NCBI GenBank assembly: GCA_902766255.1
Contig: CACXCS010000080.1
Span: 1 to 61,708 of the forward strand
Reading direction: 5' to 3'
Source of the DNA: an uncultured Bacteroidia bacterium
Lineage (GTDB): Bacteria > Bacteroidota > Bacteroidia > Bacteroidales > UBA932
DNA length: 61,708 bases
The notes beneath the pieces were generated by a model that saw nothing but the letters and a program-made list of their open reading frames with translations, searched no databases and was not told the DNA's origin. The stretch's first letter is position 1. Every line of letters starts with the position of its first letter. The position numbers and the translations under genes are program-made. Below, one piece after another: positions 1 to 61,708 of this stretch.

Positions 1-1
1 C

Positions 2-9
2 TACATTTG
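2..9 (+). promoter_or_regulatory. -7 promoter box for the tRNA gene
   Basis: TACATTTG matches the Bacteroidota -7 consensus TAnnTTTG exactly. It ends ten bases before the first base of the tRNA. The -33 region lies outside the window, so only half the promoter can be checked. Confidence 0.55.
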
Positions 10-19
10 CGGTCCACTT

Positions 20-92
20 CTGGATGTGGCGCAGTTGGTAGCGCACCTGGTTAGGGACCAGGAGGTCGCTGGTTCAAGTCCAGTCATCCAGA
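20..92 (+). tRNA. tRNA-Pro with anticodon AGG
   Basis: A complete cloverleaf folds by eye. The acceptor stem is seven pairs (20-26 with 85-91) and begins with the C1-G72 pair. The D stem is 29-32 with 41-44, the anticodon stem 46-50 with 58-62, and the T stem 68-72 with 80-84. The seven-base anticodon loop at 51-57 is TTAGGGA, so the anticodon at 53-55 is AGG, reading CCU. C1-G72, A73, G35, G36 and G37 are what a proline tRNA is expected to carry. CCA is not encoded: the discriminator A92 is followed by CTA. An adenosine at position 34 of a proline tRNA is unusual in bacteria, where GGG, TGG and CGG are the normal set. Confidence 0.93.
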
Positions 93-102
93 CTAAGTGA
101 AA

Positions 103-142
103 AACAAGCACTTACGGAAACGTAGGTGCTTGTTCTTTTTTT
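103..142. terminator. Bidirectional intrinsic terminator
   Basis: A 14-bp stem (103-116 with 121-134, one G-T pair) closes a GAAA loop. It is followed on the plus strand by a T run at 136-142 and preceded by an A run at 100-104. It can therefore end both the tRNA transcript (plus) and the lipoprotein transcript arriving from the minus strand, whose stop codon is at 157. Confidence 0.9.
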
Positions 143-156
143 GCTCTCGATTTTCT

Positions 157-675
157 TTACTTTTGCCTCGTATAAGAGTAGGCGATGATCTTGCTACCAA
201 GTACCTCTTTCTGCTGGATGACAAGCTTGGTGTCGCTTAATTCAGTGATTTGAAACGTGCCCTTGAGATACATGTTGCGGGTAAGCATGTTGTCCGACAG
301 CCAAAGAGTCTTGCTGAAACTGACTTGATGTTTGTCTTTGTCGTATGTGATGAGCGTTGAGTCAACGTCTACATCGTCCAGGTCAAAAGCCGAGAGGCTT
401 CCCTTTTTTACTATGGCGTGGGGAAAAGGGAACTCACTTATGGCCAGTGAGAAGTGAGACGATGTATAATCATCATTATTCGTAACCTGCTTGCCGGCGG
501 AGTTTGTATAAGTTTCTGATTTAGTGGTCAGTGCCCATATCCCATACAGGTTGCCGCTTAAGTCTTTGGCCTCGGTATTGTCGGTAATATCGGTAGGAGA
601 ATCGAAGTTTTCTTTTTCGCATGAAGCGAAGATGGTAATGCAGGCTATGGTCGCCAGACAAAGTAATCTTTTCAT
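157..675 (-). CDS. Small secreted lipoprotein, possibly lipocalin-like
   Basis: The 172-residue product starts with a basic and hydrophobic leader ending in FASC, so Cys19 is the predicted lipidated residue (signal peptidase II). The mature part is polar and likely beta-rich. A GNLYGIW segment near residue 42 recalls the N-terminal GxW strand of lipocalin-like lipoproteins common in Bacteroidota, but the resemblance is weak and no catalytic motif is visible. It lies 67 bases downstream of bcp on the same strand and could be read from the bcp promoter. It ends at the bidirectional terminator near the tRNA. Function unknown. Confidence 0.8.
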   Translation of the reverse strand: MKRLLCLATIACITIFASCEKENFDSPTDITDNTEAKDLSGNLYGIWALTTKSETYTNSAGKQVTNNDDYTSSHFSLAISEFPFPHAIVKKGSLSAFDLDDVDVDSTLITYDKDKHQVSFSKTLWLSDNMLTRNMYLKGTFQITELSDTKLVIQQKEVLGSKIIAYSYTRQK

Positions 676-742
676 AATCTAAATGTGTTGTTGTCTCTAA
701 ATGTAATTAAAACAGATTGTTGCATACTGCTCATCCAGACTA

Positions 743-1216
743 CTAAGCATTAGCTTTCTCTGAATCTTGCAGTATCTGACCTGCGGCATTCTTGGTGTCA
801 ACCTTCTCGATGAGGCGTTCCAGGATGCCGTTTTCATCAAAAATAAATGTTCGGCGCAGGGTGCCCATGGTGGTTTTGCCGTACATCTTCTTTTCTCCCC
901 AGGCTCCGAAATCCTGGAGCATCTGGGTAGTGGTGTCGGCCAGAAGACGGAAAGGCAGCCCATACTTGGCCCTGAATCCCGTGTGAGACTTGGAACTGTC
1001 CTTGCTCACACCCACCACGTTGTATCCGGCGGCTGCCAGTTCTGCATAGTTGTCGCGGAACGAGCAGGCCTCGGCGGTGCAGCCCGAGGTATTGTCCTTG
1101 GGGTAGAAGTAGATAATGGTTTTCTTCCCTTTGCCGATGAAGTCCTCTGACTTGACCGGATTCCCGTCCTGGTCAAGGACCTCGAAGGACGGCATTTTGT
1201 CTCCAATTTTCAGCAT
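743..1216 (-). CDS. bcp: Thioredoxin-dependent peroxiredoxin, Bcp/PrxQ type
   Basis: The 157-residue product reduces hydroperoxides in the cytoplasm. The peroxidatic Cys46 lies in the NTSGCTAEACSF motif and the resolving Cys51 five residues later, the atypical 2-Cys spacing of Bcp. The sheet segment KTIIYFYPKD and the later TFIFDENG strand fit the family, and the length is normal. The open frame continues upstream to 1363 but homology begins at the Met at 1216. A TATATTTG promoter box lies only five bases before that codon, so the transcript should be nearly leaderless. It is divergent from the rhomboid gene. Confidence 0.95.
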   Translation of the reverse strand: MLKIGDKMPSFEVLDQDGNPVKSEDFIGKGKKTIIYFYPKDNTSGCTAEACSFRDNYAELAAAGYNVVGVSKDSSKSHTGFRAKYGLPFRLLADTTTQMLQDFGAWGEKKMYGKTTMGTLRRTFIFDENGILERLIEKVDTKNAAGQILQDSEKANA

Positions 1217-1221
1217 ATCTA

Positions 1222-1229
1222 CAAATATA
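1222..1229 (-). promoter_or_regulatory. -7 box of the bcp promoter
   Basis: On the minus strand the sequence is TATATTTG, an exact match to TAnnTTTG. It ends five bases before the bcp ATG, implying a leader of almost no length. No clear TTTG is seen at the -33 position. Confidence 0.65.
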
Positions 1230-1282
1230 CAAATAATCCTGAAGAAAGTCTCTCTGCCGGAGCCGGAGACAAAAATTATTTT

Positions 1283-1290
1283 TACCTTTG
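1283..1290 (+). promoter_or_regulatory. -7 box upstream of the rhomboid gene
   Basis: TACCTTTG matches TAnnTTTG. It lies 63 bases before the rhomboid ATG, leaving a leader of roughly 55-60 bases. No -33 TTTG is evident. Confidence 0.5.
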
Positions 1291-1353
1291 TAAATGGTCC
1301 GTGGGACGCTCTGTGGTGGTTTTCCGCTACTGTTATAGCTTTCAGGTCAGGTA

Positions 1354-1965
1354 ATGATAACAATAATTATAATAGCCATCACCTCCTTGGTGAGCATACT
1401 ATGTTTCACCAGGAAAATCGACGTCAACAAGCTTCTTTTTCATGCCTATTCCGTGTGGCATCGTAAAGAGTGGTACAGGATGCTGAGCTACGGTCTGGTC
1501 CACGGCGGCTGGGGGCATCTGTTTTTCAATATGCTTACGTTGTTCTTCTTCGGAAGGGTTGTGGAGCAGTATTTTTCCTTGGCCTTCGGCGACACCCTGG
1601 GCATCATTCTTTATGTGGTTCTGTACGTAAGTGCTATCGCAGTGTCGTCTGCCGGAGATCTTATCAAGTACCGTAACGATTGGAACTACAGCGCTGTAGG
1701 AGCTTCGGGAGCAGTGTCGGCGGTACTGTTCGCTTCGATTCTGTTCGAGCCCAAGATGGGAATATACATATATCTGATTCCCATCCCGGTGCCGGGCTAT
1801 ATCTTTGCTCCGTTGTATTTACTTTACTGCTGGTATATGTCCAAGCGCAATATGGATAACATAGGCCATACAGCTCACTTCTGGGGTGCAGTTTATGGTT
1901 TGTTGTTCCCTTTGGCCTGCCGCCCCGAGCTTTTCCGGCATTTTCTTTCCCAACTTGGCTTGTAA
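1354..1965 (+). CDS. Rhomboid family intramembrane serine protease
   Basis: The 203-residue membrane protein has about six hydrophobic segments. The rhomboid catalytic dyad is visible: Ser118 in GASGA and His175 in HTAHFWGAVYG. The HGGWGHLFFNM stretch at residues 50-60 supplies the Asn59 typical of the oxyanion site. It should cleave transmembrane substrates within the inner membrane; the substrate cannot be inferred. The ATG at 1354 begins directly with the first hydrophobic helix. The next gene starts 27 bases downstream but has its own promoter-like box. No accessory N- or C-terminal domain is present. Confidence 0.95.
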   Translation: MITIIIIAITSLVSILCFTRKIDVNKLLFHAYSVWHRKEWYRMLSYGLVHGGWGHLFFNMLTLFFFGRVVEQYFSLAFGDTLGIILYVVLYVSAIAVSSAGDLIKYRNDWNYSAVGASGAVSAVLFASILFEPKMGIYIYLIPIPVPGYIFAPLYLLYCWYMSKRNMDNIGHTAHFWGAVYGLLFPLACRPELFRHFLSQLGL

Positions 1966-1976
1966 ATAAAAATTTG

Positions 1977-1984
1977 TATATTCG
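1977..1984 (+). promoter_or_regulatory. Promoter-like box before the coiled-coil gene
   Basis: TATATTCG has seven of eight positions fitting TAnnTTTG, with C in place of the last T. It ends eight bases before the ATG at 1993, the same short spacing seen at other starts in this window. Confidence 0.4.
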
Positions 1985-1992
1985 CAATTGTT

Positions 1993-2613
1993 ATGAAAAA
2001 AGCAGTTTTAGTTTTGGCCGCGCTTGCGCTGGCGGGCGCCGTTACCCTGGCCCAGAACACGGGCAATATCGATGAGATTGTGCAACAAAACCAGGCAGCG
2101 GCAGACCAGGCCGCCCAAAGGTACAAAGACCAGTCCCGCACCAACAACCGCAGGATAGACCTGCTCGAGGACTCTATCACACGCGACCAGCGCGAGATTA
2201 ACCGCCTGAAGCCTGAGCTGAAGGCTGCCAAAGAGAGCCTGAAGCTAAAGAAGGAAGGCCTCAAACTTCACAAAGACTCCGTCAAGAACCGCAAGAAGGC
2301 AGGCGCTTCCCAGGCCGAACTCAAGATTGCCAACCAGGAAACCAAGCGCATGCAAAACGAGGTCAAACAGGCCCAGGCTGATGTAAAGCGTATCAATAAT
2401 CAGATAAAAGACCGCAACCGCAGCATCTCCAATTCGCGCAAGAACATTAACTCCCTGCGCAAGGAAACCCGCGCCGCAAAAAAGGATATGCAGCAAAGCA
2501 AGAAAGACCTCAAAGAGAGTCAGAAAATCCAAAAACAGGCTGCCGAAGACGCTGCTGCAGCAGCTGCAGCGGCCACCGAGGCCGAGGCCCAGGACGGAAC
2601 ACCCGTCAACTGA
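1993..2613 (+). CDS. Secreted coiled-coil protein of unknown function
   Basis: The 206-residue product has a signal peptide ending near Ala20 (VTLAQN). The rest, about residues 45-185, is rich in Lys, Arg, Glu, Gln and Ala with heptad-like spacing and almost no aromatic residues, which points to a long charged coiled coil. An Ala-rich tail follows at residues 185-200. No lipobox, Cys or enzymatic motif is present. It is probably periplasmic and could be a scaffold or envelope spacer, but that is only inferred from composition. Its TGA stop directly abuts the stop of the convergent lipoprotein gene at 2614. Confidence 0.8.
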   Translation: MKKAVLVLAALALAGAVTLAQNTGNIDEIVQQNQAAADQAAQRYKDQSRTNNRRIDLLEDSITRDQREINRLKPELKAAKESLKLKKEGLKLHKDSVKNRKKAGASQAELKIANQETKRMQNEVKQAQADVKRINNQIKDRNRSISNSRKNINSLRKETRAAKKDMQQSKKDLKESQKIQKQAAEDAAAAAAAATEAEAQDGTPVN

Positions 2614-3582
2614 TTATTTGCGCTTCATAGCCCTGAGCAGTTCCCTGTAGGGGAATGCATATACTTTGCCCGTTCCATCTGCATTGGACGGGCAAATTAG
2701 TTTATCCCCCCAGATGTCGAAGTCTTCGGGCTCGCATGGCATGACGTCGGTATAATCGAAATAACCCCATTTGCCGCTGGTCAAGCTTGCATAGAAGAGC
2801 TCGTTGGGATGCTCCTCTGTGCCTACACCGCAAGGGAGAAACAGCACGCCGTCCTGGATGAATGCGCCCTGGAGGATGGCATTTTGCGGCCCGCGGACAT
2901 CTTTTGGCAGCAGTAGGTCAAAATACAGATCTTCCTTGACATCCTCGTCGGTAAGGGTCACCAGGAAGTGTTCCGAGCTGAACTCCGGGAACTCGAAGGA
3001 CTTGAGCGCTATGCGGTTGTCCGGCTTTTCATTGCCCGTGGTATTACCATAGCACCAGATGAGTTCCGGATGCTTGCTGTCGGCCACCCATAGGCGGGAG
3101 TTCCACTCCTTGGGCTCGTAGGAGACAAGCTGTACCAGCTCGGAGCCGAAGGGAGCGCCGGTCTCGTCGGTGAGTATGCGCTCTACGAACAGAAGCCTTG
3201 AAAGAGAGTCGGTCTGGGCCAGCCCTATCTCGGTAACCGGCTTTGACTTGCACTGCGACACGTAAAGCAGGGGGAAATGATCCTGTGTATCGTACTTCCA
3301 GGGGCCGAAGAAAGCGATGTTGGCATGGTTGTTCTTGCCGGCAGAGGCCAGAGGAAACTGCGCCACGGGCTTGCGCGAGCGCAGGTCGAACACATTGCAC
3401 CAGCCCTTGTCCTGCATGCTGAAAAGCAGGTCGCCATAAACGGCACCACCCTGCATGTTGTCGATGTGCTCAAGCTCGGGATAATCCGACAGGGACATAA
3501 GAAGCTCGGGCTCCGGACGCTGCTGAGGGGCGCAGCATAAGGCGGTAAAAGCCAGGGAACAAAGAATCAATACCTTTCTCAT
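2614..3582 (-). CDS. Lipoprotein, probable beta-propeller fold
   Basis: The 322-residue product has a lipoprotein leader ending TALCCAP, with Cys16 and Cys17 as candidate lipidation sites. Repeating blade-like segments such as GGAVYGDLLFSMQDKG, YVSQCKS and GVLFLPCGVG suggest a single propeller resembling the BF3164-like or TolB-like lipoproteins of Bacteroidota. No catalytic residues can be assigned. It is the last gene of the minus-strand operon starting at 10282. Its ATG overlaps the stop of the GH2 gene by four bases (ATGA), implying translational coupling. A role in binding at the cell surface or periplasm is inference. Confidence 0.75.
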   Translation of the reverse strand: MRKVLILCSLAFTALCCAPQQRPEPELLMSLSDYPELEHIDNMQGGAVYGDLLFSMQDKGWCNVFDLRSRKPVAQFPLASAGKNNHANIAFFGPWKYDTQDHFPLLYVSQCKSKPVTEIGLAQTDSLSRLLFVERILTDETGAPFGSELVQLVSYEPKEWNSRLWVADSKHPELIWCYGNTTGNEKPDNRIALKSFEFPEFSSEHFLVTLTDEDVKEDLYFDLLLPKDVRGPQNAILQGAFIQDGVLFLPCGVGTEEHPNELFYASLTSGKWGYFDYTDVMPCEPEDFDIWGDKLICPSNADGTGKVYAFPYRELLRAMKRK

Positions 3583-5423
3583 AGCGAACTGATTACGGAC
3601 AGGTTGGTTTCCCGGAGCCTCTTTTCGTCCATTTTTACCACCTCGCGGTCATAGGTCATGATGCCGTTGACCTCTATCTCGACATCGGTAATCTGCGTGT
3701 ATACGGCAGATGCGCACCCGGTGCTGATGAACACCTTAAGCATGTCGGCAAAACGCTCGTACATGGCCTGGAGCTGCTTTGAGGATTCGAAGACCTTGCC
3801 GTAACCCCAGTTGTTTTCCTGTTTCCACAGATGCCCGTCAACAGGGTAGCCCAGGCCGCCGTATTCGCCCAGGACGTTGATGAACGAGGCCTCGAAGTTG
3901 TTCATTGCGGGGCAGGCATAGTGATGAGTGTCGATGATGTCACCGGCAAAAGCGTAGTTGCCGCCGGAAGCCTCGTTGACCAGGCGGGTAGGGTCTTTGG
4001 CGCGGGTGAAAGCCACCACCTCGGGCGTGTCGAACTGGCCCCAGGCCTCGTTGAACGGCACCCAGATGGTTATGCACTGGAAGCCCTTGAGGGCGTCGAT
4101 GATCTCGCCCCACTCCTTGTAGTAGTTGTCCTTCCATTCCTGGGGCACTATGCAGTCGGTACCGCCTATGAAGGTATCGTTGCGCCACTCGTTGCTTTGC
4201 ATGGCCGCTATTTCGGGCTTGCGGTAGACGTTGGTCTTGGAACTGTGGTCGGCGATACATGGCATATCCTGCCATACACTCACGCCAAGCACGTCGCACC
4301 ACCAGTACCAGCGGGCAGGCTCGACCTTGATGTGCTTGCGTATCATGTTCCAGCCCCATTGCTTGACCTTGAGTATGTCGAACTTGAGGGCCTCGTCGGT
4401 GGGTGCAGTGTACAGGCCGTCGGGCCACCAGCCCTGGTCAAGCGGGCCGAAGAAGAATGTCCTCTGGCCATTGAGGCCTATGCGCTTGTAAGAGTTGGTG
4501 TTGCGGTCGGGCTTGGGATCGGCAAGAACCGAAACCGTGCGCAGGCAGGTATATCCCTCCACTTTGTCCAGGACCTTGCCGCCGCGCAGCAACGAGATAC
4601 GAAGTCCGTAAATATTGGGGCTGTCGGGGCTCCAGAGGCGCGGGGAGTCGATCTTGATGCTCGATCCTTCCGCTATCTTATTGCCGTTCCAGAGCAGTTC
4701 CACCAAAGTCCGGTCGCAAGTTCCCTCGCTCTTGACATCTATCGAGAGGGTGGAGGTCGCGGCGTCCCATACTGGATAGTACGAGACGATTCGTGCGTCC
4801 TTGCTCACGGGCTCCAGCCATACCGTCTGCCAGATACCCGTGACAGGAGTGTACCATATTCCGTGAGTGTGCTCTATCTGCTTTCCGCGCGGCTGGAAGG
4901 CCTCGTCGGTGGCGTCCCACACGCGGACGCGTATCACCTGTTTGCCGGAGCGCTTGAGCGCAGGAGTGATGTTGAAGCTGAACGGAGCGTACCCGCCCGT
5001 GTGATCGCCTACTTTGGTCCCGTTCACCCACACTTCTGTCTTCCAGTCCACGGCACCGAAGTGCAGCAGCACGTCGCGCCCTTTCCAGGAGGCAGGCAGT
5101 TTGAAACTGCGCTCATACCACAGGGCGTTGGCGGAACCTACGTGCCTTTGCACTCCGGACAGGGCGGATTCGGCGCAGAAGGGCACCAGGATCTGCCCCT
5201 CTGCCTTTTCGTATTTGCCGTCAGAGGGAGTTATGGCGTAGTCCCACAGCCCGTTGAGGTTAATCCAGTCGGCGCGAACCATCTGGGGCCTGGGGTATTC
5301 AGGAAGGGGATTTGCAGGGTTGACATCGGCAGCCCAGCGGGTTTTCAGACCGTCGCCGGGAGTCCAGGCCAGGGTGCTTGCCGCCAGGAGCAAGGCGCCC
5401 GTAAAAGTGAAGAAGCGTTTCAT
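3579..5423 (-). CDS. Glycoside hydrolase family 2 enzyme, secreted
   Basis: The 614-residue protein has a signal peptide (to about residue 20), then the GH2 sugar-binding jelly roll (about 45-210, with WYERSF and GYAPFSFN), an immunoglobulin-like sandwich (about 210-300) and the TIM barrel (about 305-600). The acid/base is Glu459 in PFNEAWGQ and the nucleophile Glu520 in NVLGEYGG. Beta-galactosidase, beta-glucuronidase and mannosidase activities all occur in this family; specificity cannot be read by eye. The extra C-terminal domains of LacZ are absent. It overlaps the genes on both sides by ATGA, so it is translated within the scavenging operon 10282-2614. Confidence 0.93.
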   Translation of the reverse strand: MKRFFTFTGALLLAASTLAWTPGDGLKTRWAADVNPANPLPEYPRPQMVRADWINLNGLWDYAITPSDGKYEKAEGQILVPFCAESALSGVQRHVGSANALWYERSFKLPASWKGRDVLLHFGAVDWKTEVWVNGTKVGDHTGGYAPFSFNITPALKRSGKQVIRVRVWDATDEAFQPRGKQIEHTHGIWYTPVTGIWQTVWLEPVSKDARIVSYYPVWDAATSTLSIDVKSEGTCDRTLVELLWNGNKIAEGSSIKIDSPRLWSPDSPNIYGLRISLLRGGKVLDKVEGYTCLRTVSVLADPKPDRNTNSYKRIGLNGQRTFFFGPLDQGWWPDGLYTAPTDEALKFDILKVKQWGWNMIRKHIKVEPARWYWWCDVLGVSVWQDMPCIADHSSKTNVYRKPEIAAMQSNEWRNDTFIGGTDCIVPQEWKDNYYKEWGEIIDALKGFQCITIWVPFNEAWGQFDTPEVVAFTRAKDPTRLVNEASGGNYAFAGDIIDTHHYACPAMNNFEASFINVLGEYGGLGYPVDGHLWKQENNWGYGKVFESSKQLQAMYERFADMLKVFISTGCASAVYTQITDVEIEVNGIMTYDREVVKMDEKRLRETNLSVISSL

Positions 5424-6268
5424 TTATTCTTGTTCTTGCGTGCGTATGCGGGGTCGAAAATCATGTTGAGTTCTTTGGCCAGCCTGTAGCCGGCCTTGCG
5501 GAGCTGCGAGCGCATGAGGGGCAGCTGGGCGTAGTACCAGTCCATTGTGAGTACTTCTCCAGGTTTGACCTGATGTGTAACCCAGCAGCAGCGGGCTATG
5601 TCGCGGCCCCAGTCGTATGGTCCGCCTTTTACGATCTGTGCGATCTCTTCCTTGGATGCAGAGTCGAACATATGGGCCAGGTCGCTGAAACTCCAGGGAT
5701 GCTTGATTTCGATGATCATATCGTCCCAGATTGTGTGGTAGCGTATATCCTCGCCCCTGAAGTTGACCTTGTAATAGCCGATGGTCATGTCGTCGGGATT
5801 GTAGCGTATGTGCTCGGGACAGTGCATGTCGCCTACAAAGTGCACGAGCAGAACAAGCTCTGTAAAAGCTGTAGAATCGTCCAGCTCTTTGTAATGCTTG
5901 AGGTCTCCGGCGTACTTTTCAATGAAATGTATGCAGTTCTTTACGTATCTGCCATTGTCGTTGATGCCCCTGAAAGGTTCGAAATCCATATTCGACTCGA
6001 AAGTATGGGGCAGGGTATTTACCCGGGCCTCTCCGCTGGTGGGGTCAAAGCCCATATCCACCAGAAGCTTGCTCTTGTGGTCATCAGCATACGAAGCGTA
6101 GCCGCTGATGGGCTCGCCGTGCATGATTTCAGCAATTCTTTTCTGTGTGGTTTTGGTGAGATGCAGCTCCGCTATACGGGCTATCGTAGCGTGGCCCTTG
6201 CGGCCCCAGCCCGACGCCGTGCCGCACACAAGCAGAAAGCATGCTGCCAGCAGGAATACTCTTTTCAT
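5420..6268 (-). CDS. S1/P1 family zinc-dependent nuclease
   Basis: The 282-residue protein has a leader that would be cleaved in TASG|WGRKGH, leaving an N-terminal Trp (residue 21) whose amino group and carbonyl bind zinc in this family. The next ligand, His26, sits at the expected sixth position. Further ligand segments are YADDHK (about 60-64), CIHFI, VHFVGDMHCPEHI and the later WVTHQ. It should hydrolyse single-stranded DNA and RNA, releasing 5'-nucleotides, in the periplasm or outside the cell. It sits between the S46 peptidase and the GH2 enzyme with ATGA overlaps at both ends, which suggests co-ordinated breakdown of host or microbial polymers. Confidence 0.93.
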   Translation of the reverse strand: MKRVFLLAACFLLVCGTASGWGRKGHATIARIAELHLTKTTQKRIAEIMHGEPISGYASYADDHKSKLLVDMGFDPTSGEARVNTLPHTFESNMDFEPFRGINDNGRYVKNCIHFIEKYAGDLKHYKELDDSTAFTELVLLVHFVGDMHCPEHIRYNPDDMTIGYYKVNFRGEDIRYHTIWDDMIIEIKHPWSFSDLAHMFDSASKEEIAQIVKGGPYDWGRDIARCCWVTHQVKPGEVLTMDWYYAQLPLMRSQLRKAGYRLAKELNMIFDPAYARKNKNK

Positions 6269-8274
6269 TGATTAATCTCTTTAAGCAGGTAATCCAGATG
6301 CATATAGTCCTTGAGGGTAAAAAGGATGAAGCGTATGTCGGCGCAGACACTTTTGTTGTAGCCTTCGGTCCATGAAACATCGCCGGCAAGAGACTCCTTG
6401 TTGCCGTCGAAGGCCAGACCGATCAGCTCTCCGCGGGCATTTAGGACAGGTGAGCCTGAATTGCCTCCGGTGATATCGTTGTCGGTAATGAAGTTAACCG
6501 GTACGGAGCCGGAGGCCTGCAGCAGGGTGCGCCAGTCATCTTTGAGACTGAAGTCGTAAGTGGAGTCTTCTTTGGCGAGTATTTCTTTGCTGGTGGTCTG
6601 CCAGGGGAGTTTGCGGCAGTTCCTGCGCAGGGTACTTACTGTACCGTAGGTAAGACGCATGGTGGAATTGGCGTCGGGATACTGCAGCAGGCCTTTGTCT
6701 TCGCGCCAGCGGTAAAGGGCCTTTGTGAATTCGGAGCCTGCAGCACCTACGTTGCGGCCCTCCTGCAGACTGTCGATCTTGTGGTTGTACTGGGCAATGC
6801 TGGTTTCTGTGAGGAAACGGCACAGAGGCGAGGATGCCGTCATGTGCTCTTCTGTCCAGATACTTTCCAGAAGGGCGTCATAATCGGTGTTCCCGTCTTT
6901 AGTAAAATGATTGAAAAGCTGCGTCTGGAACTGTCCCCACATGGAAGGATCCACGTTCTGGTAGAATGTCCGGATTCCGTAACGGAGCAGGTCTTTTTCG
7001 ACACGAAGATCCAGAGCTGCGTAATCGCGTTCAAGCCTTGCTGGGCGGTCGGGACGCGAATTTTTGGCTCTCAGGGCCATGGTGCCGAGGCGTGTGCCGC
7101 GTATCAGCGTTTCGCGGTAGTAGATCAGATCTTTCTCGGCCGGGGCTATTGCTTTGTACTTTGTGTCAAGCTCGTCAAGCAGCGCTTTGTGTTCCTTCAT
7201 TTTCCTCTCCCGTGCCCGGAGCTCCTTGAGCACTTTGAAGCGCTTGCAGCACTGTGACAGGCCCTCGTTGTTTTCCTGGACGTTGCTGAGCATGAAGTAC
7301 ATGTCGGAGTACTTGAGGCGTATTTCGGGGTCGGAATCCATCCAGCGTTTGATAATCGCCATCTGGTCACCTCGTACCTTGTTGGTAATGGGAAGGGATG
7401 TCTCGAGCATGTACTGCATTTTGGCGGCGCTTGTGTAACGGTCGGTACGTCCGGGGTACCCAAGTACCATGGTGAAATCCCCGGGCTTGTAGCCGCCGGT
7501 GCTGATCTGCAGCCATTTGCGAGGAGACAGGGGGACGTTTTTGGGGCCGTGAGGTGCCGGGCTGCCGTCGGGGGCTCCGTACACCCTGTACATTGCAAAG
7601 TCGCACTTGTGCTGGGGCCACTCCCAATTGTCGATGTCCCCGCCGAATGCTGCAATGCTCACCGGGGGTGCAGCCACAAGGCGCACGTCGGTATACACGC
7701 GGTACAGCGAGAGGTAGTATTTGGCGCCCGCCCACATAGGGCTGAGTACCGCCGCAAAGCCGGTGACGTCGCTGTAGCGCTTTTCAACGAGGTAGGCGAG
7801 GCGTCTGGTTGCCGAAGGCCTTCCGGCCGCCTTCTCTGTTTCCCTGAGCTCGTTTACCTCGTCGGTGACATCAATGATGCGCTCCAGCAGCTGGACGCTC
7901 TTGCCGGGGATATAAATCTCCTCTGCCGGCCCCCTGGCGGCAAAGCCGTCTTCCAGCAGATTGCGCTCTGGAGTGCTGAGAGCATGAAGGTCGGAGTACG
8001 CGCAGTGGTGGTTGGTGATGAGCAGGCCGCTGCCCGATATGAACGATCCGGTGCAGCCGAAATCAAGCGATACGATTGCGTCCTTGAGACTTACGGCTCC
8101 GGCATCGTAGATGTCGTAACCGTTGAGCTGCAGGCCTTTGTCCTGCATCTTGTTGACAAGAGCCTTCGAAATGGCATTTACCATCCACATGCCCTCGTCG
8201 GCCTTTGCCGGGACTGACAGCAGCAACGCTGCGAACGCCGCTGCAAGGAAGGATGAAGATTTAACGGTATTCAT
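6265..8274 (-). CDS. S46 dipeptidyl peptidase, DPP7-like
   Basis: The 669-residue serine peptidase has a signal peptide to about Ala25 (PAKADEG). The catalytic His is in TNHHCAY (about residue 89-90), the Asp in HKCDFAMY and the Ser in GGNSGSPV. Eighteen residues after that Ser the motif is FDGN with Gly. In the characterised pair, DPP7 has Gly here and DPP11 has Arg, so a preference for hydrophobic rather than acidic P1 residues is expected. The enzyme removes dipeptides from the N-termini of oligopeptides in the periplasm. It is slightly shorter than the usual 710-720 residues. Its start overlaps the polyferredoxin gene by 14 bases and its stop overlaps the nuclease start. Confidence 0.94.
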   Translation of the reverse strand: MNTVKSSSFLAAAFAALLLSVPAKADEGMWMVNAISKALVNKMQDKGLQLNGYDIYDAGAVSLKDAIVSLDFGCTGSFISGSGLLITNHHCAYSDLHALSTPERNLLEDGFAARGPAEEIYIPGKSVQLLERIIDVTDEVNELRETEKAAGRPSATRRLAYLVEKRYSDVTGFAAVLSPMWAGAKYYLSLYRVYTDVRLVAAPPVSIAAFGGDIDNWEWPQHKCDFAMYRVYGAPDGSPAPHGPKNVPLSPRKWLQISTGGYKPGDFTMVLGYPGRTDRYTSAAKMQYMLETSLPITNKVRGDQMAIIKRWMDSDPEIRLKYSDMYFMLSNVQENNEGLSQCCKRFKVLKELRARERKMKEHKALLDELDTKYKAIAPAEKDLIYYRETLIRGTRLGTMALRAKNSRPDRPARLERDYAALDLRVEKDLLRYGIRTFYQNVDPSMWGQFQTQLFNHFTKDGNTDYDALLESIWTEEHMTASSPLCRFLTETSIAQYNHKIDSLQEGRNVGAAGSEFTKALYRWREDKGLLQYPDANSTMRLTYGTVSTLRRNCRKLPWQTTSKEILAKEDSTYDFSLKDDWRTLLQASGSVPVNFITDNDITGGNSGSPVLNARGELIGLAFDGNKESLAGDVSWTEGYNKSVCADIRFILFTLKDYMHLDYLLKEINQ

Positions 8275-10282
8275 AGCAGACTCCAGGTTTACTGAAGGTC
8301 ATCTTGGCAGGCATTTCACGCACGTCGTCTTTGGAATAAGTTATGGTCCAGGAGTCCATGGTCATGAGTTCCCATACCCTGTCGGCGGTCATAGGGGCGG
8401 CGAACCGTACCTGGATGCTCGGCTCAAGCGCCTTGTTGAGCTTAAGATACGTCCCGATAACTCCCTCTTCTTTGGACAGATGATTGCTCAGGAACGGCAG
8501 GGCCCGCTTGATGATGGGCTTTTCGTAGTTGCGGTCCTGGATTTCGTATATGAACTGGGGCTGGCCCTCGTACACCTCGGCACGCTTCTTTACTATGGTG
8601 GTGTCGCCCGAAGGGTAGCGTCCGTTGTACTCGGCCTCGAACGGGTCAAACATGCGCTCCAGATACTCTGCAATGCCTATCTTGCCCTTGCCCTTCTCGA
8701 GACGTACGAAGGTGAAATCAACGGGTGTCTCCTTGACTCCGCCGCCGTGGACGGGCATGGCGAGCACTTTCTTTTCGACTATCTCCTTGAACCAGTCCTC
8801 GTCCAGATCCTCGGAGGGATCGGAATACACCCGGACTATCAGAGGACAGTCATATTCAGATTCGATGCCGAATATCTTGCGTCCTGTCAGGCGCATCTGC
8901 AAGCCGAGGTAATTCAAGTCGGTCTTGTTGGGCATGTGCTCGGTGCGTATAGTCTGCACCTGAAGCTCTTGGTAATCAGAAGGTTCCGGGGAGTTGACAC
9001 GGAAGTGGGAAGGTTCGTAGACATCTTCCAGAAGCTTCTCCTCGCTGGTGACTGAAGGATCGTATGTGAGCACCACAGTATGCGACTGAGCGTATGTCTT
9101 GACTCCGTGCACACCCTTGACATTCTCCATCTTGCCCTTGAAGGCCATGGAGCTGCCGTAGCAGTGTACGCTGGTCAGATTCTCTATGCGCAGGGTGCGG
9201 AGTTCCATGCCCTCTTCGATTCCCCATTTCTCATCGATGGTGGGAACCTCGAAACGGCCTCCGAAAATAATACCCAGAGCCGTAAGGACTACAGCGATGA
9301 AGGCGGGCAGCAAGCGGCCGGCCTTGTTCTTGATGGGTTTGGTTATCACTCCGAAACTCAGGGCCTTGCGGGGACAGGATGCTATGCACTCGCCGCAGAG
9401 GGTGCAGTCCACGTCTGTGACAATTCCGCCGCTGCCGGGAATGTTGATGTGGTAAGGGCAGTGCTTCTGGCAATTGTAGCAGCGCATGGTGCAGTTCTCG
9501 TCGTCGTAGATGACGTGAAGGAGCTGCAGCTTGGGCTTGCGGTACATGATTTCAAGCAGATAGCCTATGATGCAGAAAGCTGCGAGGAGCATCCACCACT
9601 GAAGGGGTAAGCCGAGGGCGGAAAGACCCCACCAGACCAGCGCAAGCAGCAACAGCGGCAGCCAGAAGCGGAACGTGTTGGCCGCAGCGCCCAGTGGACA
9701 GATGTAGCGACAGAAAAAACGCTTTATGAAGAAACCGCCCAGGACCACGACGACCAGGGCTACAATGCTCATCCACAACACGATTTCGCCTTTGAAGCCG
9801 GTGGCTACGGCGTAATACGGGTCGAATTTGCGGCAGAGCAGCTCGCTTGCCGTGGCTGTGGTGTAGAATATCCAGAACAGCAGACCATACTTGACGGCGC
9901 GGAGGATTTTGTCAGCCGCGCCCCCTTCTTTGAATTCCACGCCGCCCAGGCCTATGGATTTGCGTAGCTTGGTGAGCAGGTCTTCAAGTGAGCCGATGGG
10001 GCATAGGTAGGCACAGAACAACTTGCCGAACAATATAACGGCCGCTGCCAGAAGAATGCCCATGAGAATCTGGGACGAACTCATGGAGCAGGGGAGCGAA
10101 CCCCTTGTAGCATAAGTGGTAAGGGCTTCCAGGCCGCCCATTGGACACCAGGCCTCCGGGTCGGACGGGGCAAGTTTAGGGAAGACTTTTGCGGCCAGGC
10201 CGCTGAGGAAAAATATCAGGGCTGCCAGCACTCCCCACTGGAGGAGATACTTGGGCCAGTTGCTGCGAACAGTGCTTTTCAT
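8261..10282 (-). CDS. Membrane polyferredoxin (NapH/NosR-like) with HMA-like domain
   Basis: The 673-residue protein begins with about six membrane helices carrying CPMGG (near residue 46), CAYLCPIGS and CRYICPLG motifs, as in NapH/NosR-type electron carriers. Two [4Fe-4S] ferredoxin motifs follow: CTMRCYNCQKHCP and CTLCGECIASCP. After another helix (about 330-345) a domain of about 65 residues resembles a heavy-metal-associated (HMA) fold but has CYGS instead of CxxC. A C-terminal region of about 250 residues is unassigned. It probably moves electrons at the inner membrane; the partners are unknown. It is the first gene of a five-gene overlapping operon whose other products are secreted hydrolases, an odd pairing. 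A promoter lies five bases before the ATG. Confidence 0.82.
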   Translation of the reverse strand: MKSTVRSNWPKYLLQWGVLAALIFFLSGLAAKVFPKLAPSDPEAWCPMGGLEALTTYATRGSLPCSMSSSQILMGILLAAAVILFGKLFCAYLCPIGSLEDLLTKLRKSIGLGGVEFKEGGAADKILRAVKYGLLFWIFYTTATASELLCRKFDPYYAVATGFKGEIVLWMSIVALVVVVLGGFFIKRFFCRYICPLGAAANTFRFWLPLLLLALVWWGLSALGLPLQWWMLLAAFCIIGYLLEIMYRKPKLQLLHVIYDDENCTMRCYNCQKHCPYHINIPGSGGIVTDVDCTLCGECIASCPRKALSFGVITKPIKNKAGRLLPAFIAVVLTALGIIFGGRFEVPTIDEKWGIEEGMELRTLRIENLTSVHCYGSSMAFKGKMENVKGVHGVKTYAQSHTVVLTYDPSVTSEEKLLEDVYEPSHFRVNSPEPSDYQELQVQTIRTEHMPNKTDLNYLGLQMRLTGRKIFGIESEYDCPLIVRVYSDPSEDLDEDWFKEIVEKKVLAMPVHGGGVKETPVDFTFVRLEKGKGKIGIAEYLERMFDPFEAEYNGRYPSGDTTIVKKRAEVYEGQPQFIYEIQDRNYEKPIIKRALPFLSNHLSKEEGVIGTYLKLNKALEPSIQVRFAAPMTADRVWELMTMDSWTITYSKDDVREMPAKMTFSKPGVCYEYR

Positions 10283-10287
10283 AACTA

Positions 10288-10319
10288 CAAATATAACAAA
10301 AAGGAATCATTTGTTCAAA
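10288..10319 (-). promoter_or_regulatory. Full Bacteroidota-type promoter of the minus-strand operon
   Basis: On the minus strand TTTG (10319-10316) is followed by 20 bases and then TATATTTG (10295-10288), an exact -33/-7 pair. The -7 box ends five bases before the polyferredoxin ATG. Its -33 element lies next to that of the divergent symporter promoter. Confidence 0.8.
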
Positions 10320-10341
10320 TACAAAATATTGCCTAAATTTG
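10310..10341 (+). promoter_or_regulatory. Full Bacteroidota-type promoter of the DASS-porin operon
   Basis: TTTG (10310-10313), a 20-base spacer and TAAATTTG (10334-10341) match the -33/-7 consensus exactly. The -33 elements of this promoter and of the divergent one both fall in 10310-10319, so two polymerases could hardly occupy the site together. Confidence 0.8.
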
Positions 10342-10439
10342 CCGCCCGGAACAGCATGGGCCGAAAGGCCCGGATTATTTGGAGAAGCACTCTCATGCCC
10401 ATGTTGTCCCAAGCGACAGATAAAACATTGAATTTCAAT

Positions 10440-11894
10440 ATGTCAAACAGTAAGTTTTCCGTGAAGTATTGCGTGCTTCTGCCCATAGTGCTGATTGTCA
10501 CCATTCTTCTTTGGGCCCTCCCTACCTCGGCTTTCGGTATCGCGGACCTTACTCCCGTTCAGCAGCGGATGATAGCAATCTTCGTGTTCGCCGCGCTTAT
10601 GTGGATGTTTGAGATTATTCCCAACTGGACCACCTCACTTCTGGTCATAGTGGTGATGCTGCTTTCGGTGTCCAACAAGGGCCTGGCATTCCTGTGCAAG
10701 CCTGAATTCGGCACTCTGGTGGATTACAAGAGCATTATGGCCTCGTTTGCCGACCCTGTGGTCATGCTGTTCATGGGCGGCTTCGTGTTGGCTATCATCG
10801 CCTCCAAGTATGGTATGGACGCCGTCATAGCCAAGGGGCTCCTCGGCCTGTTCGGCAAAAAGCCCAAGATGGTTCTCCTCGGCTTCCTCATAATCATATC
10901 CATCTTCTCGATGTTCATGAGCAATACTGCCACCGCAGCAATGATGCTGGCGTTCCTGGCCCCCGTGCTCAAGGCTCTCCCAGAGGATGAAACCGGTAAG
11001 GTTGGCCTGGCCCTGTCCATTCCGGTAGCTGCCAACCTGGGCGGTATAGGCACTCCCATCGGAACTCCTCCCAATGCCATCGCAATCGGTGCCCTGGAGA
11101 ACGCCGGATATCAGATAGGCTTCGCAACCTGGATGTCCAGGATGATTCCTTACGTTGTGATAATGATCTTCATAGCCTGGGTGCTCCTTCAGCTTTTCTT
11201 CCCTTTCAAATCCGACAAGATCGAGCTTAAGATAGAAACCAAGGCCCGCAAGTGGGGATGGAAGGATTATGTGGCCTGGATTACTTTCTTCGTTACAATT
11301 TTGCTCTGGGTTACTGAACAGGCTACCGGCATCAACTCCAACATCGTGGCTCTTATACCTCTGGCTGTTTACACATGCACCGGAGTATTCGGCAAGGACG
11401 ACATCAAGGAGATCAACTGGAGCGTGCTCTGGCTCGTTGCCGGAGGCTTTGCCCTGGGTACCGGACTCAACAAGACCGGACTTGCCGCCACCCTTATCAA
11501 TGCAATTCCTTTCAGCGCGATGAACGTCGTGGTGGTCATGATAATAGCAGGCCTCATCTGCTACTTCCTTTCCAACTTCATCAGCAACTCCGCAACCGCT
11601 GCATTGCTGGTCCCCATCCTTATAGTGGTAGGTACAGCCATGGCCGATCCTTCTGCAGCCAACAACACCCAGTTCATGGCCCTCGGCGGCATGACAGCCA
11701 TGATTCCTTTCATTGCTGTGTGCGCCTCCATCGCAATGCTTTTCCCTATATCCACCCCTCCGAACGCCATTGCATCCTCTACCGGCCTGGTGAAGACTGC
11801 GCAGATGACCAAGGTCGGCATCATCATCGGCGTCATAGGCTTCGTGCTGGGTTACTTCCTGCTTACCAAAGTTTTCCCTTTTCCCATAGCATAA
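10440..11894 (+). CDS. DASS/SLC13 family sodium:anion symporter
   Basis: The 484-residue inner-membrane protein has roughly 11-12 hydrophobic helices. The two sodium-site motifs of the DASS family are present: SNTATA near residue 161 and SNSATA near residue 381, each followed by a helix-breaking Pro-rich loop (IGTPPNAIAIG and STPPNAIASS). It should import di- or tricarboxylates (or sulfate) with sodium; the substrate cannot be read by eye. I chose the ATG at 10440 because family homology begins there. An in-frame ATG at 10356, closer to the promoter, would add 28 residues. A porin gene follows one base after the stop, forming a two-gene uptake operon. Confidence 0.9.
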   Translation: MSNSKFSVKYCVLLPIVLIVTILLWALPTSAFGIADLTPVQQRMIAIFVFAALMWMFEIIPNWTTSLLVIVVMLLSVSNKGLAFLCKPEFGTLVDYKSIMASFADPVVMLFMGGFVLAIIASKYGMDAVIAKGLLGLFGKKPKMVLLGFLIIISIFSMFMSNTATAAMMLAFLAPVLKALPEDETGKVGLALSIPVAANLGGIGTPIGTPPNAIAIGALENAGYQIGFATWMSRMIPYVVIMIFIAWVLLQLFFPFKSDKIELKIETKARKWGWKDYVAWITFFVTILLWVTEQATGINSNIVALIPLAVYTCTGVFGKDDIKEINWSVLWLVAGGFALGTGLNKTGLAATLINAIPFSAMNVVVVMIIAGLICYFLSNFISNSATAALLVPILIVVGTAMADPSAANNTQFMALGGMTAMIPFIAVCASIAMLFPISTPPNAIASSTGLVKTAQMTKVGIIIGVIGFVLGYFLLTKVFPFPIA

Positions 11895-11895
11895 T

Positions 11896-12933
11896 ATGAA
11901 AAAACTATTCATCATCGCCGCAGCCCTGCTCTGCGGTTTTACAGCACTCGCCCAGGAACAGCAGACTCCTGAATACGGTGTCAAGCAGACTGGCTGGGCC
12001 AGCAAGCCCAAGGTAGGTGCCTATATCATCGGCTCTTATAAGTACAGCGACAAAGAAGGTGCTCACGGCGGTCCCGGTTTCAACGCCCGCCTCATCCGTG
12101 CTTATGTGGACGGTAGCATATTCGACCAGTTCAACTACAGGGTTCAGCTCCAGTTCAACGGCGGCCCTCACGTCAAGGACTTCTATGTGGAGTGGGCCAA
12201 GTACGATTTCTTCTCCGTCAAGATGGGACAGTTCAAGAGGGCATTCACCTTCGAGAATCCCATGAACCCCTGGGATGTGGGCGCGGGCGACTTCTCATTC
12301 CTTGTCCAGAAGATGGCCGGTATGGGCGACCGCCTGGGCGAGGCCAACATGGGAGGCCGTGACCAGGGCATCCAGATCCAGGGTGACTTCCTTCCTGTAG
12401 GTAAGGATCAGCATAAGCTCTTCCACTATCAGTTGGGCATCTGGAACGGTCAGGGTATCAACCTGGTGGATGCCGACCTCAAGAAGGACATCATCGGAAC
12501 CATCCAGATCCAGCCCATCAAGGGACTCAAACTGGGTGTGTTCGGATGGAAGGGCAACTGGATCAATGCCGACGGCCTGGACCTCAAGCGCGAGCGTATC
12601 AGCGCCGGCGTGAGCTTCGACCGTAACAACTGGACATTCCGCAGTGAGTATGCAACCGCCATCGCAGGCGAAAAGGCCCAGAGCGGCCCTGCCGATGCCC
12701 TTTATGTTACTCTCGGCGTACCTTTCACCGACTGGTTCAAGCTTTACGTAAAGTGGGACGAGTTCCGTGCTGCTGCTACTGCTGCAACCAGCCACGACAT
12801 GTACTCTGCCATCGCCAACTTCCGCTTGCACAAGAATCTCAACTTCCAGCTGGAGTACCGTTTCCACAACGATATGACCTATGCCGGCCGGAATTTCAAC
12901 GAGATCTGGTTCGAGACATACATTCGCTGGTAA
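11896..12933 (+). CDS. Outer-membrane porin of the OprO/OprP (Porin_O_P) type
   Basis: The 345-residue product has a signal peptide to about Ala19 (FTALAQ), then alternating beta strands with frequent aromatic girdle residues, ending in WFETYIRW, a typical outer-membrane C-terminal strand. Segments such as ARLIRAYVDGSIFDQFNYR and FSVKMGQFKRAFTFEN are characteristic of anion-selective porins of the Porin_O_P family. Its ATG follows the symporter stop by a single base, so the pair would bring the same anion across both membranes. Phosphate, sulfate and carboxylates are all possible; the neighbouring DASS gene favours carboxylates or sulfate. Confidence 0.88.
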   Translation: MKKLFIIAAALLCGFTALAQEQQTPEYGVKQTGWASKPKVGAYIIGSYKYSDKEGAHGGPGFNARLIRAYVDGSIFDQFNYRVQLQFNGGPHVKDFYVEWAKYDFFSVKMGQFKRAFTFENPMNPWDVGAGDFSFLVQKMAGMGDRLGEANMGGRDQGIQIQGDFLPVGKDQHKLFHYQLGIWNGQGINLVDADLKKDIIGTIQIQPIKGLKLGVFGWKGNWINADGLDLKRERISAGVSFDRNNWTFRSEYATAIAGEKAQSGPADALYVTLGVPFTDWFKLYVKWDEFRAAATAATSHDMYSAIANFRLHKNLNFQLEYRFHNDMTYAGRNFNEIWFETYIRW

Positions 12934-12939
12934 TTTTTG

Positions 12940-13020
12940 ACAAACAACTGCAGCACACCCCTCAGGAAGCCTTTTCCCCAGATATCGTGGCTTCCCGGGG
13001 GGTGTGCCGTGCTGTTTGTT
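12940..13020 (+). terminator. Long imperfect hairpin downstream of the porin gene
   Basis: The segment ACAAAC...CACACCCC near the left end pairs imperfectly with GGGGTGTG...GTTTGT at the right end. An inner GGAAGCC/GGCTTCC stem closes the loop. It lies directly after the porin stop and before the addB promoter. The T-rich stretch after it is interrupted, so it may be a terminator, an mRNA-stabilising structure or both. Confidence 0.5.
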
Positions 13021-13064
13021 GCTTTAATTATGCGGAGCGTTATTATAGTTTCAGTTTTTCTGAG

Positions 13065-13072
13065 TATATTTG
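13065..13072 (+). promoter_or_regulatory. -7 box of the addB promoter
   Basis: TATATTTG is an exact TAnnTTTG match and ends six bases before the addB ATG. No TTTG is found at the -33 position. It is probably the promoter for the whole 13.1-25.4 kb gene string. Confidence 0.6.
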
Positions 13073-13078
13073 TGTAGT

Positions 13079-15841
13079 ATGACTCCGTTCCTCAAGCAAG
13101 TCGCAAGACATTACTATAACGGAAGCAGAGACATCAGCAGTCTCTGCTTTGTTTTTCCTAACCGAAGGGCACTCCGCTTTTTCGAGCATTATCTCGGGCA
13201 GGAGATAGCCGCATCGGGCTCCGGCCCCGTGATCAGCCCAAGGCTGTTCACCATGAACGACTTCTTCTATCACGCCACTTCCGAGGCCCCGTCCGACCGA
13301 ATCCCACTGCTGCTGGAACTTTACCGCTGCTACAAGGAGCTCAATCCCAATGCCGAAAGCCTGGACGATTTCATCTTCTGGGGAGATACCCTGCTTGGTG
13401 ATTTCGACGACATCGACAAATACCTCGTCAACCCTGAGCAGCTATTCGCCAACGTATCCGATATCAAGGAGATGCAGGACGACTACTCTTACCTGTCTCC
13501 TGCCCAGAGAGAGGCAATCCTTCATTTCATCGACCATTTCAAATCTGCCGGAGAAATCAAGGAGGGGTTCCTGAGCATCTGGCGCATACTACTGCCGCTC
13601 TATCAATCGTTCCGGAGCACCCTCAAAGCAAAGGGTATGTCGTACGAGGGCATGGTGTACCGCGAGCTGGCCGAACGCCTTGAAACCGAAAGTGCCGCTA
13701 CGATCGTACAAGACCGCTTCTGCTGGTCGGACCGCTTTGTTTTCGTGGGTCTCAATGCGTTGAATGAGTGTGAGAAAGCTCTGCTGCGAAAGCTCCACCG
13801 GGCCGGCCTTGCCGAGTTCTGCTGGGATTACCGCTCCGACTATATCCGCAACCTGCATAACAAGTCCTCCCTGTTTCTCAGGGACTTTACGGTTGAATTC
13901 CCCAGCGCTTTCCAGCCCGACCCGGAAGGACTTCCCGATACTCAGTTCAATGTGCTCAGCGTGCCCGGAGGCATAGCCCAGGCCAAGCAGCTGCCGGAAA
14001 TCCTTGCCCGTTGCACTGCTTCTCCAGGCATCGAAACGGCCGTTGTCCTGCCTGACGAGCAGTTGCTGATTCCCGTTCTGAATTCCATTCCAGAGCATGT
14101 GCAAAAGCTCAATGTCACAATGGGTTATCCCATTGCCGGCAGTCAAATGTGGACGCTCCTGAGCGACCTTGGGGCCCTTCAGCTTCATATCAGGCAAAGC
14201 AACGGACAATGGCACTTTTATCACCGCCAGCTTTGGGAGGTGGCATCCAATTCGATAGTGAAGTCGGTTCTTACGGACAAGGGCAGGCAGCTGCTCGAGG
14301 CGTGTCGTATAGACCGCAGGTATTATGTTCCTCAGAGTGACCTTCAGGGTGATCCCGTGCTGGATGTGCTGTTCCGCCCTGTCGTAAAAGACACCTCTCC
14401 TGCTCCCACCGGCCCTGTCTGCCAGTGGCTCCAAAGCGTGCTCGCCACCATCGGACCCCGGCTCAAGTCGCTGGAGGACATGCAGTTCGAGCTTGACTTC
14501 GCCAAGCTTTGCTACGAGGCCCTGGAGCGTCTGTCTTCATATGACCTTGTACTTCAGCCGGCTTCGTTCTTCCGCCTGCTCATGCAGGTCCTCTCCGGTG
14601 CCACTGTACCGTTCGAGGGCGAACCGCTGGAGGGCCTGCAGATCATGGGCCCGTTGGAACTCCGTGCCATGGACTTTCAGAATCTCATCATCCTGAGCTG
14701 CAACGAGGGCGTATTCCCCAGGCGCTCGGTGAGTTCTTCATTTATTCCTCCTGAGCTCAGGAAGGGCTTCGGCCTGCCTACATATGAATACCAGGATGCC
14801 GTGTGGGCATATTACTTCTACCGGATGATACAGCGCTGCTCGAACGTCTGGTTGGTGTACGACTCACGCACCGAGGGCCTCAAAGGTGGCGAGCCAAGCC
14901 GGTACCTGCGTCAGCTCGAGATGCATTTCGGCGTGAAATTCAATCACTTCGAGGCTTACGCGCCTCTCGGAAGGGGAGAGGAAGACGGAGACATTCCCAA
15001 GACGGCGGATGACATTCAGGCGTTGCGTTCCCGTAATCTTTCGGCCAGCGCCGTCAAAAGTTTCCTCACCTGCCCGGTACAGTTCTATTACGCCAAAGTC
15101 AAGAATCTGGAAGCTCAAAAAGAAGTGATGGAATCGCTTGACGCCGGCAAGTTCGGAACTGTCCTTCATGCCGTCATGCAGGATCTGTACACTGAAGGAA
15201 CGGTTGCGGATGTTACGTACATAAGCTCCCTGCTCAAGTCAGGGGCCAGCATCAAGTCGATAGTAAACAGCAAGATATGTAAGGAGCTCAAAACATTCGA
15301 AGTGAGCGGCCGAAACCTGGTTTTCGCCGACGTTATTTGCAGTTATGTCGAGGCGATACTCAAGGCCGACCTCGAGCAGGTGCGCCGTAGCGGCCCTCTG
15401 CATATACTTGGCGCAGAACGTGAGGTGGAACAGCATATAAGGGGATTCAATTTTATTGGTTACGTCGACCGTCTGGAAAGTTCCGCTCCAGGGGTTCTCC
15501 GCGTGGTGGATTACAAAACCGGTCGTGTGGATCCAGAGGATCTTGACTTCGGGCCTTCGGGGGACATCCCGCAGATAGGCTTGCAACTGTATATGTACAA
15601 GCGCCTTGTGGCCCCTTACCATCCGGGAGCCCTGATTACCGGCGCTATCTACCGTCCTGCCGCCCTGATGACGGGGGACGAAGTGATCTCTCACCCTCTC
15701 GACCAGGATTACTGCTTGCGCATGGATGCTGCACTCGACTCCGTGCTCGACAGTATCTGCGACCTTTCCGTTCCCTGGCAGCGTACCGACAAAAGGGACA
15801 AATGTGCTTATTGTGACTTTAGAGCTATCTGCGGACGATGA
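13079..15841 (+). CDS. addB: AddB-like nuclease subunit of a RecBCD/AddAB-type complex
   Basis: The 920-residue protein carries a PD-(D/E)XK nuclease domain at its C-terminus: FGTVLHAVMQDLY, IGYVDRLE and VVDYKTGR give the active-site residues. The AddB iron-sulfur staple is present as Cys665 (FLTCPVQFYYAK) plus the terminal CAYCDFRAIC. The N-terminal region (CFVFPNRRALRFFEHYL) corresponds to the inactivated helicase-like half. It is shorter than Firmicutes AddB but fits the Bacteroidota version. With AddA it should process double-strand breaks for RecA loading. A TTG nine bases upstream is possible but the ATG is favoured. The stop overlaps the addA ATG by four bases. Confidence 0.9.
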   Translation: MTPFLKQVARHYYNGSRDISSLCFVFPNRRALRFFEHYLGQEIAASGSGPVISPRLFTMNDFFYHATSEAPSDRIPLLLELYRCYKELNPNAESLDDFIFWGDTLLGDFDDIDKYLVNPEQLFANVSDIKEMQDDYSYLSPAQREAILHFIDHFKSAGEIKEGFLSIWRILLPLYQSFRSTLKAKGMSYEGMVYRELAERLETESAATIVQDRFCWSDRFVFVGLNALNECEKALLRKLHRAGLAEFCWDYRSDYIRNLHNKSSLFLRDFTVEFPSAFQPDPEGLPDTQFNVLSVPGGIAQAKQLPEILARCTASPGIETAVVLPDEQLLIPVLNSIPEHVQKLNVTMGYPIAGSQMWTLLSDLGALQLHIRQSNGQWHFYHRQLWEVASNSIVKSVLTDKGRQLLEACRIDRRYYVPQSDLQGDPVLDVLFRPVVKDTSPAPTGPVCQWLQSVLATIGPRLKSLEDMQFELDFAKLCYEALERLSSYDLVLQPASFFRLLMQVLSGATVPFEGEPLEGLQIMGPLELRAMDFQNLIILSCNEGVFPRRSVSSSFIPPELRKGFGLPTYEYQDAVWAYYFYRMIQRCSNVWLVYDSRTEGLKGGEPSRYLRQLEMHFGVKFNHFEAYAPLGRGEEDGDIPKTADDIQALRSRNLSASAVKSFLTCPVQFYYAKVKNLEAQKEVMESLDAGKFGTVLHAVMQDLYTEGTVADVTYISSLLKSGASIKSIVNSKICKELKTFEVSGRNLVFADVICSYVEAILKADLEQVRRSGPLHILGAEREVEQHIRGFNFIGYVDRLESSAPGVLRVVDYKTGRVDPEDLDFGPSGDIPQIGLQLYMYKRLVAPYHPGALITGAIYRPAALMTGDEVISHPLDQDYCLRMDAALDSVLDSICDLSVPWQRTDKRDKCAYCDFRAICGR

Positions 15842-18588
15842 AGATAATAAAAGCAAGCGCGGGCTCGGGCAAGACGTACACCCTGTCCCATACATATCTG
15901 GACTTCCTTCTGAAGTCCGACGATCCATTCGCGTACAGGCACCTCCTTGCGGTCACTTTTACCAACAAGGCCACTGCTGAGATGAAGGAGCGCATCCTCA
16001 AGGATCTCGCCGCTGCATCCGTGGGTGACGGCCCGGAGGCCGCGAGGGCGCGCCATTATCTGGTGAGTATCCTTCACGATTACGGCGCCTTTGGAGTGAG
16101 TACGATCGACCGTTTCTTCCAGCAGACCCTCCGCTCGTTCGCAAGGGAGCTCGGACAGTTCTCTTCCTACCAGGTGGAACTCGACAAGGAGAGCCTCATC
16201 TCAGAGTCGATGGACAGGGTGCTGGACGGCGTTTCGGAAGATAAAAAAGACCTGATAGCCTGGCTCAGGCTCAATGCCATGGACCAGATCCGCCAGGCCG
16301 GGCGCTTCCGTCTGGACGAGGGCCTTCTCGACATAGGCCTGCGTCTCAAGAGCGAGGAGTACCAGCGCCTGGTCGCCAGCCTTGGAGTTGACCTTCAGCG
16401 GGACTACTCCAAACAGCGTCTTGCCAGTATCAAGAAGCTGTGTACCAGCATTATGGACGCCTGCGAGAGCGAGGCGGCCACCCTTGGTGTCAAGACCGAT
16501 AAAGGCAAGCGTATCAAGTATCCAACTACCAAAAAGGCGCTGTCAGACCCTGCGGTTGCAGATTTCTTTGAAAAGAAGTATCCGGTATACGCTACCGCCG
16601 CGATAGTTGACCGCCAGCTTTACGGACTGGGCGTTGCAAGGGAGTTCGAGGCCGAGTTCGATGCCCTGCTCAAAGAAAAGAACGTAATGCCCCTGGACGA
16701 GTCCAACGCTCTTCTCAAAAAGATCATAGACGGTTCCGATGCCCCCTTCGTATATGAGAAGACGGGTACACGCTACGCCCATTTCATGCTTGACGAGTTC
16801 CAGGACACATCGCGCCTTCAATGGGACAATTTCCTTCCTCTTCTGCGCGATGCAGACGCATCCGGCCAGAACCTCATCGTCGGCGACGTAAAGCAGAGCA
16901 TATACCGCTGGCGTGACTCCGACTGGCGCCTGCTTGGCAGCGAGGTGCAGAAGGCATTCCCGCAGGCAACACTTGAGGTAAAGGAAGAAAACTGGAGAAG
17001 CACCCGTACAGTGGTAGATGTCAACGGTGAGTTCTTTGAATATGCCTCACATGCTGTCGGACTGCAGGAAATGTACGAAAAGGTAAAGCAGCATGCACGG
17101 GCCAGGGATGCCCAGAGCGGCTGCGTTCGCGTGAGTTTCACCTCCGACCAGATAAAGGCCGTACTTGAATCTGTTGCCGACGTGCGCTCACGGGGCGCCC
17201 GGCTCGGCGATATCGCCGTTCTGGTGCGCGGGAAATCCGACGGTGCCGCCGTGGCCGAAGCTCTCCGCCTTGCGGGAATCAGCTTCATCTCCGACGATAC
17301 TCTTGACCTTAAAGGAGCCGTTACCGTGCGGAGGCTGGTGTCGCTGCTGAGTTTCTATGACGATCCCGCCAACACGGTGGGCAGTTTCCTGGCTCAGTCG
17401 GTCGGCGTGGATTTCCCGGATAATTATCATTCACTGGTGGATTTTTGCGAATTCCTGCTCCGCAAGCTCCGTGACTTCGACCGTGCGGCATACGACGCCG
17501 AGACGCTTTTCATCGGATCGTTCATGGATATGCTCCAGGACTGGGTCAGCATCAACGGCAACAATGTCAAAGCCTTCATACGCCAGTGGCAGGAGAGCAA
17601 AGAGTGCTTCATCGGCTCTCCGGCCAATTCCGATGCCGTGCGTATAATGACGATACACAAGTCCAAGGGCCTGGAGTTTCCCCACGTCATTTTCCCGTTC
17701 GCCAACAAGGTGGATTTGTTCAAGTCGGTTATCCGCTGGTGTCACCTTGACGGTGGAGGCACTGCGCTTGGTCATTCTGCCGACGGTATTTACCCGGTGG
17801 AACTCAGCGGATCTTCTCTCCACACCCTGTTTGCGGATGATTACAAGAAGGAAAGGGAACTGCAGATAGTAGATAATCTTAATATCTTCTATGTGGCCAT
17901 GACCCGTGCATCCAAAAGCCTTCACGTGATTGCCAAGACTCCGGCCGATGCCAAGGTGAAAGCGCTCAAAAAAGGCAAAGGAATTGAGTGGTCCAATTTC
18001 TCGGAGATGTTGTATGCCTGGTGCGGCTGCTCCGAAGAGTGGGTGGCCGGGGAACCTTACGATTTCAGTATCATGGAGCGTGAGGATAAAGGTGCCGGAA
18101 TGCCTTTCCCCGCAGCATTCGATTCCATACCTCTTGGCGGCAGGCTCAAGGCTTCGCAGGACGCTTCCGATTTCTTCGGCGATGACGGCCAGACGGGCAC
18201 TGAAGCCTCCGGACGCCTTAAGGGTATCCAATTGCACGCCATTCTGTCTTCAGTGGATTCGGCGGCAGACTTGCCCGGCGGCCTTGACGGCGCTGATGCC
18301 GCTCTGCTGAGGGAAAGGCTGGAGGCTCATCCCGAGTGGTTTGGTCCTGGCCTGCGCTCTCGTAATGAGGTGTCGGTGTTCGGCCCCGACGGATCTCTTC
18401 ACCGCCCCGACCGGGTGGTGGAGCGTCCCGACGGAGGCATAGACATCATTGACTATAAATTCGGCGCGGAGCGGCAGTCGTATCTGCGCCAGGTGCGTCG
18501 TTACATGGATTTGTACCGCGAGATGGGATTTGAACGCGTCCGCGGCTATGTATGGTATGTTCCCGAAGAAAAGGTAGTTACGGTGTGA
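15838..18588 (+). CDS. addA: AddA-like UvrD-family helicase-nuclease
   Basis: The 916-residue protein has a Walker A motif right at the N-terminus (KASAGSGKTYTL, residues 4-15), the FTNKATAEMK motif Ia, the Walker B region LDEFQDTSRLQW (about residue 320), GDVKQSIYRWR motif III, motif V TIHKSKGLEFPHV and motif VI FYVAMTRASKSL. The C-terminus has the RecB-type nuclease motif HRPDRVVERPDGGIDIIDYK (about 855-880). It is the motor and second nuclease of the AddAB complex. It overlaps addB by ATGA. The next gene starts with a GTG that overlaps its stop by four bases. Confidence 0.93.
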   Translation: MKIIKASAGSGKTYTLSHTYLDFLLKSDDPFAYRHLLAVTFTNKATAEMKERILKDLAAASVGDGPEAARARHYLVSILHDYGAFGVSTIDRFFQQTLRSFARELGQFSSYQVELDKESLISESMDRVLDGVSEDKKDLIAWLRLNAMDQIRQAGRFRLDEGLLDIGLRLKSEEYQRLVASLGVDLQRDYSKQRLASIKKLCTSIMDACESEAATLGVKTDKGKRIKYPTTKKALSDPAVADFFEKKYPVYATAAIVDRQLYGLGVAREFEAEFDALLKEKNVMPLDESNALLKKIIDGSDAPFVYEKTGTRYAHFMLDEFQDTSRLQWDNFLPLLRDADASGQNLIVGDVKQSIYRWRDSDWRLLGSEVQKAFPQATLEVKEENWRSTRTVVDVNGEFFEYASHAVGLQEMYEKVKQHARARDAQSGCVRVSFTSDQIKAVLESVADVRSRGARLGDIAVLVRGKSDGAAVAEALRLAGISFISDDTLDLKGAVTVRRLVSLLSFYDDPANTVGSFLAQSVGVDFPDNYHSLVDFCEFLLRKLRDFDRAAYDAETLFIGSFMDMLQDWVSINGNNVKAFIRQWQESKECFIGSPANSDAVRIMTIHKSKGLEFPHVIFPFANKVDLFKSVIRWCHLDGGGTALGHSADGIYPVELSGSSLHTLFADDYKKERELQIVDNLNIFYVAMTRASKSLHVIAKTPADAKVKALKKGKGIEWSNFSEMLYAWCGCSEEWVAGEPYDFSIMEREDKGAGMPFPAAFDSIPLGGRLKASQDASDFFGDDGQTGTEASGRLKGIQLHAILSSVDSAADLPGGLDGADAALLRERLEAHPEWFGPGLRSRNEVSVFGPDGSLHRPDRVVERPDGGIDIIDYKFGAERQSYLRQVRRYMDLYREMGFERVRGYVWYVPEEKVVTV

Positions 18589-19751
18589 GGCTTCGCTTTA
18601 ACATATTGAAACTGTTTCTGCTGCTGGCGTTTGCCTGCCTTTCCGGCGCAGCTTCTGCCCAGAAAGCCGGCATTGTCCGTTTCTGGAACCGTCTTTGCGA
18701 ACCGAATCCCAGGCTTGATTCGGTGTATATCTTCCAGCCATATAAAGGCTGGGGCGTTTCTTCCGGATATGAACTGGAAGGTCACAACGTGTCCCTGGAT
18801 ACTAAGATTGACTATGAAATTGACGATACCCGGATCAATTTCCAATTTTTGCTTGGTATGGACCCGATGCCGGATCATAAAATCGGTCTGTATGGCTATG
18901 CCGGCCCTGTGCGTCTTGGATTCAGCCAGGAGGTAGGGGCCATGGCTGGCAATGGCAGGACGTTTTCGCTCAGGCTGATGGGCAATTCTTTAGCGGCAGA
19001 TGTGGCTTATTCCCGTTTCTATTCGCTCCCGAATGGCGTGATTGCAGGCTACAGTAACGAGGCGACTGGCGAGACACAGGAAGAAAGCGTGCCGGTGCAG
19101 ATCGACCGTCCTGCAGATTTAAGGACTTTTGTCATTAATGCCATCTATGCTTTCAACGGCCGTCGTTTCTGCTATCGTGCTGCCTACGACGGCAGGGGGA
19201 TTCAGCGCCGCTCGGCCGGCTCTTTCCTTGCCGCAGCCAAGTACATGCGCGGGGATATTGAGCTGGACCCTGACGACTTTATGTTGATGACGCTGGTGTC
19301 CGGTATGGGCGTTTACATAACCAGGCAGGCATCTCTGGGGGCCGGGTATTCTTTCAACCTGGTTCCGTACCACCGTGATGCAGTAAGCCCGAGGGACCTC
19401 AAAGGGCTGCGCAATCTTACCGTGAACGCTACGGTCATACCTTTGTTGACACTATATAACAGTATTATTACCAACGAATATAGCCATAAGAGTGATGGCA
19501 TTTACTATTGCTCCGACATAGCAAGGACCTTCAAGCTGCAGGGCCATATTCAGCCTAATTTTACGGCGCGGGCGGCTATTTGCTATTCTACGGGCCATCT
19601 TTCGGCCAGCTGCTGGGCAGATTATACCCGTTTCCATTTCCGCAGCGCCTCCAAAGACTATTATGGTATGGGTGGAGCCCACCTCGCCATGTCCCAGAGC
19701 GGTGAATTCTCCAACCTGACAGTCGCCCTGCAGGTAATGTATAAGTTTTAA
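18585..19751 (+). CDS. DUF4421-like outer-membrane beta-barrel protein
   Basis: The 388-residue product has a signal peptide ending near SGAASAQ. The remainder is predicted beta-rich: amphipathic strands with Gly and aromatic residues and a terminal LQVMYKF strand ending in Phe, as outer-membrane barrels do. The early YIFQPYKGWGVSSGYE segment fits the DUF4421 family, and the function is unknown. The likely start is a GTG at 18585 whose last bases overlap the addA stop (GTGA). An earlier in-frame codon at 18552 would destroy the signal peptide position. Its presence in a DNA-repair operon is not explained by function. Confidence 0.75.
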   Translation: MRLRFNILKLFLLLAFACLSGAASAQKAGIVRFWNRLCEPNPRLDSVYIFQPYKGWGVSSGYELEGHNVSLDTKIDYEIDDTRINFQFLLGMDPMPDHKIGLYGYAGPVRLGFSQEVGAMAGNGRTFSLRLMGNSLAADVAYSRFYSLPNGVIAGYSNEATGETQEESVPVQIDRPADLRTFVINAIYAFNGRRFCYRAAYDGRGIQRRSAGSFLAAAKYMRGDIELDPDDFMLMTLVSGMGVYITRQASLGAGYSFNLVPYHRDAVSPRDLKGLRNLTVNATVIPLLTLYNSIITNEYSHKSDGIYYCSDIARTFKLQGHIQPNFTARAAICYSTGHLSASCWADYTRFHFRSASKDYYGMGGAHLAMSQSGEFSNLTVALQVMYKF

Positions 19752-19771
19752 TTATCGATAAGGTTATTGGA

Positions 19772-21322
19772 ATGAAAGAGTTTGAAATAACCTGCCCGCT
19801 TACCCGGGAGCCAAGATTGAAGGAGATAGAAGCCAGGGCCGGAGGCCTTGAATGGGTGCTCAAGAAGCGCTCCGTTGATGCGCGCAAGGAGCCCGTATGG
19901 CGCTATCAGTATGAGGCTTACGGTCCGGGAGAGGCTCCAGATACGTATGTTCAAGAGCCCTACAAAGATGTTCATGCTGCGCCTCCCGTGCTGATTGTGG
20001 GAGCAGGCCCTGCCGGGATGTTCGCGGCGCTCAAACTGCTTACCCTCGGCCTTAAACCGGTGGTACTGGAGCGCGGAAAGAATGTACATGAACGCAAGTT
20101 CGACATGGCGCACCTGTCCCGCGAGGGTGTGGTTGACCCTGATTCGAATTACTGCTACGGCGAGGGCGGCGCCGGTGCTTTTTCTGACGGAAAGCTCTAT
20201 ACCCGCTCGTCCAAGCGCGGCGATATCCGAGAGGTACTGCATCAGCTTGTGGCTTTCGGAGCATCCAAAGACATACTCATTGACGCTCACCCGCATATCG
20301 GTTCGGACAAGCTTCCTACCGTGGTTGAAAATATCCGCAAATGCGTTACTGAGCACGGCGGCGAATATCATTTCGGCGCCCGCGTATGCGGAATAGAGAG
20401 CACTCCTGACGGCGTTTATGCCGTATGCGCCGACGGCAGGAGTTTCAGCGGCCGCCGGCTCATACTTGCCACCGGCCATTCAGCGCGCGATGTATATGAA
20501 TTGCTTCAGTCTCGCGGCGGGGCCCTCGAAGCCAAAGGATTTGCTCTTGGCGTGCGGGTGGAGCATCCGCAGGAGAAGATCAATTTCCACCAGTATCACG
20601 GGCAGTGGAAACCTGGGGTGCCTGCAGCGGAGTATTCATTCGTTGAGCAGGTTGACGGCAGGGGAGTATTCTCTTTCTGCATGTGCCCGGGGGGCATTCT
20701 TGTGCCCTCTTCCACCGAACCTCGCACTGTGGTCCTGAACGGTATGTCAAACTCTGGCCGGAGCGGAAAGTTCGCCAACGCCGGAGTGGTGGTTCAGATT
20801 GAGCCGGAGGACGTTCCGGGCGAGGGTCCCTTCCGCCTGATGGACTTCCAGCAGGCAGTGGAGCGACGCATGTTCGACTGGTGCGAGGAGCAGCGCTGCT
20901 CCGGAGCCAAAGACATCCCCCAGAATCCTATGGCTGCCCCCGCGCAGCGGATGGAGGATTTCTGCCTTGGCCGGCTTAGCAAGAAAATGCCCGCTACTTC
21001 TTATTTCCCCGGGGTAATAAGCGCACCGCTTCACGAACTCCTCCCTCCCATAGTGGCGCAGAGGCTCCAGAAAGCTTTCCCGAGGGTGAAGATGAAAGGC
21101 TATTACACCAATGCGGCACTTCTTCTGGGCGTAGAGTCCCGAACCTCGTCTCCAGTGCGGGTTCCGCGCGATCCTGATACTTTGGAGTATTTGTCCGATC
21201 CTATGATCTTCCCTTGCGGCGAGGGCGCAGGCTACTCTGGCGGCATAGTGTCAAGTGCTATCGACGGCATCCGCTGTGCCCAGGCTGCCGCCGGTTTTAT
21301 TATTGATCAGGTAAATGATTGA
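19772..21322 (+). CDS. FAD-dependent dehydrogenase (COG2509 type)
   Basis: The 516-residue cytoplasmic protein has an N-terminal domain of about 65 residues and then the dinucleotide-binding motif VLIVGAGPAGMFAAL (GAGPAG at 77-82). The family signature GEGGAGAFSDGKLYTRSS follows. Later segments include LATGHSARDVYELL and, at the C-terminus, the FAD contact CGEGAGYSGGIVSSAIDG. Members of this family are uncharacterised oxidoreductases found widely in bacteria; the substrate is unknown. It starts 20 bases after the DUF4421 gene and overlaps the radical SAM gene by eight bases, so it may serve the biosynthetic block that follows. Confidence 0.88.
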   Translation: MKEFEITCPLTREPRLKEIEARAGGLEWVLKKRSVDARKEPVWRYQYEAYGPGEAPDTYVQEPYKDVHAAPPVLIVGAGPAGMFAALKLLTLGLKPVVLERGKNVHERKFDMAHLSREGVVDPDSNYCYGEGGAGAFSDGKLYTRSSKRGDIREVLHQLVAFGASKDILIDAHPHIGSDKLPTVVENIRKCVTEHGGEYHFGARVCGIESTPDGVYAVCADGRSFSGRRLILATGHSARDVYELLQSRGGALEAKGFALGVRVEHPQEKINFHQYHGQWKPGVPAAEYSFVEQVDGRGVFSFCMCPGGILVPSSTEPRTVVLNGMSNSGRSGKFANAGVVVQIEPEDVPGEGPFRLMDFQQAVERRMFDWCEEQRCSGAKDIPQNPMAAPAQRMEDFCLGRLSKKMPATSYFPGVISAPLHELLPPIVAQRLQKAFPRVKMKGYYTNAALLLGVESRTSSPVRVPRDPDTLEYLSDPMIFPCGEGAGYSGGIVSSAIDGIRCAQAAAGFIIDQVND

Positions 21323-22541
21323 TTTCAAGCCATTTTATTCCAGCCGGAGCACTGTGTACAACCTTCCTGGTTTCGACCCCGGGAAGGTGGACAAAGCGTA
21401 TCTGCAGAACCTTGGAGTGAATGTGGAACCTTCCGAAGATACCCTCTGCGCCCTTGCAGCAGGCTCGGAAGTATTCCGCCGGCGCTTTTCAGAGAATTTG
21501 CTTATCCCCAGGCAGCGGTACCGCCTTGAGGAACTCGACCCTGCCGCCGTCAGTCCCGAGATTCACAATTATACTGGCCGCTGCCCGACCCTTACTTACG
21601 AGATCAATCCGGTGAGGGGTTGTACCGTAGGCTGCCAGTACTGCCTTGTGAGCGACGGCGTTCACGAACAGGAACTGGTGGCCTTCGATAATTATCATCT
21701 GTATGTACGGCGGCTTCTCGATGAGCAGAATGGCCCGGGCAGTGCCAACCAGCGGCACTACTATTATTTTTCTCCCAAGACCGAAGCTTTCCAGGAGGCT
21801 ACTTTGTATACAGGTATCGCACATCGCATCCTTTTGGAATTCATCGATCATTTCAAACGCTGTCCAGGCTCACAGGCACGCCTTTTCATAGCATCCAAGG
21901 CCGGAGCCAGGCATCTGGAATGCAAATACCAGGGCCTGAGCGTACTTGACTTGTTCGAGCAGCTGAAAGGGCGCATGCAATTCAATACCAGCGTTTCCAT
22001 CATGCCTGATGCTTTCAGGGACATCCTTGAACCTTACGCTGCTCCTTTGGACGAGCGCCTGGCGGCCGTGAAGCTGTGCCGCGGCGCAGGCATACCTGCC
22101 GACTCTGCCCTTGTTCAGCCTATAATAACGCCCTGGCTTACACCGGAGCACATCAGTGGCTTTTTCAGCGCATTGCATGAGGCCGGCATAGTAAACTACA
22201 AGCCGGAGTTCCTTACCGCCTGCGTGGAGAATATAGCCATGCTCGGTCAGTATCTTGGCTGGTTTGACAAGAATCTTGAGAGACAGCTCTACGAAGATTA
22301 TCTGATGCCTTCCAACGAGACTCACCGCAAACAACGCGGCCGTATTGCTCCTGACAAGGAGCGCAGCCGCGGTTATTTGAAGGCGATGATGGATTGTACG
22401 GACCGCCTCGGCATGAGCGTAAGTATATGCTACTGGGTGCGTAAGCAGCTGAATATCAGCGAGGATATCATCCCGCTGATCAACCGTAACGGCTTTCAGT
22501 GCCTTGGCTACCAGTCCAAACTGTTCGGAAGTGATGTATAG
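21315..22541 (+). CDS. Radical SAM protein related to spore photoproduct lyase
   Basis: The 408-residue protein has the [4Fe-4S] motif Cx3Cx2C at Cys103, Cys107 and Cys110 (RGCTVGCQYC), followed by TIM-barrel features such as the YYYFSPKTE and FNTSVSIMP strands. The ITYEINPVRGC-like context (LTYEINPVRG) resembles the SPL branch rather than SPASM-type maturases, because no cysteine-rich C-terminal domain is visible. The chemistry and substrate are unknown. In a non-spore-former a DNA-photoproduct role is uncertain. It overlaps the FAD dehydrogenase by eight bases and the ATP-grasp gene by eight bases, so the three are probably co-expressed. Confidence 0.85.
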   Translation: MIDFKPFYSSRSTVYNLPGFDPGKVDKAYLQNLGVNVEPSEDTLCALAAGSEVFRRRFSENLLIPRQRYRLEELDPAAVSPEIHNYTGRCPTLTYEINPVRGCTVGCQYCLVSDGVHEQELVAFDNYHLYVRRLLDEQNGPGSANQRHYYYFSPKTEAFQEATLYTGIAHRILLEFIDHFKRCPGSQARLFIASKAGARHLECKYQGLSVLDLFEQLKGRMQFNTSVSIMPDAFRDILEPYAAPLDERLAAVKLCRGAGIPADSALVQPIITPWLTPEHISGFFSALHEAGIVNYKPEFLTACVENIAMLGQYLGWFDKNLERQLYEDYLMPSNETHRKQRGRIAPDKERSRGYLKAMMDCTDRLGMSVSICYWVRKQLNISEDIIPLINRNGFQCLGYQSKLFGSDV

Positions 22542-23823
22542 TGATCTGGCTGACTACTATCTCCGTTGGTATCACCAGCGTCCCGTGGCAGTCACAAGCG
22601 GGCGCCGGGAAGAGTTGCATGAACTGCACAGGGTGCTGTTGAAGTGCATAAACTATTTTGTCCGGAACTATCGCACGCTGGTACCGAGATATATGCCGCT
22701 GTCGGTCAAGGAGATGGAGATACTTGACCTGCAGAGCCGCTATCCATTCCGTGCCGGAACATTCCGTCCCGACTATATTATCTCCTCTGACGGCCGTCTG
22801 CTGCTTTGCGAGATTACTTCCCGCTTTTTCGCTCACGGAATCTTCATGTCCTGGTTCGGCACAGAGTTCCTGCGGCGTGAACTCGGCCCGATGCTCACCA
22901 CCTCCGCCCCTGGCTCCTGTCCGGAAAGATGTGCCACCCTCGGCAACATAAGAGGGAGGGGCCCACGCAGTGGGAGGGGCCGCGAAGCGACTCTTTCCGG
23001 ACAGGAGCCAGGGGCGGAGGTGATGAACGAACTGACCGGCTTTGAAGGGATGATGGACTATATGCTTGAGATTACCGGCGGATGCAGGAGAATGTATGTG
23101 TTCAAGAGTGCCGACAAGAGCGGAGAGATACGCCTGTACAAGCGTTTTTACGAGTCCAAAGGCTTGGAAGTAAACATCTTGGAATCGACCGAGGTGGAAG
23201 TGCGAAAACCGGAATGGGACCGTCCCGGGACCTTTATTGCAAGCGCCCTGAACCAGACGGATATCCTGAGCTACAGTATGGATACTCTGCAGGCGATGAT
23301 GGACCATGGCATGTACAGCGACTTCCGCAATATCTTCCTGGTTCATGACAAGCGCTTCATGCACCTTTGGTTCGAGGATGAATTCACTTCCGCATGCCTC
23401 GACGGAGCCGAGACCGCCTTCCTGCGGTCACACGCCATCCCAACCTGGATCACCCCTCCTCCCGACGCCCCCGGCTACAAAGACCGCTATATTCTCAAGC
23501 CCTGGAGACTGGGAAAGAGCGAGGGCGTCAAGGCCGGTGTCCTTTGTACCGTGCAGGAGTGGGAGGAAGTATTCGACAGCGGCGCCGTGAATGGCATGAT
23601 ATGCCAACCCTTTATAAATCAACGCACAGTACCTACTGTATGGGAGGGGATCGCATTTGATGATTACATGTGCGGAATGATGCTGTGCGTTGACGACCGC
23701 CTTTTCGACGGTGGAATATTCCGTTGTTCAAGCCTGCCTGTTACCAACATAGGGGACAACCGCAAGGCCGCCACTGTGTACACCGACGATCCGGAGATTC
23801 TCAAATACTGCGACATCCTATGA
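22534..23823 (+). CDS. ATP-grasp-like ligase with an in-frame palindromic insertion
   Basis: The 429-residue product has features of a permuted, glutathionylspermidine-synthase-like ATP-grasp enzyme. These are FRPDYIISSDGRLLLCEIT (about 86-105), RYILKPWRLGKSEGV (ATP-binding lysine strand, about 310-325) and the late EGIAFDDYMCGMMLCVDD and GGIFRCSSLPVTNIG metal and phosphate loops. It probably forms an amide or ester bond using ATP; substrate unknown. Residues of about 122-163 are encoded by a 124-bp palindrome and read as a Gly, Arg, Pro and Ser-rich stretch unlike the rest. Start at 22534 is chosen because it overlaps the radical SAM stop by eight bases. It overlaps WbqC by ATGA. Confidence 0.7.
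   Translation: MYSDLADYYLRWYHQRPVAVTSGRREELHELHRVLLKCINYFVRNYRTLVPRYMPLSVKEMEILDLQSRYPFRAGTFRPDYIISSDGRLLLCEITSRFFAHGIFMSWFGTEFLRRELGPMLTTSAPGSCPERCATLGNIRGRGPRSGRGREATLSGQEPGAEVMNELTGFEGMMDYMLEITGGCRRMYVFKSADKSGEIRLYKRFYESKGLEVNILESTEVEVRKPEWDRPGTFIASALNQTDILSYSMDTLQAMMDHGMYSDFRNIFLVHDKRFMHLWFEDEFTSACLDGAETAFLRSHAIPTWITPPPDAPGYKDRYILKPWRLGKSEGVKAGVLCTVQEWEEVFDSGAVNGMICQPFINQRTVPTVWEGIAFDDYMCGMMLCVDDRLFDGGIFRCSSLPVTNIGDNRKAATVYTDDPEILKYCDIL
22899..23022. repeat. Palindromic element inserted in frame in the ATP-grasp gene
   Basis: The arms 22899-22929 and 22992-23022 are perfect 31-base inverted repeats (starting CACCTCCGCCCC and ending GGGGCGGAGGTG). They flank a 62-base centre that contains GGGAGGGGCC twice (22954-22963 and 22972-22981). 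The element is GC-rich, has no coding capacity of its own, and lies within a reading frame it does not break. It looks like a non-autonomous MITE or REP-like element comparable in behaviour to Rickettsia palindromic elements. The flanks ATGCTCAC and ATGAACGA share only four of eight bases, so a target duplication is not established. Confidence 0.92.
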
Positions 23824-24539
23824 CGATAGCCGGAAACCAGCCGTATTTCATCCCGTATTTCCCTTATTGGCAGCTCATTGCAGCTGCAGATGTTTTCATA
23901 CTCAGCGACGACTATGATTACATCAAGGCAGGATGGATCAACCGCAACCGCATCCTGGTAGGAGGCGTGCCGCAGTATTTCAGGCTGGATGTCCAGCACT
24001 CTGAAGGATCGCGTCTGATCAAGGACAAGCTTATTGTCCCGTTCGATCCCAAAACCAAGCTCAGGACCCTTGAAATGGCTTATCATGCCGCGCCGTACTT
24101 CGCTGATACTTACCCTCTTGTGGAAAGCATTCTCAGTTACTCCGGCTCTGACTTGCTGGGAATCCTCGAATTGTCCATAAACGAGATTTGCGCGTATCTG
24201 GGCATTCAGACAAAGATGGTCTTGAGCTCTTCATTTGAAGGGAATGCCGCCTTGCGGCGTGAGGAGCGCATCTACGACTTTTGCGCCAGAACAGGAGCTG
24301 AACGTTACATTAATTCAATAGGCGGGCAGTCGCTTTATAGTAAAGAGGAATTCCTGCACAGAGGCGTGGACCTCAAGTTCCTGCGAAGCACCATGCCGCC
24401 CTATTGCCAGGCGCTCCGTCACAGGAGGCATACAACCTGGGGCCGGGACTTCGTTCCCAATCTCTCAGTGCTTGACGCCATGATGTTCAACTCCCGCGAG
24501 CAGCTTCACGACATGCTCGGTTGCTACGAATTGATATGA
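23820..24539 (+). CDS. WbqC family protein
   Basis: The 239-residue product begins MTIAGNQPYFIPYFPYWQLI, the typical WbqC opening, followed by DDYDYIKAGWINRNRIL and later YINSIGGQSLY. WbqC-like proteins occur in polysaccharide and secondary-metabolite loci; their reaction has not been clearly defined and some are annotated as acyl- or aminotransfer-related. The upstream reading frame is longer but homology and the ATGA overlap with the ATP-grasp gene fix the start at 23820. It overlaps the glycosyltransferase gene by ATGA. Together with its neighbours it suggests synthesis of a modified sugar or a surface glycoconjugate. Confidence 0.88.
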   Translation: MTIAGNQPYFIPYFPYWQLIAAADVFILSDDYDYIKAGWINRNRILVGGVPQYFRLDVQHSEGSRLIKDKLIVPFDPKTKLRTLEMAYHAAPYFADTYPLVESILSYSGSDLLGILELSINEICAYLGIQTKMVLSSSFEGNAALRREERIYDFCARTGAERYINSIGGQSLYSKEEFLHRGVDLKFLRSTMPPYCQALRHRRHTTWGRDFVPNLSVLDAMMFNSREQLHDMLGCYELI

Positions 24540-25366
24540 TGGTGACCATAATATGCCTGGCCTACAATCATGGCCCGTACATACGCGACGCCCTTGAAGG
24601 ATTCGTGGGGCAGAAGGCCGGTTTTCCTTTTGAGGTGCTGGTACACGATGACGCCTCTACCGACAATACTGCTGATGTTATCCGTGAATATGCCGCCAGG
24701 TATCCCGATATAATACGCCCGGTTTATCAAACCGAGAATCAGCATTCCAAGGGGGTCCGTATTGCTCCGGCTTTTCTGTACCCTCTGGTTCGCGGGCGCT
24801 ATGTAGCTCTGTGTGAGGGAGATGACTTCTGGACCGATCCCTTCAAGCTGGCGCGCCAGGTGGCAGCTCTGGAGGCAAATCCCGGCATTGATATATGCAC
24901 CCACCGTGTGCTGAAAACCAAGAACGGCAGGCCACATGGTTTCGAAGGTCCGCCTCGCGGCGGAATCATCCCGGTGCAAAGGGTCATCATGGGCGGTGGA
25001 GGATTTGTAGCTACCTCCTCCATTATGTGCAGGGCGGAGTGCTATCTTGAAGATACTCCCATGCGGCAGTCTTTGTTCATCGACTATACATTGCAGATCC
25101 AGGGAGCGCTGCGTGGCGGGATGTTGTATCTGCCTGATTGTATGGGAGTTTATCGCCGCGGCGTTCCCGGCTCATGGACTACTATGCATAGCGGTCCCCA
25201 CAAGGCTGACGCCTATCCCGGGTTCATGAAGATGCTGGAAATACTCGATGACTATACCGGCGGTAGATACACCACCGTGATCCGCTTGCGCCGCCTTCGT
25301 TACGCGGCCCACATCTTTTTCCGGAAATTACAGAAGATATTTAAAACGTTCCGGGACGGGGAATAG
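24536..25366 (+). CDS. Family 2 glycosyltransferase
   Basis: The 276-residue product has the GT-A nucleotide-sugar fold. MVTIICLAYNHGPYIRDALEG forms the first strand and loop, VHDDASTDNT holds the first aspartates, and CEGDDFWTDPFKL holds the metal-binding DxD equivalent. The later RGGMLYLPDCMGVYRRG is typical of Bacteroidota GT2 enzymes. No membrane segment is present. It should transfer a sugar to an unidentified acceptor in the cytoplasm. It is the last gene of the 13.1-25.4 kb string. Its 3' end overlaps the convergent lytic transglycosylase gene by 26 bases, and an ATGA overlap fixes its start. Confidence 0.92.
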   Translation: MMVTIICLAYNHGPYIRDALEGFVGQKAGFPFEVLVHDDASTDNTADVIREYAARYPDIIRPVYQTENQHSKGVRIAPAFLYPLVRGRYVALCEGDDFWTDPFKLARQVAALEANPGIDICTHRVLKTKNGRPHGFEGPPRGGIIPVQRVIMGGGGFVATSSIMCRAECYLEDTPMRQSLFIDYTLQIQGALRGGMLYLPDCMGVYRRGVPGSWTTMHSGPHKADAYPGFMKMLEILDDYTGGRYTTVIRLRRLRYAAHIFFRKLQKIFKTFRDGE

Positions 25367-26231
25367 TGATTTTGTAGGTGCGCAGCTCGTTGTTGACGAG
25401 TTTGCTGTCGCGCAGCCACAGGTTTGCCCGCTTGAGCTCGGCATATGTGATGCCGTATTTTTCGGCGAAGTCAGCCAGGTTTTCTATTGATCCGGATACT
25501 GTTACCGTGTGCAGGGGCTCGAAGTATGGATATCGTTCCTCAACCTCGAAGCCAAAAGCCGAGGGATTGGTAAACAGCATTTTAGCAGCCAAGATTCGGT
25601 AAACGTAACGGCTGGTTTCCTCGGGAAGCAGCAGGTCGGCGAACTTGCTTTGCTTCTGCTCGCTTATCCTTCGGCTCACTCCTCCCATGCCGCAGTTATA
25701 GCTCGCCGCCACATTGAACCAGTCTTTGAACTGTTTGTATGCCCTCAGAATGTAAGTGCATGCGGCTTCGGTCTCTTTGTCGATATTGTACCTTTCATCC
25801 ACCTCGTTGTTTACGACCATGCCGAATTCGCGGGCAGTAGCTTTGGTAAACTGCCATAGTCCAGCCGCTCCGCTGACCGATACCGCCTTGGGATCAAGAT
25901 TGCTCTCAATCACGCAGAGGTACTTGAAATCGTCGGGGATGCCCTTGGCTTTCAGCACCGGCTCAATTTGCGGAAAATACCGTCCTGAGCGCTTGAGCAT
26001 AAGGGTTGAAGTTGTGTGCATATAGGTGAAATTCAACAGCTCGCGGTCCATGCGCTCATACTTTTCGACTGTATCGAAGCGAATGGTGTCACCGCAGAAT
26101 ACGCAGTAAGCGGGGACCACAGGCGGGCTTGGATGCTGCTGGCCGGAGGGAGGAGAGTAAATGCCCTGCGCCGATACCGAAGAAGAGACCAGCGACCATG
26201 CCAATGCCAGAATAATACTAGATCTGTTCAT
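25341..26231 (-). CDS. MltD-like lytic transglycosylase with a LysM-like domain
   Basis: The 296-residue periplasmic enzyme has a signal peptide to about Ala21. Its SLT domain has the catalytic Glu109 in CVIESNLDPKAVSVSGAAGLWQF and the ASYNCGMGGV motif at about 176-185. The C-terminal segment of about residues 240-290 (HTVTVSGSIENLADFAEKYG) is a LysM-like peptidoglycan-binding unit. It cleaves the glycan strand of peptidoglycan, producing anhydromuramic ends. The frame is open far upstream, but the signal peptide sets the start at 26231. A 72-bp palindrome lies between this start and the mnmA stop. It is the last gene of the ftsK operon. Confidence 0.93.
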   Translation of the reverse strand: MNRSSIILALAWSLVSSSVSAQGIYSPPSGQQHPSPPVVPAYCVFCGDTIRFDTVEKYERMDRELLNFTYMHTTSTLMLKRSGRYFPQIEPVLKAKGIPDDFKYLCVIESNLDPKAVSVSGAAGLWQFTKATAREFGMVVNNEVDERYNIDKETEAACTYILRAYKQFKDWFNVAASYNCGMGGVSRRISEQKQSKFADLLLPEETSRYVYRILAAKMLFTNPSAFGFEVEERYPYFEPLHTVTVSGSIENLADFAEKYGITYAELKRANLWLRDSKLVNNELRTYKITIPRPGTF

Positions 26232-26238
26232 ATATCTA

Positions 26239-26310
26239 TTATCGGGCGGTATTGGCTCTACCGCCTTGTTCTCAGGTTTTATGGGCGGCAGAGCCAATAC
26301 CGCCCGATAA
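26239..26310. repeat. Palindromic element between mnmA and the lytic transglycosylase gene
   Basis: Perfect 21-base inverted repeats (26239-26259 and 26290-26310, beginning TTATCGGGCGG) flank a 30-base loop that contains a further ACCGCC/GGGCGG partial stem. It fills nearly the whole gap between the two genes, with one base before the mnmA stop codon. There is no T run, so it is not an obvious terminator. It may be a repeat element or an mRNA-processing hairpin that sets unequal expression of the two genes. Confidence 0.88.
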
Positions 26311-26311
26311 A

Positions 26312-27634
26312 CTATTGTTGAATGACTCCACTGCCAAATAGTTCCGGGGCATCGTACGGGTCGGCGGGGTCGGCAATAGCATAGAACGCTGCAAACTGCC
26401 CCGGGGTTATACTGCGCTGGGGACTGTCGAACACCACGAACATGCCGTTGGCGCGCATGACAAGCACGGCGCCCTGGAGCTCCTGGCGATAACGAATGCG
26501 CACCCTGCAACGGAGTTTGCTGCCAGTGGCCATGGATAGTTCGGGGCGCATCCAGTGAATCTCATCGGGAGCAATGCGCAGCACCCTGCGCCAGAGGCCT
26601 TTATGGTCTTCGCCTTCGCCTACGTAAACGCGGTTTAAGGCTATGTCTGTGGCTATCACGAATGTAGGCCGTGCATGGCCGCCTATCGAGAGCCCTTTGC
26701 GCTGCCCGTTGGTATAGAACTGTGCTCCCTCGTGAGTGCCTATAATCTTGCCCCAGGGATTGTCTTTATAACGTGTTTTCTTGATGTGGTGCTTACCGGA
26801 GCGGTAGGTCTCGGTAGAGAACTGAATGCCGGAGTAGTCGGGCGGTGCAGAAAGCTCCAGCAGTTGCTCGTCAGTAAGAGCAGAGGGCTTGCTGCCGAAG
26901 GATTGCAGCATGGCATTGTCAGCGGCGTATTTTGCTGAAGCAGAGTACCATGCGTCATACACTTCTACTACGTCTCCCGGGACACTTTTAAGCTGCTGCT
27001 GCAGGAAAACGGGCAGATCCACCTTGCCTACGAAACAGATACCCTGCGAGTCTTTTTTGTCAGCCGAGGGAAGGTCGGCCTGTGCTGCAATGGCGCGCAC
27101 TTCAGATTTAAGCATGCCGCCGATAGGGAACAGTGCGCGCGAGAGCTGCTCCTGGCTGAGTTGGCACAGGAAATAACTCTGATCCTTGCCAGGGTCTATG
27201 CCTTCCAGCAGGCGGTATCTTAAGGTGCCGTCGGGGGCGGTGAACTCATCCTTGCGGCAATAGTGCCCGGTGGCAACCATGTCGGCGCCGAGTTCCCGTG
27301 CCTTTGCCAGGAAAGAGTCGAACTTGATCTCACGGTTGCACATCACGTCTGGATTGGGAGTGCGGCCGCGGGAATACTCCTCGAACATATAGTCCACGAC
27401 GCGCTTGCGGTACTCGCCGGACAGGTCTACAAAGTAGAAGGGGATGCCTATTTTGCGGGCTACCAGCTCGGCTACGAATTTGTCTTCCTCCCACTCGCAG
27501 TCCCCGTGGAGCGTGCCTTCGGTGTTGTGCCAGTTCTGCATGAACATGGCGAAAACATCGTAGCCCTGCTGCTTGAGCAACAGGGCTGCAACGCTGGAGT
27601 CGACACCTCCGGAGAGTCCTACGCAGACTTTCAT
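26312..27634 (-). CDS. mnmA: tRNA-specific 2-thiouridylase MnmA, with an insert
   Basis: The 440-residue enzyme thiolates U34 of tRNA-Lys, -Glu and -Gln using ATP. The PP-loop GLSGGVDSS lies at 6-14. The catalytic cysteines are Cys99 (NPDVMCNREIKF) and Cys200 (DSQGICFVGK), and the C-terminal barrel begins around FYTNGQRKGLSIGGH. It is about 70 residues longer than E. coli MnmA. The extra length falls at about residues 226-296, between the ICFVG region and the barrel. It overlaps the LolA-like gene by four bases and is expressed in the ftsK operon. The terminal codons run into the downstream palindrome. Confidence 0.95.
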   Translation of the reverse strand: MKVCVGLSGGVDSSVAALLLKQQGYDVFAMFMQNWHNTEGTLHGDCEWEEDKFVAELVARKIGIPFYFVDLSGEYRKRVVDYMFEEYSRGRTPNPDVMCNREIKFDSFLAKARELGADMVATGHYCRKDEFTAPDGTLRYRLLEGIDPGKDQSYFLCQLSQEQLSRALFPIGGMLKSEVRAIAAQADLPSADKKDSQGICFVGKVDLPVFLQQQLKSVPGDVVEVYDAWYSASAKYAADNAMLQSFGSKPSALTDEQLLELSAPPDYSGIQFSTETYRSGKHHIKKTRYKDNPWGKIIGTHEGAQFYTNGQRKGLSIGGHARPTFVIATDIALNRVYVGEGEDHKGLWRRVLRIAPDEIHWMRPELSMATGSKLRCRVRIRYRQELQGAVLVMRANGMFVVFDSPQRSITPGQFAAFYAIADPADPYDAPELFGSGVIQQ

Positions 27635-28143
27635 CTTAAGTCAGTGATTATCCATGGTTTGCCAAGCGCCGACACATCGAACGAGAATTCGCCCGGATCG
27701 CCCTTTGGCGCGGATGCCTTGATGGAGGTAAGTACGAAAGTGGATCCCTTGCCGGGGCCCTCGCCTGTATATTTGCCGCTGGCGCTGGTGCCTCCGGTTA
27801 CCAGGTTCTTTACGTTCGAAAGAAGCTTTGAGGGCGAAATCAGCATCTCCTCCTCCTGACCGGTGGCCTCGATGTACACTTCCTTGGCACCGGGGTCTAC
27901 AGTCCAGCGGGTAGTGCCGTCGCACCATAGTTCCAGAGTGTTGTCGACGATATGGTAACACGACCCCTCAACCACGGCGCTGCCGCTGTGCTTGATGGAC
28001 ACTTTATCGGCAGTGTTGAGGCTGAAATCGAAACTTACGCGCTTGCCTTCCAGCTTTTTGAGCAGGGCGGAAGCGTCGGACTGGGCTGAGGCGGAGAGCA
28101 TCGCGGCAGCCGTCAGTATGAATATGAGAGTCAATCTTTTCAT
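27631..28143 (-). CDS. LolA-like periplasmic carrier protein
   Basis: The 170-residue product has a signal peptide ending near ASAQ (residue 20), then a short half-barrel-type sequence: RVSFDFSLNTADKVSIKHSG, YHIVDNTLELWCDGTTRWTVDPGAKEVYI-like strands and a late SFDVSALGKPWIITDLR. The pattern of a denatured-looking beta half-barrel with WTVDPGAKEVYI fits the LolA/outer-membrane lipoprotein carrier superfamily. It would escort lipoproteins through the periplasm. It is shorter than E. coli LolA, so a substrate cannot be asserted. It overlaps ftsK and mnmA by ATGA at each end. Confidence 0.8.
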   Translation of the reverse strand: MKRLTLIFILTAAAMLSASAQSDASALLKKLEGKRVSFDFSLNTADKVSIKHSGSAVVEGSCYHIVDNTLELWCDGTTRWTVDPGAKEVYIEATGQEEEMLISPSKLLSNVKNLVTGGTSASGKYTGEGPGKGSTFVLTSIKASAPKGDPGEFSFDVSALGKPWIITDLR

Positions 28144-30518
28144 TTTACAAAAGCGTCAAGCAGGCTTTGGAGGCTGTTCAGGTCGGGGATGAGGACCTGG
28201 CGCGGCTTGGCACCGTCCTGTGGTCCTACCACTCCGGCTGTTTCCAGCTGACCCATTACTCTTGCAGCTTTCGCAAATCCCATACCGAGACGGGTCTGAA
28301 GATAAGAAGTTGATGCTTTTTGTGTGGTTACAACCAGCTCGGCGGCTTCGCGGAAGCGCTCGTCAACATCTGACATGTCTGCACCGCTGCCGCTTCCCTC
28401 GCCTTCGGCCTCCTCGGCGCTGGGCAGGTAATATGGTGTATTGTAACTCTTTGCGTAGCCTTGCTGGTCGCTGATCGAGGCTGTGATCTCGTCGATTTCC
28501 TCACCGCTGACATAACCGCACTGGATACGTTCAGTATCAATGCCGGCCGAGAAGAGCATATCGCCTTTACCGATGAGCTTCTCGGCTCCCGGGGCGTCGA
28601 GGATGGTCATTGAATCTACCCTGGACGCTACCCTGAAGGCAATGCGCATAGGGAAGTTGCTCTTGATAAGGCCGGAGATAACATCTACGGAAGGCCTTTG
28701 GGTGGCGAGTATGACGTGGATACCTGCGGCGCGGCCTTTCTGGGCAAGACGGATGATGGACCCGGTGATGCTGCGGCCGGCAGCCTTGGCTTCTGGGCCC
28801 CCGCCGCTTGTCATGGTCAGGTCGGCGTATTCGTCAACCACTACTACAAGGTAGGGGAGGAAACGGTGTCCCTGGTCGCTGCGGAGGTGGTGGTTGCGGT
28901 ATTTGTCGTTGTAAAGGGTGATCTTGTTCACGCCCGCCTTGGACAGAAGCTCGTAGCGATCGTCCATTTCGATGCAGATGGAGCGGAGAATCTTTTCGGC
29001 GTCTTTGGGCTTCTTGACTATGGCGGCGCTCATTTCGTCCTCTTCCGATAAGGCGTCGGGCATGACAGCCAGATAGTGGTGGAGAAGCTTTGCGTAAGCA
29101 GAGAATTCCACCATCTTAGGGTCGATGAATACGAACTTGAGCTCGGAAGGGTGACGGCTGTACAGCAGAGAACTGACAATTACGTTGAGTCCCACCGATT
29201 TGCCCTGCTTGGTGGCACCGGCAATCAGGAGGTGAGGGGCGTCGGCCAGGTCGAACACTTTGACCTTCTGTGTGATGGTGTAGCCGATGGCGACAGGCAG
29301 TTCGGCCTTGCTGTTGCGGAAGGCATCGTCGTTGAGAAGTGCCTTAAGGGGTACTATCGAGGCGAAGTCGTTGGCTACTTCAATACCCACGGAATCCTCC
29401 AGGGTGACCACTCGTACTCCCTTGGCCCTCAGTGACATGGCTATGTCTTCCTGGAGCTTTTTGATGTCCGATATCTTGACCCCCGGGGCGGGGTATACCT
29501 TGTACAGGGTTACAGTGGGACCGACTATCGCGGTGACATCGTTCAGCTGAATCTTGTAATTGGCAAGGGCGGCGCGTATCTTGTTACGGTTGCGTACGAG
29601 TTCCTCGGTGGATACTTCATGCCTGTTGCCTTCGTGGGCTTCCAGCAGGTCGAGCGAAGGGAAACGGAACTTGGGCAGGCCGTCGGGCGGATCCAGGCGG
29701 TTGTCGATGGGCTTGAGTTCTTTCTTTACATCAGTATCCAGTTCGGCGAAAGATGCCGAGACGGGGTCGTTGTCTGATGGAGCGGGACCCTTGACTGCGT
29801 CAGGAGCGGGTGAGGGAACCGGTTTTGTCTGAGGTGCAGGCTGCGGTTCAGGATCGTGTTTGACTGGCTCCGGCTTGACCGGTTCCGGATTGATGGTAGC
29901 AGGGCGCTCCGGCTTGACCGGCTTCTCGGGTTTTATGCGGGGCTCACGCACGCCTGGTTTGAAGAGTCCGGCAAGCCAGATGTTGAAGCGGCTTGAGAAA
30001 AAGAACAACCACAGGGCGGTAAGCAAAATAATGACTACTGCTGTGATAATCAGTCCAAGGGCGCTGACGGACTGTCCCACGACGGCTGCGCCGCAGGCGC
30101 CGCCAAGGCCGCCACCAAAGGCGTTGTCAAGCCCGGCGATCCTTCCAATGAAAGCCAGGATAAGGGACACTACGAAAGCTCCTGTAAGCGCCAGCAGGAC
30201 GGTTTTGATGAACGAGCCTATCCATTTTCCCGTGAGGAGCTTGGAGGCTATGGCTACCAGGATGACAAGCAGTGCAAAACTTCCGAAGCCCAGGAAATCG
30301 CAAACGAAAAACTTGCCCGTCCTATAGCCAAGGGTGCCTGCAGCATTGGCCACCTGCTCTCCGGGGACGAAGCTCATATCCTGTTTCCAGTGAATGAGAT
30401 AGGATATGGTGGAGATGAGTATGAACAGGGCAAGCGCGGCCACGCACAGTCCCAGTATCTTGACTGCGGAGGCGCGCTGATTCTCGTCCCAGTTGCGTAT
30501 GAACGCCGGAGCTTTCAT
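28140..30518 (-). CDS. ftsK: DNA translocase FtsK/SpoIIIE
   Basis: The 792-residue protein has four N-terminal membrane helices (about 20-45, 70-95, 105-130, 155-180) and a Pro/Glu/Lys-rich linker (about 190-270). The RecA-like motor follows, with Walker A GATKQGKSVG near residue 440 and a Walker B LVVVVDEYADL, then GRAAGIHVILATQRPSVD. The C-terminal winged-helix gamma domain (about 715-785, ASTSYLQTRLGMGFAKAARVM) would recognise polar KOPS-like sequences. It moves chromosomes away from the closing septum and activates XerCD. Its start overlaps the DUF4290 stop (TAATG) and its end overlaps the LolA-like gene. Confidence 0.96.
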   Translation of the reverse strand: MKAPAFIRNWDENQRASAVKILGLCVAALALFILISTISYLIHWKQDMSFVPGEQVANAAGTLGYRTGKFFVCDFLGFGSFALLVILVAIASKLLTGKWIGSFIKTVLLALTGAFVVSLILAFIGRIAGLDNAFGGGLGGACGAAVVGQSVSALGLIITAVVIILLTALWLFFFSSRFNIWLAGLFKPGVREPRIKPEKPVKPERPATINPEPVKPEPVKHDPEPQPAPQTKPVPSPAPDAVKGPAPSDNDPVSASFAELDTDVKKELKPIDNRLDPPDGLPKFRFPSLDLLEAHEGNRHEVSTEELVRNRNKIRAALANYKIQLNDVTAIVGPTVTLYKVYPAPGVKISDIKKLQEDIAMSLRAKGVRVVTLEDSVGIEVANDFASIVPLKALLNDDAFRNSKAELPVAIGYTITQKVKVFDLADAPHLLIAGATKQGKSVGLNVIVSSLLYSRHPSELKFVFIDPKMVEFSAYAKLLHHYLAVMPDALSEEDEMSAAIVKKPKDAEKILRSICIEMDDRYELLSKAGVNKITLYNDKYRNHHLRSDQGHRFLPYLVVVVDEYADLTMTSGGGPEAKAAGRSITGSIIRLAQKGRAAGIHVILATQRPSVDVISGLIKSNFPMRIAFRVASRVDSMTILDAPGAEKLIGKGDMLFSAGIDTERIQCGYVSGEEIDEITASISDQQGYAKSYNTPYYLPSAEEAEGEGSGSGADMSDVDERFREAAELVVTTQKASTSYLQTRLGMGFAKAARVMGQLETAGVVGPQDGAKPRQVLIPDLNSLQSLLDAFVK

Positions 30519-31183
30519 TATTTTCTTTTGCCTTTATTTTTGCGGAAACCGCGGTTCTTGCCGCCGCCCTGGCCAACGTTTATGTTGAGCCCCGGACGGT
30601 TGAACTGGGCCTCCTGGTTAATCTGGTTCAGCCTTATGCCTTCGGGAACTTTAAGTTTGTGCTCGGAGAGTTTTTCGATATCTTTGAAGATGGTTTCGTC
30701 TGAAACGCTGTCTTTGTTCCAGATGAGGTACTGCTGGCGCATGTAGATGGCGAGCGAACGGATCATCTCTGTCTTTACCTCGCTGTCGGGCTCATTGCAC
30801 AGCAGGCCGATGATCTTTTCGATGTTGCGGCCGTAGTGGGTGGCTTTGATCTTCTCGCCTTTCATGGGGATGGGGACGGGACGAGTCTTCATTTCCTCCT
30901 CGACGGGTGCGGGGTATGGAGAGTCGACATCCAGGTCGTACCCGGCTATCATATACAGGTGGTCCCAGAGCTTGTGGTCGAAATTGTCCAGCTGCCTTAC
31001 CTGGGGGTTGAGTAATTCCATTACTTTGATGATGGCCCGGGCCTGCCTTGTGCGCTTTTCCTTGTCCGGTTCGGCTTTCATGAGCTCCACCATTTTGAGG
31101 ACGTTGCGTCCGTATTCCGGCATATCGAGCTTCTCCCGCTCCGTATTGTAATCCAGCCCGATGTTGTTTGTGGTCTGTTCCAT
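30518..31183 (-). CDS. DUF4290 protein of unknown function
   Basis: The 221-residue cytoplasmic protein starts MEQTTNNIGLDYNTEREKL and is helical and charged through about residue 185. It then ends in a very basic, Gly/Arg/Lys-rich disordered tail (about 195-221) that could bind nucleic acid. The LDYNT, YGRNVLKMVELM and HYGRNIEKIIGLL elements are typical of the Bacteroidota-specific DUF4290 family. No enzyme motif is seen. It is the first gene of the DUF4290-ftsK-lolA-mnmA-transglycosylase operon and its TAA overlaps the ftsK ATG by one base. Link to division or chromosome handling is an inference from context. Confidence 0.88.
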   Translation of the reverse strand: MEQTTNNIGLDYNTEREKLDMPEYGRNVLKMVELMKAEPDKEKRTRQARAIIKVMELLNPQVRQLDNFDHKLWDHLYMIAGYDLDVDSPYPAPVEEEMKTRPVPIPMKGEKIKATHYGRNIEKIIGLLCNEPDSEVKTEMIRSLAIYMRQQYLIWNKDSVSDETIFKDIEKLSEHKLKVPEGIRLNQINQEAQFNRPGLNINVGQGGGKNRGFRKNKGKRK

Positions 31184-31206
31184 AGATGTTGAATATTGTC
31201 AGATAG

Positions 31207-31214
31207 CAAATATA
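31207..31214 (-). promoter_or_regulatory. -7 box of the DUF4290-ftsK operon
   Basis: On the minus strand TATATTTG matches TAnnTTTG. It lies 23 bases from the ATG at 31183. It is divergent from the box at 31226-31233, with only 11 bases between them. Confidence 0.55.
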
Positions 31215-31225
31215 ATACTTTTTTT

Positions 31226-31233
31226 TATCTTTG
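31226..31233 (+). promoter_or_regulatory. -7 box of the HprK-like/PqqD cassette
   Basis: TATCTTTG matches TAnnTTTG and ends 11 bases before the ATG at 31245. This is the only recognisable promoter ahead of the four overlapping cassette genes. No -33 TTTG is seen. Confidence 0.5.
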
Positions 31234-31244
31234 TAAGCCCAAAG

Positions 31245-32144
31245 ATGATAGACACTATGACCAAATATTTTAAAGTGGCGGGACACGTCTTCAGCCTGAC
31301 GCTTCCCGACACATGCACCTTGTGGCCCAGGCTCACCCAGTACGATCCTTTTGAGGTGGACTCCGCCGAAGGCGAGCCGTTGTTCTGCCTCGAACTGGTC
31401 AAGGATGCCTACGAGCCCGATCCTGACGCCGAACTGGTTTACGACGCTCCCACTGAGGACGGCCAGACTGTCATCAGGCTCTCCAGGGAGGCCGGCGGGT
31501 GGGAGTTCGACATGTCCCCGGACAAAAGTATCCCCTGCCGCGGGCACATGCGCAGCACCGCGGATTTCCGTAGCGGCACCCTTATGCTGGACACTCGCAA
31601 GGTTTCTGACGCATTGTTCGCAATAAATAATTCCCTGATGCTGCTTTATGCCTTCTGCAGCGCCCCTCTGGGTACTTTGGAGATGCATGCATCAATGACG
31701 GGGAATTCCGGCAAGGCATACCTTTTCCTTGCCAAAAGCGGCACCGGAAAGAGCACCCACAGCAGCCTTTGGCTCGAGCACATATCCGGTTCCGAGCTCA
31801 TGAACGACGACAATCCAATAGTGCGTGTGTGGCCGGACGGAAGGGTAATAGCTTATGGTTCGCCATGGAGCGGAAAAACCCCTTGTTACCGCAACGTTGA
31901 GGCTCCTGCGGGCGCGTTTGTGCGCATACGCCGCAGCCCCGAGAACAAGATCACCCCGCTTGGCCTGCTGGAGTCGTACGCCCTGTTGTACTCGTCCTGC
32001 TCCGGCTTCAAGGCCGACAAGACCATTGCCGACGGCCTTCACGCCACGCTTGAAAAGATAGTCACCACCACCCCTTGCTACGTGCTTGACTGCCGCCCTG
32101 ACGAGGAGGCTGCAAGAGTCTGCGCTGCTGAAGTGTTGAAATGA
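31245..32144 (+). CDS. HPr-kinase-like (HprK-related) kinase of a peptide-type cassette
   Basis: The 299-residue product has a C-terminal HprK/PEPCK-type kinase domain: His148 in LEMHAS, Walker A FLAKSGTGKSTHSSLW (Lys169), NDDNPIV at 187-193 and GSPWSGKT. The usual N-terminal HprK domain and an HPr gene are missing, so it is unlikely to be the PTS regulator. HprK-related proteins of this kind occur beside PqqD in peptide-modification clusters, where some phosphorylate lasso peptides. It is the first of four overlapping genes. The ATG at 31245 is chosen from its distance to the promoter; 31257 is an alternative. Confidence 0.82.
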   Translation: MIDTMTKYFKVAGHVFSLTLPDTCTLWPRLTQYDPFEVDSAEGEPLFCLELVKDAYEPDPDAELVYDAPTEDGQTVIRLSREAGGWEFDMSPDKSIPCRGHMRSTADFRSGTLMLDTRKVSDALFAINNSLMLLYAFCSAPLGTLEMHASMTGNSGKAYLFLAKSGTGKSTHSSLWLEHISGSELMNDDNPIVRVWPDGRVIAYGSPWSGKTPCYRNVEAPAGAFVRIRRSPENKITPLGLLESYALLYSSCSGFKADKTIADGLHATLEKIVTTTPCYVLDCRPDEEAARVCAAEVLK

Positions 32145-32599
32145 AAACCAACAAGATAGTCCTTCCCAACGCCATCATGCTCGGCGAGGTGTCCCGTTTT
32201 CTGGACGAGGGCCGCTCGGTTATCATAGCCACCAAGGGTGCAAGTATGTCCCCGTTTATAAGGGGCGAACGCGACAGTGTGGAACTGCTCAAAATGCCGG
32301 GAGTGGAAGTGGGGGACATAGTGCTGTGCCAGCTGACTCCCGGCCATTATGTGCTGCACCGTATCAAAGCGATCGACGGTCAGAACATCACGCTTAAAGG
32401 GGACGGAAATCTGGACGGCACCGAGCACTGCACCGTCAATGATGTTTGCGGCACAGTTGTGGCTATCTTACGCAAAGGTGAGAAGCGCATCGACTGCACC
32501 ACCCCCTGTTTCAAGCGCCGCAGTCGCAGCTGGGTAAATGCTCCCCGTATTGTAAGGCGCTATGCATTAGGAATTTATAGAAGAATTAAGATATTATGA
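32141..32599 (+). CDS. S24/S26-type signal-peptidase-like protein
   Basis: The 152-residue protein has the serine nucleophile motif KGASMSPFIRGERD (Ser35), as in LexA/signal-peptidase-fold enzymes. The VLHRIKAIDG stretch (about 71-80) matches the region where SipW/Sec11-type signal peptidases keep a catalytic His, so a Ser35-His73 pair is plausible. There is no obvious N-terminal membrane anchor; a basic C-terminus (KRRSRSWVNAPRIVRR) is present. It could clip a leader peptide of an exported product. It overlaps the kinase gene by ATGA and the PqqD gene by ATGA. Confidence 0.8.
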   Translation: MKTNKIVLPNAIMLGEVSRFLDEGRSVIIATKGASMSPFIRGERDSVELLKMPGVEVGDIVLCQLTPGHYVLHRIKAIDGQNITLKGDGNLDGTEHCTVNDVCGTVVAILRKGEKRIDCTTPCFKRRSRSWVNAPRIVRRYALGIYRRIKIL

Positions 32600-32865
32600 A
32601 AACAGTCCCTGGATTTACCCTCCGTCCCCTTGGAAAGGAGTTTATCATTACTGCCGAGAGCATCCAGAAAATCAATTTCAACAAAATGATTTCACTCAAC
32701 GAGTCGGCGGCTTACCTTTGGAAAGAGATTGACGGAAAGGAGTTTACTCCCTCCGACCTGGCCGACCTTCTGGTCGCCCGCTACGAGATTGACTACGAAA
32801 CTGCCCTCAAGGATTCCGAGGCCATTGCGACCAAGTGGATAGAGGCCGGTATCGCTACCGAGTAG
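32596..32865 (+). CDS. PqqD-family peptide-binding protein
   Basis: The 89-residue protein fits the PqqD/RRE fold: three beta strands (FTLRPLGKEFIIT, then KMISLNESAAYLWKEIDG) followed by helices ending DSEAIATKWIEAGIATE. PqqD domains bind leader peptides of ribosomally made peptides and present them to modifying enzymes. The family-typical N-E-S-A and LW residues are at about 36-43. It overlaps the peptidase gene by four bases and is one base from the ABC transporter, so it belongs to the same unit. No precursor peptide gene is seen nearby. Confidence 0.86.
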   Translation: MKTVPGFTLRPLGKEFIITAESIQKINFNKMISLNESAAYLWKEIDGKEFTPSDLADLLVARYEIDYETALKDSEAIATKWIEAGIATE

Positions 32866-32866
32866 A

Positions 32867-34501
32867 ATGAGACCCTTCCGCGAATGTCTCAAGGGCTTGA
32901 TGCGGATGATTCGTCCGCACCGTGGCCGTGTGCTGCTGAGCGTGTTTATCGGCTTGGTAGGCGTCGGCGCGTCCCTGGGCTTCGTGTGGGTGTCGAAAAG
33001 AGTCGTAGATGTAGCTACCGGTGCCGCCGGCGGCGCCCTGATGCCTTTCGTGTACTTGATGATAGGCATTATGCTGCTTCAGATAATCTGCCGGGTGGGC
33101 GGCCGCTACTGGGAGGGCTACATTGTGGTCAAAGCCCAGAACGCCATGCGTCAGGAGGCTTTCCGCAAGGTCATGCTGAGTACATGGAGCGGCAAGGACA
33201 AACTTCACAGCGGCGATACCGTCAGCCGTCTTGAGGAAGATATCCGGGTGGTGGTTGACTTTATCTGCGTCAGCCTGCCAGATGCCCTTATCACCTTGAT
33301 GCAGATGCTCATGGCGTCGGCATATATCTTCGTCCTTTCTCCGAATCTGGCATGGATACTCTTGTTGATAATGCCAGTGGCCGTCCTGTGCAGCCGTTTG
33401 TTTTTCAGGAAGTTAAGGGTGCTTACCGGCGAGATTCGCGCCGGTGATGCACGGGTGCAGGGGCACATTCAGGAAAACACCCAGAGGCGCGTAATAGTCC
33501 GTATGCTCGGCGCTACCGGCCGGGTGCTGGAAAGGCTTGGCGGCCTTCAGGATTATGTCTACGGCAAGACAATAACCCGGTTGAACTACAATGCCGTGTC
33601 GCGAGGCTTCATGCAGTTGGGCTTTTCTGCTGGCTATGCCCTGGTGTTCCTTTGGGGCGTTTTCGGACTCAAGGACGGCACTCTTGGATATGGCACAATG
33701 GTAGCATTCCTGCAGCTCGTAGGCCAGGTTCAGCGTCCGGTTGCCAATATCGCCCTGCAGGTTCCTGCATTCATACGGGCCCTGTCGTCGGAGGACCGTC
33801 TGCTCGACCTTGTTGAGGCTCCTCAGGAAGAGGAAGGCAGCGATATCAATCTCCAGGGGGCTCCGGGAGTGCGGGTGGAGAATCTTTGCTTTACCTACGA
33901 GGGCGTGAACAATCCTGTGGTCAGGAATCTGGACTTTGATTTTACTCCCGGTTCAATGACCGCCATCATAGGCTCCACAGGCGCCGGCAAATCTACCCTT
34001 GTGCGTGTTATAATGGCATTGTTGCAGCCCGACAGCGGCTCAGTCATCCTTTATGACAAGTCCGGCACCGCCCATCCTTCCGGCGTGCGCACACGCTGCA
34101 ACTTTATGTATGTGCCTCAAGGTAACTCCCTGATGAGCGGCACCATACGCGAGAATCTCGTGCTCGCAAAACCCGACGCCACCGACGATGAACTCAGGGA
34201 GGCGCTTCACCTGGCTGCCGCCGATTTCGTTTACGACCTTCAGGACGGCCTTGAAACTGTGTGCGCCGAAATAGGCGCCGGCCTTAGCGAGGGGCAGGCA
34301 CAGCGCATCGCGATTGCACGTGCCCTGCTGCGCCCGGGTGGAATACTGGTGCTGGACGAGGCAACTTCGGCCCTGGACGCCGATACCGAGCTGGAACTGC
34401 TGGAGCGCCTGGGTGCCCGCTTCAGGGGCAGCAAGACTATCCTTTGCATAACGCACAGGCCTGCTGCCACTTCTTACGCCGATAAGGTACTCAAACTTTA
34501 G
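32867..34501 (+). CDS. ABC exporter with fused membrane and ATPase domains
   Basis: The 544-residue half-transporter has about six membrane helices in residues 20-290 and an ATPase domain from about 325. Walker A is GSTGAGKSTLV, the signature is LSEGQAQRIAIARAL (LSEGQ instead of LSGGQ) and Walker B is ILVLDEATSALDAD. There is no N-terminal C39 peptidase domain, consistent with leader cleavage by the separate S24/S26-like protein. It should work as a dimer and export the product of the cassette. Its stop overlaps the convergent apbE stop by four bases. Confidence 0.93.
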   Translation: MRPFRECLKGLMRMIRPHRGRVLLSVFIGLVGVGASLGFVWVSKRVVDVATGAAGGALMPFVYLMIGIMLLQIICRVGGRYWEGYIVVKAQNAMRQEAFRKVMLSTWSGKDKLHSGDTVSRLEEDIRVVVDFICVSLPDALITLMQMLMASAYIFVLSPNLAWILLLIMPVAVLCSRLFFRKLRVLTGEIRAGDARVQGHIQENTQRRVIVRMLGATGRVLERLGGLQDYVYGKTITRLNYNAVSRGFMQLGFSAGYALVFLWGVFGLKDGTLGYGTMVAFLQLVGQVQRPVANIALQVPAFIRALSSEDRLLDLVEAPQEEEGSDINLQGAPGVRVENLCFTYEGVNNPVVRNLDFDFTPGSMTAIIGSTGAGKSTLVRVIMALLQPDSGSVILYDKSGTAHPSGVRTRCNFMYVPQGNSLMSGTIRENLVLAKPDATDDELREALHLAAADFVYDLQDGLETVCAEIGAGLSEGQAQRIAIARALLRPGGILVLDEATSALDADTELELLERLGARFRGSKTILCITHRPAATSYADKVLKL

Positions 34502-35427
34502 AAACCTTCCGAGGTCCAGATATTGTCGGAGGTGATGAGGCACGCCTCTATGCTTTCATGCTCTTCCACCCATGCCCTGGCATCCTCGAAACCAATTACC
34601 ATAAAGAATGTCGCGAGGGCGTCAGCTTCCGTTGCGGTGGAAGCTATTACTGTGGCACTCAGTAAGTTGTGCTCTACGGGCCATCCCGTTCTGGGATCTA
34701 TGGTGTGAGCATATTTCTTGCCGTCCTTGATGTAGAATTTGCGGTAGTTGCCAGATGTTACCACTCCGTAGGAGCCACCGTCGGAGTGCCAGATGCCTGA
34801 GATTGAGGCTCCGGGAGTGTTGTTGCCGTCCGATGGGGTGTCTATGGCAATGCTCCAGCCGCGGCCGTCGGGGTTAAGCCCTTCGCAGTATATCTCGCCT
34901 ATGTCGACCAGCATGTCTTTTACGCCTATGGAATGCAGGTACGCGGCTACCTTGTCGCAGCTGTATCCCTGGGCTATAGCGTTGAAGTTCAATACTTCGC
35001 GCTGCTCGCACCGTATCATGGCGGCATTGATTGCTTCCTGCGGGGGAAGGCTGTCCGAGGTGAAACCGAAGCCCCAGATGTCGAACAGGGGCCCGGCTGC
35101 GGCGTCGAACGCTCCGCCTGTAAGGTCTTTGTACTTTTGCGCTATGGAGTCAATCTCAAGGAACATGGCGTTCATTTCAACAGTTTCGCCTCTGTTCCGG
35201 CGGCTCAGCAGCGAGTTGCGGTTATATCCCGACAGGGTGGTGTCGATGGCGTTAAGTATGTCATCTACCGCGGCTTGCACCTCGGCCCTGCCGGCAGTTA
35301 CGCCGGCAGGGTTGTATCTGACGCTGTATATGCCGCCCTGGGCATAGCCCCCCACGGTCTGGTAGCCCCGGGAGCAAGCGGCCAATATCAATATGCAGGC
35401 AAGCGCTGCTGCTGTTCTGACGTTCAT
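34498..35427 (-). CDS. apbE: FAD:protein FMN transferase ApbE, lipoprotein form
   Basis: The 309-residue product has a lipoprotein leader with lipobox LAAC (Cys18). ApbE motifs are TGGAFDAAAGPL, the NFNAIAQGYSCDKV region, DIGEIY, HTIDPRTGWPV and ASTATEADALATFFM. It attaches FMN to Thr or Ser of flavoproteins such as NqrC/RnfG in the periplasm; no such target lies in this window. The frame is open to 35487 but the lipoprotein signal sets the start at 35427. A promoter box lies 18 bases upstream. It is not transcribed with its convergent neighbour, the ABC exporter. Confidence 0.94.
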   Translation of the reverse strand: MNVRTAAALACILILAACSRGYQTVGGYAQGGIYSVRYNPAGVTAGRAEVQAAVDDILNAIDTTLSGYNRNSLLSRRNRGETVEMNAMFLEIDSIAQKYKDLTGGAFDAAAGPLFDIWGFGFTSDSLPPQEAINAAMIRCEQREVLNFNAIAQGYSCDKVAAYLHSIGVKDMLVDIGEIYCEGLNPDGRGWSIAIDTPSDGNNTPGASISGIWHSDGGSYGVVTSGNYRKFYIKDGKKYAHTIDPRTGWPVEHNLLSATVIASTATEADALATFFMVIGFEDARAWVEEHESIEACLITSDNIWTSEGF

Positions 35428-35445
35428 TTCGGCAAAGTATTTGCA

Positions 35446-35453
35446 CAAAGGTA
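35446..35453 (-). promoter_or_regulatory. -7 box of the apbE promoter
   Basis: On the minus strand TACCTTTG matches TAnnTTTG, 18 bases before the apbE ATG. No exact TTTG is seen at -33. Confidence 0.5.
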
Positions 35454-35504
35454 GCGGAAATTCCCGTAAAATTGACCATATTTGCAATTTGTAAACTGAA
35501 AGTG

Positions 35505-36524
35505 ATGAATTTTAAGACATTCTGCATATTCGTGGCGGCGATGGTTCTTCTGGCTTTGCATTCCTGCAAAAAGGAGGAAGAGACAAAAGTCTATATGGAC
35601 GGCACTCTCAAGATGGAGCATTCGATGCCTAAATACGTCAAACCCGGCGAAAAATACACCTTTACTGCTTCCGGAATCACTGCTCCCGACGGCACTCCGG
35701 TGGCATATTATTTTTACAGTTCGGCTTCAAACAACCGCTCCGACACCCTTCGTACCCCGCCTTATACCTATACATACGAAATCCCCGATACCCTGGGAGC
35801 ATTCTCGATGAATGTCGTAGCTTACGCGGTAGAATCCTATAATAAGTACTACGTTTCCACTGAGTCCGTTAATTTTATCACTGTCAGCGACGATCCCTTT
35901 GACGGATCCCTCACCAACATCCTTCCCCGCGAGGATGAGATGCACGAAGAGCTGTTCGATCGCAATTACGCCCTGGTTTACAGCGGCGGTAAAGAATGGA
36001 TACGCAGCAACCTCTCCCGCATTGACCGCGATGCACAAGGCAAGGAGGTATTCGGCATGTCGTATGCCCAGAGCAAGGCCATGCAGAATATATTCGGTTC
36101 ATACTACACCTGGGAGGAGGCTGTAAATGCCTGTCCTCCTGGATGGCACCTTCCCAGCGACGCCGAATGGGTGGACCTTCTGAAGGACAACGGGGCTCCC
36201 GACAGCCTTCAGCCGTTTGAAACATCTCCTTCGGGAGCAGGCAATCTGATGGTCAAGGGCTATTTCAACGGCAGCGAGATGTGGTATTATTACCGCGGTG
36301 TCAAAATTACTGACGTATCTATCAGTGCCATCCCCGTGGGTTATGCCACGATGGAAAAAGGCTCATGGTCTTTCCTTGGGTATCAGAATTACGCAGTGTT
36401 CTGGACTGCTGATGAGTTCGAGGGCAAGGGAGTATACCGGTACATTTACAAGGAATACGACAATGTTTTCGTCGGTTCTGCCGACAAAACGGGCTTTGCG
36501 GCCAGTGTGCGCTGTGTTCGTTAG
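35505..36524 (+). CDS. FISUMP-domain lipoprotein
   Basis: The 339-residue product has lipobox ALHSC (Cys21). Residues of about 35-130 form a beta-sandwich-like domain (KPGEKYTFTASGITAPDGTP, TPPYTYTYEIPDTLG). Residues of about 155-339 form a FISUMP-type domain, recognisable by GKEWIRSNL, YTWEEAVNACPPGWHLPSDAEW, the FWTADE strand and the terminal FAASVRCVR. These domains are common in surface lipoproteins of Bacteroidota and Fibrobacter; their role is unknown. The ATG at 35505 is placed by the signal peptide. Two tandem AGT8 tracts follow the stop. Confidence 0.87.
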   Translation: MNFKTFCIFVAAMVLLALHSCKKEEETKVYMDGTLKMEHSMPKYVKPGEKYTFTASGITAPDGTPVAYYFYSSASNNRSDTLRTPPYTYTYEIPDTLGAFSMNVVAYAVESYNKYYVSTESVNFITVSDDPFDGSLTNILPREDEMHEELFDRNYALVYSGGKEWIRSNLSRIDRDAQGKEVFGMSYAQSKAMQNIFGSYYTWEEAVNACPPGWHLPSDAEWVDLLKDNGAPDSLQPFETSPSGAGNLMVKGYFNGSEMWYYYRGVKITDVSISAIPVGYATMEKGSWSFLGYQNYAVFWTADEFEGKGVYRYIYKEYDNVFVGSADKTGFAASVRCVR

Positions 36525-36542
36525 TTTTTTTTAGTTTTTTTT
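36523..36542 (+). repeat. Tandem AG-T8 tract between FISUMP gene and SpoT gene
   Basis: The stop codon of the lipoprotein leads into AG plus eight T, then AG plus eight T again. No convincing hairpin precedes it. It may act as a weak terminator for the upstream gene or a slippage-prone spacer in front of the spoT promoter region (TATATTGG nearby at 36545). Confidence 0.7.
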
Positions 36543-36571
36543 CCTATATTGGCGGCTTCTTGTACCAAATT

Positions 36572-38437
36572 ATGGAAGCGACAGTCAAGATAGAACAAGC
36601 GGCACAGCACGTATTCGACGTAATGTCCAAGCGGGTAGGTCCTGAGGACCTGCAGCGCATCAAGGATGCCTATGCCATGGCATCCGAAGCCCATAAAGAC
36701 CAGAAACGCAACACCGGCGAACCTTACATAGTACATCCTATAGCAGTAGCTACTATTGCCGCCGAGGAACTTGAACTCGACGCCAATACTGTTATTGCCG
36801 CCTTCCTCCACGATGTGGCCGAGGACACACACTACACAGTCGAGGACATACGCGAGCGATTCGGCGACGACGTCGCATTCCTGGTGGACGTAGTGACCAA
36901 GCGAAAGAAGCATAACTACGAGTATACCAAGCAGGTAGATAATTACCGCCAGATTCTGGAATCTGTCCATTACGATGTCCGCGCTCTCCTTGTCAAGCTT
37001 TCCGACCGCCTCCATAATATGCGTACACTGGACAGCATGCGTCCGGACAAGCAAATGAAAATAGCCGGTGAAACCGACTTCTTCTACGCCCCTCTGGCCG
37101 GTCGCCTGGGCCTCTACCACGTAAAAACCGAACTTGAAAACCTGTCCTTCCACTTCCGCTGCCCCAAAGAATTCGAAACCATCCAGCGCCAACTCGACGA
37201 AGACCGCATCCGCACCGAGGAGACCGTACGCGAATTCACCGACGAGATCAACGAAATCTTCACTACCGTAGGAATTCCTGCACGTACCCAGGTACGCTAC
37301 CGCAAGCCATACAGCATCTGGCGCACCATGCGCGAAAACGGCTGCGATTTCGCGCATGTGGATTTCAAGCATTTTGTGCGGATCATATATACCCCAATAA
37401 CTGAATGGACTCGTTCGCAGTCCAGCGAAAAAGACACCAGCCTTTTCATATATTCTTGTCTTTCAAGTCATTTCAAGGAGCGTCCCGGCAGTGTAGTCAA
37501 CTACATTGATAATCCAAAGGACAATGGATACCAAAGCTTTCACGTTCAGATGCTCAACCGCGCCGGAGCCTGGGAAGAGTTGCACATCGCCTCGGAGCGC
37601 ATGCACCGCAACGCCCGCCTCGGCTGCATAGTGGAGCGGGATGAAAGCTGGCTGGAGCGTTTCAAAACGGTACTCCAGAACATTGCAGAAAGCGGTGATG
37701 GTTATATCTTTATGGACGGCGTCAGTTCTTCGTTGTACAACGAGGATATCCTGGCTTTTACTCCAAAGGGTAAGGGAGTCATCCTGCCCAAGGGCGCCAC
37801 GGCCCTGGATTTTGCGTTCGAAGTCCATACCGAGATAGGCGAGCATGCCAAGTATGCGCGTATCAACGGAGCGCTCAGCCCTATCAAGACTGAGCTGCAC
37901 CGCGGTGACTGTGTGGAAATAGGCACGTCCGAGGATGTTGTGCCCAAACCCGAGTGGCTGGGTTACGCAAAAACTTATAAAGCCCGCCGAAGGCTTCACG
38001 ACATGCTTCGCGACATGCCCGGCCCGAACTTCAACATCTGCCCTAAGTGCAAGCCCCTTCCCGGCGAGGAAGTGATTGGCTTCCAGGATGCCAACGGTGT
38101 CATTACTATTCACAGCCGTCATTGCCCGGAGGCCATCAAGCTGGCATCCGAAAATGGCAACAGTATAGTATCAGTAGCCTTCGACCCCACGCCTTCCCGT
38201 ATGTATCCCGTTAAGATACGTATCGTGGCCATTGACCGCTATCACCTTCTGAGGGATATTATCGACTGCTTTGTGGAGCGCCAGCATCTGTCCATGAACA
38301 AGCTGGTTACTCACACGGAGGACGAAATCGTTGAATGCATTATCGACTTCCCCGTTCACTCGGTGGACGAGCTGCACCTGACCATGGAGAGCATTTCTTC
38401 CATTTCCGGTGTGGACGAAGTGCAGAGGGTCATATAG
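36572..38437 (+). CDS. RelA/SpoT-family (p)ppGpp hydrolase, synthetase site degenerate
   Basis: The 621-residue protein has an HD hydrolase domain (VHPIAVA, LHDVAEDT, KLSDRLHNMRTLD), a synthetase domain, a TGS domain (about 375-440) and a C-terminal ACT domain (about 545-621). The hydrolase residues look intact. In the synthetase the usual DLxAxRxxV is replaced by HVDFKHFVRIIY, and EIQIRT by ELHIAS, so synthesis may be weak or lost; NGYQSFH remains. It is shorter than a usual 730-residue RSH. It should degrade (p)ppGpp. The ATG at 36572 follows a TTG that is less likely. It overlaps the comEC-like gene by eight bases at the 3' end. Confidence 0.9.
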   Translation: MEATVKIEQAAQHVFDVMSKRVGPEDLQRIKDAYAMASEAHKDQKRNTGEPYIVHPIAVATIAAEELELDANTVIAAFLHDVAEDTHYTVEDIRERFGDDVAFLVDVVTKRKKHNYEYTKQVDNYRQILESVHYDVRALLVKLSDRLHNMRTLDSMRPDKQMKIAGETDFFYAPLAGRLGLYHVKTELENLSFHFRCPKEFETIQRQLDEDRIRTEETVREFTDEINEIFTTVGIPARTQVRYRKPYSIWRTMRENGCDFAHVDFKHFVRIIYTPITEWTRSQSSEKDTSLFIYSCLSSHFKERPGSVVNYIDNPKDNGYQSFHVQMLNRAGAWEELHIASERMHRNARLGCIVERDESWLERFKTVLQNIAESGDGYIFMDGVSSSLYNEDILAFTPKGKGVILPKGATALDFAFEVHTEIGEHAKYARINGALSPIKTELHRGDCVEIGTSEDVVPKPEWLGYAKTYKARRRLHDMLRDMPGPNFNICPKCKPLPGEEVIGFQDANGVITIHSRHCPEAIKLASENGNSIVSVAFDPTPSRMYPVKIRIVAIDRYHLLRDIIDCFVERQHLSMNKLVTHTEDEIVECIIDFPVHSVDELHLTMESISSISGVDEVQRVI

Positions 38438-39482
38438 ACGCGATAGTCTCAAGGCAGTATTCCAGCAGCTCAACCATCCTGCCGCACGCAGTTATAAGGA
38501 ATTGCGGGCATAGTCCCGCAGCATCCAGCAGTAGTGATAATACGGATCCCGCAATTACAAGTTCCGTCAGGGGCATGGCTATCAGATTTGTAATCAGGAA
38601 GTACTTTGGGAAGGTGCGGAAGTGTATCCATGCCACCGGAGCCGTAAAGATCTGGCAGGATATGGCCAGCGCAGCGCATTTCCATATATACCGGGTTGGC
38701 GAGGGATACCTGGATTCAGGGTACCATTTATCGAGCCATGGGAGCACGAGGGTAATGCCTAGCATTGCCAGGTAAGATAATTGAAAGCCCACCGAATTAA
38801 TGTAGTCCGGACGAAATGCAAGTTGCAGCGTGAGTGCGGTGCAAAAGGTCCCGAGGGGGCTTGGCCGGCGGTCGGGACACTGGCGGCCAAGTTCATTCAC
38901 GATGATAAACAGCAGAGCGCGTACGATGGATGGAGAGGCTCCTGTGGCGTGGGCGTATAAACCACATGCTGCAACGGTCAGGACACTGCCCAGGGCGCGT
39001 GCGAAGCGGCTGTTGCCTATGGGCCTCATGAAGCTGCGGATCACAATGTACAGCACTCCGAGATGCAGGCCCGAAAGGGCTAGAATATGTGCGGCTCCGC
39101 TTTTCCTGAAGGCGGCTATAGTGCTGCGTTCCAGCGAGTTCCGCTGCCCGGTGAGTAAAGCTTTTATAATTGCTGCGCTGTGCTCGCCCGGGAAGCCTGC
39201 ATTTTCGATGCGCCCGGCAAGAGCGCCTATTGCCGGAGATGGCGGGCGGGGGAGTACCGGGTTCAAAGCCCTAGTGCACCAGCACATGAAGCCAAGACAA
39301 AAATAAAGCATGAGCAAGGGGCCCCGGCCTGTCCTTCCAGAAGAAACTGAGATTAAAAAGAAGATGCACACGGCCAGACAACTTGCTGCCGCTCCCTCGA
39401 ATGGGCGGGCTGTCAGTGCCGCCGCAGCGACCCCTGCGGCAAAGGGCAGGGACAGGCTGATTATGCCACTTTGGTTTTTCAT
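38430..39482 (-). CDS. ComEC/Rec2-like channel protein, competence domain only
   Basis: The 350-residue membrane protein has about eight hydrophobic segments. The conserved ComEC core motifs are present: HILALSGLHLGVLY (about 132-145) and GASPSIVRALLF. The C-terminal metallo-beta-lactamase-like domain of full ComEC is absent, as is most of the N-terminal OB-type domain. It could be a reduced DNA-uptake channel, but function is uncertain. The convergent SpoT gene overlaps its stop by eight bases. Upstream, 47 bases separate it from the divergent acetate kinase. Confidence 0.85.
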   Translation of the reverse strand: MKNQSGIISLSLPFAAGVAAAALTARPFEGAAASCLAVCIFFLISVSSGRTGRGPLLMLYFCLGFMCWCTRALNPVLPRPPSPAIGALAGRIENAGFPGEHSAAIIKALLTGQRNSLERSTIAAFRKSGAAHILALSGLHLGVLYIVIRSFMRPIGNSRFARALGSVLTVAACGLYAHATGASPSIVRALLFIIVNELGRQCPDRRPSPLGTFCTALTLQLAFRPDYINSVGFQLSYLAMLGITLVLPWLDKWYPESRYPSPTRYIWKCAALAISCQIFTAPVAWIHFRTFPKYFLITNLIAMPLTELVIAGSVLSLLLDAAGLCPQFLITACGRMVELLEYCLETIASI

Positions 39483-39513
39483 AGTTTATGGCTGCAATTT
39501 AGACATATTTTCT

Positions 39514-39521
39514 TAAATTTG
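39514..39521 (+). promoter_or_regulatory. -7 box of the ackA promoter
   Basis: TAAATTTG matches TAnnTTTG and ends eight bases before the ackA ATG. A leader of only a few bases is expected. No -33 TTTG is found. Confidence 0.6.
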
Positions 39522-39529
39522 TACCCGTT

Positions 39530-40744
39530 ATGATAATACTAGTAATCAATTGCGGCAGCTCTTCGGTCAAATACCAGCTCCTGGACATGAAGAGCGATGA
39601 TGTCTATGACATTCTGGCCAAGGGCCTGGTAGAAAAAATAGGCCTTCCCGAGGGCACAATCACTCACAAACCGTCCAACAAGCAAGGCTTTGTCCGCGAC
39701 CTTCCCATCCCCGACCACAAAGTGGGTATGAAACTCGTCCTGGATGCCCTTGTAGATCCCGATTTCGGAGTCCTTCATTCCTTCGATGACATCGAGGCCG
39801 TCGGCCACAGAATCGTCCAGGGTGCGGATTTCTTCAGCGGCAGCGCCCTCGTGGACGAGGACGTACTGCGAAAGATAGAAATCTGCTGTGACTTCGCGCC
39901 TCTCCACAATCCCGCCCATCTGCTTGGTATCCGTGCAGTTAGCGCGGTGCTCCCCGATGTGCCGCAAGTGGTTACCTTCGACACTGCGTTCCATCAGACC
40001 ATGGAGCCTTACGCTTATATGTATGCCCTGCCGTGGGAATACTACGAGAAGTACCATGTCCGCCGTTACGGCGCCCACGGCACCAGCCACCAGTATGTTT
40101 CTCAGAGGGGGGCCAAGCTCGCCGGCATCGACCTCGAGCATTCCAAGATCATAACCTGCCACATCGGCAACGGCAGTTCCGTAACCGCCATCAAGGACGG
40201 CAAGTGCGTCGACACCTCAATGGGCTTCACCCCGCTTGAGGGCATGATCATGGGAACCCGCTGCGGTATTATCGACGCCAATATTATCCCCTACATCATG
40301 AAGAAAGAGCATCTCACCCCCGACGAGATGACCGATATCATGAATAAAAAGAGCGGTTTCCTTGGCCTGAGCGGCGTGAGTTCCGATGCACGCGACATGA
40401 ACAATCTCGCACTGCAGGGAGACAGGAAGGCCAAGATAGTGCTGAAAAAGCTCACTTTCGATATCGTCAAGCTTGTGGGAGGCTACATCGCCGAACTCAA
40501 CGGTGTCGACCTTATCATCTTCACTGCAGGTATAGGAGAGCACAACCCGCGCCTGCGTCGCCGCATATGCGAGCAGTTGGGTTACATGGGCGTAAAGATT
40601 GACTCCGATGTCAACGAGGCCGCCCACAGCGAAACCATAATCTCCACCCCTGATTCTACAGTCAAGGTTGCCCTCATCCCCACCGACGAGGAGCTGGTTA
40701 TCGCCCGTGACACAATGAAAATAGTATCAACATTAGAAGAATAG
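39530..40744 (+). CDS. ackA: Acetate kinase
   Basis: The 404-residue ASKHA-fold kinase begins MIILVINCGSSSVKYQL, the phosphate-binding signature 1 of acetate kinases. Signature 2 is present as DTSMGFTPLEG (about 228-238). Family segments HNPAHLLGIRAV, TFDTAFHQTMEP and FTAGIGEHNP are complete. It makes ATP and acetate from acetyl phosphate in fermentation. It is followed five bases later by a phosphotransacylase gene, so the two form the usual acyl-CoA to acyl-phosphate to acid pathway. The partner is of the phosphate-butyryltransferase type, so propionate or butyrate specificity is possible. Confidence 0.94.
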   Translation: MIILVINCGSSSVKYQLLDMKSDDVYDILAKGLVEKIGLPEGTITHKPSNKQGFVRDLPIPDHKVGMKLVLDALVDPDFGVLHSFDDIEAVGHRIVQGADFFSGSALVDEDVLRKIEICCDFAPLHNPAHLLGIRAVSAVLPDVPQVVTFDTAFHQTMEPYAYMYALPWEYYEKYHVRRYGAHGTSHQYVSQRGAKLAGIDLEHSKIITCHIGNGSSVTAIKDGKCVDTSMGFTPLEGMIMGTRCGIIDANIIPYIMKKEHLTPDEMTDIMNKKSGFLGLSGVSSDARDMNNLALQGDRKAKIVLKKLTFDIVKLVGGYIAELNGVDLIIFTAGIGEHNPRLRRRICEQLGYMGVKIDSDVNEAAHSETIISTPDSTVKVALIPTDEELVIARDTMKIVSTLEE

Positions 40745-40749
40745 AGTTT

Positions 40750-41661
40750 ATGATCAAGAATTTCAACGACGTATTCGAGACCCTCAAGGCCAAGGGAATC
40801 TGCAAGCGAATGGTAGTGGCCTGGGGCGTTGACGAGCATTCCATCGAGGCTGCCTACAAAGCCGCAGAAATGGGCTTCGTGCAGGTAACTCTGGTAGGAG
40901 ACGCCGCCAAGATAGCCGCTGTATGCGAGGCTAACGGCATGGATATGGGTAAGTTCACCGTGATTGACAATCCCGTTGAGCTCAAGGCTGTGGCACAGGC
41001 CGTGCAGATGGTTCATGACGGCCAGGCAGACGTGCTTATGAAGGGCCTCTGCTCAACGGACAAGTTCCTCCGCGCCATCCTCAACAAAGAGACCGGACTT
41101 CTCCCTCCAAAGGGCCTGCTGAGCCATGTGAGTGTTGTGGAAAACCCTCAGTATCACAAGCTTATATTCTTCAGCGACATGGCTGTGGTTCCTCTTCCCG
41201 ACTTCCGTCAGAAGGTCAAGATCACCAACTTCCTGCTAGGCGTTGCCAAGTCGTTCGGCATTGAGAAGCCCAAGATCGCCTTCGTTGCCGCCTCGGAGCA
41301 GATGCTCGATTCCATGCCTGCATGCATCGAGGGTGCCATGCTCGCAAAGATGTGCGACCGGGGTCAGATTCCCGGCTGCATAGGTGACGGCCCTTTGGCC
41401 CTTGACGTCTGCATCGACAAAGAATCCGTCGAAATCAAGAAGCTTCGCAGCGAGGTCGCCGGTGACGCTGACTGCCTCCTTTTCCCCAACATCGAGTCTG
41501 CCAACGTATTCTGGAAGGCCAACAGCAAGCTTTGCCCCGGCGTCCGCCAGGCAGGTATGCTGGTGGGTACCACGGCACCTTGTATCCTTGCAAGCCGCGC
41601 CGACAGCGTAGACACCAAGCTCAACTCCATCGCCGAAGCGGTGATGTTCGTCAGCAAGTAG
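40750..41661 (+). CDS. Phosphate acyltransferase (phosphate acetyl/butyryltransferase family)
   Basis: The 303-residue protein fits the short Ptb-like branch of the phosphotransacetylase family. Typical segments are DVLMKGLCSTDKFLRAILN, LLSHVSVVENP, IFFSDMAVVPLPD and the late CLLFPNIESANVFWK. It converts acyl-CoA and phosphate to acyl phosphate for the kinase encoded just upstream, five bases away. Acetyl versus butyryl or propionyl preference cannot be told by eye. The mazG gene begins three bases after its stop, so all three are probably on one transcript. Confidence 0.9.
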   Translation: MIKNFNDVFETLKAKGICKRMVVAWGVDEHSIEAAYKAAEMGFVQVTLVGDAAKIAAVCEANGMDMGKFTVIDNPVELKAVAQAVQMVHDGQADVLMKGLCSTDKFLRAILNKETGLLPPKGLLSHVSVVENPQYHKLIFFSDMAVVPLPDFRQKVKITNFLLGVAKSFGIEKPKIAFVAASEQMLDSMPACIEGAMLAKMCDRGQIPGCIGDGPLALDVCIDKESVEIKKLRSEVAGDADCLLFPNIESANVFWKANSKLCPGVRQAGMLVGTTAPCILASRADSVDTKLNSIAEAVMFVSK

Positions 41662-41664
41662 TTT

Positions 41665-42495
41665 ATGCACACCAGAGAGGAAAAGATAGCCGCCTTCGGG
41701 CGGCTTCTTGATATAATGGACGCCCTTCGCGAAAGGTGCCCCTGGAATGCAGAGCAAACCATGGAGAGCATACGGCGCCTTACCGAGGAGGAAGTCTATG
41801 AGCTGAGTGATGCAATTCTCAAAGGTGATAATGCGGCGGTGAGCAAGGAGATAGGCGACCTGCTGTATCACATGGTGTTCTATGCAAGGATAGCACAGGA
41901 GCAAGATGCCTTCGACATCGCCGACTGCCTTGACAAGATCTGCGAGAAGATGATATTCCGTCACCCTCACGTGTTCGGAGACCAGAAGGGCCAGGCCACA
42001 TCCGCCAAGGAAATTGCCGATACCTGGGAGCTTGTCAAGGCCCGCGAGAAAGGCGGCAACAAAACGGTAATGGAGGGCATTCCCGATGCCATGCCCGCCC
42101 TGCTCAAGGCACTTGCCATGCAGGAAAAAGCTCGCGGCTGCGGCTTCGACTGGGAGAAACGCGAGGATGTATGGGACAAAGTTGCCGAGGAACTTGGCGA
42201 GGCCCGCGAAGCTTGTGCCTGTGCGCCAAACGAGTGGGGCGCGTCACAATCTTCACATCCTGAACCTACGCCGGAAATGGTCGGAGAATTCGGTGACCTG
42301 CTGTTCGCCGTGCTGAATGCGGCGAGGCTGTATGGAGTTGATGCCGAGGCGGCTCTTGGAGGCACCTGCAGCAAATTCCGCCGCCGCTTCGACTATGTTG
42401 AGGCCGGTATCCGTGCGCAAGGGCGTACCCTGGCGCAGGCTACCCTCGCCGAGATGGACGCCCTTTGGGACGAGGCCAAAGCTTCCGGTATCTAA
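41665..42495 (+). CDS. mazG: MazG nucleoside triphosphate pyrophosphohydrolase
   Basis: The 276-residue protein has two MazG repeats. The first has the metal-binding TEEEVYELSDAI and EIGDLLYHMVF motifs (about 39-75). The second is KVAEELGEAREA and GEFGDLLFAVLNAARL (about 170-215). The CPWNAEQTMESIRRLT start is classic. It hydrolyses NTPs or dNTPs to monophosphates, clearing non-canonical nucleotides; MazG can also lower (p)ppGpp precursors. It is encoded in the ackA transcript. Its stop overlaps that of the convergent hydrolase gene by four bases. Confidence 0.95.
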   Translation: MHTREEKIAAFGRLLDIMDALRERCPWNAEQTMESIRRLTEEEVYELSDAILKGDNAAVSKEIGDLLYHMVFYARIAQEQDAFDIADCLDKICEKMIFRHPHVFGDQKGQATSAKEIADTWELVKAREKGGNKTVMEGIPDAMPALLKALAMQEKARGCGFDWEKREDVWDKVAEELGEAREACACAPNEWGASQSSHPEPTPEMVGEFGDLLFAVLNAARLYGVDAEAALGGTCSKFRRRFDYVEAGIRAQGRTLAQATLAEMDALWDEAKASGI

Positions 42496-43724
42496 CGGTT
42501 TTTTATCCAGTCTACGATATCGCCGGCCACCTCGGGAGAGAAGCTTTCTTCAATCCTGGAGTATTCATCAGAGAGTCCGGTAGTGCAGTGCTGGAACAAA
42601 TGGTTCAGCCCCGGGTAGAGTTTAGTATCTGCCGCCGGGCATAGGACCTGGACTTTTGCAAGGTTATACTCGGGAATTACCTGCGAGTCCTTCTCTCCAT
42701 TCAATGCAAGGCACGGGCACTTGATAGCGGAAATATACTCTGCCGGATCGAGCGAAAGGAAGCAATCCATCCATACGTTTTTCTGCTTGACTATCTTGCG
42801 CATCGAAGCCTTTGCGGCAAAGCCGGCCAGTTTCTTGGGCGCGCCCTGTAGCTCGACCATGCGTGTCATTTGACGAAGGAGTGTGCTGTCGCCACGGTCA
42901 GCCATGCCCGCGAGGCTTACTATAAAGTCAGGGACAGCGTCCGGGTCAGAAGCCAGGATGAAAGCTATGGTTCCGCCCTCGCTGTGGCCTATTACACCAG
43001 CCTTGCCGAACCCTCTTTCGCGCAGACAGCGGAGAGCAGCCCTTGCGTCATCTGCAAAGTCAAAAGTCGTAGCTTCTGCAAATACACCTCCGGAACTGCC
43101 GCAGCCGCGGTCGTCGTACCTTAGGGAAGCGATTCCGTTGCGGGCAAGTATATCGGCCAGGACGGCGAAGGGACGATGCTCCATAAGTGTCTCGTCCCTG
43201 TCCTGCTGCCCGCTGCCTGATACTAACACTACGGCAGGAGTGGTGGCAGGACTGCATTGTTCAGGCATTGTGAGAGTTCCGCCCAAAGTTATTCCGTCAT
43301 GCTCGAAACAGACCTCCTCCGTGTCATACGGAAATGGAGGCTCGGGCGTTTGCGGTCTGTTGCGTATAATGGGACCTCGCCCCAAAGCAAGGCGCTTCTT
43401 GATGCCCATCTGGGAAAAAGTGCAGATGAGTGAATCGCCCTCAAGTGAACCCTGTATGCCCCCGGGAATGCCTTTGAACTTCAGTTTTACGGCACCTTCC
43501 TTGAGGAGTTTGAACCCGGCGGGAATGCCGTAGGCGCCCTGGTCGGGCGAGTCGAAAGTACAAGTGTCCTCAAGATGCAGGACAAGAGCAAGCCCAAGAC
43601 CGTCTATTTCACCGCTCCAGGTTCCTCTGATATCATCTGGAATGGAGGACTGCTGAGAACCTGCACAGGCAACGAAAGATGCGAACAGTGCCGCAACGGC
43701 GACAATGCGAATAAGTCTATCCAT
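42492..43724 (-). CDS. Alpha/beta-hydrolase lipoprotein
   Basis: The 410-residue product has lipobox FVAC (Cys20). An N-terminal beta-rich segment (about 30-120, GTWSGEIDGLGLALVLHLE) precedes an alpha/beta-hydrolase domain with GHSEGG (Ser248), the oxyanion loop VSGSGQQDRD and a late catalytic HLF region (GLNHLF). Such DUF3887- or esterase-like lipoproteins are common in gut Bacteroidota. It is probably a periplasmic or surface esterase or peptidase of unknown substrate. It sits 21 bases downstream of rsmD and may be transcribed with it. Confidence 0.88.
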   Translation of the reverse strand: MDRLIRIVAVAALFASFVACAGSQQSSIPDDIRGTWSGEIDGLGLALVLHLEDTCTFDSPDQGAYGIPAGFKLLKEGAVKLKFKGIPGGIQGSLEGDSLICTFSQMGIKKRLALGRGPIIRNRPQTPEPPFPYDTEEVCFEHDGITLGGTLTMPEQCSPATTPAVVLVSGSGQQDRDETLMEHRPFAVLADILARNGIASLRYDDRGCGSSGGVFAEATTFDFADDARAALRCLRERGFGKAGVIGHSEGGTIAFILASDPDAVPDFIVSLAGMADRGDSTLLRQMTRMVELQGAPKKLAGFAAKASMRKIVKQKNVWMDCFLSLDPAEYISAIKCPCLALNGEKDSQVIPEYNLAKVQVLCPAADTKLYPGLNHLFQHCTTGLSDEYSRIEESFSPEVAGDIVDWIKNR

Positions 43725-43745
43725 AAGTGTATAAGTAATTTGCGG

Positions 43746-44282
43746 TTACGGTGCTGCAAAAAAGCTGAAATGGACGCGTCCGTAAGAGCGTTCTTTGACA
43801 AAACCGGGGTGATTTGTAAACGAATGATCGCCTCCGTGCTCAAGGATGAAATAGCAGCCGGGGTGGAGTAAACCCCGGTCAAGAACCTTGTCGGGAATGC
43901 CGTCAAGTCCCTCTAGGGCGTAGGGAGGATCGGCAAATATGATGTCGAACCTTTCCTTGCAGATGGGGAGGAAATCGAACACGTTGGCATGCACCGCGGT
44001 TACGTTTGAAAGTCCCAGGCGGGAAGCCTCCCGCTTAATGAAGGCGGCGTTTTCGCGGGACATCTCAATGCTCCATACGTGACCTGCGCCGCGGGATGCA
44101 AATTCGAAGGCCACCGCCCCAGTGCCGCCGAAAAGGTCCAGCACTTTGAGGTCGGCGAATTCGTACTCGTTGTCAAGGATGTTGAAAAGGCCCTCGCGCG
44201 CAAAATCCGTGGTCGGACGTGCCTTGTAGCCCATAGGAGGGCAGATGGTTTTGCCTTTTAGCCGGCCGCCAATGATTCTCAT
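43746..44282 (-). CDS. rsmD: 16S rRNA (guanine-966-N2) methyltransferase RsmD
   Basis: The 178-residue enzyme has the start MRIIGGRLKGKTI and RPTTDFAREGLFNIL, the SAM-binding VLDLFGGTGAVAFEFASRGA (about 47-66) and the catalytic DPPY motif in DIIFADPPYALEGL. It methylates G966 of 16S rRNA, using SAM. The length is normal. It overlaps the DUF3822-like gene by ATGA. In Bacteroidota rsmD and a DUF3822 gene are commonly adjacent, which supports both calls. Confidence 0.96.
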   Translation of the reverse strand: MRIIGGRLKGKTICPPMGYKARPTTDFAREGLFNILDNEYEFADLKVLDLFGGTGAVAFEFASRGAGHVWSIEMSRENAAFIKREASRLGLSNVTAVHANVFDFLPICKERFDIIFADPPYALEGLDGIPDKVLDRGLLHPGCYFILEHGGDHSFTNHPGFVKERSYGRVHFSFFAAP

Positions 44283-44731
44283 GCGCAGTCTACCGATTTG
44301 AAGTACCTGTAGAGCGACATTTCGGCCTCTTGTGAGAGGGGGTGTGTGAAATGGATGACCGTTACCTCAGGGTTGAGCTGTAACGACCTGAGTGCAAGAA
44401 AGATATAATACTGCGCAGTGGTAAAGTCAGGAGCATGGTAGGAGTTGGCAAGAAGAAGGCTCTTTCCCTGGGCAACAGCTATGTTGAGCTGGCCATCTTT
44501 CCAGCTGCACATTAGCTTGTTGTACTCGCCGCAAGAGGGGAGAGCGGTGAGGAGAGAGAAAATTTCCGGAAGGTCGTCGGGCGACCCTCCGGAAACATAT
44601 ATCAACATAGCGCCGTATTGCGGCACCTCACGGTATTCAACTTTGTCCCCGTCTTTAAGTTGTACAACCTCGGACAGGGCCTCCCTGGCGGCTGCCGGGT
44701 CGAAGAAATGGACGGGTACGAGGGTGAACAC
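44279..44731 (-). CDS. DUF3822-like protein, short form
   Basis: The 150-residue product opens MFTLVPVHFFDPAAAREALSE and ends KSVDCA. These segments match the middle and C-terminal part of DUF3822 proteins that normally precede rsmD in Bacteroidota and have about 250 residues. The N-terminal portion appears to be missing. The first usable start is GTG at 44731, five bases after the stop of the upstream gene. Function is unknown; an actin-like ATPase fold has been proposed for the family, but that is uncertain. Its stop overlaps the rsmD start. Confidence 0.7.
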   Translation of the reverse strand: MFTLVPVHFFDPAAAREALSEVVQLKDGDKVEYREVPQYGAMLIYVSGGSPDDLPEIFSLLTALPSCGEYNKLMCSWKDGQLNIAVAQGKSLLLANSYHAPDFTTAQYYIFLALRSLQLNPEVTVIHFTHPLSQEAEMSLYRYFKSVDCA

Positions 44732-44736
44732 CGCCT

Positions 44737-45429
44737 TTACTCCCAGTTGCCGGCGTTGTTGTTGGGCGCGGTTATGCTGCCAACCTGCAGGCCTTCATAT
44801 TTGTTCTGGTCGCGGCGGTCGGAATCGAGGTTGATCCTGAGCTGGTTGTCCATGCCTTTGAGCAGGAGCTTATAGGGCATTTTGGCCTCGAAAAGGGGCA
44901 CGGGCACGCCGGAGACTATGTGGGTTTCAGCCGCCATCTCCACGGGCTGACCGCCGGAGAACGGGATGGTCTTGAGGGAATCGATATTGAAATCATCCCT
45001 GTGGGTGAAGAGAGTGTCCTTGACGGGGATTTGGGTAACGACAGAGAAAACGAGGTTCTTGTCGCCTGCTTCATACATTTCAAGGAGTTTTTCAGGGGTG
45101 ATTTTACGGTTGGCTTTCTTGACCTTTTCGGTGTGTGCCCAGGCAATGGAGTCGTCGGCAGAGCCGATCTGCATGACAACTGCCATCTTGCCGTTCTCAT
45201 AGAAGTTCTTCAGGGAGTCGACGGTGGAGACGAATTTGCCGTTTACGCTCTTGTAGGCCACCTGCAGGGTGCGGATGTCCTTGAGGCGCTGGATGGCAAC
45301 GGCCTCGCGTCTTTCTTTCTGCTTGTTGAAGTTAACGGGCTTCATGATGCTGCTGTAGATGGCATAGACGAGAGCCACGATTCCAATAAGAAGGAGAATC
45401 TCCAGAACGATCTTTAATGCTTTGTTCAT
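44737..45429 (-). CDS. Single-pass membrane protein with a pilin-like N-terminal helix
   Basis: The 230-residue product has one N-terminal hydrophobic helix (about residues 6-28), then a long charged helix (NKQKERREAVAIQRLKDIRTLQ) followed by a soluble periplasmic domain. The pattern of short N-terminus, helix and amphipathic helix recalls pseudopilins, but no prepilin peptidase cleavage site is clear. There is no catalytic motif. It is the first gene of the operon with DUF3822, rsmD and the hydrolase. The start at 45429 is chosen over an upstream Met because the membrane helix begins there. Confidence 0.75.
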   Translation of the reverse strand: MNKALKIVLEILLLIGIVALVYAIYSSIMKPVNFNKQKERREAVAIQRLKDIRTLQVAYKSVNGKFVSTVDSLKNFYENGKMAVVMQIGSADDSIAWAHTEKVKKANRKITPEKLLEMYEAGDKNLVFSVVTQIPVKDTLFTHRDDFNIDSLKTIPFSGGQPVEMAAETHIVSGVPVPLFEAKMPYKLLLKGMDNQLRINLDSDRRDQNKYEGLQVGSITAPNNNAGNWE

Positions 45430-45461
45430 TTTATGTTTGTTTATTTGTATCCAAAGTCGGA

Positions 45462-45469
45462 CAAAGTTA
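45462..45469 (-). promoter_or_regulatory. -7 box of the rsmD operon
   Basis: On the minus strand TAACTTTG matches TAnnTTTG, 32 bases before the ATG at 45429. It is divergent from the nrnA box at 45502-45509. Confidence 0.5.
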
Positions 45470-45501
45470 TAAAAATGATTTATGAAATGCAATATTATTC
45501 T

Positions 45502-45509
45502 TAAATTTG
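45502..45509 (+). promoter_or_regulatory. -7 box of the nrnA promoter
   Basis: TAAATTTG matches TAnnTTTG. It ends four bases before an in-frame GTG (45514) and ten before the ATG (45520). The expected transcription start would fall near or past the GTG, which favours the ATG. Confidence 0.6.
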
Positions 45510-45519
45510 CATCGTGAAA

Positions 45520-46563
45520 ATGCAGGAAAAGGCCCTTACTCTTAGCGCTTGGATAGACTCTGCGTCAAGCATCACGATTGTCAGCCATGCCCGTCCCGAC
45601 GGGGATGCAGCCGGCAGTTGCGCGGCCGCCGCGGCCTATTTGCGCGAATGCAGGGGCAAGGATGCCGCAATAGTCCTTCCCGATGCTCTGCCCGAGTCTC
45701 TGGCTTTTGTCATGGATGGGCAGGACTGCATTATCGCATCAGAGTCCCGCTCCGCAGTTCTTGAGCGCCTGGCGGCCACCGATCTTCTTTTCTGTCTGGA
45801 CTTCAACACGATGTCCAGGGCAGAGGGCATCGGCGAAGAGCTTGCAGCCTGTTCCGCCCGCAAGGTCCTCGTCGACCATCACGAGGCTCCGGCAATCCAG
45901 GAGTTTGACCTGTGCTTCAGTTCAACGCAGCTGTCTTCCGCCTGCGAACTGCTGTATAATCTATTGATGGAAATGCCTGATATCCAGCATGATGCCGCTA
46001 AGCTTCCGCATTCCGCGGCCTGTGCCCTCATGACCGGCATGACCACCGATACCAACAATTTTGCAAATTCAGTTTTCCCCGGTACGCTCCGCATGGCATC
46101 CGAACTTCTTGCCGCCGGAGTTGACCGTGACGCCATAATCGACCGCATCTATTTCAGCGAGCGTCCCAACCGTCTTGCGGCGCAAGGGGAGTTCCTCTCC
46201 TCGCACCTGAATATTCTCCCTTGCGGGGCGGCGATAGCCGTGCTGACCAGCGATTTCTTCGAGCGCCACGCGCTTAAGGAAGGAGAAACCGAAGGCTTTG
46301 TGAATATGCCTCTGGCCGTCAAGGAGGTACGCCTCAGCATACTTGCCAGGGAGGAGCCGGGGCGTTTCAGGGTTTCGCTTCGCTCGAAACGGGGCGTTTC
46401 GGCACGCAGCCTTGCCTCTTCGCAGTTCCACGGCGGCGGTCACGAGCAGGCTTCCGGGGGCAAGATCCTCATCCCTGAAGACATTGCCTGTCCGTCCGCG
46501 GCTAAGGAGTATCTGGAGCGTGTGGCGGCACGATTCATGCAGGAAAACAACACCGTCGATTGA
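45520..46563 (+). CDS. nrnA: NrnA-type DHH phosphoesterase (oligoribonuclease/pAp phosphatase)
   Basis: The 347-residue protein has the DHH-family motifs SHARPDGDAAGS (about 22-33), CLDFN, VDHHEAP (about 116-122) and TGMTTDTNNF, then a DHHA1 domain ending FHGGGHEQASGGKI, which binds nucleic acid. It degrades nano-RNAs and dephosphorylates pAp in the cytoplasm. The ATG at 45520 is preferred to an in-frame GTG at 45514 because of promoter spacing. Its TGA overlaps a possible TTG of the next gene, but that gene's signal peptide starts six bases further on. Confidence 0.93.
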   Translation: MQEKALTLSAWIDSASSITIVSHARPDGDAAGSCAAAAAYLRECRGKDAAIVLPDALPESLAFVMDGQDCIIASESRSAVLERLAATDLLFCLDFNTMSRAEGIGEELAACSARKVLVDHHEAPAIQEFDLCFSSTQLSSACELLYNLLMEMPDIQHDAAKLPHSAACALMTGMTTDTNNFANSVFPGTLRMASELLAAGVDRDAIIDRIYFSERPNRLAAQGEFLSSHLNILPCGAAIAVLTSDFFERHALKEGETEGFVNMPLAVKEVRLSILAREEPGRFRVSLRSKRGVSARSLASSQFHGGGHEQASGGKILIPEDIACPSAAKEYLERVAARFMQENNTVD

Positions 46564-46568
46564 AACAA

Positions 46569-47624
46569 ATGAAGAGAATTATCATATTTGTGGCCGCCGC
46601 GGCCCTGCTGTTTGCCGGCTGTGCCAAATCACCGTCGTCCAAGAGCACTGATGCTCCCAAACGCTACCTGGAGGCCTGGGTACAAGTCCAGAAGGAAAAA
46701 CATCCTGAATACCTATGGACCCAAACCAGCCTGGGCGCCTGGCTCCTCGAGGACGAGGCCGGGACCGGCACTCCCGTCGGCGAGTTCCAGGATTCGTTCT
46801 ACGTCCGAGTCAATTACACATATACCGATTTAACCGGCAAAATCGAAAACACTACTTCTGCCAGGATTTCCCAGCAGTTAGGCACCTACCGCGAAACTAA
46901 TTACTACGGCCCCGTTGTCTGGTACGCCAAAGGTATATACGCCGGCCTGGAGGATGTCATCAAGGGCATGAAACCCGGCGGCAGACGCAAGGCCGTCATT
47001 CCTTCATGGCTCATGACCTACGACCGCTACGATACGGTAGACGGCTATCTGTCCGCTTCGCAGGACAAAAACGGCAGCAACGGTATTTACGAGCTTGAAC
47101 TTGTCGAGTGCTTCGATTACGTGAACGAGTGGGAAGTGGATTCCATAGGCCGCTACCTGGCGCATAATTTTGCATCCAAATACGGCAAAGACGCCACCAA
47201 GGCAAAGGCCGACAGCTCCGGCGCCCACGGCTTCTACTACATCAGCGACGGCGCTCCGTCCGATGCCGTGGAACTGAAAGATACGACTGTGTATATCAAC
47301 TACATAGGCCGTCTGCTCAATGGGCAGGTGTTCGATACCAACATACGGGATACGGCCATTTTTCACGGGATTTTCTCCGAGGGTGGCTCGTACAAGCCAG
47401 TGTCGGTAAATTATGGCAGTTCCTGGTCCGAGGTCAAAATGGGCGAGGACAGCAACAGCGTAATCAAGGGCTTTGCACGCACTTTATGGAGTATGAAGTC
47501 CTTTGAGGTCGGAACCGGTGTCTTTTATTCCCCTCTGGGCTATGGCTATCGCGGTTCCGGCGCTTCCATCCCCGCTTATTCTCCATTGCGTTTCGATATA
47601 CAGATAGTGGCCAAACCCGAGTGA
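46569..47624 (+). CDS. Lipoprotein with two FKBP-type peptidyl-prolyl isomerase domains
   Basis: The 351-residue product has lipobox LFAGC (Cys18). FKBP-like domains are at about residues 78-182 (VRVNYTYTDLTG, GLEDVIKGMKPGGRRKAVIPSWL) and 240-350 (VYINYIGRLLNGQVFDTN, FEVGTGVFYSPLGYGYRGSGASIPAYSPLRFDIQIV). The second domain keeps more of the active-site aromatic residues. It should speed prolyl isomerisation or act as a chaperone at the envelope. It follows nrnA by five bases and is followed by a MATE gene one base later. Confidence 0.9.
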   Translation: MKRIIIFVAAAALLFAGCAKSPSSKSTDAPKRYLEAWVQVQKEKHPEYLWTQTSLGAWLLEDEAGTGTPVGEFQDSFYVRVNYTYTDLTGKIENTTSARISQQLGTYRETNYYGPVVWYAKGIYAGLEDVIKGMKPGGRRKAVIPSWLMTYDRYDTVDGYLSASQDKNGSNGIYELELVECFDYVNEWEVDSIGRYLAHNFASKYGKDATKAKADSSGAHGFYYISDGAPSDAVELKDTTVYINYIGRLLNGQVFDTNIRDTAIFHGIFSEGGSYKPVSVNYGSSWSEVKMGEDSNSVIKGFARTLWSMKSFEVGTGVFYSPLGYGYRGSGASIPAYSPLRFDIQIVAKPE

Positions 47625-47625
47625 T

Positions 47626-49023
47626 ATGGCGGACTCGTATTCCGCCCCTTTGGAACTGGGCACCGAAAGAATAGGTTCCCTCCTTAAGAAGTACGCCGTT
47701 CCGGGCATCATAGCCCAAACGGCGGCTTCGCTTTACAACATGGTGGACAGCATCTACATCGGGCACATTCCCGACGTTGGGCCATACGCCATATCGGGGC
47801 TGGCCGTCACATTCCCGCTGATGAATATCAGCATAGCCCTCGGGACCCTTGTAGGAGTAGGTTCGATGACGCTTATATCCATCCTGCTGGGACAGCGTAA
47901 TTACGACGCGGCCGGCAAGGTGCTTTCCAACGCCCTTACTCTCAACACTATAATCGGAGTGCTGTTTACGGTGGTGGCGCTGGTTTTCCTCGATCCTATA
48001 CTGTATTTTTTCGGGGCAAGCGAGCTTACGCTTCCCTTTGCCCGCGACTACATGACCATCATAATCCTGGGCAATACTTTTGCCCATTTGATGCATGGTT
48101 TCAACGGTATAATACGCTGCTCCGGACACCCTAATACGGCCATGGGCCTGACTCTTTTTACGGTCATTTCCAACGCCATACTGGATCCGGTGTTCATCTT
48201 CGGCCTGGGACTGGGCATCAAGGGTGCGGCGCTCGCCACGGTTTTGTGCCAGCTTATGGCGCTAGCCTATACGTTCAAGTTTCTGGCCGACAAGAAGCGT
48301 TTCCTGCATTTCAACAAGCCTTTGTTCCAGTTGGACTGGCGAATTGCAAAACAATCTCTGGCAATTGGAGTGGGGCCGTTCCTGATGAACTGCGCGGCAA
48401 GCCTTGTGGCTCTTTTTGTTAACCAGCAGTTGCGCAAGTACGGCGGTGACCTGGCGATTGGCGCTTACGGCATTGTCAACCGCTTCACTATGCTCTTTGC
48501 CATGATATGCATGGGATTCAATCAGGGACTGCAGCCAATTGCAGGATATAACTACGGAGCGCGGCAGTATTCCCGTGTCAAAAGCGTTTTCAAGCTTACT
48601 GCCAGGTGGGAGGTTCTCGTTACAGGCGTGTGCTTCCTGATATCTGTACTGATTCCCGAGGCCGCCGTCCGTATGTTTACCAACGATCCCGAACTGCTGC
48701 GGCTTGCCTCCAGGGGCCTCAGGCTCATGAACTGCGGCTTTGCCCTGGTAGGCTTCGGCATGGTTACGTCCAATCTTTTCCAGTGCCTCGGAATGGTCAA
48801 GGTCTCCATCTTCCTCTCCCTTTCCAGGCAGCTCATTTTCCTTTTGCCGCTTTTGTACAGCCTGCCCCTGTGGCTCAAGGAAGAGGGCGTCTGGATCAGT
48901 TTCCCCATCTCCGATATTATCAGCGTCATAGTTTCGGCAGTTTTCATCGTGTGGCTTTTCCGTAAATTCAACCGCCTGAAGGACGGTGATGACTCATCTC
49001 CTCTGGGCAGTGCAGTAAAATAG
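47626..49023 (+). CDS. MATE-family multidrug/toxin efflux transporter
   Basis: The 465-residue inner-membrane protein has about 12 hydrophobic helices arranged as two similar halves. The MATE pattern is clear: SLLKKYAVPGIIAQTAASLYNMVDSIYIG at the start, GNTFAHLMHGFNGIIRCSG, and GFNQGLQPIAGYNYGA in the second half. It should expel cationic compounds in exchange for sodium or protons. It lies one base downstream of the FKBP gene and two bases upstream of the kinase-like gene, so co-transcription is likely. Confidence 0.94.
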   Translation: MADSYSAPLELGTERIGSLLKKYAVPGIIAQTAASLYNMVDSIYIGHIPDVGPYAISGLAVTFPLMNISIALGTLVGVGSMTLISILLGQRNYDAAGKVLSNALTLNTIIGVLFTVVALVFLDPILYFFGASELTLPFARDYMTIIILGNTFAHLMHGFNGIIRCSGHPNTAMGLTLFTVISNAILDPVFIFGLGLGIKGAALATVLCQLMALAYTFKFLADKKRFLHFNKPLFQLDWRIAKQSLAIGVGPFLMNCAASLVALFVNQQLRKYGGDLAIGAYGIVNRFTMLFAMICMGFNQGLQPIAGYNYGARQYSRVKSVFKLTARWEVLVTGVCFLISVLIPEAAVRMFTNDPELLRLASRGLRLMNCGFALVGFGMVTSNLFQCLGMVKVSIFLSLSRQLIFLLPLLYSLPLWLKEEGVWISFPISDIISVIVSAVFIVWLFRKFNRLKDGDDSSPLGSAVK

Positions 49024-49025
49024 TT

Positions 49026-49637
49026 ATGGACAGAATATTGATAAACATAGGCCGGCAGGTCGGGAGCGGTGGACACAGTGTGGCCGAGGCACTTGGAGCC
49101 AAGCTTGGCATTAGCGTTTACGACAACGAGCTGCTCATCAGGTCCGCCGAAAAAAGCGGCCTGAGCGCTTCCTTCCTCAAAGAGAACGACGAGCGCCGCG
49201 GGTTCCTTGGCCTGGGAGGCATGCTGGGCGCGCCCACTTATAGCGACTTTACGCGTAACATGCTCAGCGAGAGCGATTTGTTCAGGATACAAAGCGAAAC
49301 TATCATGGACATCGCCTCGCACGGAAGTGCAATCTTTGTAGGGCGCGCTTCCGATTATGTTCTCCGGAATCTGATAACGCTTGATGTGTTTGTCAGCGCT
49401 CCTGTCGAGGCACGCAAGGCTGCGGTGGCGGCACGGCAGGGTATTACTCCCGAGCAGGCTGAAACCCTTATCCGCCGTCAGGACCGCCGCCGTAAAGACT
49501 ATTATGACCTTATAACCATGGGTGACAACTGGGGTGTGGCTTCGAACTACGATCTGTGTGTGGATTCTACGGTCCTGGGTATCGACGGAACGGCAGAATT
49601 CATTATTGCATTCGGCCGCGCGGCAGGGCGTATCTGA
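49026..49637 (+). CDS. Cytidylate-kinase-like P-loop protein
   Basis: The 203-residue protein has an N-terminal P-loop INIGRQVGSGGHSVAEALG (about 6-24) and the family core YDNELLIRSAEKSGLS, FVGRASDYVLR and RRQDRRRKDYY. This is the cytidylate-kinase-like family, annotated as uncharacterised NMP-kinase relatives; true Cmk function is not established because a separate cmk is normally present elsewhere in the genome. It is two bases downstream of the MATE gene and 22 bases upstream of prfB. Confidence 0.85.
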   Translation: MDRILINIGRQVGSGGHSVAEALGAKLGISVYDNELLIRSAEKSGLSASFLKENDERRGFLGLGGMLGAPTYSDFTRNMLSESDLFRIQSETIMDIASHGSAIFVGRASDYVLRNLITLDVFVSAPVEARKAAVAARQGITPEQAETLIRRQDRRRKDYYDLITMGDNWGVASNYDLCVDSTVLGIDGTAEFIIAFGRAAGRI

Positions 49638-49645
49638 AAAATAGT

Positions 49646-49653
49646 TATATTTG
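49646..49653 (+). promoter_or_regulatory. -7 box of the prfB promoter
   Basis: TATATTTG matches TAnnTTTG and ends six bases before the prfB ATG. It overlaps the 22-base gap after the kinase-like gene, so prfB may have its own near-leaderless transcript. Confidence 0.6.
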
Positions 49654-49659
49654 TAAGCT

Positions 49660-50727
49660 ATGATCAGCCAGGAACAAGTAAAAGATCTGGAGCTCCGCGT
49701 CGAGGCCCTGCACAAATATCTCAAAATCGACTCACGTCGCGCCGAAGTGGCCGCCAAAGAGTCACGTACCCACGAAGCGGACTTCTGGGACGATCCCAAA
49801 GCAGCCGAGCTTTTTCTGAAAGAGATTAATTCCGTAAAGTCCTGGGTCACAGCCTACGACAAAGTCAGAGGAGAGGTCGAAGACCTGGGCGTCCTGCTCG
49901 AACTGGAGCCCGAAAGCCCTGAAACCGACGCCGCTTTCGCAGCCGCCGTCAAATCCGTCGAAGACCTTGAACTAAAGAACATGCTCGGATCCGAAGGCGA
50001 CAACCTGGGCGCCGTGCTTACCATAAATTCCGGCGCCGGCGGCACCGAGGCCAACGACTGGAGTGCCATGCTCATGCGCATGTACATACGCTGGGGCGAG
50101 CGCAACGGTTACAAAATGACCACTACCGAATTCATCGAGGGTGATGAAGCCGGCATAAAGTCCTGCACCATACAGTTTGAAGGGGATTTCGCCTACGGTT
50201 ATCTCAAGGCGGAATCGGGCGTTCATCGTCTGGTACGTATATCTCCTTTCAATGCCCAGGGCAAGCGCCAGACCACCTTCAGCAGCGTATTCGTTTACCC
50301 CTTGGTGGACGACAGCATCAACATAGAAATCAACACGTCCGACATCGAATGGGACACCTTCCGCAGCGGAGGCCACGGCGGGCAGAATGTCAACAAGGTC
50401 GAAACCGGCGTGCGCGTGCGCCACATTCCTACAGGCATCACGGTCGAGAATACCGAAACCCGCTCCCAGCAGGACAACCGCCAGCGCGCCCTGCTTATAT
50501 TGAAGTCCCGCTTGTACGACATCGAACTCAAAAAGCGCCAGGAAAAGCAGGCTGAGCTCGAAGGCCAGAAAAAGAAAATTGAATGGGGCAGCCAGATACG
50601 TTCCTATGTGCTCCATCCCTACCGCATGGTAAAGGACCTGCGTACCGGCTACGAGACCGCTGATACCCAGGGAGTCCTGGACGGCGACCTGAACGCTTTT
50701 ATGAAAGAATTTTTAATGAACCAATAG
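49660..50727 (+). CDS. prfB: Peptide chain release factor 2, without frameshift site
   Basis: The 355-residue RF2 has the UGA/UAA-reading motif SPF at 195-197 (LVRISPF) and the GGQ motif at 240-242 (SGGHGGQNVNK). The reading frame is continuous. At the place where many bacteria carry an in-frame UGA and a programmed +1 shift (after the HKYL helix, residue 21), this gene reads LKID with no UGA. So autoregulation by frameshifting is not expected. It is four codons ahead of the fumarase gene (three bases apart), suggesting co-transcription. Confidence 0.96.
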   Translation: MISQEQVKDLELRVEALHKYLKIDSRRAEVAAKESRTHEADFWDDPKAAELFLKEINSVKSWVTAYDKVRGEVEDLGVLLELEPESPETDAAFAAAVKSVEDLELKNMLGSEGDNLGAVLTINSGAGGTEANDWSAMLMRMYIRWGERNGYKMTTTEFIEGDEAGIKSCTIQFEGDFAYGYLKAESGVHRLVRISPFNAQGKRQTTFSSVFVYPLVDDSINIEINTSDIEWDTFRSGGHGGQNVNKVETGVRVRHIPTGITVENTETRSQQDNRQRALLILKSRLYDIELKKRQEKQAELEGQKKKIEWGSQIRSYVLHPYRMVKDLRTGYETADTQGVLDGDLNAFMKEFLMNQ

Positions 50728-50730
50728 CAT

Positions 50731-52356
50731 ATGGCAGAATTCAAGTATGCGCCCATGTTCCAGCTTGGGCCCGACACCACAGAGTACTACAAGATTCCTG
50801 GATCCGAAAAACTCGTCTGCACTTCGGAGTTTGAAGGTCATAAGATCCTGAAAGTGAGCAAGGAAGCCCTTACACTCATGGCCAATACAGCCTTCCGCGA
50901 CGTGAGCTTCCTGTTGCGCCGTTCGCACAACGAGCAGGTTGCCAAGATTCTCCGTGACCCCGAGGCCAGCGAGAACGACAAATACGTGGCCCTCACCTTC
51001 TTGCGTAACGCCGAGGTTTCCTGCAAGGGCAAACTGCCGCTGTGCCAGGATACCGGCACTGCAATCATCCACGGCGAGAAAGGCCAGCAGGTATGGACCG
51101 GCTTCTGCGACGAGGAGGCCTTGAGCCTCGGTGTCTTCAAGACCTACACCGAGGAGAATCTCCGCTACTCGCAGAATGCCCCCCTGGACATGTACAACGA
51201 GGTAAACACCAAGTGCAACCTTCCCGCGCAGATTGACATCGAGGCTGCCGAAGGCGCCGAATACCGCTTCCTCTGCGTTACAAAGGGCGGCGGCAGCGCC
51301 AACAAGACTTACCTCTATCAGGAGACCAAGGCCCGCATCCAGAACCCGGGCACGCTCATTCCTTTCCTGGTGTCCAAGATGAAGACTCTCGGTACTGCCG
51401 CGTGTCCGCCGTATCACATTGCATTCGTAATCGGCGGTACATCAGCCGAGAAGAACCTGCTTACGGTCAAGCTTGCCAGTACCCATTACTACGACTCTCT
51501 GCCTACCTCAGGCGACCAGACCGGCCGTGCTTTCCGCGACACCGCTCTCGAGGCGCAGTTGCTTGAAGAGGCACACAAGATAGGCCTCGGGGCACAATTC
51601 GGCGGTAAGTATATGGCCCACGATATCCGTGTCGTGCGCCTGCCGCGTCACGGAGCAAGCTGCCCCATCGGTCTTGGAGTCAGCTGCTCGGCCGACCGCA
51701 ACATCAAAACCCGCATCGACGCAGACGGCGTATGGATCGAGAAACTGGACGACAAACCCTATGAACTCATCCCCGAGGAATACCGTAAGGCCGGCGAGGG
51801 CGAAGTAGTCCGCATCGACCTTGACCGCCCGATGAAGGAGGTTCTTGCCGAGTTGAGCAAGTATCCCGTAAGCACCCGCCTGAGCCTTAACGGTACTATT
51901 ATCGTCGGCCGCGATATCGCACACGCCAAGATCAAGGCGCGCCTTGATGCAGGCGAGCCTATGCCCGAGTACCTCAAGAATCACCCCATTTATTATGCGG
52001 GTCCCGCCAAGACCCCGTCGGGCATGGCCTGTGGCTCCATGGGCCCCACTACTGCCGGCCGTATGGACCCGTATGTGGATGAATTCCAGGAACATGGCGG
52101 CTCCATGATAATGCTGGCCAAGGGCAACCGCGCACAGTGTGTCACCGATGCTTGCAAGAAGCATGGCGGGTTCTATCTGGGTAGTATCGGCGGTCCTGCG
52201 GCCATACTTGCGCAGAACAACATCAAGAGCATCGAGTGCCTCGAATACCCTGAGCTTGGAATGGAGGCCATCTGGAAGATACGGGTAGAGGATTTCCCCG
52301 CCTTCATCCTGGTGGACGACAAGGGCAACGACTTTTTCAAGACTATAGGACTGTAG
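50731..52356 (+). CDS. Class I fumarate hydratase (iron-sulfur type)
   Basis: The 541-residue enzyme hydrates fumarate to malate in the reductive or oxidative TCA branch. Cluster-binding cysteines are Cys105 (PLCQDTGT), Cys225 (TAACPPYHI) and Cys319 (GVSCSADRN, with Cys311 also present in SCPIGLG). The C-terminal domain has the [22 protein letters not shown] and [11 protein letters not shown] motifs. It is a fused FumA/FumB-type single chain. It starts three bases after prfB and is followed by serB three bases later. Confidence 0.95.
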
Positions 52357-52359
52357 CTG

Positions 52360-53568
52360 ATGATTGAGATTATTCAGGTCAACATCTCCGGCGACGACAA
52401 GCCGGGTCTTACTGCGGCGCTTATGGGCATCCTGGCCCGTTACGACGCATTCGTGCTGGACATAGGCCAGTCAAATATTCATAAGTCGCTGGTACTTGGT
52501 ATCTTGTTCAAGACTACTACCGAGCAGTCGGGCTTCATAATGAAGGACTTGCTCTTCGAAGCCTCCCGCCTCGGGGTTCAGATACGCTTCACCCCCATCG
52601 AACGTGACCAGTACGATGCGTGGGTGGCGAGACAAGGCCGCAACCGCTATATCGTTACCCTGCTGGGCCGCGAGGTTACTGCCAGCGAAATCGCCGAAGT
52701 CTCATCGGTCATCACAGCCCATGGTCTGAACATAGACGCCATCAAGCGCCTCACCGGCCGCATGCCGCTCGACAATCCTGTAGGCAAGTCCTGCATAGAG
52801 CTTTCCATCCGTGGTCAACTTAGCCAGGATGAAAGACTTGCGTTCCAAAAGGAGCTTATTTCACGCTCTGGCCGCGGGCTGGACATCTCGTTCCAGAAGG
52901 ATGATATTTACCGCCGTTCGCGCCGTCTTATTTGCTTTGATATGGACTCCACGCTAATTGGCACGGAGTGTATTGACGAGCTGGCAGACAGACACGGAGT
53001 AGGGGAGCAGGTCAAAGCCATAACCGCTTCGGCCATGCGCGGCGAAATCGACTTCAAGGAGAGTTTCCGGAGGCGGGTATCCCTGCTTGAAGGCCTGAGC
53101 GAGGACGTCATGGAGGATATTGCCCGCAATCTGCCTTATAATGAAGGACTTGAGAGGATGATGAGAATCCTCAAGATGGTGGGCTACAAAACCGCCATCC
53201 TGTCGGGTGGTTTTACCTACTTCGGCAACTATCTCAAGATGAAGTTCGGATTTGACTATGTATATGCCAATGAACTGGAGATAGTGGACGGCAAACTGAC
53301 CGGCCGCTATGTCGGAGAGGTGGTGGACGGCGCGCGTAAAGCCGAGCTGCTCAAGATCCTGTGCCAGGTTGAGAATATCCATCTGGAGCAGGCTGTGGCT
53401 GTGGGGGACGGCGCAAACGATTTGCCTATGCTCGGTCTGGCCGGCCTTGGGATAGCTTACCATGCCAAACCAAAAGTCAAGGCCACGGCCGATCAGAATC
53501 TCTCGACCATAGGCCTTGACGGCATTCTTTATTTCCTTGGCCTTAAGGACTCACAGATTGATCCTTAG
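52360..53568 (+). CDS. serB: Phosphoserine phosphatase SerB with two ACT domains
   Basis: The 402-residue enzyme has two ACT-like regulatory domains at about 1-85 and 92-175, then a HAD phosphatase domain. The nucleophile motif is FDMDSTLIGTECID (Asp near 194), motif II ILSGGFTYFG and motif IV GDGANDLPMLG. It dephosphorylates phosphoserine to serine in the last step of serine synthesis; ACT domains imply serine feedback. It is the last gene of the prfB transcript. The adjacent convergent gene is a serine/threonine transporter, so synthesis and uptake of serine sit side by side. Confidence 0.94.
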   Translation: MIEIIQVNISGDDKPGLTAALMGILARYDAFVLDIGQSNIHKSLVLGILFKTTTEQSGFIMKDLLFEASRLGVQIRFTPIERDQYDAWVARQGRNRYIVTLLGREVTASEIAEVSSVITAHGLNIDAIKRLTGRMPLDNPVGKSCIELSIRGQLSQDERLAFQKELISRSGRGLDISFQKDDIYRRSRRLICFDMDSTLIGTECIDELADRHGVGEQVKAITASAMRGEIDFKESFRRRVSLLEGLSEDVMEDIARNLPYNEGLERMMRILKMVGYKTAILSGGFTYFGNYLKMKFGFDYVYANELEIVDGKLTGRYVGEVVDGARKAELLKILCQVENIHLEQAVAVGDGANDLPMLGLAGLGIAYHAKPKVKATADQNLSTIGLDGILYFLGLKDSQIDP

Positions 53569-53590
53569 AAGGCTGGCTTTCAAATGAATT

Positions 53591-54799
53591 TCATTTTTTC
53601 CGCCGCAGTGCGCGGCGTTCGGCGGTGGCGGTGAAGAACACGTCACCGCTTGAATTTACGGCAGTCTCGACGGAGTCCTGAATGACTCCTATGATGAATC
53701 CGATGGCGACTGTCTGCATGGCAATGTCGTTGCTGATGCCGAAGAACGAGCAGGCCATGGGGATAAGCAGCAGCGAACCGCCGGCCACGCCCGAGGCGCC
53801 GCAGGCTCCGAGGGTAGCTATGACGCTGAGTACCAGAGCTGAGACGAAACTGACTTCTATGCCCAGAGTGTTGGCTGTGGCCAGAGACATGACGGTTATG
53901 GTTACAGCTGCTCCGTTCATGTTTATGGTGGCGCCCAGCGGGATACTTACCGAATAGAAATCCTCCTCGATATTCAGTTTCCGGCAGAGCTCCATGTTGA
54001 TGGGGATATTGGCAGCCGAAGAGCGGGTGAAGAAAGCGTTGAGACCGCTGTCCTTAAGGCATGTAAACAACAGGGGATAAGGGTTGCGTCCGGTGGCGAT
54101 GAAAGATATCAACGGATTGAATATCAACACGCTTACCAGCATGCATCCCACCAGGATAAGCAGCAGGCGCCCGTAGGTGGTGAAGATGTCCAGGCCGCTT
54201 TCCGATACTGCCGTGAACACCAGGCCGAGAACTCCGAACGGAGCGAACTGGATAATCCATTTTACAGCTGTTGTCAGCACTTCGGCAATGTCGGAAATGA
54301 CTTTTAAGGTGCCCTCTCCGGCAACCATCTTCAGGCCGAATCCAATTATCACAGCCCAGAACAGTATTCCTATGTAATTTGCTGTGGCTACTGCCTGGAA
54401 GGGATTCATCACCATATTGGAGAGCAGATTCATGAATATGTCGGTCAACCCTCCGGGGGCAGTTCCCTCGGCTCCTTCCTGGAAACTCAGGTTAACGGGG
54501 AAAAGGAAGCTGCCCGCCACCGCCACCGCTGCGGCAACCAAGGTGGCGGTGATGTACAGCACTATAACGGTGCGGAAGCGGGGACCGAGCCCGCCCTGCG
54601 CCTTTGAAATGGACGAGGCGACCAGAAAGGCCACCAGTATGGGAGCGATGGCCTTGAGGGCGCTTACGAAGATATGCCCCAGTATGCCTATACCTGTCCA
54701 CTGAGGAACTACCAGCCCCAGAACGGCACCTATTACAAGGCCGCACAGAATGCGCAGCATCAGGCTGGAGCCTGTCCATCTTTTCAGAAGAGAAGCCAT
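53591..54799 (-). CDS. sstT: Serine/threonine:sodium symporter SstT
   Basis: The 402-residue DAACS-family transporter has eight to nine hydrophobic segments. The family motif NMNGAAVTIT (sodium/substrate region), GLNAFFTRSSAANIPINM and the GASGVAGGSLLLIP hairpin are complete and match SstT rather than GltP. It imports serine and threonine with sodium. Its ATG overlaps the stop of the upstream lipoprotein (TAATG). A basic tail RRALRRKK ends it. Confidence 0.94.
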   Translation of the reverse strand: MASLLKRWTGSSLMLRILCGLVIGAVLGLVVPQWTGIGILGHIFVSALKAIAPILVAFLVASSISKAQGGLGPRFRTVIVLYITATLVAAAVAVAGSFLFPVNLSFQEGAEGTAPGGLTDIFMNLLSNMVMNPFQAVATANYIGILFWAVIIGFGLKMVAGEGTLKVISDIAEVLTTAVKWIIQFAPFGVLGLVFTAVSESGLDIFTTYGRLLLILVGCMLVSVLIFNPLISFIATGRNPYPLLFTCLKDSGLNAFFTRSSAANIPINMELCRKLNIEEDFYSVSIPLGATINMNGAAVTITVMSLATANTLGIEVSFVSALVLSVIATLGACGASGVAGGSLLLIPMACSFFGISNDIAMQTVAIGFIIGVIQDSVETAVNSSGDVFFTATAERRALRRKK

Positions 54800-55989
54800 T
54801 AACCTGCTGCGTTGGAGAGCATTATGCGGGCTATAGCGGCCCCGGGTTTAAATTGCTCGTTTCCGAGGTAATCGTCTTTGCTTACCTTGTACATGAAATC
54901 CTCGTCGAATCCGGTGAAGATCTCGATGAAATCCTTTCCTTCAACGATTGAGGTGTAGGTGGGCTCGTCGAACTGCTCGTTGACCCTGGCAACTACCTTG
55001 AAGAACTCGTCCATGCTCATTCCGGGATGGATTCCATAAGGGTTGGAGTATCGGGGGCTGCAGACCTCGATGCCGGTAATGTTGATGTCGGAATCGGCGT
55101 GGAACACAATCGTGGGCTCGCTCTCGCCATCTTTGACAAGTTTGTAAAGAGCCTCGAAGGGGCCATCATATCCTGCCTCCTCAGTAGTGTAACCAGGTAC
55201 GGAGAAAGGAACTGAATCGCCCAGGGAGATGCTTCCGAAGCCGTAATTGTAAAGGCTGGTCGCTCCGTCAGCAGTGTTCCGGACAAAGATGCTGCCGTCC
55301 CACTCGTACTTGACTCCGCTCATGCCTACATCCTCGATGTACACCTTGAAGCCTCTGTCGCTGTAGCCGGGATAGTACTGTTTGTTCTTGATGGCGTAGA
55401 ACAGATTCTCGCTGCCGAACAGCAGAAGGGAGTCGTCGGTAAGGTCGGACTCGGTGTATGGCTTGTCAAGTTTGAGGCTGGCAGATGATACTTTCCCGCT
55501 GCTCTTGTCGTACCAGTAGTAGCGGTCGGGCTCTTTGTTGTCGTCACCGTCGGCGTACGACCCTTGCTGGAATACTACGAAGATTCGGTTGCCGTCAGCG
55601 CTCTGGTATGCGTGAAGGTTCACGTAAGGGTGGGCGGTGTGCTCATCTTCGTTCTGCGACCAGTCATAGTCGTCGGGCCTTGTAAAGAAGTCCGACCAGT
55701 AGATGCTGTTGTCGGTCTTGGCCCATTTGTCCATGAATCCCTCGCCGTCACCCAGCACTCCGTCCTGCATCTCGGTGAATTTCTGACGGAATGCAGAGCG
55801 GTTTTCGGCCGGCTTGAGGTATTCGGGCATAACCGACTCTGGAATGGCACAGAAGACGGCCCAGAGATCGTCTCCCTGGAGGACCGGAATATCGTCGAAA
55901 GATTTTCCGGTCCCGTCAGGGGACGTCTGGCATGAGCAAACCAACAAGGCGGCAAGGACAGCCCAAGCTGCTATGAAGCCTTTTTTCAT
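54799..55989 (-). CDS. Large lipoprotein of unknown function
   Basis: The 396-residue product has lipobox region LLVCSCQ (Cys20 is the likely lipidation site, Cys18 an alternative). It is rich in Asp, Tyr, Ser and Gly, with predicted beta segments and no clear domain. The frame runs upstream to 56061, but the lipoprotein signal places the start at 55989. It is five bases downstream of the BIG2 lipoprotein stop and overlaps sstT (TAATG). A surface-binding role is only inference. Confidence 0.75.
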   Translation of the reverse strand: MKKGFIAAWAVLAALLVCSCQTSPDGTGKSFDDIPVLQGDDLWAVFCAIPESVMPEYLKPAENRSAFRQKFTEMQDGVLGDGEGFMDKWAKTDNSIYWSDFFTRPDDYDWSQNEDEHTAHPYVNLHAYQSADGNRIFVVFQQGSYADGDDNKEPDRYYWYDKSSGKVSSASLKLDKPYTESDLTDDSLLLFGSENLFYAIKNKQYYPGYSDRGFKVYIEDVGMSGVKYEWDGSIFVRNTADGATSLYNYGFGSISLGDSVPFSVPGYTTEEAGYDGPFEALYKLVKDGESEPTIVFHADSDINITGIEVCSPRYSNPYGIHPGMSMDEFFKVVARVNEQFDEPTYTSIVEGKDFIEIFTGFDEDFMYKVSKDDYLGNEQFKPGAAIARIMLSNAAG

Positions 55990-55994
55990 ATTTG

Positions 55995-57242
55995 TTACTT
56001 TTTGCGTATGGGGCGGATGGAGAGGCCGGTCTTCCTGGCGACGCCGAGGTCTTTGCTGCAAGATACGCCAGAGGAATTGAACATCAGGTTATGACTGTAT
56101 GCTCCGATTTCTTCATCGCCGGTTTTGAGAGAGGAAGACCAGTAGAATCCGGAGGTGGAATTAGCCTGGAGGCCATTTTCATCTATATAGCCGGCAGCGG
56201 GGAGGAAGATACTGTTGCCTTCGGCACCTTTGACCTTGCTCTTGACTACGATGCCGCTGACACCGCTTTTGTTGTAGTCGGAAGTCCATGTCCAGTCATA
56301 GTTATCCTTGTTGGCAAGAATCTCCCAGTCTTCAAATTTGGGAATGGAATAACCAGGACCGAGCATTTTGGTGACTACGTCATGATTTGACTGAAGGACA
56401 GTGGACTTCTCGGGGTTATAATAGAAGAAATCTTTGCCCTCGGTTCCGTCAAAATAGCTGTCCCAGCTGTAATCGTCTTTGAGCTCGGTTTCGCCCCAAG
56501 CATAGAAATACCCGATTTCTTCGGGCTTGCCGGCGCCCAGGTTGCGGTTGGCCCATGAGATTCCGTTGCCCATGTTGACGAACTCAAAGGAAGGAGCATC
56601 TGCATCGACAACCAGAATCTCGCATTTGGCGCTTACGGAAGGGTTGCTTTTGGAGGTAACGGTTACGGAGGCTGAACCTACCATGATTCCGGTGACCTGG
56701 CCGTAGTCGTCAACGATGGCAACGGGAGCCTTGCTGGTTTTCCAGTCAACGTCTGTGTTGTCAGCGTTGCCGGGGAGTACGTAGGCACTGAGTTTCACGG
56801 CTGTGCCTACAGGGAGGGTGAGATCGTAAGTGCTGAGAAGAATTCCCGTGACGGGGCCGCCGGATGAGCCGCCGGGGTTGGAAGGATCGGTCACCGTTAC
56901 TTTGACTGTGTCCGTGAAGCCTCCGTCCTTGGTGGTGACGGTTACGGTAGCAGTGCCGGCACTCTTGCCCGTAATGCGGCCTTCTTCGTCAACGGATGCA
57001 ACGGAAGGGTCGCTGGATGAGAATGAAACAGCTTTGTTCGACGCATTGGCAGGTTGGACAGCATAGCTGATAACGGAAACCTGGCCCTTCTCGATGGTGA
57101 TGGAAGGGAGGCTGACAGTTACGCCGGTGACGGCGACTTCGGCACCCTTGCGCTTGCAAGAAGTAACACTGAAAGTAGTGATGCACAGAGCCACTGCAGC
57201 CAGGACAGTGAGTGCGCCGGAAACAAAACGGTTGGTAATCAT
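55995..57242 (-). CDS. BIG2-domain lipoprotein with a FISUMP-like C-terminus
   Basis: The 415-residue product has lipobox SVTSC (Cys29). Two BIG2-type immunoglobulin-like domains follow: about 38-118 (TGVTVSLPSITIEKGQ, SVASVDEEGRITGKSAGTATVTV) and about 132-215 (TGILLSTYDLTLPVGTAV). A Gly/Ser linker (NPGGSSGGP) separates them. The C-terminal region of about 220-415 (GNGISWANRNLGAGKP, FYWSSS, LSIRPIRKK) resembles FISUMP domains. It is probably surface-exposed and involved in adhesion or polymer binding. It lies 24 bases downstream of the sulfatase and five bases upstream of the second lipoprotein. Confidence 0.87.
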   Translation of the reverse strand: MITNRFVSGALTVLAAVALCITTFSVTSCKRKGAEVAVTGVTVSLPSITIEKGQVSVISYAVQPANASNKAVSFSSSDPSVASVDEEGRITGKSAGTATVTVTTKDGGFTDTVKVTVTDPSNPGGSSGGPVTGILLSTYDLTLPVGTAVKLSAYVLPGNADNTDVDWKTSKAPVAIVDDYGQVTGIMVGSASVTVTSKSNPSVSAKCEILVVDADAPSFEFVNMGNGISWANRNLGAGKPEEIGYFYAWGETELKDDYSWDSYFDGTEGKDFFYYNPEKSTVLQSNHDVVTKMLGPGYSIPKFEDWEILANKDNYDWTWTSDYNKSGVSGIVVKSKVKGAEGNSIFLPAAGYIDENGLQANSTSGFYWSSSLKTGDEEIGAYSHNLMFNSSGVSCSKDLGVARKTGLSIRPIRKK

Positions 57243-57266
57243 AATACTATGGATTAAAAAAGATTT

Positions 57267-58658
57267 CTAGAATGGATTCTGCGGGGGCGCAAAGTCGTAG
57301 AAGGTTTTGTAGGGAAAACGCCTGGGCGCTCCGGGCTTGTCGGGGTAGAAGTCAGGCATTTGGTCTACCCGGGCCTTGACGGGCGCAAGGCGCTGCTGAA
57401 GCTCTGCCGGGGCCTCATCCCACAGCACGGGGCTCAGGAATTCCGGGTCCTGCCGGTAATTGTAGATGCGTCCGTCCCAGAAGTATGCGTATTCGTCGTC
57501 CATGGCGTAACGGGAGGCCTTGGGCGAGGGCGTAGTTGGCCAGAGAGGGTTGAAGTGGATGAGTATCAGATCTTTGGGATTGGGCTCGCGCCCGCACAGT
57601 TCCGGGTAGAGACTCACTCCGTCCAGCACCCATTCAGACGGTACGACGGCACCGGTTATGTCGGCAATTGTGGGCAGGATGTCTGTCAGGTCTGCCAGAT
57701 GGCCGCTTGTACGCCCCGCCAGCTTGTCACCCCAGGTGATGATAAGGGGGACGTGCGTGCCACGGTAGTTAGGCTCGCCTTTGCCGCCCCGTACTTCCTT
57801 GCCGCCGGCCGTCCGCGAGAGTATGCGGGTCGAGGTGCCGTTGTCCGAGGAAAAGATGAATATTGTATTGTCCCACAGCCCTTTGTCTTTGAGCTTGTGC
57901 ACCATCGCTCCTACTTGTTTGTCCATGTACCGGACCATGTATTTGAAGTAGGAGGTGTCGGCGCCGGAAGTGAAGCGGCTGTCGTACAGGTCGTCCCAGA
58001 GTTCGGTGTCGGGGGTGGTGGTGTGCGGGGTGTGAACCAGCGGCTCGGTGAAATACAGCAGGAAAGGCTGGCCGTCGGCGGCCTTGCGGTCGATAAAATC
58101 GAATGCGTAGTCCAGGGCTGCGTCGGGACCGTAGATGGCAAAGTCGTAGCGTTTGCCGTTGTTGTCCCACATACTGTTGGCGTAGCGGTCGGTCTGACGG
58201 GGGCCGCGGCTCTCACGGTACATCTCTACCTGTGAGCAGAAAGACTCGTCGAAGCCGAGGGCGGGAATCATGCCCCTGCTGCGCCCCAGCTGCCATTTGC
58301 CCGAGATGGCAGTGCTGTAGCCAGCTGATTGGGCGAGGGAGGCGAAACTTTGCTCGTCCTGGTTCATATAGCCGAATGCGACGTAGTTGCGGTCGTTGTA
58401 CTGGCCTGTCATAAGCTGAACGCGGGAAGGGGAGCTGAGCGGCTGGGCGTTCATGTTCATGAACTGTATGCCCTGCCTGGCAAGCGAATCGATGTTGGGA
58501 GTTTCGTATTCCACTCCGCCGTAGCAGCCGAAGCACTCGGTGCCGATATCGTCTGCGAAGAAGAAGACGATGTTGGGCCTGGAGGGCTGGTTGCCGGACG
58601 TGCAGGCACTTAGGGCGGCAAGAGCACCGATACCTGCGGTTATCCTTGAAACTCTCAT
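57267..58658 (-). CDS. Sulfatase, serine-type, lipoprotein
   Basis: The 463-residue enzyme has lipobox LSAC (Cys19). The sulfatase signature is SSPSRVQLMTG with Ser75 as the residue to be converted to formylglycine. The metal site is FFFADDIG at about 32-39 and the late SSDNGTST; GKWQLGRSRG is the substrate-binding Lys/His-like region. Serine-type enzymes need the anaerobic maturase anSME, which is not in this window. It should remove sulfate from host glycans such as mucin or glycosaminoglycans. Its promoter overlaps that of the divergent NusG-like gene. Confidence 0.92.
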   Translation of the reverse strand: MRVSRITAGIGALAALSACTSGNQPSRPNIVFFFADDIGTECFGCYGGVEYETPNIDSLARQGIQFMNMNAQPLSSPSRVQLMTGQYNDRNYVAFGYMNQDEQSFASLAQSAGYSTAISGKWQLGRSRGMIPALGFDESFCSQVEMYRESRGPRQTDRYANSMWDNNGKRYDFAIYGPDAALDYAFDFIDRKAADGQPFLLYFTEPLVHTPHTTTPDTELWDDLYDSRFTSGADTSYFKYMVRYMDKQVGAMVHKLKDKGLWDNTIFIFSSDNGTSTRILSRTAGGKEVRGGKGEPNYRGTHVPLIITWGDKLAGRTSGHLADLTDILPTIADITGAVVPSEWVLDGVSLYPELCGREPNPKDLILIHFNPLWPTTPSPKASRYAMDDEYAYFWDGRIYNYRQDPEFLSPVLWDEAPAELQQRLAPVKARVDQMPDFYPDKPGAPRRFPYKTFYDFAPPQNPF

Positions 58659-58671
58659 ACTTGCGCGTATT

Positions 58672-58703
58672 TTTGCAAAGATAAGAAAAAACTCCTACCT
58701 TTG
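58672..58703 (+). promoter_or_regulatory. Full Bacteroidota-type promoter of the NusG-sulfatase unit
   Basis: TTTG (58672-58675), a 20-base spacer and TACCTTTG (58696-58703) match the -33/-7 consensus exactly. The box ends seven bases before the ATG of the NusG-like gene. The -33 element touches the -7 box of the opposite sulfatase promoter. Confidence 0.8.
58676..58683 (-). promoter_or_regulatory. -7 box of the minus-strand sulfatase promoter
   Basis: On the minus strand TATCTTTG matches TAnnTTTG, 17 bases before the sulfatase ATG. It falls inside the spacer of the divergent promoter, so the two should exclude each other. Confidence 0.65.
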
Positions 58704-58710
58704 AAAGACG

Positions 58711-59181
58711 ATGGAAGAAGTATTGCACTGGTACGCAATCAAAGTTTTCTGGAACCGTACCCAGGCTGTAAAAGAGATGCTTGACGAGCGTGGAATCGAA
58801 TACTACGCCCAGAGTATCATGCCCTCCTTCCTTTTTCTCCACACCACGCCCAAGACCATTATATTGTTGAGACAGACCGAGTTCAACCGTTTCTACGTGT
58901 ACATCGACCTGGTAACCCGTATTCCTTCTCCCATTCCCGACAGGGAGATTGAGATTTTCAAGATAGTCACCTCTGCCGGTACCTCCGGCTTCGAGTTCCT
59001 GGGCGAGGATCCTTCGTTGTACCAGAAGGGGGACAAAGTGCGGGTGACCGACGGCCCGTTCAAGGGTGCGGAAGGCTATGTGCGCCGCATCCGCAAAGAC
59101 CGGCGTTTGGTAATTACCATCTCAGGCGTAGCCGCCATCGCCACAACCTACATTCCTATGGCATTACTTGAAAAGATATGA
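58711..59181 (+). CDS. NusG-family antitermination factor (UpxY/LoaP-like)
   Basis: The 156-residue protein has an NGN domain (about 5-105, HWYAIKVFWNRTQAVKEML) and a KOW motif (about 110-140, KGDKVRVTDGPFKGAEGYVRRI). It is shorter than housekeeping NusG (about 180) and is placed next to a surface gene instead of the rplK-secE region, so it is probably a specialised paralog that lets polymerase read long or rho-prone transcripts. Its stop overlaps the sulfatase start by ATGA, an unusually direct linkage. The start follows the promoter box by seven bases. Confidence 0.9.
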   Translation: MEEVLHWYAIKVFWNRTQAVKEMLDERGIEYYAQSIMPSFLFLHTTPKTIILLRQTEFNRFYVYIDLVTRIPSPIPDREIEIFKIVTSAGTSGFEFLGEDPSLYQKGDKVRVTDGPFKGAEGYVRRIRKDRRLVITISGVAAIATTYIPMALLEKI

Positions 59182-60812
59182 AAATAAAGCATATTGCAGG
59201 AGCGGCGGCACTCCTTCCGCTGGCTGCCTGCGCTCCCCGGGCGAATCAGCAGCCCAACATCGTATTCTTTCTTGTAGACGACTTCGGCTGGGTAGACAGC
59301 AGCGTCCAGTACGGCGAGGAAATCTATCCCAACAATCTCCGTTTCAATACCCCGAACATGCAGCGCCTGAGCGAGCACAGCACTGTGTTCAGCAGTGCCT
59401 ATGCATGTGCGGTATCCACTCCGACCCGCACCAGCATAATGACCGGCATGAATGCGGCCCATACCCGCATAACCAACTGGACTTCGGCCATGCGGGATAC
59501 GCCCTCTGACGCTACCGGAGGCGGATTCTGGATGTCAGACAACAAGGGCAGCGGTGATGCCGCGGCGGGCGACGTGCTCTCGCGCCCCGATTGGAACATC
59601 AACGGTATCAGCCCTGTGGAGGGTGTACCATATACACAGTATGCAAATTCGCTCGTACAGTATCTCAAAGATGCCGGCTATTTTACAATACATGTGGGAA
59701 AGGCCCACTGGGCCTCGGCAGGGACGCCAGGAGTAAATGCTTATAACCACGGATTTTGCGTGAACATCGCCGGCACCATGGCCGGGATGCCCCGCGATTA
59801 CAGCGGCCTCAAAAATTACGGCAACACCAAGGAGCGCTGGAACGAATTCGCTGTGCAGAACCTGGTGGAATACTACGGCACTGACACACATCTGACCGAC
59901 GCTCTTACCAGCGAAGCACTAAAGGCACTGGATTACCCAATCAGGAACAAGCAGCCTTTCTATTTGTATATGGCGAGTTACGCCACGCACACTCCCATCC
60001 AGCCCGACGAACGCTTCGCCCAGAAATATCGTGACGCCGGCATGGATGAGGGACAAGCGGCCTATGCGTCTCTGGTTGAGGGAGTTGACGCCAGCCTTGG
60101 CAGGTTGCTGGACTTTCTCGACGAGAAGGGGATTGCGGACAATACCATCGTGATCTTCATGACCGACAACGGCGGCAATTCTGAAAACAAGCAGAAGGGC
60201 GGCGTCCCGCATACTCAGAACAAACCTCTGCGCGAGGGCAAGGGATCAAACTACGAGGGCGGTATTCGTGTGCCCCTTATGATTTACTATCCCGGCAAGA
60301 CCAATGCCGGCAGGTGCAGCGTGCCAGTGATATGTGAGGATATGTTCCCCACCATTCTTGATATGGCTGGCATCCGCAACTGGACGGCCGTGCAGGACGT
60401 TGACGGACAGTCCATCCTGCCGCTGGTAACGGGTAAGGGCGAGGGCCCTTCGCCGGAGCGCCCCCTGATTTTCCATTATCCCCATAAATGGAAGCCATAC
60501 GACCTGGAGGACATTGACTTCCTAAGCGCCGTGAGGGTGGGGGACTGGAAACTTGTGTACCGCATCAAAGAAGGTGCGATATCGACGATGGATAATCTGT
60601 ATCCCGATACGCGGAACACTGCCCGTGCCGCAGCCCTGGAACTGTATAACCTGCGTGAGGATATAGGCGAGGAGCACAACGTAGCCGCAGATAATCCCGA
60701 TGTCGTTGCCCGTCTGGCCAAGATCTTCTCCGACAAGATGCGTGAATGGAACGGCGTCATGCCTATCGTAGTTTCAACCGGCAAGCCTGCACCACTCCCT
60801 GACGAGATATGA
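59178..60812 (+). CDS. Sulfatase, serine-type, lipoprotein
   Basis: The 544-residue enzyme has lipobox LAAC (Cys18). The formylglycine site is Ser80 in AVSTPTRTSIMTG, again serine-type. Metal-binding residues are in FFLVDDFGW and MTDNGGNSENKQ; GKAHWA is the Lys/His substrate loop. The C-terminal subdomain is present. It probably desulfates a different glycan than the 57267 enzyme, as the two share only the core motifs. It overlaps the NusG-like gene by ATGA, so its transcription is likely affected by that factor. Confidence 0.92.
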   Translation: MKIKHIAGAAALLPLAACAPRANQQPNIVFFLVDDFGWVDSSVQYGEEIYPNNLRFNTPNMQRLSEHSTVFSSAYACAVSTPTRTSIMTGMNAAHTRITNWTSAMRDTPSDATGGGFWMSDNKGSGDAAAGDVLSRPDWNINGISPVEGVPYTQYANSLVQYLKDAGYFTIHVGKAHWASAGTPGVNAYNHGFCVNIAGTMAGMPRDYSGLKNYGNTKERWNEFAVQNLVEYYGTDTHLTDALTSEALKALDYPIRNKQPFYLYMASYATHTPIQPDERFAQKYRDAGMDEGQAAYASLVEGVDASLGRLLDFLDEKGIADNTIVIFMTDNGGNSENKQKGGVPHTQNKPLREGKGSNYEGGIRVPLMIYYPGKTNAGRCSVPVICEDMFPTILDMAGIRNWTAVQDVDGQSILPLVTGKGEGPSPERPLIFHYPHKWKPYDLEDIDFLSAVRVGDWKLVYRIKEGAISTMDNLYPDTRNTARAAALELYNLREDIGEEHNVAADNPDVVARLAKIFSDKMREWNGVMPIVVSTGKPAPLPDEI

Positions 60813-60929
60813 GATGCGTAATGCGTAATCTGCTGATTTTCAGCGCATGGGCTTTAACGGTCATCACCGGACTTTGGAGCCGGGGTGCGATTCTAGTTAA
60901 CGAAAATTACCATAATTGATTAAAATTGA

Positions 60930-61708
<779 letters not shown>

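Follow-up and report, generated by a model that had tools for sequence, protein, structure and literature searches.

A palindrome of 132 bp that lies in frame within a gene for an ATP-grasp-like protein is one copy of a family of repeated elements, and across 61 relatives this family is seen only in the Bacteroidales genus to which the sequence belongs. Copies of the family lie in frame within other genes as well, and empty versions of several sites are found. Each copy has a conserved, folded core between two arms, which pair with each other and whose sequence is specific to the copy. At sites that are shared between genomes, the core occurs in both orientations, in some cases between related arms. 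We think it probable that the element is a non-autonomous mobile palindrome that is tolerated in protein loops, and that template switching rewrites its arms and flips its core.

Results

A palindrome within an ATP-grasp-like gene

We analysed a stretch of 61,708 nucleotides (the window) from an uncultured Bacteroidia bacterium. The first-pass annotation, which was made from the letters of the window, described a palindrome with an internal repeat, and both are real: two perfect 31-nt arms (22899-22929 and 22992-23022) surround 62 nt, within which GGGAGGGGCC occurs twice (22951-22963 and 22969-22981; 13 nt, 92%). The limits proposed at the time were about 4 nt too narrow on each side; pairing reaches 35 nt, with 34 of the 35 positions paired (22895-22929 against 22992-23026). 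The whole element spans 22895-23026 on the forward strand, as do all the features described here, and contributes about 44 residues in frame. Its left arm (22895-22929) has a sequence specific to this copy, and its right arm (22992-23026) is the reverse complement of the left. The 62-nt core between them (22930-22991) is conserved and is common to other copies in the same genome and in relatives. Model R1 matches the window copy at 22908-23012 (102.4 bits, E = 5e-26), and the window copy is among those used to build R1. The palindrome folds with a z-score of -10.7 as RNA and -11.5 as DNA, and none of 200 shuffled sequences was as stable. It is the longest inverted repeat that we found in the window with arms up to 250 nt apart; the next is 27 nt. 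A separate inverted repeat, with 27-nt arms (96%) and an 18-nt loop, lies at 26239-26310.

As the annotation had it, the insert is in frame and without a stop: the open reading frame at 22504-23823 runs through the palindrome. The likely start is the ATG at 22534, and with this inferred start the host gene (22534-23823) encodes 429 amino acids, insert included. Orthologs align on both sides of the insert. The label of ATP-grasp found no backing in Pfam or NCBIfam, whose profiles do not match the product, but it is backed by a profile match to the ligase Cp1B in PDB (9cjn; E = 2e-16). It is also backed weakly by the fold of a low-confidence predicted model (mean pLDDT 63, and below 50 in the insert residues 123-168), for which the best PDB matches are ATP-grasp enzymes (best E = 8.7e-3, none at E ≤ 0.001).

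Between a conserved FG and a conserved MDY (or their aligned equivalents), the orthologs from five genomes (G027, G003, G017, G011, and G004) have 26 residues and the window protein has 67. The net gain of 41 residues, or 123 nt, corresponds to the whole palindrome with both arms. Five orthologs thus lack the segment, so it is not conserved in all of them. For the orthologs in G015 and G008, the matching pieces leave no room for an insert. In the closest ortholog, from G023, this position is occupied by a separate copy of the element that points the opposite way and adds a net 31 residues only. In the ortholog alignment, the insert of the window protein falls in a variable loop.

A family of elements in one genus

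The palindrome is not unique in its genome. BLAST with the 124-nt element gave 29 matches there at E ≤ 0.001, including the query and its two arm self-matches, and this copy number is a minimum because the window genome is 81% complete. Matches to the core were found in 24 of 61 genomes (the window's own and 23 of the 36 others of the genus), and none of the 24 genomes from other families of the order had one. A covariance model built from 41 copies gave 2 to 49 matches in each of 19 of the 20 close genomes, 418 in total, and none in the remaining one (G314). Most of the elements are 113-156 bp, and three divergent variants are 92-108 bp. An exact-pattern scan of genome contigs found at least 116 carrier stretches, of which the 80 listed were used to compare copies. 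These 80 are all from Bacteroidales/Bacteroidia MAGs, many of which are named after ruminant samples.

Within the window genome, none of 24 copies had 700-nt flanks that match the flanks of another copy. Dispersed copies in unrelated surroundings, together with the empty sites described below, suggest that the element has spread through coding DNA. The first-pass annotation had raised the idea of a mobile family, and the many copies, several of them in frame, and the orthologs without the segment all fit that idea. Its other idea was a translated RNA hairpin that may affect the enzyme. Carriage by phages or plasmids was considered and rejected: there were no matches in phages or plasmids, and no exact-pattern matches in viral contigs. 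We found no description of the element in the open PMC papers that we searched, including PMC12306157, PMC3733652, and PMC5771137.

In-frame copies, filled sites, and empty sites

Copies lie in frame, in either orientation, within 13 conserved gene families. In the window genome, the hosts are the window gene and the genes for a U32 peptidase, a SpoU/TrmH methyltransferase, a YhhN protein, and a TsaB-like protein. In relatives, the hosts encode a MtaB-like protein, AroB, a YgiQ-like protein, a family 2 glycosyltransferase, a THUMP-like protein, an M20 peptidase, a YggS-like protein, and a FAD-dependent protein. (The names TrmH, MtaB, YgiQ, YggS, and TsaB are provisional.) Two Pfam domains span an insert: the substrate-binding domain of the SpoU/TrmH methyltransferase in the window genome, and Radical_SAM_N in the YgiQ-like protein. 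Just upstream of its host gene, the window has a gene for a FAD-dependent protein (19772-21322), which is without an element; the homolog from a relative (L169) has an in-frame variant.

A codon-usage test was applied to 135 copies (142 distinct copies, less 7 with short flanks). In 16 copies, which is a lower bound because the test missed 7 of 10 copies that we judged to be in frame by eye, the flanks code in a single frame, which stays open across the element. No copy with flanks in one frame had an internal stop. The flanks are coding on opposite strands in 15 copies and on one strand in different frames in 7, and 97 copies were uncalled. In six of those seven one-strand copies, the upstream frame ends at most 26 nt from the first base of the element, as expected for neighbouring genes; L154 is the remaining one.

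Copies are found at the same place in orthologs of TrmH, TsaB, YhhN, MtaB, AroB, and YgiQ. When the TrmH loop was inspected by eye in 19 other genomes, 12 had a copy of the family (shortened in G129), five had a short loop (15-54 nt), and two (G137 and G287) had other inserts. The YhhN loop is short in four of eight relatives (18-27 nt) and has an insert in the other four. Between genes, the spacer that holds L007, which lies between the putative upp and rho genes, has no insert in L091 and L093. Insertion into pre-existing hairpins would fit the empty YhhN loop of G129 but not the upp/rho spacers that are empty in G319 and G129, which form no hairpin. That YhhN loop (L217) is a small hairpin, CTTCCCC..GGGGAAG, similar to the outer arms in the filled copy from the window genome; it may be an ancestral target or a remnant.

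Other palindromes occur in the same loops. In the TrmH loops of G027, G184, and G135 (L185, L188, and L193), a second hairpin repeat follows the element directly and in frame; in L185 and L188 it is GGAGGTAC..GTACCTCC. In the TsaB loops of G023 and G071 (L207 and L203), there is an unrelated in-frame palindrome, GCCCCCGGAGC..GCTCCGGGGGC, and the same loop is filled by the element in other species. The TsaB loop of G177 (L210) has a 14-bp perfect hairpin without a core, which is possibly what remained after deletion of the core.

A conserved, folded core

Pair counts in alignment A1 identify three hairpins in the core. In the window copy, hairpin 1 is GCC-ACCCTC-GGC (22933-22944), hairpin 2 is CCCAC..GTGGG (22962-22974), which differs in sequence and length between copies, and hairpin 3 is CGC-GAA-GCG (22981-22989). 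The loop of hairpin 1, CCCTC (22937-22941), is complementary to a downstream GAGGG (22952-22956), and the two probably form a pseudoknot or an alternative stem. This complementarity is kept in 221 of 223 distinct pattern-matching places, and 11 of the 13 places with another hairpin-1 loop have the matching change in the downstream partner; the search pattern fixed three of the five loop pairs, so only two were free to vary. Across 41 copies, 96.3% of cells are paired in the proposed structure, and cells with double changes number 254 over the structure, as compared to 62.8 expected from shuffles. By a crude ungapped comparison, the core is 83% identical between copies in the window genome, a value biased upward because copies were located by their core. 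Rfam had no match to the element above the gathering score; all that it matched in the window was a tRNA at 20-92.

Arms that vary in sequence and stay paired

The arms are about 26-30 bp long and differ in sequence from copy to copy, with near-perfect pairing within each copy. In the window genome, 23 of 27 loci have at least 20 of 24 positions paired, and in these 541 of 552 positions are Watson-Crick pairs; the arms of different copies in this genome are 42% identical. The first-pass annotation was right about the palindrome and missed both this divergence of arms around a conserved core and the inverted core described below. All 14 of the arm pairs that we tested change on both sides among the 41 aligned copies, where the arm borders were set by complementarity. 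Over 139 copies, pairing is at least 85% for 25 bp and reaches background by about 33 bp, and the high inner pairing is partly selected because copies were found by their core and our scripts kept those with paired arms. Arm sequences carry little information, except for a moderately conserved inner GAAAC and a trend from purine-rich to pyrimidine-rich.

In the window genome, there is no GU excess in the arms (2 G-T and 5 A-C). Over all genomes there are 51 G-T and 18 A-C cells in 121 well-paired copies (73 and 43 in all 139 copies), a sign of some effect at the level of RNA or of strand. Among 41 pairs of copies with related arms, not all of which are independent, compensated changes comprise 58 transitions and 74 transversions, and uncompensated changes 46 and 26. 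Transversions cannot pass through GU, so stepwise selection on RNA is a poor explanation of the compensated changes, which suggest instead that one arm is copied from the other at the DNA level. Five pairs have 4 to 7 compensated arm changes, no uncompensated ones, and 0 to 2 differences in the core. We rejected the idea that the arms diverge solely by slow drift under RNA selection, given the many transversions among compensated changes and the near-identical cores that lie beside different arms.

Rewriting of the arms seems to be episodic rather than continuous, as L259/L302 and L263/L270, two pairs with cores in the same orientation, have more uncompensated than compensated arm changes. Five copies in G319 (L369 and L374-L377) are nearly alike in their arms, and these may have multiplied with surrounding repeats, since their flanks are also similar. 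We also rejected, as a general rule, the idea that the arms are an inverted copy of the target flank, since the net insertion is the whole palindrome, both in the window gene (+41 residues) and in the upp/rho spacer. Two observations run counter to this rejection: the G023 homolog gains 31 residues as against a 123-bp element, and the TrmH arm in G319 ends in six bases that are also in the native left flank in both species.

Core orientation at shared sites

By comparing the flanks of 173 distinct copies, we identified 62 orthologous-site pairs at 29 sites. The core has the same orientation in 29 pairs and is inverted in 33, and both orientations occur at 20 of the 29 sites (between genomes, in consensus assemblies). 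Among pairs whose flanks are at least 82% identical, seven are same and seven are inverted. Mean arm identity is 0.53 for same-orientation pairs and 0.51 for inverted pairs, as compared to 0.345 in 14,816 non-orthologous pairs. Arm identities of 0.70 or above are found in 7 of 29 same pairs, 7 of 33 inverted pairs, and 0.22% of the non-orthologous pairs. Within genome pairs, too, orthologous arms are more alike than non-orthologous ones (10 same, z = 3.6; 10 inverted, z about 5.2; these are combined scores from pairs that are not independent). Core divergence is 0.068 in same pairs, 0.094 in inverted pairs, and 0.117 in a sample of 1,500 other pairs, and the low values at shared sites are partly selected by the core-based search and paired-arm filter. 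Flanks at shared sites diverge by 22-23%, versus 7-9% for the core. The hairpin-1 subtype is common to both members in 9 of 20 orthologous pairs and in 180 of 1,723 other pairs.

The pair L271/L325 is the clearest example: its flanks have 93.6% identity, and its core matches at 68 of 68 positions yet is inverted. The arms of this pair are 77% identical, and all six changes at its 26 arm positions are compensated. The TrmH-site copies of G000 and G319 are identical over their 66-nt cores, which point the same way, but their perfect arms differ. Judging by these alignments, copies at several sites seem to have been inherited and to have flipped afterwards. At many shared sites, the arms of the copies are unrelated, and some of these copies may have been inserted independently.

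RAYT-like transposases as a candidate mobiliser

Among the genomes that we examined, we found no mobilising enzyme, no target-site duplication, and no parent element. RAYT-like transposases are a candidate by co-occurrence, which we regard as a lead and not as a demonstration. The Pfam profile Y1_Tnp gave 0 to 6 weak matches per genome, and 2 of 33 Y1_Tnp loci (from 57 matches) had a full match to the element within about 1.5 kb. In G319, a RAYT-like gene (L370:1219-2082, reverse strand) has a copy of the element on each side (972-1102 and 2565-2695). The Y1_Tnp search missed this gene, and the profile is too weak. Around it, a palindromic repeat recurs in arrays with a spacing of 52 nt (L370:641-2934, contig C5), and the flanks of the G319 copies L369 and L374-L377 resemble this locus or each other.

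Searching with the L370 protein gave RAYT-like matches in 20 of 21 genomes, including 10 in G319 and 12 in G072, which is more than the Y1_Tnp profile shows across the genus. The exception is G314, which is also without the element. Across 20 genomes, the number of element copies correlates with the number of RAYT-like matches (Spearman rho = 0.64, p = 0.003, uncorrected for relatedness or completeness and with gene fragments counted). Of 30 RAYT-like loci that we fetched, three have a full element match nearby (L407, which is the L370 locus, L433, and L413). The four closest homologs of the L370 protein (L408-L411; 72-78% identical) have no copy of the element in the DNA examined.

Other palindromes accompany such genes in the window genome. 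On contig C100 (L029), a RAYT-like gene (1387-2244) lies between two copies of a palindrome, CTCGGTCC..GGACCGAG (1202-1289 and 2246-2333), which is different from the element; this arrangement is REP/RAYT-like. L029 also has a divergent copy of the element at 647-750. On contig C48 (L030), another Y1_Tnp-like gene lies near palindromes of the TCTGTGGGAAT..ATTCCCACAG type.

Discussion

How the element might move and change

We propose that the element inserts whole, as arm, core, and arm, and that it lasts where it would be harmless, which is between genes or in frame in variable protein loops, where it would be neutral for the host protein. In-frame copies would survive presumably because frame-breaking ones were lost. 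Once inserted, the element would act as a long inverted repeat in DNA. Template switching by the polymerase between the arms would copy one arm onto the other and give new, well-paired arms, and the core would sometimes be replicated from the opposite strand and become inverted. The fold of the core may be kept because the core carries a signal for spread or persistence. Template switching would account for both arm matching and core inversion without a new enzyme; the core is far longer than the published spacers.

That the segment is an ordinary native loop or a single chance palindrome might be imagined from an open insert in a variable loop, but its absence from five orthologs and the many copies elsewhere refute this, and we give it almost no credence. 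A more serious alternative is that there are no flips in place: permissive loops and gaps would be hot spots for repeated, independent insertions, each in a random orientation and with its own arms. The nearly even split of orientations (29 and 33 pairs, or 7 and 7 where the flanks are at least 82% identical), the clean empty sites, the other palindromic elements in the same TrmH and TsaB loops, and the unrelated arms at many shared sites are all as this would predict. It does not explain why 7 of 33 inverted pairs reach an arm identity of 0.70 when 0.22% of 14,816 non-orthologous pairs do, why hairpin-1 subtypes are shared at orthologous sites, or how L271 and L325 come to have identical, inverted cores with 77% identical arms and 93.6% identical flanks. 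We consider it unlikely as a full account.

Alternatively, the host might select for both arms and core because the element works as a structured RNA or as a signal in the chromosome, for instance one that acts like a terminator, stabilises mRNA, or binds a protein. The strong fold, the covarying stems, the loop/strand pairing, the low divergence of cores at orthologous sites, and some G-T excess over the whole set point that way. Yet the copies lie in frame and in both orientations inside conserved genes, they are cleanly absent from several sites, the window genome lacks a GU excess (2 G-T, 5 A-C), and 74 of 132 compensated changes are transversions that GU pairs could not bridge, so that this explanation seems quite improbable to us. 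We hold even less to a dedicated site-specific invertase that would flip the core, as happens in invertons, where a recombinase produces both orientations in one population. Such systems have been reported from Bacteroides, and at 20 of 29 shared sites a segment between inverted repeats does occur both ways round, but the arms share little sequence that a recombinase could recognise (42% identity within the window genome, and only the inner GAAAC moderately conserved).

If a mobile palindrome subject to template switching is the right reading, then it is conceivable, and we suggest this with some hesitation, that the identity of the element lies in its structure and not in the sequence of its ends: a conserved, folded core would keep flipping where it lies, while the arms around it were rewritten time and again, each as the mirror copy of its partner. 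A segment of about 40 residues in many housekeeping proteins could then be coded in two alternative ways in its middle part, and the switch between them would need no dedicated recombinase and might even take place inside a single population. If the core does flip within populations, proteins would gain a new source of variation.

Palindromes inserted in frame are known above all from Rickettsia. The family described here is another large system of this kind, in gut bacteria, with filled, empty, and inverted versions of the same sites. Such sites make it possible to test how the element moves, how perfect long palindromes are kept up, at what rate templates are switched in bacterial coding DNA, and how tRNA methyltransferases and dehydroquinate synthase tolerate 40 added residues. 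For annotation, the inserted segments could be mistaken for protein domains.

Comparison with known systems

Rickettsia palindromic elements (RPEs) are palindromes of about 100-150 bp that are found between genes and in frame in conserved genes, at the same place in orthologs (PMC3767692 and PMC2229807). The element resembles RPEs in its size, in having both in-frame and intergenic copies, and in its shared places in orthologs. The first-pass annotation had likened it to RPEs, and the size, the in-frame copies, and the orthologs without the insert all agree with that likeness, which is one of behaviour. Unlike RPEs, the element belongs to another phylum (the 80 listed carriers are all Bacteroidales/Bacteroidia), and it has a conserved folded core, copy-specific arms, and a core in both orientations.

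Palindromes within genes are less confined to Rickettsia than the first-pass annotation implied: REPs, which are palindromic repeats of 20-40 bp near gene ends, are sometimes found inside genes in several species (PMC3733652). The element is like REP/RAYT systems in being a palindromic repeat, and RAYT-like genes are common in the genus, in numbers that correlate with the copies. REPs are GTAG- or CGTC-tagged and 20-40 bp long, whereas the element is mostly 113-156 bp, and RAYT-like loci rarely have a copy nearby.

The ends of MITEs are defined by sequence. A MITE has defined terminal inverted repeats, a target-site duplication, and a parent transposon, while the element has variable arms whose pairing is kept and no parent that we could find. 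Like the bacterial MITEs Correia/NEMIS, RUP, and ERIC, the element is small, non-autonomous, and repeated, with inverted ends and in-frame fusions; for those MITEs, some in-frame fusions are described in PMC2229807.

The pattern at shared sites resembles that of inverted repeats altered by template switching. In yeast, template switching is reported to homogenise arms and invert spacers, including in coding DNA, with flips that recur across strains (PMC8604942); it has also been proposed to create and maintain perfect RNA stems (PMC8794818). The element has the same pattern, with matched arms and a spacer inverted at orthologous sites, and presumably a similar mechanism. In the yeast cases, the spacers measure 2-5 bp and the arms 10-16 bp (Table 2 of PMC8604942), whereas here the arms are about 30 bp long and the folded core, itself a repeated element, is about 60-90 nt. 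Finally, the element is like the invertons of Bacteroides in that a segment lies between inverted repeats and occurs both ways round (here, between genomes), but unlike them it is tiny, dispersed, and structured, and it has no fixed repeat sequence.
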